Below are positions 1-35,421 of a stretch of DNA of 35,421 bases, piece after piece. The notes below the pieces were generated by a model, which had not been told where the DNA came from, ran no database searches, and saw nothing but the letters and a program-made list of their open reading frames with translations. Source of the DNA: Acidobacteriaceae bacterium (GTDB lineage Bacteria; Acidobacteriota; Terriglobia; Terriglobales; Acidobacteriaceae); contig PMWW01000060.1 in NCBI GenBank assembly GCA_003165795.1, positions 1-35,421 on the forward strand, given 5' to 3'. How positions within the stretch are numbered: position 1 is the stretch's first letter; each line of letters begins with the position of its first letter. The translations under genes were made by a program, and so were the position numbers.

Positions 1-11
1 ACACAGTAGTA

Positions 12-180
12 CTAGCAGGCTGCTGAAAAAGTGGTAGAAGAAGAGCTGAAACGCCTATGGCGAATTCAACGCCATAGTGTCGCCGGCTGAAGCCGGCTCG
101 AAGAATCGAAAAGGCAGGCTTTAACGCAAACCTGAAGGTCCGCTCTACCCGAGCAATTTACTTTTTCAGTAGCCTGCTAG
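12..180. repeat. MITE-like element with 21-bp terminal inverted repeats
   Basis: The left end (12-32) and right end (160-180) are inverted copies matching at 20 of 21 positions; both begin with CTAG followed by caggct-(g/a)-ctgaaaa. A perfect 6-bp hairpin with a TGAA loop lies inside at 82-97. There is no coding capacity, so any movement would need a transposase in trans. The right end contains the TAG stop codon of the neighbouring leftward gene. A second element of nearly the same size with CTAG ends lies at 11102-11273. Confidence 0.7.
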
Positions 181-1301
181 AAGTTCAGTCCGGCGGTAAT
201 GACGTTGGTGCGGCCCTCATAGGTGCTACGGGCGTCGTACTCAAACAGCGCGCTCATTCCCACGAAAAGCCCTTTGTAGGGCGAGGTGAGGTTGGTAGTG
301 AAGCCAACGCCGTCCACTCCATAGAGCAATCTCGCGTTGACCTTGCCTACGCCGCCCTTGTTGGTGGTTTGCCACTGGCCATAACCAGCCGGGCCCACCA
401 GCAATGACCACTTGCCGTCGGAGGTGAGCGGAAAGGTGTGGGACAAGGCGTAGTCTACCGATGCGTTCGCGCCGGGATGAATGCCGGTGCCTTGTTGGAG
501 TCGATTCCAACCGTAGTAGGTATAGATGCTGGCTTGGGTCAACTTGCTCTGGCTCAAGTAAATGGTAGCGCCGCTCTGCACGCCAGCGGTCCAGAAGCCG
601 GAACTCAGATTGTCAGAGGCGTGAGGAACGTAGCGGCCGGTCGGGGCGTAGACGCTGATCCCCGTCTGCAGGTCAAGCCATTTCAGGTTCCAGCCCAGGT
701 CGAAGGGCACGAAGTTGGTATTGCTGATGCCGACCGCGCCTCGGATTACGTGGTCGCCGTCAAGCGGATCGCGCGCGTCAAAGCGACCATTCGAAATTGC
801 GATGTCGAGCAGGAACTCCAGCTTGGCATGCAGAAACTGGAACTTGGGGACATAGACCACGGTGTTGTTGTCGGTGGTGACCGACAGCGCGCCATGGAAG
901 GGTATGAGCTTGCCCCTGGGACCGTACAAGCGGTCGGAGGAGTTGTACCAGATCTGATTGGAATAGGAGAAGCCAGGATCGGGCACGGTGCCGGCGTTGG
1001 CGAGGGTTGAGCCGGGGGAATATTCAGCGCGGACTTGGGCAACAGCCGGGGCCGTCAGCAGTGCGCATAAGATTGTCAAAACCAAAGCAGACGAGCTCGT
1101 CCTTCGTGTCCACTGAACCCAGACGTTTAGCCTACCCCTGGGAAGACCAAGCTCTCGCTGAAACCAGTGCGCCTTCTTGAACGCGGCATTGTCGCGCTTA
1201 GGAAACGAGCACATTTTACGGAGTGATCTCAAAGACAACACCGTAGCGGGCGGCTGACAAGGATGGTTAGCGGCAGTGCAAGCGCGAGAACCGAGCTGCA
1301 T
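177..1301 (-). CDS. Outer-membrane beta-barrel protein, MetA-pathway-of-phenol-degradation type
   Basis: A secreted beta-rich protein. Its central and C-terminal parts alternate polar and aromatic residues, contain repeated patches such as YAPTGRYVPH and GPAGYGQWQTT, and end in a phenylalanine (TAGLNF), as barrel proteins do. This pattern fits the 'putative MetA-pathway of phenol degradation' family (PF13557), whose name is historical; barrel and channel-like roles are assumed. A hydrophobic segment ending APAVAQ, about 85-90 residues into the longest frame, looks like a signal peptide. The true start is therefore probably downstream of 1301; an in-frame ATG at 1214 gives 345 residues, but neither ATG has a clear ribosome site. 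The stop codon lies inside the neighbouring inverted-repeat element. Family assignment is moderate; substrate unknown. Confidence 0.65.
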   Translation of the reverse strand: MQLGSRACTAANHPCQPPATVLSLRSLRKMCSFPKRDNAAFKKAHWFQRELGLPRGRLNVWVQWTRRTSSSALVLTILCALLTAPAVAQVRAEYSPGSTLANAGTVPDPGFSYSNQIWYNSSDRLYGPRGKLIPFHGALSVTTDNNTVVYVPKFQFLHAKLEFLLDIAISNGRFDARDPLDGDHVIRGAVGISNTNFVPFDLGWNLKWLDLQTGISVYAPTGRYVPHASDNLSSGFWTAGVQSGATIYLSQSKLTQASIYTYYGWNRLQQGTGIHPGANASVDYALSHTFPLTSDGKWSLLVGPAGYGQWQTTNKGGVGKVNARLLYGVDGVGFTTNLTSPYKGLFVGMSALFEYDARSTYEGRTNVITAGLNF

Positions 1302-1532
1302 GCGATAGGACCCGGTTTACTGCGCACGGCTTTCCTCCTGCGGAGTCCTGTGATTGTGACTCACATAGGAAAGGGTTGGCAAGAAGGAGCTTTCTCACCA
1401 ATTCCAATTGCCATCCAGAGTTCGGGCTGGCGAGTCGATCCCAGAACTAAATGGTTTGGGTCGGAACCGATGACGCTGTCTAGCACAGCGATGTCAGGAA
1501 GAAGACCTTGCGCGCCTGATTACCCCGCCACG

Positions 1533-3389
1533 CTACACCGCCGCGCGCTTGCTCGTCCCGGTCAAAGCCTCCAGCACATCCACGGCACAGGAGTAGCGGC
1601 CGAAGGGAGCGCTGATTTGCGCGCCTTGCACCAAGTCCTTGACCGCGGCCAGCATGTCGCGCGCGATAGCCACACCTTCGGCGCGGGCGGCGTCGGCAGT
1701 CGTCGCTTTCGCCATGCGAGCGAAGATTTCGTCAGGAATCGACACCCGCAGCTCGTTCTTCATGAACTCGGCATTACGAGTACTGGTGAGCGGCCAGATG
1801 CCGGCGACGACGGGGACCCGGCAATGCTCGATCTTGCGCATAAAATCTTCCAGCAGACGCAAGTCGAAGACCGGCTGGGTGACGGCGAGTTCCGCACCCG
1901 CCTCCACTTTGTACTCGAAGCGGCGAATCTCCTCGTCGATGTTGAGGCTTCCCGGGTTGGCGCCGACTGCAATCACAAAGCCGGCGGAATTTCCGATAGG
2001 ATTGCCGCCGATATCGAGCCCGCGGTTCAGGTTGTGAACAATGTTGACCAGGCCGATGGCATCCACGTCGAAGACGGCGGTGGCGTCGGGATAATCGCCC
2101 ATCTTGGGCGGATCGCCGGTGATGCAGATGAGGTTGCGGATTCCGATGGCGCTGGCCCCCAGCAGGTCCGACTGAATTCCCAGGACGTTGCGATCGCGGC
2201 AGGTGTAATGCAGGATCGGCTCAATTCCGACCTGCTGCCGCACCAGCAGGCAAAGCGCCTGGTTGCTCATGCGGGCCGAAGCGCGCGGGCTGTCCGGGAT
2301 ATTGATCCCATCCACCCCAACCGACTTCAGGAACCGGGCGCCTTCCAGTTCGCGCCTGGCATCGATGCCGCGCGGAGGAACGATTTCCACCATGGTGACA
2401 AACTCGCCGGCGGCGATCTTGCGGCCCAGGTTGGAGCGCTCGTGCAATGGCGGTGGTTCGACCGGCTTGGCCTCGGTCGTTTTTATCGGCTTGTACGACG
2501 TGGTGCGCGCCGCGCCCGCCTTCAAGAACAGCTTCATGGCATGGATGTGCTCCGGCGTGGTGCCGCAGCAACCGCCCACCAGCCGGACCCCCGCGCTGAC
2601 GAAGCTCTCCATGAAATTGGCCATGTACTCGGGCGAGCACAGATAGATGTTGCGGCCTTCAACCGAACGCGGAATGCCGGCGTTGGGCTGGGCCGAAAGC
2701 GGCGCAGTCGTGACCGCTCGCACCCGCTCCAGCGCATCCTGCATGGCCACTGGACCCACGCTGCAGTTGCAGCCAATCACGTCGGCGCCCCAGGCCTCCA
2801 GTTGCGCTCCATAGTGTTCGGGGCTAGCTCCATCCAGGCAGTTGCCCTCCTCATCGATGGTGACTTGCGCCACTACCGGCAAATCGGGATTCACGTCGCG
2901 GGCCGCCAGCAGTGCCTGATGCAACTCTTCCAGGTAGCCGAAGGTCTCCAGCATCACCAGATCTATGCCTTCGTCATTCAGAGCGGCGATCTGTTCGCGA
3001 AAGGCAGCCCGCGCCTCGGCGAGCGAGATTCTGCCCAGCGGCTCGATGCGCATGCCCAGGGGACCGACGGCCCCAGCCACCAGGGCATAGAAGCTCTTGG
3101 CCGCCTCCCGCGCCAGACGCGCTCCCTGGCGGTTGATCTCCACCAACTTATCCAGACATCCGTGCTTGGCCAAGCGAAACGAATTGGCGCCAAAGGTGTT
3201 TGTTTCTATGACCTCGGCGCCGGCCTTCAGGTATTCCTGATGAATGCCGCGAATCAGATCGGGCGCCGACACATTCAGCTCGTCATAGCAGCGGTTGATG
3301 AAAATGCCTTTGGAATACAGCAGCGTACCCATGGCGCCGTCACATAAAACCGCGCCCTTCTGCAACCGGGAGTTGAGTCCTGTCGACAT
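1533..3389 (-). CDS. Bifunctional homocysteine S-methyltransferase / 5,10-methylenetetrahydrofolate reductase
   Basis: A cytoplasmic one-carbon enzyme of 618 residues, the usual size of the YitJ-type fusion. Residues 1-300 are a Pcmt/BHMT-type homocysteine methyltransferase barrel. It starts with the glycine-rich LCDGAMGTLL and carries the zinc-thiolate cysteines in GCNCS (Cys207) and GGCCG (Cys274/275). After a Pro/Lys linker, residues ~325-610 are the methylene-THF reductase barrel (TMVEIVPPRG, ICITGDPPKMGDYP, VTQPVFD). The fusion would couple 5-methyl-THF production to methionine synthesis or use another methyl donor; the donor cannot be told from sequence. The start sits 124 bp from a divergent lipoprotein gene. 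No SAM or cobalamin riboswitch was recognised upstream. Confidence 0.93.
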   Translation of the reverse strand: MSTGLNSRLQKGAVLCDGAMGTLLYSKGIFINRCYDELNVSAPDLIRGIHQEYLKAGAEVIETNTFGANSFRLAKHGCLDKLVEINRQGARLAREAAKSFYALVAGAVGPLGMRIEPLGRISLAEARAAFREQIAALNDEGIDLVMLETFGYLEELHQALLAARDVNPDLPVVAQVTIDEEGNCLDGASPEHYGAQLEAWGADVIGCNCSVGPVAMQDALERVRAVTTAPLSAQPNAGIPRSVEGRNIYLCSPEYMANFMESFVSAGVRLVGGCCGTTPEHIHAMKLFLKAGAARTTSYKPIKTTEAKPVEPPPLHERSNLGRKIAAGEFVTMVEIVPPRGIDARRELEGARFLKSVGVDGINIPDSPRASARMSNQALCLLVRQQVGIEPILHYTCRDRNVLGIQSDLLGASAIGIRNLICITGDPPKMGDYPDATAVFDVDAIGLVNIVHNLNRGLDIGGNPIGNSAGFVIAVGANPGSLNIDEEIRRFEYKVEAGAELAVTQPVFDLRLLEDFMRKIEHCRVPVVAGIWPLTSTRNAEFMKNELRVSIPDEIFARMAKATTADAARAEGVAIARDMLAAVKDLVQGAQISAPFGRYSCAVDVLEALTGTSKRAAV

Positions 3390-3484
3390 AATGTTCTAAT
3401 TGTGGAGTGTCAAACTTGATTGAACTTTATCCCAAAATCGAGGAAATCGCCATCCCGGGCCGGCACAGAGGCCATGCCGCGCTC

Positions 3485-3493
3485 TGTTATAAT
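3485..3493 (+). promoter_or_regulatory. Extended -10 promoter of the lipoprotein gene
   Basis: TGTTATAAT is an exact extended -10 element (TG-n-TATAAT). It lies 20 bp before the ATG at 3514, so the transcript leader would be only about 14 nt. No good -35 hexamer is visible, which is common for extended -10 promoters. No clear Shine-Dalgarno precedes the ATG. Confidence 0.55.
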
Positions 3494-3513
3494 TCAACGG
3501 TTTCCAGTAACTC

Positions 3514-4773
3514 ATGTCAAATCATAATGTTTTGCGAGGCAAACGTTTGAAGCGCGTTGCCGTCCTTGTTCTCACTTCTCTCACCGTCCTCGCGGTGTCA
3601 TCGTGCGGCGGAAGTGGAAGTTCCACCACTGCGCCGAGCAACGTGCAGCATCGCGCGTTCATAACCAATACCTACTCGGGTAATCTGCAAATCGTAGACA
3701 CGCAGAACGATACCAGCCCGCTGACGGCTGAGAGTACGAACTCCGCCGGCCAGGTTGTGCCCGGCGTGCCGGTGACCATCGCGGTCGCAAGCTCGTTGAC
3801 CTTCGAGGTGCTGAGCCCCGACAAGAGCACGACGCTGACCTACGATCCCAACGCGTTGACGTTCTATTTTGTAGACAACTCAACCGAGGCGTCGAGTGGC
3901 AGCGTGGCCCTGCCCACCTATGCCGGGATGGCGCTATTCTCGCCCGATAGCACCATGGTATACGCGCCTACCCCCACCGTGTTGGTCAGCGGATCGCGCC
4001 CGGGAGCGGTGCAGGCCATCAATGTCGCCGATGCAGCCATCACCATCGCCTATGATGTTCCGTCAGCCCGCTACCTCGCACTTAGTCCCAGCGGCCAGTA
4101 TCTACTGGTATTCGCCGACAATTCAGACTCCGTATACCTGGTCAATCTGACTGCCAGTACACCCGTTCCGGTGGCCATCCCCGGTTTCGCCGCGCCGGTC
4201 AACGCATTTTTCAGCAGCGACAGCAACACTGCCTATGTGTTGAATTGCGGTCCGGAATGCGGATCGAGCGGCCCGGCTTCGGTGTCCGAGTTTAATATCC
4301 CTTCGCAAACCATCGAAGCCACGGTGCCAGTTGGGGGAGCCAGTGTGGGACTGCTGAATGGCAGCACGCTGTATGTCGCGGGCAGTCCGGTACCTCCGGG
4401 AACGACCTCAACCTTCGACGCGGTCAACGTCAGCAACATGACTCGCATCACTCCCAATTCCGTCGCCATCGGCGACGGTTACCACTCGACCATGGCGCTG
4501 TCGGCCAATAACAAGCTGTATATCGGAGCCAACACCTGCAGTAATACGGTCAATGGCTGCTTGTCGGTGGTGAACGTAGCGGACAATACCGCCGATCCGC
4601 CCTTTCCTCCTAATGGTGCTGTCACCAGCCTGCTGCCGATTACCGGACGCAACGTGATGTACGTCATCCAAGGAGGATACTTGGACATTTACAGCACCAC
4701 CACCGATAGCCTGCAGGGAACGCAGCTCTCGTTTACCGGAGCGCTGTACGGCATCGTGCAGGTGGATCCGTAG
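3514..4773 (+). CDS. Lipoprotein with YVTN/beta-propeller-like repeats
   Basis: A 419-residue exported protein. The N-terminus has basic residues (RGKRLKR), a hydrophobic stretch and the lipobox AVSSC followed by Gly/Ser, so it should be lipid-anchored at the cysteine. The rest is made of repeated strands of the form AFITNTYSGNLQIVDTQ, YLLVFADNSDSVYLVNL and AYVLNCGP. These resemble surface-layer YVTN beta-propeller blades. Such proteins are usually extracytoplasmic scaffolds; no catalytic motif is visible. It stands alone, divergent from the one-carbon enzyme gene, with an extended -10 promoter just upstream and a hairpin (4826-4845) downstream that may end transcription. Confidence 0.7.
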   Translation: MSNHNVLRGKRLKRVAVLVLTSLTVLAVSSCGGSGSSTTAPSNVQHRAFITNTYSGNLQIVDTQNDTSPLTAESTNSAGQVVPGVPVTIAVASSLTFEVLSPDKSTTLTYDPNALTFYFVDNSTEASSGSVALPTYAGMALFSPDSTMVYAPTPTVLVSGSRPGAVQAINVADAAITIAYDVPSARYLALSPSGQYLLVFADNSDSVYLVNLTASTPVPVAIPGFAAPVNAFFSSDSNTAYVLNCGPECGSSGPASVSEFNIPSQTIEATVPVGGASVGLLNGSTLYVAGSPVPPGTTSTFDAVNVSNMTRITPNSVAIGDGYHSTMALSANNKLYIGANTCSNTVNGCLSVVNVADNTADPPFPPNGAVTSLLPITGRNVMYVIQGGYLDIYSTTTDSLQGTQLSFTGALYGIVQVDP

Positions 4774-4817
4774 AAGCCTTCGATAAGCCGCGGAACGGCG
4801 GCACGATGGTTTTGGGG

Positions 4818-4955
4818 TGTGTCAGGGCACGACTTCAGTCGTGCCGAACGGTCCGTTACAAAGGTCTGGGCTTTAGCTCCTGCAAACGGTCCTCAGGGAC
4901 TGAAGCCGGTTGAAGAAGGACTTTTTCGGCCCGGCTGAATCTGGGCCCTGATACA
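4818..4955. repeat. Intergenic repeat element with short terminal inverted repeats
   Basis: The ends are inverted copies of TGT(G/A)TCAGGGC (4818-4828 and 4945-4955, 10 of 11 matching). A perfect 8-bp hairpin with a TTCA loop lies at 4826-4845, and a degenerate one (GGGCTTTAGC) at about 4868. The right end has the same gccctgataca as position ~13421. The rest of the 4774-5074 gap shows no gene. Confidence 0.55.
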
Positions 4956-5074
4956 AAATCGCGACCCCATGCGATTTATGCGATGGCTTGGCGCTGTTGG
5001 CATCCTTGTGCCGCCCCTGAAGGCCGTCCCCTGCGAGGGCCCAGACCTTAATCAGAGCTTCCCTAACCCCTGCC

Positions 5075-7555
5075 TTACGGCTGCAATCTCAAGTGATGCA
5101 CTTCCGCACGCTGCACCGCCTCCTCCGAGAACGGCAGGCTAAACGTCCGTCCGTGATAATAGGCGTCCCACTGATCGTTGTAGTGTCCATCGAAGATGTT
5201 GCCTGACTCACCGTTCACGATGTCAAGCGTCGTGTGATCCAGGTCCGCGAAATCGACCGTCAGTCGCTCTGACGGTCCGAAGTGCGGCCCAACCTGCTTT
5301 ACCGTCTCTTCATTGCCGGAGAGCGGTAGGCTGCCGGTGCCCGCACCTTTCTTCAGGATGGGGAAGTGGCTCCAGAAAGGATGCTTGATGTCTACGCGAT
5401 GTACTCGCCCCCACTTCCACATGGCCAGCACGCGTGTTGCACTGGCGTCGTTCACGGCAGCCTCGACGGCAGCGGTAAGCAGTTCGTCATAGCTGGAATA
5501 ATTTGCCGGCAGCCAGCGCGGCGGTTGGTGCGTCAGCACATTCTCCAGCCAAACCGGACTCATAAACCATTTGTATTTCTTCCATTCATCGCCCAGTTTT
5601 GGCTGAAGCAGCAACTCCTCCAGCTTGTCGCGCGAGAAGACGGCGATGGTCGCGGCTGCCGAGTCCGTATCCATGGTGCCGTCCCAGGTACGCATCAGGT
5701 CGGCGGCGGATTTCGCACGTGGCGAAGCCTTCGACGTGTGATCGACGGCATAGACGAAACGCTCGGCGCAGAAGCGATCGAAGGTGGAAACGATGTCCGT
5801 CTGGATCGCCAGCATGTCTGGCGGAGTAAATTTCTTACCCGCATTCAGCAGCTTGTAGATGCGCTGGGTGCGAAACGGCGACATCCACTCGATGCTCAGC
5901 GGATAGAGATAGCCGTCGGGCGTCACCCGGCCATTCGCAGTCGCGATCATCCCCGAAGGCGGATCGTAGACGCTGGGCAGCTGGTCGTAAGGCACATACC
6001 CGGTCCACTCGTGCGAGTCGTCGTCGCCGGGTACCGGAACGGAGCCGTCTCCCGTCGCGCGAATCGGAACCAGTCCAGTAGCCTGGTAGCCGATATGTCC
6101 ATCGACATCGGCGTAGACAACGTTCTGCGCGGGCGCACCGAATTGCGAAAAAGCCGCTTCGAAGTCCTGCCAGTTCTTCGCCGAGTCGACGGCAAAGAAC
6201 GGAATATGCGAAGCCCGCGGATCATAGACCGTCCATTGCAGCGCGAGCTTGCGGCCCTCGCCCGGCACCAGATCGCTGATGATCGGCCCGTGCCGCGTCA
6301 CCACGACATCGACAGTCTCCTCCGGGCCGCCTTTGACGCGAATGATTTCCTGGCGATGCCCGGGCTGCACCCATCCCTGCGGCGTTAGGTACTCACCCTT
6401 GTCGTTGAACTTCTCGACGTAGAGGTCTTCGACATTGGGGCCGAGATTGGTGAATCCCCACGCGATGCGCCGATTATGTCCCACAATGACGTACGGCACT
6501 CCGGGCAACGTCACACCCGCTACATCGAAGTCCCCCGCTGTCAGATGTGCCTCGTACCAAACGTTAGGAATCTCCAGCTCGAGGTGCATGTCATTCGACA
6601 ACAGCGGCTTGCCGGAAGCAGTGTGCGCGCCGGAAACCACCCAGTTGTTCGATCCGGGACGGAAGCGTTGTTCGCGCAATCCGAGCAGGCGATCAATCGG
6701 CGTGAGTTCGCTGTGTCCTTTGCCACCCGCCGGAGCTTTATTTTGACCACCTTTCGGACTTTGCGGCGCCGCTTCGTCTTCTTGGTCCAGAGTCGTCTTC
6801 CCCGGAATCTCGTTTTCGATCGAGCTGCTGTTCGCTCCCGGCGGATGATCGCGCCAAGAAGTGTTGACGAACAAATCAGCAGTCAATTCCGGTCCAAGCT
6901 TCGCCAGGATATTCTCCTTCTCCAGTTTGTCTTTGTAGAGACCGTGATTGAGAAATTCGGTCATCGACAAGCCGACGAGCACCGAATCCTCGACCGTCCA
7001 AACGTGCGGGAAGTACAGCAGAAAGCGAAACTCCAGCGGCAATGTTTTCTGGTGCTGGTCGATGTAGGCATTGACCCCGGCGGCATAGGCTTCAAAGTGA
7101 GCGCGTTGTCCCGCATCCATGCCGGCCACCACGCTTTCCGCAACTTGACGCAAGCCGAGAATGCGTTGCTCGCGATCATACTTGACGTACTGCGGGCCGA
7201 GAACCACGGCGAGATCGCCGGAAGCGAAGCGCCGCGTCATGTCCATTTGCCAGAGACGGTCTTGCGCAGTGACATATCCCTGGGCAAAGAAGAGGTCGCC
7301 CAAGTTGGAAGCGGCGATGTGAGGTACGCCCAGCGAATCGTAAGTGACAATTACCGGAGCGACGAGTCCGGACAGGCGAACGGTGCCATCTCTTTGCGGC
7401 AGCGAGGCGCGCACCGCGCGATAAAACCAGAAATCGAACGCTAGAAACGCAATCAGCAGCAAAATTAGGACAGCAATGACAATGCGAAAAATGAATTTGG
7501 ATTTTGACGGACGACTTGACGGGCGAACAGAAGAATAGGTGGTGGTAGCTTCCAT
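5075..7555 (-). CDS. Penicillin acylase family (Ntn-hydrolase, S45) protein, membrane-anchored
   Basis: An amidohydrolase precursor of 826 residues, typical in length for the family. Residues 21-45 form one strong hydrophobic segment with no cleavage site, so it is probably anchored with the catalytic domains in the periplasm. The alpha-chain region (~55-290) has the hallmark DSLGVPHI and AQGYVTAQDRLWQMD. A low-complexity Glu/Pro/Gly/Lys spacer (~245-283) precedes the beta-chain, whose N-terminal nucleophile should be Ser302 in PGSNNWVVSG; autocatalytic cleavage before this Ser would make the mature enzyme. NDMHLELEIPNVWYE and GVPYVIVGHNRRIAWGFTN follow as in other members. The substrate could be a beta-lactam, an acyl-homoserine lactone or another amide and cannot be decided here. 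Single gene, no operon partner. Confidence 0.9.
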   Translation of the reverse strand: MEATTTYSSVRPSSRPSKSKFIFRIVIAVLILLLIAFLAFDFWFYRAVRASLPQRDGTVRLSGLVAPVIVTYDSLGVPHIAASNLGDLFFAQGYVTAQDRLWQMDMTRRFASGDLAVVLGPQYVKYDREQRILGLRQVAESVVAGMDAGQRAHFEAYAAGVNAYIDQHQKTLPLEFRFLLYFPHVWTVEDSVLVGLSMTEFLNHGLYKDKLEKENILAKLGPELTADLFVNTSWRDHPPGANSSSIENEIPGKTTLDQEDEAAPQSPKGGQNKAPAGGKGHSELTPIDRLLGLREQRFRPGSNNWVVSGAHTASGKPLLSNDMHLELEIPNVWYEAHLTAGDFDVAGVTLPGVPYVIVGHNRRIAWGFTNLGPNVEDLYVEKFNDKGEYLTPQGWVQPGHRQEIIRVKGGPEETVDVVVTRHGPIISDLVPGEGRKLALQWTVYDPRASHIPFFAVDSAKNWQDFEAAFSQFGAPAQNVVYADVDGHIGYQATGLVPIRATGDGSVPVPGDDDSHEWTGYVPYDQLPSVYDPPSGMIATANGRVTPDGYLYPLSIEWMSPFRTQRIYKLLNAGKKFTPPDMLAIQTDIVSTFDRFCAERFVYAVDHTSKASPRAKSAADLMRTWDGTMDTDSAAATIAVFSRDKLEELLLQPKLGDEWKKYKWFMSPVWLENVLTHQPPRWLPANYSSYDELLTAAVEAAVNDASATRVLAMWKWGRVHRVDIKHPFWSHFPILKKGAGTGSLPLSGNEETVKQVGPHFGPSERLTVDFADLDHTTLDIVNGESGNIFDGHYNDQWDAYYHGRTFSLPFSEEAVQRAEVHHLRLQP

Positions 7556-7603
7556 GAGAAGTATCGATTATAGAAGCCTTGGCTGCGATGTGTTGAAACC
7601 GCG

Positions 7604-7776
7604 TTCACCACAGAGACACGGAGACACAGAGAATACAGAAGGCTCTTAATAAACCCAGAATCAGAGGAAAATTTGGCCAATACCGACGGCAAAATTACGA
7701 GGGTGAGTCTTAGGAAGAAATACCACCCAGAGAATTCCCTAAAATCTTCTCTGTGCCTCCGTGCCTCTGTGGTGAA
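7604..7776. repeat. MITE-like element with 28-bp inverted repeats
   Basis: Ends 7604-7631 and 7749-7776 are inverted copies matching at 26 of 28 positions (starting ttcaccacagag). A partial further copy of the end (ctccgtggtgaa) lies at about 7790-7802. The 173-bp unit has no gene. End sequences of the type 'cac(a/g)gag(a/g)cac' are, to my knowledge, widespread in environmental bacterial genomes. Confidence 0.65.
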
Positions 7777-7815
7777 GACACTTTTCGAGCCTCCGTGGTG
7801 AATCTTCTCCAAAAC

Positions 7816-9414
7816 TCACACCAGCTTCCGCAACTCGCGTCGCAGGATTTTTCCGGATGCCGTGCGCGGCAGCGACTGCACGAAATAAACTTCGCGCGGC
7901 ATTTTGTAGTGCGTCAGCCGCTCCGCCACGAAGCCTTGCAGCCGGCTGGCGGTGTCCTGATTCGGTGGCAGACCCTCGCGTAGGACGACGAAGGCGCAGG
8001 GAATCTCCTCTCCCGCGGCGTCGATTCGCGACACCACGCCGCAGTCGCGCACCAGCGGATGTTCCAGCAGCACACTCTCCACCTCGGCGGGCGCGATGGA
8101 GAAACCCTTGTACTTCATCATCTCCTTGCGGCGATCGACCACGTAGTACAGCCCATTCTCATCCACTCGCACAATATCGCCGGTCCAGTACCATCCATCG
8201 CGCAGCACCGCCGCGGTCGCATCGGGAGACTTCCAGTATCCCAGCATGAATTGCGGGCCGCGCATCACCAGTTCGCCGATCTCGCCTTGTGGGACTTCGT
8301 TCTCCTTCTCGTTCAGCACCCGGCACTCGGTCTGCGCCACCGGTGCGCCGACGGATTCCGGCCGGTAGTGTTCCGGGGTTAGAAATCCCATGTGGGTGAC
8401 CGGCGACGCTTCGGTCATCCCATAACCCTGGCGAATCGGAATGCCCGTGCAGGCGGTAAAGCGCCGCGCCAGCTCCGGCGCCAGTGGCGCCGCGCCACTC
8501 TTGACCCAGCGCATACCGTGTTCACGGGGAAACTTGCCTTGCTCCGCCGCCTGGCAATAAGCCAGCAGCGTGGGCGGCACGCACAAGGTCAGCGTGATGC
8601 TTTCCTGGGCGATAATTTGCAGCGACTTTTCGCAATCGAAGCGCGGCATCAGCACCAGGGTGCATCCGCGCATGAGGCACAAGTTGAGTCCGACGGTCAT
8701 GCCATAAATGTGATAGAGCGGCAGGAAGCACAGCATCACGTCTTCTTCGGCGATTGCGCCCAGCTCGCCGGGAATGAGGGTTTGATACACGTTCGCCACC
8801 AGGTTGTAATGCGACAACATGACGCCTTTCGGCAATCCGGTGGTGCCGCTGGAATAGGGAAGCGTCGCCAGCGTCAGTCGCGAGTCGTGCTGCGGTCCGG
8901 GAAGAGGCGAATTATTCTCCAGATCGAAGAGCGCATCGAATAACTGTGAACCGCTGGGGCCGGGAGTGCGAACGGTGTACACCCGGCGCAGCGCGGGCAA
9001 ACCCGACAGGTCGATTCCCGTAAGCAGCGAGCCATCGCTGATGAGTGCCACCGCGTCGGAGTTGTCCAGCTGATAATGCACCTCGCGCTCGCGGTAAGTG
9101 GGGTTCAGCGTAGTCGGAATGGCGCCCGCCAGCGTGGCGGCGTGATAGGCGATGCCAAATTCCCAGCAGTTAGGCAGAAAGATGCCGATGACCTCGCCGG
9201 GACGAATTCCGGCGGCCACCAATCCGCGCGCCGCCAGTTCCACCATCTCGCCGTACGCGGCATAGGTGATGCGTCGCTCGGGGACGCAAGAGGTGTCGAT
9301 GATCGCGATCTTGGCTCCGTGCCGGCGGCAGGAATCCAGGACCACGTCATGAACAAACTTGCCTTCCGGATTATCGAAAAGCTTGGTCCGCAGACCTTCG
9401 ACCGATGATGTCAT
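7816..9414 (-). CDS. Acyl-CoA ligase (4-coumarate/long-chain fatty acid-CoA ligase-like, AMP-forming)
   Basis: A 532-residue adenylate-forming enzyme that would activate a carboxylic acid to its acyl-AMP and then acyl-CoA. The family signatures are in order: the P-loop SSGTTGLPKG (188-197), YGMTEASP, the YWTGDIVR motif, the hinge DRRKEMMKYKGFSIAPAEVE and the C-terminal catalytic lysine region PRTASGKILRREL. The arrangement is closest to plant 4-coumarate-CoA ligase-like and fatty-acyl ligases; chain length or aromatic preference cannot be read. It has no signal peptide and is presumably cytoplasmic. It is transcribed leftward, divergent from the AbrB gene, and separated from the penicillin acylase gene by an inverted-repeat element. 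Confidence 0.9.
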   Translation of the reverse strand: MTSSVEGLRTKLFDNPEGKFVHDVVLDSCRRHGAKIAIIDTSCVPERRITYAAYGEMVELAARGLVAAGIRPGEVIGIFLPNCWEFGIAYHAATLAGAIPTTLNPTYREREVHYQLDNSDAVALISDGSLLTGIDLSGLPALRRVYTVRTPGPSGSQLFDALFDLENNSPLPGPQHDSRLTLATLPYSSGTTGLPKGVMLSHYNLVANVYQTLIPGELGAIAEEDVMLCFLPLYHIYGMTVGLNLCLMRGCTLVLMPRFDCEKSLQIIAQESITLTLCVPPTLLAYCQAAEQGKFPREHGMRWVKSGAAPLAPELARRFTACTGIPIRQGYGMTEASPVTHMGFLTPEHYRPESVGAPVAQTECRVLNEKENEVPQGEIGELVMRGPQFMLGYWKSPDATAAVLRDGWYWTGDIVRVDENGLYYVVDRRKEMMKYKGFSIAPAEVESVLLEHPLVRDCGVVSRIDAAGEEIPCAFVVLREGLPPNQDTASRLQGFVAERLTHYKMPREVYFVQSLPRTASGKILRRELRKLV

Positions 9415-9552
9415 CTTGGTTGTTCTTGCCGCAGAAGTTTAGCAGGTTATGACCATGATCGGGAGGCCGCCCAAGAGCGCGACATTCCGCTGACGCGGAC
9501 TTTAAGTCGGCGTTTGTTATTCTGTCCGACAGGTTCGCACCCGGCGCGAGAC

Positions 9553-9595
9553 GTCTTACTAGTAAGACGGTGTGCTAAAATCTTACCAGTAAGAC
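9553..9595 (+). promoter_or_regulatory. Promoter with two palindromic operators for the AbrB-type antitoxin gene
   Basis: GTCTTACTAGTAAGAC (9553-9568) is a perfect 16-bp palindrome. A second copy matching at 14 of 16 positions lies at 9580-9595, exactly 27 bp further. An extended -10 (TGCTAAAAT, 9573-9581) lies between them and touches the second. A start near 9588 would leave a leader of about 10 nt before the ATG at 9598. Operators straddling the promoter are the usual layout for antitoxin autoregulation. Confidence 0.75.
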
Positions 9596-9597
9596 GA

Positions 9598-9858
9598 ATG
9601 ATTCCTGCAACCACCAAAATGTCGGCGCGTGGGCAAGTTGTGATCCCGGCGGGCATCCGCCAGCGCTTGCAGCTTGAGCCCGGAGACGAGTTTATTGTGC
9701 TGGCCAAGGATGATGTGATCGTGTTGCACCGTCTGGCCGAGCCGCCCTGGAAAGAGTTCGATAATCTTACCAACGAGGCCAAGCGCCAGGCGAACCACGT
9801 GAATCTTGCCATGCAGTCCATGAAGCGAGCGTTCGCCAAAATCCGCAGCGCGCGATGA
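9598..9858 (+). CDS. AbrB/SpoVT-domain antitoxin-like DNA-binding protein
   Basis: An 86-residue swapped-hairpin protein. The SpoVT-AbrB domain occupies residues ~6-50 (KMSARGQVVIPAGIRQRL, then LEPGDEFIVL). A charged helical tail rich in Lys, Arg and Asn follows, probably the toxin-binding part. The ATG at 9598 keeps the typical short N-terminus; no Shine-Dalgarno is visible, consistent with a near-leaderless transcript. The stop overlaps the next start (ATGA at 9855-9858), as in MazE/VapB-type cassettes, where a PIN toxin follows. Here only a toxin-like N-terminus remains, fused to a glycosyltransferase. The two palindromes upstream are the expected self-repression sites. Surrounding genes are not plasmid-like. 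Confidence 0.85.
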   Translation: MIPATTKMSARGQVVIPAGIRQRLQLEPGDEFIVLAKDDVIVLHRLAEPPWKEFDNLTNEAKRQANHVNLAMQSMKRAFAKIRSAR

Positions 9859-9950
9859 GCGCGGGGCTCGACACCATCGCTTTCGTGTCGGGCGGGTTCT
9901 TTGCGGGGTCGCTGCAGCGCATTCCGCGCGGCTGGCAAGCAGGGCGTGTG
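9855..9950 (+). pseudogene. N-terminal remnant of a PIN-domain toxin (VapC/COG1569-like)
   Basis: The first ~32 residues of the reading frame (LDT, FVSGGFFAG, RIPRGWQAGRV) resemble the start of PIN-domain toxins of the DTNVFVSGVFF-G...W..G type. The acidic residue of the first catalytic position is kept (Asp6), but the usual Asn after DT is Ile. The remaining three-quarters of a PIN domain, with its other acidic residues, is absent. The frame passes directly into the glycosyltransferase. The assignment is from pattern memory and short, but its place after the antitoxin with an ATGA overlap supports it. Confidence 0.6.
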
Positions 9951-11105
9951 CCGCCTAGCTTGGCGCTGATCGCCGCATCTTTATGCCTCGTAGCCTGGCT
10001 CTATCTGCTGCTGGCGCACGGCCGGTTCTGGATGGTGCGGCGTTTAGCTGCGCAGAATTTGCCGCTCGCGAAAATCGCTGGCCCGATCGCAGTTGTCATT
10101 CCCGCCCGTAATGAAGCCGACGTTATTGGTCGATCAGTCAGCTCGCTTCTCCAGCAGAGCTGCGCTAGTTCGCTGCACATCTTTGTTGTCGATGACAACA
10201 GTGCGGACGGAACCGCCGATGCGGCACGGCTGCCCGCGACCGAAATGTTTCCCGCCGAGCGCCTGACCGTTGTCTCCGGACGTCCCCTGCCCCATGGTTG
10301 GTCAGGTAAACTTTGGGCGGTGCAGCAGGGAATCGAGCGTGCACTTGCCTCGAATCCGCAATTCTTGCTGCTGACCGATGCCGACATCGAGCACTCGCCA
10401 GAGAACGTTGCGACCCTGGTTGCACTCGCCGAAGCGGGAGACTACGATCTCGCCTCCTTCATGGTGAAGCTGCACTGTCGCAGCCTGGCGGAGAAACTGC
10501 TGATCCCCGCGTTCGTGTTCTTTTTCTTCCTGCTCTATCCGCCGGAATGGATACGCAATTCGCGCCGCAAAACCGCGGGCGCGGCCGGAGGCTGCATCCT
10601 GGTTCGACCGGCGGCTCTGGAGCGCATCGGAGGGATCGCTGCCATCCGGCAGGAGATCATCGACGATTGCGCCCTGGCGCGCGCCGTCAAATCCACCGGC
10701 GGGAAAGTATGGCTGGGGGTGACCATTGACACTCGCAGCCTGCGGCCCTACAACTCGTTCGCCGAAATCGAACGCATGATTGCGCGCACCGCCTTCAACC
10801 AGTTGCGGCACTCGGTATGGCTGCTGCTGGGCGCGATTGCCGGGATGGCGCTGCTGTACGTCTTACCGCTTGGGTTGTTGGCCAGTAAGTCGCCTCTGCT
10901 GGCGTCAATTGGTGGCGTCTCTTACCTGCTGATGGCTGCGATCTATTGTCCCATGGTTCGGTTTTATGGGCTGAATCCGCTTTGGGGGCTGGCCCTTCCT
11001 TTTAGCGCCATGTTCTACATGGCCGCGACGATTGATTCAGCGGTGAAGTATTGGTCGGGTCGTGGTGGGGAATGGAAAGGCCGGGCGCAGGACGCGGCGC
11101 GCTAG
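9855..11105 (+). CDS. hpnB: HpnB-like hopene-associated glycosyltransferase (family 2)
   Basis: A membrane-bound GT2 enzyme presumed to act in glycosylation of hopanoid lipids. Motifs run in order: AVVIPARNEADVI (from ~residue 79), VVDDNSADGTAD, HGWSGKLWAVQQG, the DxD site LLTDADIEHSP (~173-183), GGCILVRPAALERIGGI and the IDDCALARAVK acidic motif. There is one hydrophobic N-terminal segment (~36-55) and three or four near the C-terminus, matching HpnB. The frame open from ATG 9855 is 416 residues, but its first ~32 look like a PIN-toxin remnant. An ancestral start could be GTG 9948 or TTG 9960, giving ~381-385 residues. The ATG overlaps the antitoxin stop, so translation may now be coupled to it. 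The TAG stop lies in an inverted-repeat element. No other hopanoid gene is in the window. Confidence 0.85.
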   Translation: MSAGLDTIAFVSGGFFAGSLQRIPRGWQAGRVPPSLALIAASLCLVAWLYLLLAHGRFWMVRRLAAQNLPLAKIAGPIAVVIPARNEADVIGRSVSSLLQQSCASSLHIFVVDDNSADGTADAARLPATEMFPAERLTVVSGRPLPHGWSGKLWAVQQGIERALASNPQFLLLTDADIEHSPENVATLVALAEAGDYDLASFMVKLHCRSLAEKLLIPAFVFFFFLLYPPEWIRNSRRKTAGAAGGCILVRPAALERIGGIAAIRQEIIDDCALARAVKSTGGKVWLGVTIDTRSLRPYNSFAEIERMIARTAFNQLRHSVWLLLGAIAGMALLYVLPLGLLASKSPLLASIGGVSYLLMAAIYCPMVRFYGLNPLWGLALPFSAMFYMAATIDSAVKYWSGRGGEWKGRAQDAAR

Positions 11106-11273
11106 ACCGGCTTCAGAGTTGGCGTGGTCCCGCGAGCCCGGGTAGAGCGGCGCTTCAGCGCCGCGTCCACTGCGGAAGAACAAATTGCTTGAGCTTCGTA
11201 GGGTGGCGCAATCCCGGGCGCCAGCCTAAAGGCTGGCTCTACCCGGTCTATGCCAACTCTGAACTCGTTCTAG
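11102..11273. repeat. MITE-like element with 22-bp inverted repeats and CTAG ends
   Basis: The ends (11102-11123 and 11252-11273) are inverted copies with 19 of 22 matches, including a perfect 12-bp core TTCAGAGTTGGC. Internal hairpins are 11147-11164 (7 bp, TTCA loop) and 11220-11237 (7 bp, TAAA loop). It shares size, CTAG ends and the internal word 'gctctaccc' or its complement with the element at 12-180. It fills the gap between hpnB and the AsmA remnant. Confidence 0.65.
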
Positions 11274-11280
11274 CGGTGAT

Positions 11281-11640
11281 CTAGAAGATCTTATTCAATT
11301 GTAGTTTGACTTCCGGGTGCTCTCGCGTGCCCGCGATGGCGACGGGCAGGTAGGTGCCTGCGCCGTGCTTCATGAAGAGGGGATCGAACGGCACCAGCAG
11401 CCAATGTTTGGCGCCGCTCATGGTTTGCGACACGCGCGGGACCAGGGTGACGTGCGGGTTCTCCAGTTGAACGTCGCTCCGATAGTGCTGACGCAAAGCC
11501 AGCACTATGCGGCCCTGCAGCCACCCTTCCACTGGGGCCGGAACGGTCAGCAAGGCAACAAATCCGATGCCGCCGGCTACGATGAGCGCCAGCAGTGTCC
11601 ACAGCAAGATGCGGCTTCCATGACGAGCGGGCATCGGCAC
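11281..11640 (-). pseudogene. Internally deleted AsmA-family membrane protein remnant
   Basis: A frame of 119 residues. The first part (one membrane segment ~10-32, then VEGWLQGRIVLALRQHYRSDVQ and HVTLVPRV) looks like the extreme N-terminus of AsmA/DUF-type envelope proteins, which have a membrane anchor followed by the first strand of a lipid-transfer groove. The second part (TMSGAKHWLLVPFDPLF, GAGTYLPVAIAGTREHPEVK) looks like the extreme C-terminus of the same proteins. The several hundred residues normally between are missing, with the junction near residue 70. The frame is still open, so a short protein may be made, but it is best read as an in-frame deletion relic. It follows zwf by 51 bp on the same strand. 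Based on family memory, not alignment. Confidence 0.55.
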
Positions 11641-11691
11641 CTGAGTTTAGATGTAAAGACCGTAGATCAAAGTTGCAACGCACCGCGAATT

Positions 11692-13248
11692 TCACGAATG
11701 TTGTCCGTCAGCGTGCGCCAGCGGACGCCAGCGCAATTGATCGTGCGTGATCAGTTTGTCGGCCTCAGCGGGACCTTCGCTGCCCGCCGCGTAGTTGGGG
11801 AACGGCGCAGGCGGAAGCTCGGCCCACGCCTCTTCGATGGGAGTAATGATGCGCCACTCTGCTTCCACTTCATCGCGTCGCGTGAACAGTGTAGGATCGC
11901 CGCGCATGACATCCAATAGCAGCGTCTCGTAGGCCGCGGGAGTTTCCGTGCCGAAGGCATCGTGGTAAGAGAAGTCCATGTCCACGCGAATGGCGCGGAA
12001 CTCCGATCCCGGTTGCTTGGCGCCGAAGCTGAGCGATATGCCTTCGTTGGGCTGAATGCGCATGGTGATGACGTTGTGGTGCACGTCTGCGGGCTTGCGC
12101 GAGAACAGCGCCTGCGGCGTGCGCTTGAAGTGCACCGCGATTTCCGTCAACTGGTTCGCTAGCCGCTTGCCCGCGCGCACGTAGAAGGGAACTCCCGCCC
12201 ATCGCCAGTTGTCGATGTGGAACTCAACCGCGGCATAGGTTTCAGTCAGCGAATCGGGTTTGACGCCGGGCTCGTTGCGATAGCCGGGCACGGGTTTGCC
12301 GTCGATGGTGCCGGGCCCATACTGGCCGCGAACCGTGTGCTTTGCGACTTCGTCCTTCGACATAGTGCGGATAGCGCTCAGCACTTCCACTTTGTGTCCG
12401 CGCACCGCGTCGGCATCGAAGCTGACCGGTGGCTCCATCGCGGTCAGCATGAGCAACTGGAGCATATGGTTCGCCACCATGTCCCGCAGCGCACCCGTCT
12501 CTTCGTAAAATGCGCCGCGGCCCTCGACCCCGAGTTTTTCGGCTGCCGTGATCTCGATGTAATCGATGTAATTGCGGTTCCACACTGGCTCAAACATGGC
12601 GTTGCCGAAGCGGAACATCATGATGTTCTGCACCGTCTCTTTGCCCAGATAGTGGTCGATGCGATAGACCGACCGCTCGTCGAATACCCGGGAAACGATT
12701 TCGTTCAGCTCCTGCGCGCTGGCCAAATCGCGGCCAAAAGGTTTTTCCAGAACGATGCGCGTCCAACCCTCGCCATTGCGCGCCAGGCCGGCTTGGCCCA
12801 AGCCTTCCACGATCGGCGGCGCCAGCGAGGCCGACGTCGAGACATAGAACAGAACGTTCTTGCTGGCCCCGCTCTTCTGCATCTCTTCGATCTTCGCCTT
12901 TAGTTGCGGGTAAAAGTCCGGCTTACCCGCGTCACCGACCAGGTAATGCAGTCGCTTGGCAAAGTCGTTCCAACCTTCCTCGGTAAAGTGGCGAGCATCC
13001 TTCGAAGTCGCAGCTCCTTCGTGCATACGGGCGCCAAAATCCGCGTCTTCAAGTTTCGTTCGCCCGATACCGAGCACCTCGAAGTCGCGACTGGTGCAGC
13101 CCACACAGGCCAGGTCATAAAGGGCAGGAATGAGCTTGCGGCGGGTGAGGTCGCCGGTGGCCCCAAAGATGACGACCAGGCAGGAGTCGCCCTGAGGCAG
13201 AACCGGCGGTTTGAGTTTCTGTGGCGCAGGATGTACCAGACTGCCCAT
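11692..13248 (-). CDS. zwf: Glucose-6-phosphate 1-dehydrogenase
   Basis: First enzyme of the oxidative pentose phosphate pathway, oxidising glucose-6-phosphate with NAD(P)+ in the cytoplasm. It has 518 residues, slightly longer than the ~490 usual because of a short N-terminal extension. The dinucleotide site is VVIFGATGDLTRRKL (from ~25). The active-site motif RIDHYLGKE includes His199. FGNAMFEPVWNRNYIDYIEI and YEETGALRDMVANHMLQLL are as in other members. It is the fourth gene of a leftward run GH15-tkt-pgi-zwf. A 212-bp gap before it, filled with a hairpin repeat, means it may also have its own promoter. No 6-phosphogluconolactonase or 6-phosphogluconate dehydrogenase lies beside it. Confidence 0.96.
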   Translation of the reverse strand: MGSLVHPAPQKLKPPVLPQGDSCLVVIFGATGDLTRRKLIPALYDLACVGCTSRDFEVLGIGRTKLEDADFGARMHEGAATSKDARHFTEEGWNDFAKRLHYLVGDAGKPDFYPQLKAKIEEMQKSGASKNVLFYVSTSASLAPPIVEGLGQAGLARNGEGWTRIVLEKPFGRDLASAQELNEIVSRVFDERSVYRIDHYLGKETVQNIMMFRFGNAMFEPVWNRNYIDYIEITAAEKLGVEGRGAFYEETGALRDMVANHMLQLLMLTAMEPPVSFDADAVRGHKVEVLSAIRTMSKDEVAKHTVRGQYGPGTIDGKPVPGYRNEPGVKPDSLTETYAAVEFHIDNWRWAGVPFYVRAGKRLANQLTEIAVHFKRTPQALFSRKPADVHHNVITMRIQPNEGISLSFGAKQPGSEFRAIRVDMDFSYHDAFGTETPAAYETLLLDVMRGDPTLFTRRDEVEAEWRIITPIEEAWAELPPAPFPNYAAGSEGPAEADKLITHDQLRWRPLAHADGQHS

Positions 13249-13298
13249 ATGAATTCGCTCCAGTGCGTTGGATGGCCATCGGCCGCTCAGCGGTGCGC

Positions 13299-13437
13299 TT
13301 TTGAAGGGGCGTAGCTTTAGCTACGCCGTAACAAGTCCCCTATTTTGTCATCCCGAACCGACTTTAGGCGCTGAGGGATCTGCGGTTCCGGGTGTTTCAG
13401 CAACCTGTGAAGCCGTGCCCTGATACAAATCCAGACA
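13299..13437. repeat. Intergenic hairpin repeat
   Basis: 13299-13331 is the 33-bp unit TTTTGAAGGGGCG-hairpin-CCGTAA, found again twice at 31.6 kb. Its stem (13308-13327) is a perfect 8 bp with a TTTA loop. The right part, tgtcatcccga...ctgagggatct, parallels 31685-31720, and gccctgataca (~13421) matches the repeat end at 4945. It sits between pgi and zwf. Confidence 0.65.
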
Positions 13438-13460
13438 TTCGATAAATTGCGGGAACCCAA

Positions 13461-15269
13461 TCATTTCTGTACCCCAGCGACGGCGGCATTGGATTGCGAG
13501 ACTGCTTCCTTTACCAGCGACAAGACTCGGCGCAGACCTTTCTCCACGTCTCGCCCCAGATCGATGCGGACCACCCGACGATGCCGCTTCGATAGGGCCT
13601 CGAAGTCGCCCAGCGCCTGCGCCTGCTTCAGCACGCCGAAGCTGAACTTCTCGCCGGGTACTTCGATGTCGTTGATGTCTTCTGAGGTGATTTGTAGAAA
13701 CACGCCGCTATCGGGACCGCCCTTGTGCAACTGACCGGTGGAATGGAGGCAGCGTGGACCATAGCCAATAGTGGTTGCAACTTTCTTCGCGTCGCGCACC
13801 GTTTCGCGGATCTGCTGCAATAGAGAATCGTAGTTGCTCAGCGCCTCGATGTATGGCGTGATGGCGAAGTAGTCGCCGGGATGCAGACGAGAGAGATGGG
13901 CGTTGACGATGGCTTGCAACGACGAGCCGCCCCGGCGCAAGGTGTCGCAGGTCTCCGGATCGCCAAAGACGCGCAGCGATTCTTCCGCGACGATGAGTTT
14001 TTGCTGCGGCAGCGCGCTGTTCTGCGCGTATTCCGCCAACAGGCGCTTGGTGTTGTCCTTCGACTCCTGCACATCCGGCTGATCGAAAGGATCGACGCCG
14101 AGCAGCGCGCCGGCGATAGCGGTAGCAAATTCCCACAGAAAGAATTCCTGGCCAAGATCGAGTGGACCGCGCAGAATATGGCGCAGCACGGGATGCCCCG
14201 CCGCTTCCAAGGCCGACAGTTTCGCCGCGATATCGCCGTTGGTTTCGGGCGCGGTATGGAGGTATACGAAGACACGGTCGTCGCCGTAAACCTCGGGTGG
14301 ACCCAGCGGCTCTCCGGCGACCGGCACAATACCCTTGCCTTCTTTGCCCAGGCTCTCGGCAATCAGTTGCTCAATCCAGAGAGCAAGCGAGCTCAGCGAT
14401 GCCGGCGTGACCAGCGTCAGCTTGTTGCGGCCGGCATTGGCCAATGCCCCCAGCGCCGCTCCCAGGCGGGCGCCAGGATTGTCCTTATTTTCGACCGGAC
14501 TGCCGCAAGCTTGGGCAGCCTGTGCGGCGCGGTCGAGCAACGTCTTCACATCGCCGCCCATCAGGGCGAACGGAACCAAGCCGAAATATGACAGCGCCGA
14601 ATAACGGCCGCCGATATCGGGCAAATTGGGCCACACCCGGCGAAAGTGACTGTGCGCCGCCTCTTTGGTAAGCGGGCTTTCCGGGTCGGTGATAGCGATA
14701 AAATTTTCGCTGGCCGCATCGCCTTTCACCCTTTTCACGCGATCGTGAAAGAAGCGCTGGAACATCTGGGGCTCGGTGGTGGTGCTCGACTTCGACGAAA
14801 CCGCAAACAACGTGTTGCCCATCGTGATCTTCTGTTCCAGGTGGCGGACCGCGGTCGGGACCGTGGAGTCAAGCACGTAAAGCTGCGGATACCCGTCCTG
14901 CTTGCCGAAGGTACGGCTTAGCACTTCCGCGCCCAGGCTGGAGCCTCCCAGGCCCAGCACAACTGCGAACTCGAATCCGGCATTGCGGATTTCGTCGGCG
15001 AATGCGCTCAGTTCCGCGATGTGGGACTGCATGGTTTCGGCGACGGTGAGCCATCCCAGTGAGTGCGCGATGATCGTTTCGTGATCGGGACCGCTCTTCC
15101 ACAGAGCGGGGTCTTTTTGCCATAGGCGCGCCGAGAAGTTCTCCTGATCGAGGCGTTGCAGACAATCCCCGAAGCCGCTCTCATACTTACCTAGAGCGGC
15201 CGTGTGGCGCTCGACCATGTCCCGTACGACTTCCTCAGCAATGGCCTGTACTGACAGATCGCTGCTCAT
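13461..15269 (-). CDS. pgi: Glucose-6-phosphate isomerase of the transaldolase-fused (Tal-Pgi) type, stand-alone
   Basis: Interconverts glucose-6-phosphate and fructose-6-phosphate. The 602 residues carry the SIS-type sugar-phosphate sites: VVLGLGGSSLGAEVL (~103-117), LFAVSSKSSTTTEPQ, IGGRYSALSYFGLVP and, late, YGPRCLHSTGQLHKGGP with the catalytic His/Lys region. The layout matches the C-terminal half of bifunctional transaldolase/phosphoglucose isomerase rather than classical Pgi, and the ~350-residue transaldolase half is absent here. It is the third gene of the GH15-tkt-pgi-zwf run, 109 bp after tkt, with a good ribosome site (gaggtggag) before ATG 15269. Full-length with no visible damage. 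Confidence 0.93.
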   Translation of the reverse strand: MSSDLSVQAIAEEVVRDMVERHTAALGKYESGFGDCLQRLDQENFSARLWQKDPALWKSGPDHETIIAHSLGWLTVAETMQSHIAELSAFADEIRNAGFEFAVVLGLGGSSLGAEVLSRTFGKQDGYPQLYVLDSTVPTAVRHLEQKITMGNTLFAVSSKSSTTTEPQMFQRFFHDRVKRVKGDAASENFIAITDPESPLTKEAAHSHFRRVWPNLPDIGGRYSALSYFGLVPFALMGGDVKTLLDRAAQAAQACGSPVENKDNPGARLGAALGALANAGRNKLTLVTPASLSSLALWIEQLIAESLGKEGKGIVPVAGEPLGPPEVYGDDRVFVYLHTAPETNGDIAAKLSALEAAGHPVLRHILRGPLDLGQEFFLWEFATAIAGALLGVDPFDQPDVQESKDNTKRLLAEYAQNSALPQQKLIVAEESLRVFGDPETCDTLRRGGSSLQAIVNAHLSRLHPGDYFAITPYIEALSNYDSLLQQIRETVRDAKKVATTIGYGPRCLHSTGQLHKGGPDSGVFLQITSEDINDIEVPGEKFSFGVLKQAQALGDFEALSKRHRRVVRIDLGRDVEKGLRRVLSLVKEAVSQSNAAVAGVQK

Positions 15270-15378
15270 GCTCCACCTCGCAAGGTACTGGTTCGGGTGC
15301 TTCCACTCTCACCAGACAGCACAAGCGCCGACAAGCTGCATCGGCGCTTCCAGACAACCCAATCGTACACCTGCAAGG

Positions 15379-17478
15379 TTACGGCTTGGCTTTCTTCATG
15401 ACGTCGCGAGCTTTGGCGGCAACGTCATCCACCGTAAAGCCGAAATGCTTCAACAGGTCCTTGAGCGGAGCCGATGCGCCAAAGTCGTCGCGTGTGACCA
15501 GGCCGCCGTCGGGACCGATGTACTTCGCCCAGCCTAGACTGGCGGCTGCCTCGACCGCGACGCGTGCCCCCACCGCGCGCGGCAACACTTGCGCCTTGTA
15601 CTCGTCGGATTGCCGCTCGAACAACTCCCACGAGGGCATGGAGACGACGCGCGCCTTCACCCCTTCGGCGGTGAGCTTCTCGTAAGCTCCCACGCAAAGC
15701 TGCACCTCCGACCCAGTTCCCATCAGGATGATGTCGGGAGTCCCACCGGAATCGGCCATGATGTACGCGCCCTGGGCGACGCCTGCGGCCGACGCATATT
15801 TGCTGCGGTCAAAGGTCGGCACCGCCTGTCGGGTGAAGACCAGCGCCACCGGCTGATGTTTCATCTGCATGACGACGCGCCAGGTCTCGGTGACCTCATT
15901 GGCGTCGGCGGGGCGGAAGAGCATCATGTGCGGAATCGCTCGAATCGACGCCAGATGCTCGATCGGTTGGTGCGTCGGGCCATCCTCGCCCAAGCAGAAG
16001 GAATCGTGAGTGTAGATGTAAATCACCGGCAGCCGCATCAGCGCCGCCAGGCGGATGGTGGGACGCATGTAGTCGGAGAAAACAAAGAAAGTCGCTCCAT
16101 AGGGACGCAACGACGACAGCGCCATGCCGCTCAGGATCGACCCCATGGTGTGTTCGCGGATTCCGAAGTGGAAGTTGCGCCCGCCATAGTTGGCCCTTTC
16201 GAAATCGCCGCCATCCTTGATGAGCGTCTTGGTCGAGGGATACAAGTCGGCTGATCCGCCAACCAGCCAGGGAACTGTGAGAGCGACCGCGTTCTGGACC
16301 TTGTTACTCGAGTCGCGCGTGGCCAGGCCTTTGGCATCGGCGGGGAAAGAGGGAAGGTCTTTGTCCCAGCCCGCCGGCAGGTCCTGCTTGACCATCTGCT
16401 GCCACATGGTGGAGAAGTCAGGAAATTCCTTCGCCCAGCCGTCATACTTCTGCTGCCATTCCTGCTCCCACTGGGCGCCGCGCTCGACGGCCTTGCCCAT
16501 GTAGCTCTTCACTTCTTCCGGGACCAGGAAATGTTCGTCGGGCGGCCATCCGTATGCGATCTTGGTCAGCCGAACTTCTTCTTCGCCGAGGGCCTCGCCG
16601 TGAGCTTCCTTGGTGTCCTGCCGGTGAGGAGATCCCCAGCCGATGTGGGTATCAACGATAATCAGCGACGGGCGGTCGGGCTCTCTCTGCGCAGCTTGAA
16701 TGGCAACCTCGAGCATACCCAGGTCGTTCACATCGCTGACCCGCAGCACATTCCAATGCCATCCCACGAAGCGCGTTGCCACGTCATCGGTGAAGGCCAG
16801 TGAAGTGCTGCCCTCGATGGTGATGTGATTGTTGTCGTAGAACCAGATCAGGTTCGACAGGCCCAAATGTCCGGCGACCGACGCCGCTTCGTTGCTGACC
16901 CCCTCCATCATGTCGCCGTCGCCGCAGATAGCGTAAATGCGATGGTCGAACACATGGTTGCCATGCTTATCGAACTGCGCGGCCTGCCAGCGTTGCGCGA
17001 TTGCCATTCCAACCGAGTTCGCCACTCCCTGGCCGAGGGGGCCGGTGGTGACTTCCAGTCCGGGTACATGGCCGTACTCGGGATGGCCCGGGGTCTTCGA
17101 TCCCCACTGGCGAAATTGCTTAATGTCGTCGAGCGAAAGGTTGTAGCCGGTCAGGTACAACATGGCATACAGCAACATGCAGGCGTGACCGTTGGATAGA
17201 ATGAAGCGGTCGCGGCCCGGCCAATGTGGGTTGCGGGGATTGTGCCGCAGATAGCGGTCCCAAAGCACGAAGGCCAGCGGGGCCAGCGCCATGGGCGTGC
17301 CGGGATGTCCGCTGTTGGCCTTCTGCACCGCGTCCATGGCCAAGGTGCGAATGGTGGTGATGCACAACTGCTCCAGCCGCTGCGGCTCAGAGACCTCGCT
17401 CTCTACGCCGGCGTGTAGCCCGGCTCCGGCCGTGGCCTGCTCTTTGCCTTGCACGGGAATTTCTGCCTTGCTACTCAT
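15379..17478 (-). CDS. tkt: Transketolase
   Basis: Thiamine-diphosphate enzyme of the non-oxidative pentose phosphate pathway, moving two-carbon units between sugar phosphates; 699 residues, within the usual range. The N-terminal domain has ANSGHPGTPMALAP, the TPP-binding GDGDMMEGVSNEA (from 186) ending in FYDNNHITIEG, and HIGWGSPHRQDTKEAHG. The middle domain has the pyrimidine-binding FGIREHTMGSILSGMAL and the substrate-site His in THDSFCLGEDGPTHQPIEH. The C-terminal domain follows (GTGSEVQLCVGAYEKL). Its start is 31 bp after the glucoamylase stop, so the two are almost surely co-transcribed. Confidence 0.97.
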   Translation of the reverse strand: MSSKAEIPVQGKEQATAGAGLHAGVESEVSEPQRLEQLCITTIRTLAMDAVQKANSGHPGTPMALAPLAFVLWDRYLRHNPRNPHWPGRDRFILSNGHACMLLYAMLYLTGYNLSLDDIKQFRQWGSKTPGHPEYGHVPGLEVTTGPLGQGVANSVGMAIAQRWQAAQFDKHGNHVFDHRIYAICGDGDMMEGVSNEAASVAGHLGLSNLIWFYDNNHITIEGSTSLAFTDDVATRFVGWHWNVLRVSDVNDLGMLEVAIQAAQREPDRPSLIIVDTHIGWGSPHRQDTKEAHGEALGEEEVRLTKIAYGWPPDEHFLVPEEVKSYMGKAVERGAQWEQEWQQKYDGWAKEFPDFSTMWQQMVKQDLPAGWDKDLPSFPADAKGLATRDSSNKVQNAVALTVPWLVGGSADLYPSTKTLIKDGGDFERANYGGRNFHFGIREHTMGSILSGMALSSLRPYGATFFVFSDYMRPTIRLAALMRLPVIYIYTHDSFCLGEDGPTHQPIEHLASIRAIPHMMLFRPADANEVTETWRVVMQMKHQPVALVFTRQAVPTFDRSKYASAAGVAQGAYIMADSGGTPDIILMGTGSEVQLCVGAYEKLTAEGVKARVVSMPSWELFERQSDEYKAQVLPRAVGARVAVEAAASLGWAKYIGPDGGLVTRDDFGASAPLKDLLKHFGFTVDDVAAKARDVMKKAKP

Positions 17479-17509
17479 CCGCTACCGCCTTTCTGGTACC
17501 TGCATCCGT

Positions 17510-19918
17510 TTAGTTTGATGGTTCAATTTCGATCGCATAGTCCGTGCCCTGCCACTGGTTGTCCAGCGGCCAGTAAAAGGTGAAGCGCAACGGCGCCTTT
17601 TGCCCAGCCTCGATTTTCAGATCTACATACTCCAGCCTCAAAGCGGTCGGGATGGAACTGGTGTCCCGCGCAGTGTTCCACTCATCGTCACTCCAGTGCA
17701 TCATAAACGGCGATGACGCTACGATGCGCAGCAGAGTACCCGGCGCGATTTTGCGAATTTGGCGATTGATCTTCCATACTTCGATTGCCGTTCGCGGCCC
17801 GGCGTTGCCGTAGCGCTCTGTGACGGGACTGATATGGTCGAAGACCCGGTTATCGACCACCGAGCGCAGCAATTTGACATATTCGGCATGGGCCCACATT
17901 AACGGAATGACGGCGCCGGTGGCTTTGCCGAAGAACATATGTTCCTGGGGAATATCGGGCGCGTCCCAGATTTGTTCGGGAAACAATCCAACCCCGGTGG
18001 CGAAGGCTTCCACCGCCCGAAGATACAGATCGATGTTCCTGCCGGCCGCCAGTTCGTAAGTCGCGCGTTCCAGGGTCAGGAGCGGCCAGGCGTGACCCAC
18101 TCCCCATTTCTTAAAGGAAGTGCCATCGGCGCGCTGCCCGTATCCGTCGTGGTTATAGCGGCGCCAACACGGGCCGAATGGCGTATCGACCTTCAAAACC
18201 GCATCCACAACCCTCAACGAATCCTCGATCAGAGGATCGCCCGCGGGGCGTATACCGAAGCGGACGAGTTCCAGAAAGCCGGCATCAACAATCTGGTTGG
18301 CCGGATATTTGTAACGGTCTCCAGGGCGCTGGTTGGCAAGCAACAATTCGCCGCTGTCGGGATCCTCATCGCCGCATGCGCCTTCGCAGCTGACGGCGGG
18401 ATTGATGCGGACGTAGTGCCGCCGAATTCCGGGCACCAGGCTTCCCTGGTTGGTGACCGTCCATTTCTCGATGTGCGATTCCAGGAAGTCAGCGTAGGTC
18501 CGCAGAAAGTCGGCGGTGTGCTTGTCGCCGCGTGCTTCAATCATCTCGGCGGCGCAGACCAGTGCCGCGATGTTGCTAGCCAGCGTAGAAGGCGAGTATC
18601 CGCCCGCCTCTTCCCAACGCTCTTCAGCCGTAGCCGGACCTTTGCGGATGAGATAGGTGCAGGCGCGGAAAATGGTGACGTAGGGATCGAATTCGCCCAG
18701 GGCATTGGCTTTCCACAGACGCCAGGCCAGCAGGATGGGAAATGAGACTTCATCCAGTTGCACGCCGGTCCAGTAAGGCCGGCCGTCGATCCAGAAGTTC
18801 TGGTAGAAGCCGCCATCTTCGGCCTGCGCGATGGCCAGGTAGATCATGGCCCGCAGCGGAGTGGTGGTGTCGCCCGCCGCCATAAGGGCGCCGGCACAGT
18901 GCACCATGTCGCGCGTCCAGACCAGATGATATCCGCCCAGTTCGTCATCGCTTTTATCTTCGCCCCAGGGAATGCTCATGCTGGCGATCATGGCGCCGGG
19001 ATAAATCTTGTCTTCGTGTGCCAGCAGCAGGTTAATGCTGCGAGCGAAAAAGGAAGACGAGGTGGCCGAGACCTTTCCCTTGTTCACGTCGATCAACGCA
19101 AGCCGCTTCTTGGTCCGGCTCCACTGGTCCACGAAGCTCTTGACGTTATTGGCAAACGGAACACAGAGCGATTGAAACAGGGCGGCGCCCACGGCGTGAC
19201 GGCTCCGGCCGAACGCCACCCCGAGGGTGAATTCGCTGCCGTGATCGAGATCAATCTCCCCGGTGAGGGCGATATTCCCATCCCGAGCGCTGTCGTATTC
19301 CCAATCCATTTTCAAGTTGTGGGCCAGATCGGTCCAGCCGTCGCTGCTGCCTACATAACCGCAGGAAAGCTTGCGGAACTGGCCCTTCGTCCCGATCGCA
19401 AGATACGTGTTGTCACGATAGGCGAGCAGGAAGCTCCGCCCTTTGGCCTCAACGATCTCTCCATTGTTGTGCCAGCCTCCTATTTCCAGATGAGGGGCAC
19501 AGATGACATAAAGATGTAGCCGCCCCTGCCACTCGGGAGCCACGTTGAACTTGGTGTGGATCAGCAGGCAAGTCAAGTGCGGGTCGCCGATGATCTGCTT
19601 TTCGATGGAGTACCGGCCCTCGGGGTCGGTGTTGGTGATCTTGAAGCCCAGCGCGCCGGGGTCGATAAGCTCAATCTTGCTGGTGGTATTCCGGCGCTCG
19701 TCGTGAAAAAAAGTCTCCTCGTCGCTGACCAGAAATTGCAGATCGCGAATTTGCGGAGTATCGATGGTGGGATAGTAGACTTCGGTGTTCACCCCATTGG
19801 CCAGCGTGTACCACAGACGGCTGGAGACGGAATACGCCGTTCCCACCCCGTCTTTCGCGCCCCCCGTCCAGCGCGGTTCAATCCCCGGACCACCCGGGGC
19901 TGGATTCTTGCAGATCAC
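17510..19918 (-). CDS. Glucoamylase (glucan 1,4-alpha-glucosidase), GH15
   Basis: An 802-residue GH15 enzyme releasing glucose from the non-reducing ends of alpha-glucans. An N-terminal beta-sandwich (~1-270; GTAYSVSSRLWYTLANG, EVYYPTIDTPQIRDLQ) is followed by the (alpha/alpha)6 barrel. Barrel motifs are LVWTRDMVHCAGAL, the catalytic acid region EERWEEAGGYSP (Glu436/437) and the probable base in GLFPEQIWD (Glu648). No signal peptide is seen, so it may act on intracellular glycogen or maltodextrin. The start is a GTG with GGGAG about 7 nt upstream; the N-terminus PGGPGIEPRW matches relatives. It is the first gene of the leftward GH15-tkt-pgi-zwf run and so sets its promoter. The 254 bp before it hold no gene and no promoter I could identify with confidence. 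Confidence 0.93.
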   Translation of the reverse strand: MICKNPAPGGPGIEPRWTGGAKDGVGTAYSVSSRLWYTLANGVNTEVYYPTIDTPQIRDLQFLVSDEETFFHDERRNTTSKIELIDPGALGFKITNTDPEGRYSIEKQIIGDPHLTCLLIHTKFNVAPEWQGRLHLYVICAPHLEIGGWHNNGEIVEAKGRSFLLAYRDNTYLAIGTKGQFRKLSCGYVGSSDGWTDLAHNLKMDWEYDSARDGNIALTGEIDLDHGSEFTLGVAFGRSRHAVGAALFQSLCVPFANNVKSFVDQWSRTKKRLALIDVNKGKVSATSSSFFARSINLLLAHEDKIYPGAMIASMSIPWGEDKSDDELGGYHLVWTRDMVHCAGALMAAGDTTTPLRAMIYLAIAQAEDGGFYQNFWIDGRPYWTGVQLDEVSFPILLAWRLWKANALGEFDPYVTIFRACTYLIRKGPATAEERWEEAGGYSPSTLASNIAALVCAAEMIEARGDKHTADFLRTYADFLESHIEKWTVTNQGSLVPGIRRHYVRINPAVSCEGACGDEDPDSGELLLANQRPGDRYKYPANQIVDAGFLELVRFGIRPAGDPLIEDSLRVVDAVLKVDTPFGPCWRRYNHDGYGQRADGTSFKKWGVGHAWPLLTLERATYELAAGRNIDLYLRAVEAFATGVGLFPEQIWDAPDIPQEHMFFGKATGAVIPLMWAHAEYVKLLRSVVDNRVFDHISPVTERYGNAGPRTAIEVWKINRQIRKIAPGTLLRIVASSPFMMHWSDDEWNTARDTSSIPTALRLEYVDLKIEAGQKAPLRFTFYWPLDNQWQGTDYAIEIEPSN

Positions 19919-20172
19919 AGTGACGCTCCCTCACAAGGCACAAGGCAGATGATCGATTTTAAACTCGGAAGGCAGTCGCTGCCGAAGGCGTTCGCGACTT
20001 ATGCTAACAGTGATGCCCGCGGCCGCCATTACATCCGCCAAGCAGTATTTACCAAATAGTCCGGAAGCCGTCGCACATTTCAATGAATATTCCGTAAATC
20101 CCGGCGCCTGACCATATCCGGCGCGGGAACTTTCAAACCAGGGTTGTCTCCCAGGCCAGGCCCAAAAATCCG

Positions 20173-20598
20173 TCAGTGGGGCGCAACCGGCCGATAGATG
20201 AGGCCGATCACAATGCCGGCCACAGTCCATTCCACGAAGTAAGCCACCGCTTGTTCGAGGGTCAGTTTCAACCCGATGTTCAGGTTGACATAGTTGTGGA
20301 CCACAAAAGCGCAAACCGCGAAGACCCCGATCAGAGCACCGAAGCGCGCACCCTCGGCCACGCCGGAGCCACCTTGGTACAGCATGGCATAGATCACCGC
20401 AAGCGCCAGCATCGCCACGAACATGGCGGCCATCCCTGGCGCCATGAAGCTCTTCATTGTTTCCTGCGACCGGTACACGGCAGGGTATTTGAGAAACTCA
20501 TTCTTCAACGACGGGAAAAGGGCAAACGAGAGGCCCCCTAAGACAAAGTACGCCACGAATGCGCCCACCGCTGCCAGAACGATACGGCCGAGATTCAT
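20173..20598 (-). CDS. Small integral membrane protein of unknown function
   Basis: A 141-residue protein with four predicted membrane segments: about 4-25 (IVLAAVGAFVAYFVLGG), 50-72 (MAAMFVAMLALAVIYAML), 82-105 (FGALIGVFAVCAFVVHNYVN) and 115-136 (AVAYFVEWTVAGIVIGLIY). The ATG at 20598 is chosen because GGAAGG lies 8 nt upstream; a TTG five codons earlier has no such site. No catalytic motif is visible and I do not recognise the family securely; small DUF-type four-helix proteins look alike. It is a single gene, divergent from the RpiB-AraC gene across ~370 bp, and could be a target of that regulator (inference only). Confidence 0.7.
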   Translation of the reverse strand: MNLGRIVLAAVGAFVAYFVLGGLSFALFPSLKNEFLKYPAVYRSQETMKSFMAPGMAAMFVAMLALAVIYAMLYQGGSGVAEGARFGALIGVFAVCAFVVHNYVNLNIGLKLTLEQAVAYFVEWTVAGIVIGLIYRPVAPH

Positions 20599-20968
20599 TG
20601 GCAATCCTTCCAAATGACAGGTGGTCTACGGCCTCCGTCATCTGCCGGGAATCATGTTGGCTTCCATAGAAACGCTGGTCACATAGGTGTGCGGGCGTCT
20701 TCAAAAGTGTACCGCGAGCGTCAAATCGCGCACCTCCAAACCGGCTTAACAAAACTTAAACATCACAGTAGCGTAATTTGATAAGAATATGGAACTTCCC
20801 GCCTTATTATCATGAAACGCAACGAGAGTGGGGAAAAGACGTTCAAAGGTTCCTTCCTGGCGCCCTAGAAGCCGCATCACTGGCGGATGCATGGAAGCTT
20901 AAGTGTCAGGTATACGACGGAATTGCCCCCAGTGCCGACATCCAAAATCTGAAAGGGAGGACAAGCAA
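20599..20968. other. Divergent intergenic region, no gene seen
   Basis: 370 bp between the leftward membrane-protein gene and the rightward RpiB-AraC gene. It has an AT-rich stretch (20745-20815) with -10-like words such as TATTAT at 20805-20810, but no hexamer pair with correct spacing that I would assign with confidence. GGGAGG at 20955-20960, 8 nt before GTG 20969, fixes the start of the regulator. No clear inverted repeat that could serve as an AraC-type operator was found. Confidence 0.5.
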
Positions 20969-21751
20969 GTGCGAATCGCAATCGCTTCGGACGAAGCAGG
21001 GCATGATGCCAAGGAGCGGCTTGCCGCGAAACTGATCTCTATCGGGCACGAGGTGACCGATGCGGCACCGCCGGTGCCGGGGAAATCACGCTCCGACTAC
21101 GCCGAGCAAGTAGCTCTCGCCGTGCTACGCCACGATGCTGAACGGGGCATTATCGTGAGCAGCCGGGGGGTGGGCGCCGCGGTGGCCGCCAACCGCGTGC
21201 CCGGCGTTCGTGCCGCTCTGTGCGGTGACGCCTATTCCGCCCATTTGGGCGCCAAGGCCGAGGGCATGAACGTCCTGGTGTTGTCCCTGCATTCGCTGGT
21301 AGAGGAACAGGCCCACCAGGTCGTTGACGCCTACCTCGGCGCCACGCTCGCCCCCGTCGAGGTGGTGGGAGGATTGCCGCCGCGCCGCTTGCAGCGCGTC
21401 TTTTCGCATATCCGGGAGAACATCGCCCGCGACCTGACGGTGTCTGAACTGGCGCAAGTCGTGGGCATGAGTCAGTACTATTTCTCCAAGCTGTTCAAGA
21501 TGAGCACCGGTACTACGCCCCACCAGTACGTGATGCGGCAGCGAGTGGAGCGCGCCCAGGAACACCTGCGCGAGAGCCGAACTGCGCTCGCCGAAGTGGC
21601 GAGCCAGGTTGGATTCGAGACCCAAAGCCATTTCACCAGTGTCTTTCGCCGGCTGGCAGGTGCCACCCCCAAGCATTACCGCGAGATGCATCAGGCCAAT
21701 CCGCAAGTTCACGGCGAGCTGGAGCACCAGAAGTCCGCGACCGCAGCCTAG
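20969..21751 (+). CDS. RpiB-like sugar-phosphate domain fused to an AraC-type DNA-binding domain
   Basis: A 260-residue regulator starting at GTG with GGGAGG 8 nt upstream. Residues 1-~115 follow the RpiB/LacA-B isomerase fold: RIAIASDEAGHDAKERL, DYAEQVALAV and AAVAANRVPGVRAALCGDAYSA. The catalytic elements are changed. The nucleophilic Cys of the usual CGTGIG is Ser64 in SSRGVG, SDHAG has become SDEAG, and the His-Asn pair before the last strand is Ala97-Glu98. The domain is probably a sensor, not an enzyme. Residues ~139-240 are a complete AraC double helix-turn-helix (VSELAQVVGMSQYYFSKLFK; EVASQVGFETQSHFTSVFRR). The pentose-phosphate and glucoamylase genes lie 1-9 kb away, so a sugar-phosphate-responsive role is plausible but unproven. 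A hairpin terminator follows. Confidence 0.88.
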   Translation: MRIAIASDEAGHDAKERLAAKLISIGHEVTDAAPPVPGKSRSDYAEQVALAVLRHDAERGIIVSSRGVGAAVAANRVPGVRAALCGDAYSAHLGAKAEGMNVLVLSLHSLVEEQAHQVVDAYLGATLAPVEVVGGLPPRRLQRVFSHIRENIARDLTVSELAQVVGMSQYYFSKLFKMSTGTTPHQYVMRQRVERAQEHLRESRTALAEVASQVGFETQSHFTSVFRRLAGATPKHYREMHQANPQVHGELEHQKSATAA

Positions 21752-21786
21752 CTGCTAGGCTGTCGGCTAACGCATAACAAAACACG

Positions 21787-21806
21787 GGCGCGACCTCGGT
21801 CGCGCC
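21787..21806 (+). terminator. Probable terminator of the RpiB-AraC gene
   Basis: GGCGCGAC-CTCG-GTCGCGCC is a perfect 8-bp stem with a tetraloop, 35 bp after the stop, followed by tctctgtttgtt, a weak T-rich tract. It also lies downstream of the leftward RidA-like gene and may serve both. It has the size of the dispersed 20-nt hairpins found elsewhere here. Confidence 0.55.
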
Positions 21807-21858
21807 TCTCTGTTTGTTAGAAATGATCGCTCAATATGCTCAACGCCCTGCTCCGGCA

Positions 21859-22365
21859 TCAGACCTCGTGGAACCGTTGGCGGCGACGACGGCCGTCGCG
21901 TCCACCTCGATCATCATTCCCGGCCCATGCAAGCTGGCTGACATTCACGAGTGTATGCGCGGGCAAAACCATGCCACTCATCACTTCAGCCCAGCATTTG
22001 GCGTAATCCGGCCCATACCTCATATCCGTGACGTAGGTGGTCACCTTGACGATGTCCGCCATCGTGGCACCCTGCGTCGCCAGGATTTTCTTGATCTTGG
22101 CATACGCATATCGGCACTGCTTCGGAAAGTCACCCTGATACAAGATGGTTCCGGAGGTTGCATCCTCGGACCCCATGCCGGCAAGGTAAATGGTCTTGGC
22201 GGGCCCAGTGACGGTGACCGCGTCGGCGAAGATGTTCTTGCTCCAGACGCCGAACTTGGTCTGTTTCTGGAAGGCACCGGTCGTGGGCTCCGCCCGCTGG
22301 GCCTGGCTGACCGTCGATATCGCAATAAGAAAAGAAACGGCTAGAACTATCCTAAACGTCGGCAT
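21859..22365 (-). CDS. Exported RidA-family protein with a frameshifted C-terminus
   Basis: A YjgF/YER057c/UK114-family protein of about 168 residues with an N-terminal signal peptide ending near VSQAQ, so it is probably periplasmic. The core is typical: TIYLAGMGSEDATSGTILYQGDFPKQCRYAYAKI in two blocks, then ATMADIVKVTTYVTDM. The ATG at 22365 has GGAGGG 5 nt upstream. After PAHTLVNVSQLAW the present frame ends in an Arg/Gly-rich tail. Removing one G from the ggg run at 21924-21926 (plus strand ccc) restores the expected PGMMIEVDATAVVAANG, ending at TGA 21840. This is a mutation or a sequencing error. The Arg that defines the imine deaminase site of true RidA is His here, so enamine deaminase activity is doubtful. 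It follows the S46 peptidase gene by ~70 bp, same strand. Confidence 0.75.
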   Translation of the reverse strand: MPTFRIVLAVSFLIAISTVSQAQRAEPTTGAFQKQTKFGVWSKNIFADAVTVTGPAKTIYLAGMGSEDATSGTILYQGDFPKQCRYAYAKIKKILATQGATMADIVKVTTYVTDMRYGPDYAKCWAEVMSGMVLPAHTLVNVSQLAWAGNDDRGGRDGRRRRQRFHEV

Positions 22366-22433
22366 CACAGCCCTCCATGTTGTTTATCCGGAATTTCCTT
22401 TTTGATCTTGAAAACGGTCCCATAGTGAGAAAG

Positions 22434-24563
22434 CTACTGCTGCCGGGGCGTCGGCCTGTCCATTTTGGTATTGCTGTGTGGTCGCGTTGCGGTTGCATCC
22501 ATCCCCGTGATCTCGTTGACCAGCGCATCGGCATGATAGATCTGCTTTAGCGACTCGATAATTGCCCGCGAGTCCACTTCCACCGCGCGCGCCACCTTGT
22601 CGCTGTAGGCGAAATTCCACGCCAGCGATTCGATGTTGCCGTCGAAGATGATGCCCACTACTTCGCCTGCCTTGTTGATCACCGGACTGCCCGAGTTGCC
22701 TCCGATAATATCGGGCGTGGAGACGGTGTCGTACGGCGTCTTCAGGTTGATCGCCGACTTGTACTTCAGCCAGCTCTCTGGAAGCTGATACGGCGGTTTG
22801 CTCCCGTGCTGGGCGGCGTGCTCATAAGCTCCGCCCATGGTGGTGAACCAAGACACGTTTTTCCCATCCAGCTTGTAGCCTTCGATGGCGCCATAGCTCA
22901 GCCGTAGGGTGAACGTCGCATCGGGAGGAACGGACAAGCCCTTGTCGGCAAACAAGGCCTTGCCAATGCTTCCACCGCTGTTGCGCAAAACCGACTGCAC
23001 CTGATCTTCATCCTGATTGTGGACCGCGCGCGCATCGGGATCGACCTGACGCATCAAGATGATGAGGGGATCGGTGCTGGCGTCTACCGCAGCCTGGCCT
23101 CCGTCATAGAGCTGCTTGCGGAGGGCGACGTCCTCCAGCTTGGTCCCGTCGATCAGCTCTTTGGCGCGCTCGTCAGGCGACTTGCCGGCCAGCGCTTTCT
23201 GCACGCCAGCATCGCCGGCGCCCAGGACATCCTGCATTTCGCCCAGGCTTTCCGCCAGTTCCGCCCGCTCCAGCGATTTGTAAACGGGAGCGGTGGAAAA
23301 GAGTCGTTGCTCCAGCGTGGGCAGTTGAGAATCCTGAAAACCGCGGATGCGCTGATTGCTGGGCAGTTGTTTTTCCGCCGCGGCCCGCACGATGTCGCGA
23401 GCATAGTGCGCCAAGTCCCCGCGAAAGCCGCCTAGATTATCCAGATAGAACAGCGGTTTGTAGATTTGCTCTTGCACGTCGACCGCCTTCGCAATCTGCG
23501 CCCAGGGATCGCCGAACTCCTGTTTCCGTTGGGGATCGGAGCTTATGAATTGCTGCAGACTTTTTTCGTCAGCGGCCTTTTGCGCCATCAGGTCCTTGTC
23601 TTTCAGACCAGCTTCGTATCCGGTGACGGCCTTGAAGGAGTTTTGCAGGCCAAAGAAATCGCTCTGCGCCTGGCGCTCGTTCTCCGCCGATTGCGCACTG
23701 AACTTCTGCAACGCGTCGATGCGGCGAGTGTAGGAATTGAGCTGCAGCGGGTATTGATAGTCACGCAGAAATCCCAACTGGTCCATAGTGAGCAAGCGCC
23801 CGGTACGGCCCGGATGTCCGGGGACGAAGACCAGATCGCCTTGATTGGCGCCTGCGGGCGACCACTTCAGATAGTCGTGGATTTTGGCCGGCTCTCCGTT
23901 TTCATAAGCGCGGAAGAATGAGATGTCGAGATCGTAACGCGGATATTCAAAGTTGTCGGTATCGCCTCCGAAGAAAGCGATATCGAACTCCGGCGCGAAC
24001 ACCAGGCGCACGTCATCGTACTTCTTGTATTTGTACAGGTCGTACATGGCGCCCGAATAGAGAGTCACGACGTCGCAGCGCATGCCGTTGCCGGAGCATT
24101 CCTTTTCCAGCGATCCCATCTCTTCCCGTTGCGCTTTGCCGGCATCGGACATAGACATTCCCGGCTTTGCCGCTCCATTCACCTTGGCGGTGACGTCTTC
24201 AATATTCTCCAGTACCAGGAATTCCACGCCCGGACACTTGGCCTCCTCGGCCCGCGTCGGAGCATAGAAGCCGCTCTTCATATAATCCTTGCCACCGGTG
24301 GAAAGATCGTGAATACACTCTTGCGCGATGTGGTGATTGGTGAAGATCAGTCCGTCGGGAGAAACGAACGAAGACGAGCCATTCGGAGCCCGGGCGGAAG
24401 AAAGACGTACATGATCGAGCCACGCCTGATCAGGCGCGAAGCCATATTTGGCTTGGACTTTGTCCTTGGGAAAAGCGTTGAACAGCCACATGCCTTCGTC
24501 GGCATAGCTGAAACCGCTGAGGCATAAGGTAAGCAGGCACAGCCGAAGGACAACACGTTTCAT
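22434..24563 (-). CDS. S46-family dipeptidyl-peptidase (DPP7/DPP11-like)
   Basis: A 709-residue secreted serine peptidase that removes dipeptides from peptide N-termini. The signal peptide is MKRVVLRLCLLTLCLSGFSYA; mature features start with DEGMWLFNAFP. The catalytic His region is GSSSFVSPDGLIFTNHHIA (~62-80), and the Ser is in GGNSGSPVINKAGEVVGIIFDGN near the C-terminus. EFDIAFFGGDTDNFEYPRYDLD is the family block carrying the Asp. ATG 24563 is preferred because GGAGG lies 7 nt upstream; the frame is open another 90 codons, but that part is Arg/Pro-rich repeat DNA. A periplasmic role in peptide feeding is expected. It precedes the RidA-like gene and may share its transcript. Confidence 0.92.
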   Translation of the reverse strand: MKRVVLRLCLLTLCLSGFSYADEGMWLFNAFPKDKVQAKYGFAPDQAWLDHVRLSSARAPNGSSSFVSPDGLIFTNHHIAQECIHDLSTGGKDYMKSGFYAPTRAEEAKCPGVEFLVLENIEDVTAKVNGAAKPGMSMSDAGKAQREEMGSLEKECSGNGMRCDVVTLYSGAMYDLYKYKKYDDVRLVFAPEFDIAFFGGDTDNFEYPRYDLDISFFRAYENGEPAKIHDYLKWSPAGANQGDLVFVPGHPGRTGRLLTMDQLGFLRDYQYPLQLNSYTRRIDALQKFSAQSAENERQAQSDFFGLQNSFKAVTGYEAGLKDKDLMAQKAADEKSLQQFISSDPQRKQEFGDPWAQIAKAVDVQEQIYKPLFYLDNLGGFRGDLAHYARDIVRAAAEKQLPSNQRIRGFQDSQLPTLEQRLFSTAPVYKSLERAELAESLGEMQDVLGAGDAGVQKALAGKSPDERAKELIDGTKLEDVALRKQLYDGGQAAVDASTDPLIILMRQVDPDARAVHNQDEDQVQSVLRNSGGSIGKALFADKGLSVPPDATFTLRLSYGAIEGYKLDGKNVSWFTTMGGAYEHAAQHGSKPPYQLPESWLKYKSAINLKTPYDTVSTPDIIGGNSGSPVINKAGEVVGIIFDGNIESLAWNFAYSDKVARAVEVDSRAIIESLKQIYHADALVNEITGMDATATRPHSNTKMDRPTPRQQ

Positions 24564-25070
24564 CATGAGACCTCCGAACGCGAACCCGCCTGGGCGGGCC
24601 CGTCCGTTAGCGTTAGTTGGGTCCCGGCAAGGGAGCCTCCGAACCGAGTAAGCAAACTGTTGAGTGTAACTCCGGGAATAGGTGACGGGCAATGCGAGGG
24701 TGGGGATGGTTTGGGTACCGCCGCTGCGCGGCTCTCGCTTTGTGTCGCGTTGAAGCGGGGGCTTACGCCCCCGCCTAACATCATCTCGCCGCGTTGCGGC
24801 TGGGGGGTTTGCCGGGCTGGACTTGGTTCCCATGAGATTGTTGCCGTTGTTCCGAACAGCCTATGGGTTGCCGCTCTGCTGGTCGTGCGATTACCCCAGC
24901 CGCGCCGCGGCGGGATGGGGTTAGCCCGGCGCGTAAGCGGCGGGGGAGGAGAAGCAACCTACCCCAGCCGCAGAGCGGCGACACGTCTTTTCGCCATCAC
25001 AACCCGCAGAATGCAGATCGCCCCGAAGGTCAACTCCGGGGCGACCATTTGACTTTGGAGCGGCAACTTC
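24564..25070. repeat. Non-coding region with GC-rich hairpins and short palindromic repeats
   Basis: About 500 bp with no supportable gene. A perfect 8-bp hairpin with a TTAC loop lies at 24755-24774. Three copies of a CCCCAGCCGC-type word with adjoining GC palindromes lie at about 24786-24808 (inverted), 24893-24922 and 24961-24981. Any promoter for the S46 gene is not obvious. Confidence 0.5.
25018..25044 (-). terminator. Possible terminator of the DUF2911 gene
   Basis: TCGCCCCG and CGGGGCGA form a perfect 8-bp stem with an 11-nt loop, 26 bp after the stop of the leftward DUF2911 gene. There is no T tract on the minus strand, so intrinsic termination is uncertain. Confidence 0.4.
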
Positions 25071-26132
25071 CTACTTGTTGATGTCTTGCTGCGCTTGCAA
25101 CCGCTTGATCAGGCCCTCCACTCCCGATTTCGCCGGGTCGGGAGCCGCGGCCAGCGCCAGTTGCATCTGCTTGGTTGCATCCGGATAGTTGCCTGCTCCA
25201 CAGGCGATGCGAGCCAGGCCGGCATGCGACAACCAGTTGTCGGGATATTTCTGCGCCGTCGACTTGAAGACCGCGAAAGCCTCATTCTGCTTCCCCGCGC
25301 GCTGCAGTTGACGGCCATATCCATACAACTGCGGCGCCGTGCCCATGGTCAGCGCCTTGTCGCGCGCCGCCATGGCCTCGGTCTTTTGGCCCATGGCGTC
25401 GAGAATTCGCGACTTGGTCATCAGGTTTTCGAAGCGCTCTTCGTTGCCGATCGAATTGTCTTCATACTTGAGCGCTTCTTTCAGGTCCATCTTGTTATCG
25501 ATCATGTAGGTCGCCGCGTCGTCCCAGCCATCCCAGGTGTATTGCGACAGACCGCGCAACTGGCTATGCAGGCTGGCCTCGACCACTTCGTTTACGTTGA
25601 CCGACACCTTAAACGGCACCGCGACTTTGTCCCAGCTCATGGTGACCACGGCGGAGTCCGGCTGCAGTTGATCGAAGTCATAGATCAGGGCATTGTGCAG
25701 CTCGGTCGCCTGCGGCTTAACGGTCACGCGCAGCGCGTCCTCCTTCTCGTCATAACTGAAGCTTCCCCAGGCGGTGTGCATCTTGGAGAAGATCACCGTC
25801 CACTGATCTTCATTGGGGATCATGTGCAAGCCGTAGGTTCCGGCTTCCAGGGGTTTGCCCTCAATCATGACCGGATCAGGGAAGGTGATGAGGGTGTTCT
25901 CGTTGGCGCCGGCGCGCCACACTTCTCCGTAGGGCACCAGACCTCCCCAGACCTTGCGTCCGTTGATCAGCGGACGGTGATAAGTAATGGTGATGTCGGT
26001 GATTCCGATACGTTGGGTCACCTGGGCGCGCTGGCTTTGCCGGGGAAGGTTCAATTGAGTGGACTGGGCGCCGCCCAGGGTAGCAACCAACAAAGCGCAG
26101 GGAAGCAAAAGCAGGAAGCGAAGCTTGTGCAT
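25071..26132 (-). CDS. Exported DUF2911 protein with C-terminal TPR repeats
   Basis: A 353-residue protein with a clear signal peptide (hydrophobic run then LGGAQS). Residues ~25-175 are DUF2911: ITDITITYHRPLINGRKVWGGLVPYGEVWRAGANENT, in two blocks, then EAGTYGLHMIPNEDQWTVIFSK and YDEKEDALRVTVKP. The DUF2911 function is unknown; it is common in Bacteroidota and Acidobacteriota. Residues ~220-345 are helical TPR-like repeats (ERFENLMTKSRILDAMGQKTEAMAARDKAL in parts; YPDNWLSHAGLARIACGAGNYPDA), suggesting protein contacts in the periplasm. It is a single gene with a possible terminator downstream and an accessory island on its upstream side. Confidence 0.88.
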   Translation of the reverse strand: MHKLRFLLLLPCALLVATLGGAQSTQLNLPRQSQRAQVTQRIGITDITITYHRPLINGRKVWGGLVPYGEVWRAGANENTLITFPDPVMIEGKPLEAGTYGLHMIPNEDQWTVIFSKMHTAWGSFSYDEKEDALRVTVKPQATELHNALIYDFDQLQPDSAVVTMSWDKVAVPFKVSVNVNEVVEASLHSQLRGLSQYTWDGWDDAATYMIDNKMDLKEALKYEDNSIGNEERFENLMTKSRILDAMGQKTEAMAARDKALTMGTAPQLYGYGRQLQRAGKQNEAFAVFKSTAQKYPDNWLSHAGLARIACGAGNYPDATKQMQLALAAAPDPAKSGVEGLIKRLQAQQDINK

Positions 26133-26551
26133 GGGGAAGCACCTTTCTTTCTTTACGCGGTAAGTTTCGGTAACTGAATCTCGCCCACAAACCTATCAAG
26201 CCGGACCAGCCGATCCTACGTTGCGCTTGGACGCGGACCGTGTCGCTATCGTAAGCCAAAGAGTGACGAATGCGACAGCCGGGGGCTTGATCTACATTTT
26301 GCCGGGACGGACGAGCGAACGGCCACGCAATCGGGAGCTTGGAATGATGGCACCCGCGCCGCTGTTTCTGCGCTTCCCGGGCTAAACGACTGAGCTCATC
26401 CACCCAGCTTATTGAAAACTAACGAAAACTAGCGGAATCTGCTAAACTTCTCTTGACCCTGATACACCTCTGATATTATGCTCGTGCGTCTAATCGGACG
26501 TGCCGATGTATATGTGTGCGCGTCCGATCATCAAGGGTGGGAGAAAATCCA
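26133..26551 (+). promoter_or_regulatory. Promoter region with direct repeats and leader hairpin
   Basis: Most of this 419-bp stretch is featureless, but its right part is organised. Tandem 10-bp repeats GAAAACTAAC/GAAAACTAGC lie at 26414-26433. A promoter follows: TTGACC (26453-26458), a 15-bp spacer and extended -10 TGATATTAT (26471-26479). After the presumed start (~26486) there is a perfect 8-bp inverted repeat ATCGGACG/CGTCCGAT (26493-26500, 26521-26528). GGGAG stands 8 nt before GTG 26552. The repeats look like operator sites; the hairpin could be an operator or an RNA structure. Confidence 0.5.
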
Positions 26552-27061
26552 GTGACCACCGCCGCAGCAGTTCTGAATAACTTTGGAACCGACAATTGGA
26601 AGGCTGATTTGTATGAGAGTCTGTCTCTGGCTGCGCGACTGTCTATCGCCGTGAAGTCAGTCAAGACGCATACTCATAATCTTAAACTGTCATACTTGCT
26701 TTGGAAGCTAAACGGCCACGCTTCTAGATTTTTCCAGAAGGTAGAAGACATTACTGCGGGAAAAATTAAGACTCCGGAGGTTTCCGCACCAACGCCGGAA
26801 GACATAGAGAAGGCAATCGCTGCCTTGATGCAGCTGGGTTCGACTTTTAACGAGGTGTACGAACAAGCTAGCCGTAAGAGATTGCTTAACAACTCCATTA
26901 TTGCTGGCCCGGTTGTTGCATTGCGCGCTCATGCTGACAAGTTTTTCGAGCTGGCGGAATGGTGCGAGATGTTCCTGCATGTCGAGGATGTCGAGCGAGT
27001 TTTTGCTTCCGCGAACGAAGAAAGACAAAGGGGCGACGTATACGACCTCTCGCAGGTTTAA
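26552..27061 (+). CDS. Unknown helical protein, possible partner of the adjacent RelE-like gene
   Basis: A 169-residue soluble protein of unknown family, nearly all helical by composition, with no signal peptide or membrane segment. GTG 26552 is chosen because GGGAG lies 8 nt upstream; an ATG 12 codons earlier has none and lies before the leader hairpin's end. Its tail (ANEERQRGDVYDLSQV) is a charged helix ending in YDL, reminiscent of antitoxin C-termini. A RelE-type toxin relic begins ~22 bp after its stop on the same strand. A toxin-antitoxin-like module is therefore possible, but I do not recognise the protein. Base use is more AT-rich than the neighbouring housekeeping genes, consistent with an acquired island. 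Confidence 0.7.
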   Translation: MTTAAAVLNNFGTDNWKADLYESLSLAARLSIAVKSVKTHTHNLKLSYLLWKLNGHASRFFQKVEDITAGKIKTPEVSAPTPEDIEKAIAALMQLGSTFNEVYEQASRKRLLNNSIIAGPVVALRAHADKFFELAEWCEMFLHVEDVERVFASANEERQRGDVYDLSQV

Positions 27062-27083
27062 GGCTTCTTGGCTCTAACTAACA

Positions 27084-27329
27084 GTCAAGATCGCCGGGAC
27101 TGCATTCAAATACCTTTCTTCCCTCGACAGAACCACCAAAGCTAGAATGAAGCAGAAGTTGGCTGAAATCGCCGAGTCCCCGCTTGATCCCCGCCTATCG
27201 AAGGTATTGACCGCGACCACCAAGAGATGCACGCGTGTCGGGGCATATCGGATCCTTTTCGAAATCGACGAAACCGTCCTTTTCGTGGCCGAAATCGGCC
27301 CTAGGGGACAGATCTACCGCACCCTGTAA
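27084..27329 (+). pseudogene. relE: RelE/ParE-type toxin with lost start codon
   Basis: The open stretch 27084-27329 reads VKIAGTAFKYLSSLD-RTTKARMKQKLAEIAESPLDPR and RVGAYRILFEIDETVLFVAEIGPRG, a nearly complete RelE-superfamily toxin of about 81 residues. A stop (TAA 27075) lies just upstream and no ATG, GTG or TTG occurs before Met at 27147. Where a start is expected the codon is GTC (27084), one base from GTG. Translation from ATG 27147 would give only 60 residues lacking the first strand and helix. It is probably inactive, or started at an unusual codon. It follows the unknown helical gene closely. Confidence 0.65.
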
Positions 27330-27401
27330 TTCAAACTGCACCATCCGAACATTGCCTTGGGAACCTTTTTTCAAACTGCGGCACTACCCCCCGCTGGTGC
27401 G

Positions 27402-27432
27402 TTGGACGATTGCGGAAGCGCCGGAGTATAAA
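27402..27432 (+). promoter_or_regulatory. Possible promoter of citrate synthase
   Basis: TTGGAC (27402-27407) and TATAAA (27427-27432) with a 19-bp spacer stand about 95 bp before the citrate synthase ATG. Spacing is not ideal; a low-confidence call. Confidence 0.3.
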
Positions 27433-27527
27433 AGTATGTTGCCCTGCAGCGCGTTCTTCGCGCCACTCCGAGCGGCAACTTTGCCTTGCGATCTTCCACT
27501 GCGGTCCAGGACCGCGAGAGGTATTTC

Positions 27528-28664
27528 ATGTCGACGACGGTGACCGGCCCCAAAGGGCTGGAAGGCATTACGGCAGCAAACTCGGGGATTTGCTATATCG
27601 ATGGCGACCAGGGCGTGCTCGCCTATCGCGGCATCGACATCCACGAGCTGGCCGACAACTCGACTTTTGAAGAAGTTTGCTACTTATTGTGGTTCGGCCA
27701 ATTGCCCAGCCGGATCCAGCTGCAAGAGCTGAAGCTCAGTCTGGCCCGCGAGCGCAAGCTGGACGCCTCCATCATCAGCCTGCTGCGGCAAGCTCCCAAG
27801 CACGCGTTGCCCATGGACGTGCTGCGCACCATCGTTTCCGCTCTTTCGTACTACGATCCGGAAGAAAAAGTTAACGACCACGAGGCCAACTTGCGCAAGG
27901 CGATCCGCGTGACCGCGCAGCTCGCCTATGTCGTCGCCGCTTACGACCGCATCCGCAAAGGTAAGCCGCTGGTTGAGCCGGATCGCTCGCTCTCGCACGC
28001 GGGAAATTTCCTGTACATGTTGAACGGCGAAATCCCCAGCGAGATCGCCGAGCATGCCCTCGATGTCGCGCTCATTCTGCATGCCGACCACGAGCTCAAC
28101 GCCTCCACCTTCGCGGCGCGCGTGGTCGCGGCCACCCTAAGCGACATGCACTCGGCGGTCACGGCAGCGATCGGCGCGCTCAAAGGTCCATTGCACGGCG
28201 GGGCCAACGAAGCGGTATTTCGCATCCTGGAGGCCATTGATGCCTCGGGTGCCGATCCGGTCGACTACATTAAAGGCATGTTCGCCCAGAAGAAAAAGGT
28301 TCCCGGCTTCGGTCACCGTGTCTATCACACCGAGGACCCACGCGCCACCCATTTGCGCAAAATGTCCGAGGATTTGGGCCAATCCAGCGGCAACGCCAAG
28401 TGGTTCGAGATCTCGCACAAGATCGAGGAATTCATCGTGGCCGATCGCAAGCTCAACGCTAATGTGGACTTCTACTCGGCTTCGACTTATCACACTTTGG
28501 GGATTGATATCGATTTGTTCACGCTGGTGTTTGCGGTATCGCGGGTTTCCGGCTGGACGGCGCACGTGATCGAGCAGCTCAACGACAACCGTTTGATCCG
28601 CCCTCGCGCCGATTACCACGGCCCGGCCTATCCCAATCTCTACGTGCCCATCGACAAGCGCTAA
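27528..28664 (+). CDS. gltA: Citrate synthase (short bacterial type; 2-methylcitrate synthase possible)
   Basis: Condenses oxaloacetate and acetyl-CoA at the entry of the TCA cycle. The 378 residues fit the short, non-allosteric dimeric type. Catalytic residues are present: His223 in GPLHGGANEA, His263 in PGFGHRVYHTEDPRA and Asp314 in NANVDFYSASTY. The N-terminus GLEGITAANSGICYIDGDQGVL is typical. ATG 27528 has GAGAGG 8 nt upstream. The short type includes 2-methylcitrate synthases, which cannot be separated by eye; no prp genes are nearby, so citrate synthase is favoured. It is monocistronic, with a GNRA-looped hairpin downstream at 28698-28717. Confidence 0.93.
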   Translation: MSTTVTGPKGLEGITAANSGICYIDGDQGVLAYRGIDIHELADNSTFEEVCYLLWFGQLPSRIQLQELKLSLARERKLDASIISLLRQAPKHALPMDVLRTIVSALSYYDPEEKVNDHEANLRKAIRVTAQLAYVVAAYDRIRKGKPLVEPDRSLSHAGNFLYMLNGEIPSEIAEHALDVALILHADHELNASTFAARVVAATLSDMHSAVTAAIGALKGPLHGGANEAVFRILEAIDASGADPVDYIKGMFAQKKKVPGFGHRVYHTEDPRATHLRKMSEDLGQSSGNAKWFEISHKIEEFIVADRKLNANVDFYSASTYHTLGIDIDLFTLVFAVSRVSGWTAHVIEQLNDNRLIRPRADYHGPAYPNLYVPIDKR

Positions 28665-28697
28665 CCCCCGTCGATCAGTGCTGCCAAAGCTTTGACC

Positions 28698-28717
28698 CCC
28701 GCGGCGAAAGTCGCGGG
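28698..28717 (+). repeat. 20-nt hairpin with GAAA tetraloop
   Basis: CCCGCGGC-GAAA-GTCGCGGG forms an 8-bp stem (one G-T pair) capped by a GNRA loop, 34 bp after the citrate synthase stop. No T tract follows, so it is either a weak terminator or another dispersed 20-nt palindrome. Between it and cbiM no cobalamin riboswitch was recognised. Confidence 0.5.
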
Positions 28718-28832
28718 TCTCGTGCTGAGTAGGATTTACTCCGCGTCGCGGAAAACGGTCCCCGATCCAACCAACCTCGCAATCCGCTATGAGTTAGGAT
28801 GAGAATCGCCAGAGCCAAGAGGCAATCGCAGC

Positions 28833-29912
28833 ATGCACATTCCTGACGGCTACCTGAGTCCCTCCACCTGCGCCGTGCTTTATGCGGCGGCGGCCACGGG
28901 ATGGTACTCCGCGCTGAAGCGTTTGAAGCGCATGCTGCTGACCCGAGTGGTGCCGCTGATCTCGGTCTTCGCCGCATTCTCGTTCGTGGTGATGATGTTT
29001 AACCTGCCGCTGCCGGGAGGCACCACCGGCCACGCCCTGGGTGTGACCATCGCAACCATCGTACTCGGTCCGTCCGGCGGGATTCTTGCCATCTCGATTG
29101 CGCTCGTCATTCAGGCATTGTTCTTTGGCGACGGCGGCATCAGTACGTTGGGAGCGAACTGTTTCAACATGGCCATCATCGGCTCGCTGGTGGCCTATGG
29201 AAGTTACCGCATGATCGCGGCCGGCTCCAGCATCACCTCGCGACGTCGCGTAGTGTCGGCAGCCATCGCCGGCTATCTCGCCGTGAATGCGGCTGCGTTG
29301 GTGGCCGCTATCGAATTCGGCATCCAGCCCATGCTGTTTCACGATGCCCGGGGAACGCCGCTCTACGCGCCCTATCCGCTCAGCATTGCCATTCCCGCCA
29401 TGATGATTGGCCACCTCACGTTCGCAGGATTGGCGGAAGCGGTCATCACCGCGGGAGTGGTTGCCTATCTGCAGGCGGCCGACCCAGCGCTCTTGCTCAG
29501 CACATCGGGACTCGCTGGCGGAGAGTCGTTGACTTTGCGTCCGGCCTCCGGCTCGCTACGCAGGCTTTGGATCGCAGTCGCGGCCCTCATGCTGCTCACT
29601 CCCTTGGGAATTCTTGCAGCCGGAACGGCGTGGGGCGAATGGTCGCCGTCGCAGTTGGCGAAAACTGGAGTGGTGAAGGTCCAAGTTTCCAAGTCTGCCA
29701 ACCACCCATCGCCGGCAGCGGTTCCCGCCGGGTTGCAGAAGCTGGCAACTCTGTGGACCGCGCCTTTTCCGGCGTACGCGCCTTCGTTCGTCAGAAGCCG
29801 CGCCTTCGGCTATCTTCTCTCTGCCATGTTCGCCGTGGGATTTCTTCTCGCGGCCTCGTTGTTTCTGCACCGCTTCTTGCCGCGGCGTGGTCGAACGGAA
29901 TACTCGGGATGA
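28833..29912 (+). CDS. cbiM: Cobalt/nickel ECF transporter substrate-binding membrane subunit CbiM with C-terminal CbiN-like part
   Basis: S-component of a group I ECF importer for Co2+ or Ni2+. It begins MHIPDGYLSPSTCAVLY, keeping the invariant N-terminal Met-His that binds the metal. The core (1-~215) has six or seven membrane segments with GHALGVTIATIVLGPSGGI, LFFGDGGISTLGANCFNMAIIG and HLTFAGLAEAVITAGVVAYLQ. Residues ~245-355 add two more membrane segments around a periplasmic loop, resembling the CbiN/PDGLE extension. It overlaps cbiQ by an ATGA. Co versus Ni is undecided. With cbiQ and cbiO it forms one complete operon; no cobalamin-synthesis gene is in the window. Confidence 0.93.
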   Translation: MHIPDGYLSPSTCAVLYAAAATGWYSALKRLKRMLLTRVVPLISVFAAFSFVVMMFNLPLPGGTTGHALGVTIATIVLGPSGGILAISIALVIQALFFGDGGISTLGANCFNMAIIGSLVAYGSYRMIAAGSSITSRRRVVSAAIAGYLAVNAAALVAAIEFGIQPMLFHDARGTPLYAPYPLSIAIPAMMIGHLTFAGLAEAVITAGVVAYLQAADPALLLSTSGLAGGESLTLRPASGSLRRLWIAVAALMLLTPLGILAAGTAWGEWSPSQLAKTGVVKVQVSKSANHPSPAAVPAGLQKLATLWTAPFPAYAPSFVRSRAFGYLLSAMFAVGFLLAASLFLHRFLPRRGRTEYSG

Positions 29913-30718
29913 AGCGCGGATTCCTGGAATCGACCTTTGTCGGTTTCGCGCGAGTTGTAACCCGCGCTATGATCTCGGAAGAAACGGCACGCCGGCGAGG
30001 CCTTCTGCAGGCCCTCGATCCCCGGGTGCGAGTGGTGGGATTGTTTTCGCTGGTGCTGGCGGTCACGCTTTCGCGGAAGATTAGCGTCGTGGTGGCGCTG
30101 CTCACTGTCGCGGTTGCAATTGCGATTTTGTCCAGGGTCAGCCTCTTCGTGCTGGTGAAACGCGTGTGGTTAGTGGTCCTGGGCTTCACCGCGGTGATTG
30201 CCGTTCCCGCAATTTTCGTGACCCCCGGCGACCCGGTCGCGACCTTCGGGTTCCTCACCATTACCGAGCAGGGATTACGTACCGCCGCTATGCTGATCTT
30301 GCGCGTGGAGACAGCAGTAACTTTTACGACTTTGCTGATCTTGTGTACGCCATGGACGCATGTACTCAAAGCTCTGCGGGCCTTTCGCCTTCCCAAGGAG
30401 GCCATCGCCATGCTGGCGATGACACATCGCTACGTGTTTTTGCTGGTCGAGACCGCCAGCCAGATGTTGGAATCGCGGCGCAGCCGCACCGTCGGCATCT
30501 TGAAACCGGCGGCGCAACGGCGAATGGCGGCCCGCACTGCCGGCGTGCTGCTGAGTAAGAGTATTGAGCTCAGCAACGAAGTCTATCTTGCCATGCAGTC
30601 GCGGGGATTTCGCGGGGACATCCAGATTCTTTCCGACTTCCGCCTGGATGCGTGGGACTACTTGGGACTGACGGCCTTCCTGCTGGCAGGGGGCCTCGCC
30701 GTGTGGATGGGAAGGTGA
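29909..30718 (+). CDS. cbiQ: Cobalt/nickel ECF transporter transmembrane subunit CbiQ
   Basis: The 269-residue T-component coupling CbiM to the ATPase. ATG 29909 overlaps the cbiM stop (ATGA), so translation is probably coupled. After a short cytoplasmic N-terminus (LLQALDPRVRVVGL, typical of the family) there are four or five membrane segments. The two coupling motifs follow: ETASQMLESRRSRTVG and LSNEVYLAMQSRGFRG, the Ala-Arg-Gly type helices that fit the ATPase grooves. The tail is one last membrane helix. It ends 8 bp before cbiO. An upstream open extension inside cbiM in another frame is not used. Confidence 0.93.
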   Translation: MKRGFLESTFVGFARVVTRAMISEETARRRGLLQALDPRVRVVGLFSLVLAVTLSRKISVVVALLTVAVAIAILSRVSLFVLVKRVWLVVLGFTAVIAVPAIFVTPGDPVATFGFLTITEQGLRTAAMLILRVETAVTFTTLLILCTPWTHVLKALRAFRLPKEAIAMLAMTHRYVFLLVETASQMLESRRSRTVGILKPAAQRRMAARTAGVLLSKSIELSNEVYLAMQSRGFRGDIQILSDFRLDAWDYLGLTAFLLAGGLAVWMGR

Positions 30719-30726
30719 GTTGGACG

Positions 30727-31533
30727 ATGCCGGTACTCTTCGAGCTACAGGACGCGTGCTTCGAGTACGATGGCATTCCCGCGCTGCGCGGATTGTCGCT
30801 GGAGATCGCGCAAGGCGAACGCGTCGCATTGCTGGGCGCAAACGGATCGGGAAAATCTACCCTGTTGCGCATTCTCGATGCCCTGCACTTCGCATCCAAA
30901 GGCTCGGTAAGCTTCGACGGCCAGAGGCTGACCCCCGAACTCTTCCAGCGCGATGACTACGCCCTGGCCTTTCGCCGCCGGGTCGCGCTGGTCTTCCAGA
31001 ATCCGGATGTGCAGCTCTTCAACCCCACGGTCTTTGACGAGGTCGCGTTTGGACCTTTGCAACTGCAGTGGCCGAAAGAAACAATTCTGTCCAAAGTGGC
31101 CGAGGCGATGGAACTCATGGGTGTTACCCATCTTCGCGATCGTCCGCCCTATCGGCTTTCCGGAGGCGAGAAGAAGCGCGTGGCGCTGGCGTCGGTGCTG
31201 GTGCTCGATCCCGACGTGCTGCTGCTGGACGAGCCGACGGCAACCCTCGATCCCCGCAGCCAGAGCCAGGTCGTCGATCTGATCCAGGAGTGGAAAGGTT
31301 CGTCGAAAACGGTGATCACGGCAACCCACCAGTTGGAGATTGTGGAAGACATTGCCGATCGCGTCTTCGTCTTGGAGGAAGGCAGAGTTGCAGCCACCGG
31401 AATTCCGCCCGAGATCCTCCCCAATTACGAGCTATTGTTGCGGGCGAACCTGGTGCATGCTCATCGCCACTCCCACGGCAGCGTCATCCACTCCCATCCG
31501 CACCTGCACTCGCACTCCAAGCACGAACACTAG
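30727..31533 (+). CDS. cbiO: Cobalt/nickel ECF transporter ATPase CbiO with His-rich tail
   Basis: A 268-residue ABC ATPase. Walker A is GANGSGKST (37-45), the Q-loop VFQNPDVQLFNPTV, the signature LSGGEKKRVAL (from 144), Walker B LLLDEP (Asp168, Glu169) and the H-loop His is 201. QNPDVQLFNPTVFDEVAFGP is typical of CbiO/EcfA. ATG 30727 is preferred: GGTGAG ends 8 nt upstream. The last 25 residues hold 11 histidines (HAHRHSHG..., HPHLHSHSKHEH), an unusual tail that could store or sense the transported metal at the cytoplasmic side. The stop TAG adjoins the repeat cluster that follows. Confidence 0.93.
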   Translation: MPVLFELQDACFEYDGIPALRGLSLEIAQGERVALLGANGSGKSTLLRILDALHFASKGSVSFDGQRLTPELFQRDDYALAFRRRVALVFQNPDVQLFNPTVFDEVAFGPLQLQWPKETILSKVAEAMELMGVTHLRDRPPYRLSGGEKKRVALASVLVLDPDVLLLDEPTATLDPRSQSQVVDLIQEWKGSSKTVITATHQLEIVEDIADRVFVLEEGRVAATGIPPEILPNYELLLRANLVHAHRHSHGSVIHSHPHLHSHSKHEH

Positions 31534-31736
31534 CCGGGCTGCTAAGAAACTTGATTTTCTGAGGGTTTTGAAGGGGCGCACCTTCAGGTGTGCCGTAAAG
31601 GCACTTAAGCCGGGCTGCTGAAAACTCGATTTTCCGACTTTTGAAGGGGCGTACCTTCAGGTGTGCCGTAAGAGCACTTATTCTTGTCATTCCGAGGCGG
31701 CTTCAGCCGCCGAGGAATCTCGTTTTCAGCAGGTTG
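31534..31736. repeat. Cluster of palindromic repeats between cbiO and the CPBP protease gene
   Basis: Two tandem copies (~73-bp period) of TTTTGAAGGGGCG-hairpin-CCGTAA lie at 31566-31598 and 31639-31671, with stems at 31575-31594 and 31648-31667, both with TTCA loops. A third hairpin, GGCGGC-TTCA-GCCGCC, is at 31696-31711. CTGCTGAAAAC (31615-31625) and GTTTTCAGCAG (31722-31732) are perfect inverted repeats and resemble the end of the element at 12-180. A single-stop region between convergent genes; the hairpins may also end both transcripts. Confidence 0.7.
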
Positions 31737-32606
31737 TTAGCCCGGATATTTCACCTGGCGCAGCCACTTAGCGAAGAGGAACCACCAGATCAGAAATACC
31801 GCAACGTTGGGCCAGCCCGCTTCTACCCCGAACGGCATTCCGGTCAACCACGCGGGACCGTGAAAGTTCCCTTGCAGTAAATGCCCTTTGCCCATCAGCC
31901 CGCTGCTGGGCACGCCGTAGAAATACACTTCGCCCCAGTTCCATCCGGCGTGCAAACCAAGCGGCATCCAGAGATCGCCGGTTCGCCGTAAAAGGAAACA
32001 TGCAATCAGCCCAAAGCCAAAAACCGTGAGCAGGCCGAGTACGGTCCAGCCGGGATTGAAGGCATGTGCCGCGCCCATCAAGGCCGAAGTCGTCAGCGCC
32101 GCCGGCCAGAATCCGATCGCACCGGTCAGCGTGAATTGCAGGTAGCCGCGATAAAAAAACTCCTCGAAGATCGCGGCGATGATGAGCGCTACCGCCCACA
32201 AGATCGCGTTCTTCAGGATTTCAATGCCGCGCAGCTGCAAGGTTCCAACCGAGTACGCCCCTGCCAGTCGCAGAGAAGCCAGCAGCAGGCTGAGCGAAAC
32301 AAAGCTGATGACCCAGGCCTGCCAGAACTGAACATTCATCGCCCGTCGCCACGGCAAGCCGTACTCGGCAATGCTGCGGCCTTCAATCTTGGCCATTGTC
32401 CCCGCCGCCAGCAGTACCACGGTCGCGAGAATCAGCGTATAAACGATAGCGAAGATAGGACTACCTGTGTCGACTTGTCGCCCACGTGAAGCGGCTTCGG
32501 CGATTTTGTATGCTAAGTAGCCAAACGCGCCCAGCAGCGCGAAGTAAATCAGCAACCGCCAACCGGCGCGAAGGCCATTGGGCCCCTGCAGAATGTTGTG
32601 CCGCAC
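31737..32606 (-). CDS. CPBP-family intramembrane glutamic endopeptidase
   Basis: A 289-residue multi-pass membrane protein with about seven or eight membrane segments. It has the Abi/CPBP (PF02517) motifs: EEFFYRG with Glu148-Glu149 and Arg153, then AHAFNPGW with His181, then LGLHAGWNWG with the second His. Members are Rce1-like proteases; substrates of bacterial ones are mostly unknown. The start is GTG 32606 with AGAAGGG about 8 nt upstream. It is transcribed towards cbiO and ends in the repeat cluster. It is the last intact chromosomal-type gene before the plasmid relic. Confidence 0.9.
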   Translation of the reverse strand: MRHNILQGPNGLRAGWRLLIYFALLGAFGYLAYKIAEAASRGRQVDTGSPIFAIVYTLILATVVLLAAGTMAKIEGRSIAEYGLPWRRAMNVQFWQAWVISFVSLSLLLASLRLAGAYSVGTLQLRGIEILKNAILWAVALIIAAIFEEFFYRGYLQFTLTGAIGFWPAALTTSALMGAAHAFNPGWTVLGLLTVFGFGLIACFLLRRTGDLWMPLGLHAGWNWGEVYFYGVPSSGLMGKGHLLQGNFHGPAWLTGMPFGVEAGWPNVAVFLIWWFLFAKWLRQVKYPG

Positions 32607-33006
32607 AGGCTAGCCCTTCTCTCTTCACGGTTATTTCTTGATTTCGGGAAATCCAAGCGACCCTGCTACCAAGTCCTTTTTTCGTCAGGAACCCATCCGC
32701 GAACTCAAGGAGCAACTATAGTGCTGGCTGCTCCTCAGCGCCATGCTGCCGAATGACAAATCGTGCCCTACCCTTACGGCGATATCGGATAGCCACCCGA
32801 TAGCCGACGAGTAGCAGCCGGTCCGCAACCAAGTTACTAACAGAAATCGGCGAGCTATCCAGTATCAGGAAGCTATCAGATACCAGATAGCTATCGATTC
32901 ACCATCGAGCATCGGAACGTTATCCATTAGCTTTCTGAATTCCCTTGAGTAGCATCAACATGTCGGCTATAGTCCGCGCACCGCATACAACATTTAGTGT
33001 TCTGGC
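32607..33006. other. Boundary region with iteron-like repeats upstream of parA
   Basis: 400 bp without a gene. AGCTATC starts at 32853, 32871 and 32889, exactly 18 bp apart; the first two copies match at about 13 of 18 positions. On the other strand GATAGC occurs at 32788 and 32799, 11 bp apart, and GATAGCTATC (32886-32895) is a 10-bp palindrome. Tandem repeats of this period before plasmid replication and partition genes are usually iterons or a partition site. The exact chromosome/plasmid border is not visible. Confidence 0.6.
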
Positions 33007-33703
33007 ATGCCGACCATAGTATTTGCAAGTCCAAAAGGTGGCGTCGGCAAGTCTACAGCCGCCGTACTGCTCGCGACTGAACTGGCTGGTTTCGGCGCAG
33101 GCGTGACGATGATTGACGCCGATCCGAACAAACCTCTCTAACAATGGGCAAGGCGGCCCGGTAAGCCCGAAAATCTCACCGTCCTGGCCGATGTTGCGGA
33201 AGATTCCATTATCGACACGATTGAATCCGCAGCGCTCAAAACGTCTTTCGTGATCGTTGACCTTGAGGGCACCGCCTCAATGATGGTCGGATATGCCATG
33301 AGCCGCGCCGATCTCGTCATCATTCCCGTGCAGGGATCACATCTTGACGCGACCGAAGCCGCAAAGGCCATAAAGCTGGTTCGCGCGCAGGAGCGGGTAT
33401 TCAAGCGCACCATCCGATATACGATTTTGTTCACGCGCACGAGCTCCGCCATCCGAACGCGGACATTACACAGCATCGAATCTGAATTCGCGGCGAATCA
33501 GATCCCCATGCTCAACGCACAGCTCAATGAGCGGGATGCGTACCGCGCGCTCTTCGCGTTTGGCGGAACGCTGTCGGGGCTTGATCCGGCGCAGGTTTCC
33601 AATATCGCCGCCGCTTTGCTCAACGCGCGCGTTTTTACCCAGGAGGTTGTGACCATGCTCAAAACAACAAGCGTCTGCCGCTAAGGCAGAAGAAGTAGCC
33701 TGA
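33007..33703 (+). pseudogene. parA: ParA-family plasmid partition ATPase, broken
   Basis: Deviant Walker A ATPase of plasmid partition, ~230 residues if repaired. MPTIVFASPKGGVGKST carries the Walker A (10-17), and MIDADPNKPL follows. Codon 45 is then TAA (33139-33141) where relatives have Ser; the same frame continues with QWARRPGKPENLTVLADV, FVIVDLEGTAS and ADLVIIPVQGS to the end. A second lesion is an extra A in the aaaa run at about 33660-33664; removing it restores the alanine/glutamate-rich tail QASAAKAEEVA and the stop TGA 33701-33703, which overlaps the next start. Restart inside the gene (e.g. GTG 33250) would lack Walker A. It is therefore almost certainly non-functional. Confidence 0.85.
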
Positions 33704-34055
33704 TGACGCAGCGGGCCAGCATATTTGACAATGACCTGAAAGTGGACGTTAGTGATTTTTCGCCCAAGAAACGCCCTGACATTAAAGCGCCCACCCAGGA
33801 GCAAGTAAGGGCGGTAGCCGAGGCTGCCAACTTCCCCAAGCCGCCAGGCGCGGGACACATCTTTGAAACCCACGACAAAACGCGCGGCCCGCGTCTACCG
33901 GGACCGGCCGTAACGTCCAGTTCAATGTGAAAGCGTCACAGGAAACCGTTGAAGCATTCTACGCGGTGACGGAGGCGCATGCGGGCTGGGTCTTGGGCTA
34001 TACGCTGGAGCGAGCGATCGCAGCGCTCAAGCGCGAGCTGGAAAGCGAAGCATGA
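33703..34055 (+). pseudogene. Small plasmid partition/stability protein, frameshifted twice
   Basis: A short basic protein overlapping parA (TGATG) and repA (ATGA). It reads MTQRASIFDNDLKVDVSDF...VRAVAEAANFP, then shifts. Removing one C from cccc at 33834-33837 gives SRQARDTSLKPTTKRAARVYR. Removing one G from ggg at 33900-33902 then gives TGRNVQFNVKASQETVEAFY, AHAGWVLGYTLERAIAALKREL and the stop TGA at 34053-34055. The repaired ~116-residue product has a basic linker and a ribbon-helix-helix-like C-terminus, the layout of ParB-like partners in parA-x-repA operons of broad-host plasmids. As it stands it ends after 75 residues at 33930. Confidence 0.7.
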
Positions 34056-35132
34056 CTCGCGCCCGGTTTTACAATCCCCAGTTCGATCTCTTCCTGCCAA
34101 CCATCGTCGATCTGCGGTTTCGTGACCAGAAAGACACGATGGAGCGCCCGTTCTTTTCGCTGTCAAAGTCGAAACGGATGAAACCCATCCAGTACGTCAA
34201 CGAGAATGACGGGGTATTCGTCACCGTGCAGCCGCATCAGGACTATGGCATGGCGACCATTTGGGACGCCGATATCCTGATCTGGGCGGCATCGGTCCTG
34301 TGCGACATGAAGAATCGCGGAACGAATGACATACCTCGCGAGACTCAAATTCCAGCCTCACGATGTTCTCAAAGCCATCGCTCGCTCCACGGGCGGCAAA
34401 GACTACGCTCAGCTGCGTGATTCGCTCGAACGGCTCAAGACCACGGTCGTGACGACCAACATTCGCGTAAAGCGCAGCCAAAAAAACACGATGTTCAGCT
34501 GGATTGACGGCTGGGAGGATCTGATTGATTCACAAACCAAGGAGAGCAGGGGGCTCACGCTCACCGTCTCCGACTGGTTCTACCGGGGCGTGATGGAAGA
34601 CGGCGGTCTTCTTTCCATCGATCCGGCGTATTTTTCCATCACCGGCGGGCGGGAGCGCTGGCTCTACCGGGTAGCGCGAAAACATGCCGGCGGTGATGGC
34701 GAAGACGGCTTTGCGATCTCCATGCCGACCCTCTTTGAGAAGTCGGGCGCGGAGGGAACGTACCGGCGGTTCAAGTTCGAGATGCTCCGGGTCGTAGAGC
34801 GCAATGATCTTCCCGGATTCTCACTGTCTGTCCGAGAGGGAAGCGAAGGCGAGCCGCTGGTTCATATGGTAAAGCGCGAGTATGCAGGGGAGGGGGCACC
34901 GCAGGCGTTTCAGCCGCAGACCAAGCGGGATTGGCGTTCTTCGCAAAAGCATCCAGTCAAAACCATGCCCGAACGCGATCTGCCGCTGCTTAGCCCCATC
35001 ATGCGGAATCTTTCAGAGCGGACGATAAGCCAAGTCCGCATCGATTTTCCTGGCTGGGACATTTATGCGCTCAAAGCGGAGTTCGACGACTGGATTGACG
35101 AGGACCCGGCTCGCAAGCCACAGAGGCCATGA
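34052..35132 (+). pseudogene. repA: Plasmid replication initiator RepA (RPA family), frameshifted
   Basis: Replication initiator of the PF10134-type RepA family, about 359 residues if repaired. The first part (34052-~34338) has RFYNPQFDLFLPTIVDL, RPFFSLSKSKR and WDADILIWAASVLCDMKNRGTNDIPR. One extra base in cgcgaga at 34338-34340 then shifts the frame. The rest (from ~34341) gives RLKFQPHDVLKAIARSTGGKDY, a linker, WIDGWEDLIDSQT, then SDWFYRGVMEDGGLLSIDPAYFSITGGRERWLYRVARKHAG and GTYRRFKFEMLRVV with winged-helix features. The 3' end stops at an abrupt junction with the integrase, near 35120-35130. The start overlaps its upstream neighbour (ATGA). Loss of a working initiator fits an integrated relic. 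Confidence 0.82.
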
Positions 35133-35421
35133 TAGCGATGATGGCCCGGTCGCGCAGGCCTTTAACATCGACTTCAACCCTGACGTTCCCCCCGTGCTTC
35201 TTCGGGATCTTGACTTCACGGATTACCGCTATCGAATTGAGCAGTTCCCGCATCTGCTGCGCCTCCAGAATCGGCGTTATCCCGATCTGCCTGCTGAATC
35301 TCGGCCCCTTGACGAAGAGGGCCGGGTTATCAGGAACGGCCTGCTTTATCACCAGCCAGTTGAACAGACCGCGCAGCGCCGCGAGGTGCTGCTTCACAGA
35401 AGGAGCGGTGAGCGACATGCT
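35121..35421 (-). pseudogene. Tyrosine integrase/recombinase, truncated (runs off the window)
   Basis: A leftward frame beginning beyond the window edge. The visible part has SVKQHLAALRGLFNWLV, VPDNPALFVKGPR, GITPILEAQQMRELLNSI and GLRDRAIIAIM: the core-binding SAM-like domain and the start of the catalytic domain of a XerC/phage-type tyrosine recombinase. The match stops after IAIM (about 35128). The following residues (SVACEPGPRQ...) are antisense to repA, so the catalytic Arg-His-Arg-Tyr part is missing. ATG 35418 is the first Met in view, but relatives extend further upstream. The gene faces repA tail to tail. Confidence 0.75.

Follow-up and report, generated by a model that had tools for sequence, protein, structure and literature searches.

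A word array before a decayed parA gene in an Acidobacteriaceae contig is probably a relic plasmid partition site, and a few residues of its binding protein may determine the word

Short words repeated at regular spacing stand before a decayed parA gene in an Acidobacteriaceae bacterium, and the question is what they did in the element from which they came. The window analysed here comprises contig C143 in full (35,421 bases, in a genome of 4.95 Mb and 208 contigs), most of which is occupied by long open reading frames. A sequence-only reading had proposed either an iteron set of a replication origin or a centromere-like partition site, surviving from an integrated plasmid. Here, we describe the array, its decayed neighbors and its counterparts in related loci, and find that it is very probably the relic partition site (centromere and operator) of a type Ib-like ParA + RHH module, left with parA, a partner gene and repA as a plasmid-like element decayed, rather than a set of RepA iterons. 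For plasmid incompatibility, it is still an open problem how a centromere can change jointly with the protein that binds it, and the ParA-RHH family supplies about 100 natural arrays with matched partner proteins.

The repeat coordinates, the 18-bp and 11-bp spacings and the 10-bp palindrome of the sequence-only reading were all confirmed. AGCTATC starts at 32853, 32871 and 32889 (two exact 18-bp steps) with a minus-strand copy at 32886-32892, and these four are its only copies in the whole window on both strands. GATAGC lies at 32788 and 32799 (11 bp apart) and again at 32886, and the 10-bp palindrome GATAGCTATC (32886-32895) ends the right cluster. Steps in the array are 7, 11 and 18 bp, with TATC cores at 32856, 32863 and 32874 stepping 7 + 11 within the first 18-bp step. 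Counted by GATA/TATC cores, the array stretches over 32781-32924, with 11 cores per 150 bp compared to at most 5 elsewhere, and a gap of about 80 bp separates it from the parA relic. The array and its parts are as follows:

32781-32927, no strand: array of GATAGC, GATA and GCTA words in both orientations, a putative partition centromere and operator (evidence: clustering, and a counterpart in locus L012)
32781-32804, no strand: left cluster, with two overlapping GATATC and two GATAGC at an 11-bp step (contig C18 repeats part of it at 89% over 37-38 bases)
32853-32895, no strand: right cluster, AGCTATC three times at an 18-bp step, interspersed with TATC (32863) and GATA (32879), and the terminal 10-bp palindrome

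The array piece in contig C18 of the same genome (3,051 bases; locus L003, 134-174) matches 32780-32817 at 89% identity across 37 bases and adjoins AbiEi and AbiEii toxin-antitoxin-type genes; it may be another remnant of an element of this kind. In the window, the last intact genes are separated by an imperfect tandem repeat with a 73-bp unit (31532-31680; 2 copies, 86% matches), whose word is unrelated to the array.

Coincidental words in an A+T-richer stretch could look similar. By number AGCTATC is ordinary (4 copies compared to 1.97 expected, with 16 of 100 shuffles reaching 4), and G+C content is lowest at the array region (0.522 at 32500-32999, the minimum among 500-base windows from 28000 onward). 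The clustering, however, is far from ordinary: 6 of the window's 24 GATAGC/GCTATC fall inside the 115 bp of 32781-32895, other 115-bp spans hold at most 2, and none of 300 first-order Markov windows reaches 6 per 115 bp (largest 3). A chance origin, extremely improbable, is also contradicted by locus L012 (described below), where this word forms a longer array at the corresponding place. GATAGC is the most clustered hexamer in the window, and repetitiveness in the 300 bp upstream of parA is higher than expected from dinucleotide shuffling (p 0.001 with 1000 shuffles). Tandem Repeats Finder, run on the window, did not list the array.

Downstream of the array lie the following features:

32935-33006, plus strand: parA leader (63 of 72 bases identical to locus L192)
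33007-33684, plus strand: parA relic, Walker-type ATPase, with an internal TAA at 33139-33141
33703-34055, plus strand: small partner gene relic, with N-terminal, middle and RHH-like parts in different frames (counterpart L012 5351-5713)
34052-35132, plus strand: repA relic, RPA family PF10134, split over two frames
35071-35421, minus strand: XerD/XerC tyrosine recombinase-like fragment, cut by the contig end (E 1e-6, far under curated cut-offs)

The partition module in the window is dead, because parA, the partner gene and repA are all broken; some of these breaks could be mimicked by sequencing errors. The parA relic aligns over residues 1-225, and the leader contains one weak promoter-like match (32945-32973; 0.6 expected in shuffles). 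A Pfam search with the recombinase-like fragment gave no match, nor did comparison with the L167 integrase. The earlier proposal of an integrated plasmid relic thus holds for the relic, with its TAA in parA and frame-split partner and repA; insertion into the chromosome is likely but unproven, because the relic touches the contig end. As for an array in chromosomes free of the relic, the other eight genomes of the genus contain nothing that matches the 367 bases preceding parA; no empty site was located in them, the flanking CAAX-protease gene having matches at paralogue level only (best 49%). Three loci (L006-L008) with distant RPA RepA, 29-31% identical, in genome G002 place such replicons in the window's genus.

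Relatives were sought by scanning genome contigs with the repA relic, yielding 62. The top one, L012 (70% identical; Terriglobia MAG), has parA, a 120-residue partner gene and repA all open. Upstream of its parA start at 4650 are 14 GATA/TATC cores at 4402-4606, 7 of them within GATAGC, and its eleven TATC cores follow at steps of 11, 18, 25, 11, 47, 11, 18, 11, 29 and 11 bp. Local alignment of the window and L012 arrays scores 46, with shuffles at 30 or less. Base-by-base descent of the two arrays from a common source is likely rather than proven, because same-word arrays from non-orthologous loci score up to 41 against the window array and the global identity of the whole arrays (106/168) is inside the shuffle range. 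In a third genome (G453, locus L193), 13 GATA cores form the same kind of array at the end of a contig. A similar array, looked for in related elements, was found before parA in L012 and in other ParA-RHH loci.

The L012 ParA (233 residues) starts at the Walker motif region and is a Walker-type ParA without an N-terminal DNA-binding domain. Its nearest solved relatives (PDB) are 5u1g ParA and TP228 ParF, and its match to the VirC1 model is weak (71.8 bits, cut-off 313). The partner is predicted from its sequence to have an RHH fold, an assignment made because of its strand pattern and the covariation of array word with strand residues. In the monomer model of the L012 partner, the N-terminus has low confidence, two C-terminal helices are confident and no strand is assigned. 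Foldseek with this model returned nothing at E<=0.001; a second fold comparison was weak, with MazE-mt1 antitoxin (best Z 4.0) tied with a plant TCP domain. The partner alignment matched designed proteins only in the PDB (best E 0.054) and no significant family in Pfam and NCBIfam. An F-x-S-R motif is invariant in 9/9 A2 members and not so in the 26 of A3.

For a family survey, ParA relatives were drawn from plasmids, viral contigs and genomes of the window's phylum. Subfamily ParA was present in 95 loci, 92 of them with an adjacent candidate partner gene (permissive profile). Removal of one locus with too little upstream DNA left 94, reduced to 69 at 85% ParA identity; the counts leave out L153 (a copy of the window), loci with a ParA score <150 and loci of other ParA subfamilies (L014, L015, L029, L082 and L083), whose ParA is under the profile cut-off. 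The 300 bp before parA are repetitive (p<=0.01) in 72 of 94 loci and in 53 of the 69 non-redundant loci, with no significant array at this threshold in the other 16. Scored with 100 shuffles by position relative to the parA start, repetitive windows number 9/66 at -1200, 6/67 at -900, 9/69 at -600, 12/69 at -450, 50/69 at -300 to 0, 39/69 at -150 to 150, 7/69 at 0 to 300 and 2/69 at 300 to 600, compared to 15/138 random windows. None of the five loci of other ParA subfamilies has a TATC array upstream; L029 and L014 have other repeated words there.

Five-base words in the 69-locus set recur at 11 bp (4.0x median), 18 bp (2.8x) and 29 bp (2.2x), and also at 10, 51, 22, 36 and 40 bp, whereas random windows lack 11/18-bp recurrence and have a three-base coding rhythm instead. 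The steps appear again in 25 further loci (11 bp 5.2x, 18 bp 3.5x, 36 bp 8.9x), and the 18-bp step of the window is therefore a family trait. It is clearest among loci with Asn at the center of the partner's strand (11 bp 5.9x, 18 bp 3.4x, n=35); both steps are weak in non-Asn arrays (1.9x each, n=20). The words themselves vary, with GATAGC/AGCTAC in many loci, GTAGAC in Acidiphilium, GTGAGC in Acuticoccus, and ACCGGA and GGAACC in some viral contigs. Viral-contig ParA loci L110, L116, L118-L120, L125, L126, L138 and L139 have no significant array before parA; partners of these loci are mostly short with a Q-S-R strand, and their partition site may lie elsewhere.

The survey bears on whether the array is a set of replication-origin iterons bound by the RPA-type RepA of the lost plasmid. 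Repeated words ahead of replication operons are typical of iteron plasmids, and the RPA-family repA relic is 1.1 kb downstream of the array. The repeats, however, do not go with RPA RepA. A GATA/GCTA array precedes parA in L080, L181, L167, L169, L180 and L179, where the stretch has a non-RPA replication gene (all but L179) or none; these loci were judged on stretches, not whole records, and for some an RPA gene elsewhere is possible. Conversely, the array is absent from plasmids L082 and L083, which have a RepA ~54% identical and a ParA of another subfamily. The array word instead tracks the RHH strand. Origin iterons are thus very unlikely, and of the two functions first proposed for the repeats it is the centromere-like site that stands, with arrays in related ParA-RHH loci and a word that follows RHH residues.

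A narrower function is that of an operator only, serving the RHH protein to repress parA, with partition depending on a site elsewhere. The array does abut the parA leader, yet array extents (median 262 bp in 53 loci; ~2.3 kb in Cupriavidus) are long for an operator, and upstream repeats of known type Ib systems combine the centromere and operator roles, according to passages of two papers (PMC9499535, PMC5016525). This makes a pure operator very unlikely, and a combined partition site and operator remains the preferred reading.

As a partition site, the array would be bound at its GATAGC-like words by partner dimers, each inserting its two-stranded ribbon into the DNA major groove. The words bound would be spaced by 11 bp, roughly a helical turn, or by 18 bp, in either orientation, and the dimers would coat the array. 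The N-terminal tails of the partner would stimulate the ParA ATPase, moving the plasmid over the nucleoid, and dimers bound next to the parA promoter would in addition keep the operon repressed. For this module, we infer the RHH fold, binding to DNA, stimulation of the ATPase, repression and partition. In type Ib systems, as excerpts of three papers describe them, a small RHH protein binds upstream repeats, represses the operon and activates the ParA ATPase by its N-terminal tail (PMC5016525, PMC9499535, PMC7308502). Repeats, direct and inverted, precede the par operon in the window, in L012 and in 53/69 loci.

Among known systems, parFGH of TP228 (type Ib: ParF ATPase, ParG RHH protein, parH site) resembles the window's module in its short ParA, with ParF among the two best PDB matches, and in its partner gene behind parA. 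The parH site is likewise described as an upstream array of degenerate short boxes (PMC7308502). Unlike parFGH, the ParA-RHH family has other words, 11/18-bp spacing and an operon often continuing into repA, and sequence searches of PDB, Pfam and NCBIfam place the window-family partner in no family. The delta-omega system of pSM19035 similarly has an RHH protein on short-repeat arrays in both orientations, overlapping promoters, as outlined in a section of PMC9499535; its heptads are contiguous 7-bp units, whereas the words of the window family are spaced and differ between plasmids. In parMRC of R1 (type II), 11-bp repeats upstream of the operon are bound by an RHH protein, as portions of two papers state (PMC9426499, PMC5016525). 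Its motor, however, is actin-like, and a type II ParMRC assignment was rejected as actin-like ParM is absent and the motor of the window family is a Walker-type ParA. In the Arc repressor of phage P22, Gln9, Asn11 and Arg13 contact a TAGA box (partial text of PMC12645479). Arc has the same Q-x-N-x-basic strand order, and TAGA is near the TAGC/GATA of the window family; unlike the window's module, it is a transcription repressor with one 21-bp operator and no ParA. The Agrobacterium pair VirC1/VirC2 is linked through the weak VirC1 match, and VirC2 is an RHH protein; the pair differs in its T-DNA transfer function.

Word profiles were compared with strand positions 2, 4 and 6 (putatively DNA-facing) and with positions 1, 3 and 5 (core-facing), with ParA and the remainder of the partner domain as controls. 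For positions 2, 4 and 6 the partial Mantel correlation is 0.555 (p 0.001, n 55), 0.520 with all 67 loci and 0.540 without the window and L012, compared to 0.084 (n 55), 0.078 and 0.109 (p 0.023) for positions 1, 3 and 5. With ParA as the only control, the core-facing positions are slightly above zero (0.143, p 0.004), and word profile against ParA distance alone gives 0.388. Positions 2, 4 and 6, the equivalents of Gln9, Asn11 and Arg13 in Arc, probably face DNA in the ParA-RHH family. GATA or GCTA is in the top two words for 28/30 QNK strands and 5/37 other strands, and for 30/35 strands with central Asn compared to 3/32 others (30/36 and 3/31 with L081 corrected); relatedness is handled by the partial Mantel tests only, and the Fisher tests ignore it. 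L081 has central Asn, yet its word is CTGACA, and other Asn strands with other words are L075 (GTGA), L087 (GGTA/ACCA), L140 and L114. Ser-with-Lys strands in the discovery set have AGAC counts of 10 (L077), 7 (L076), 9 (L084), 2 (L079) and 0 (L113). Strand read-outs of L092, L098 and L227 are uncertain. Comparison of loci thus establishes the array, its conserved place, the family-wide spacing rule and the covariation of word with strand residues; across about 100 relatives, it suggests that the word used may depend on a few residues in the array-binding protein.

Held-out loci, taken from two overlapping genome sets (398 of the family, 397 of the order), support the word rule in part. The rule fixed beforehand, QN[KR] to GATA/GCTA, was not significant (5/7 compared to 7/16, p 0.37). 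The Asn rule gave 11/13 compared to 1/10 (p 0.0006), though picked after the rows were known; Asn was already the strongest single position in the discovery set. Without L201, which is L192 again, the Asn rule gives 11/13 compared to 1/9 (p 0.0015). Reduction of the 22 readable held-out loci to 15 at 85% ParA identity gives 8/10 compared to 1/5 (two-sided p ~0.09).

A natural swap is present within the window's own family in L192 (genome G637), whose ParA is closer to the window's (184/225) than that of L012 (164). Its strand, NVQFSVKA, has Ser in place of Asn, and it carries an AGACC array instead of GATA/GCTA: its 300 bp contain 6 AGAC, 9 GACC and 3 GATA, compared to 0, 1 and 11 in the window. 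The two arrays share 101/168 positions globally (shuffle mean 101.0), with a local score of 27 (largest of 500 shuffles, 26). The partner domains differ at 11/47 places, so the three putative contact residues contribute a single change, Ser, alongside others elsewhere in the domain. Another locus, L223 (NRQFSAKA), has AGAC as its top word, with modest repetitiveness (p 0.030).

These comparisons make it reasonably probable that the family follows a centromere code, in which DNA-facing RHH strand residues, chiefly the central one, would set the word (Asn: GATA/GCTA; Ser with Lys: mostly AGAC) with the 11/18-bp spacing kept. A whole centromere could then be rewritten alongside one contact-residue change, as L192 and the window suggest, so that a plasmid leaves its incompatibility group. 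Between these two, leader and ParA are alike, whereas the array differs and so does a single one of the three putative contact residues, making the question testable by a single-residue swap. Among the matches listed in searches of open papers, none dealt with such a code or with the site of the ParA-RHH family, a result short of proof that no such paper exists. A word rule would aid the prediction of partition sites and compatibility in uncharacterised plasmids and plasmid-like phages.

A giant same-word array of ~2.3 kb stands before parA in the Cupriavidus malaysiensis plasmid NZ_CP017756.1 (L180 1-2360; L233 1978-4276). It has 58 GATAGC/GCTATC in 2.36 kb, whereas the remaining 3.2 kb of the locus (L180) contain 1, and consists of tandem units of ~151 and ~171 bp, resembling a small satellite centromere.
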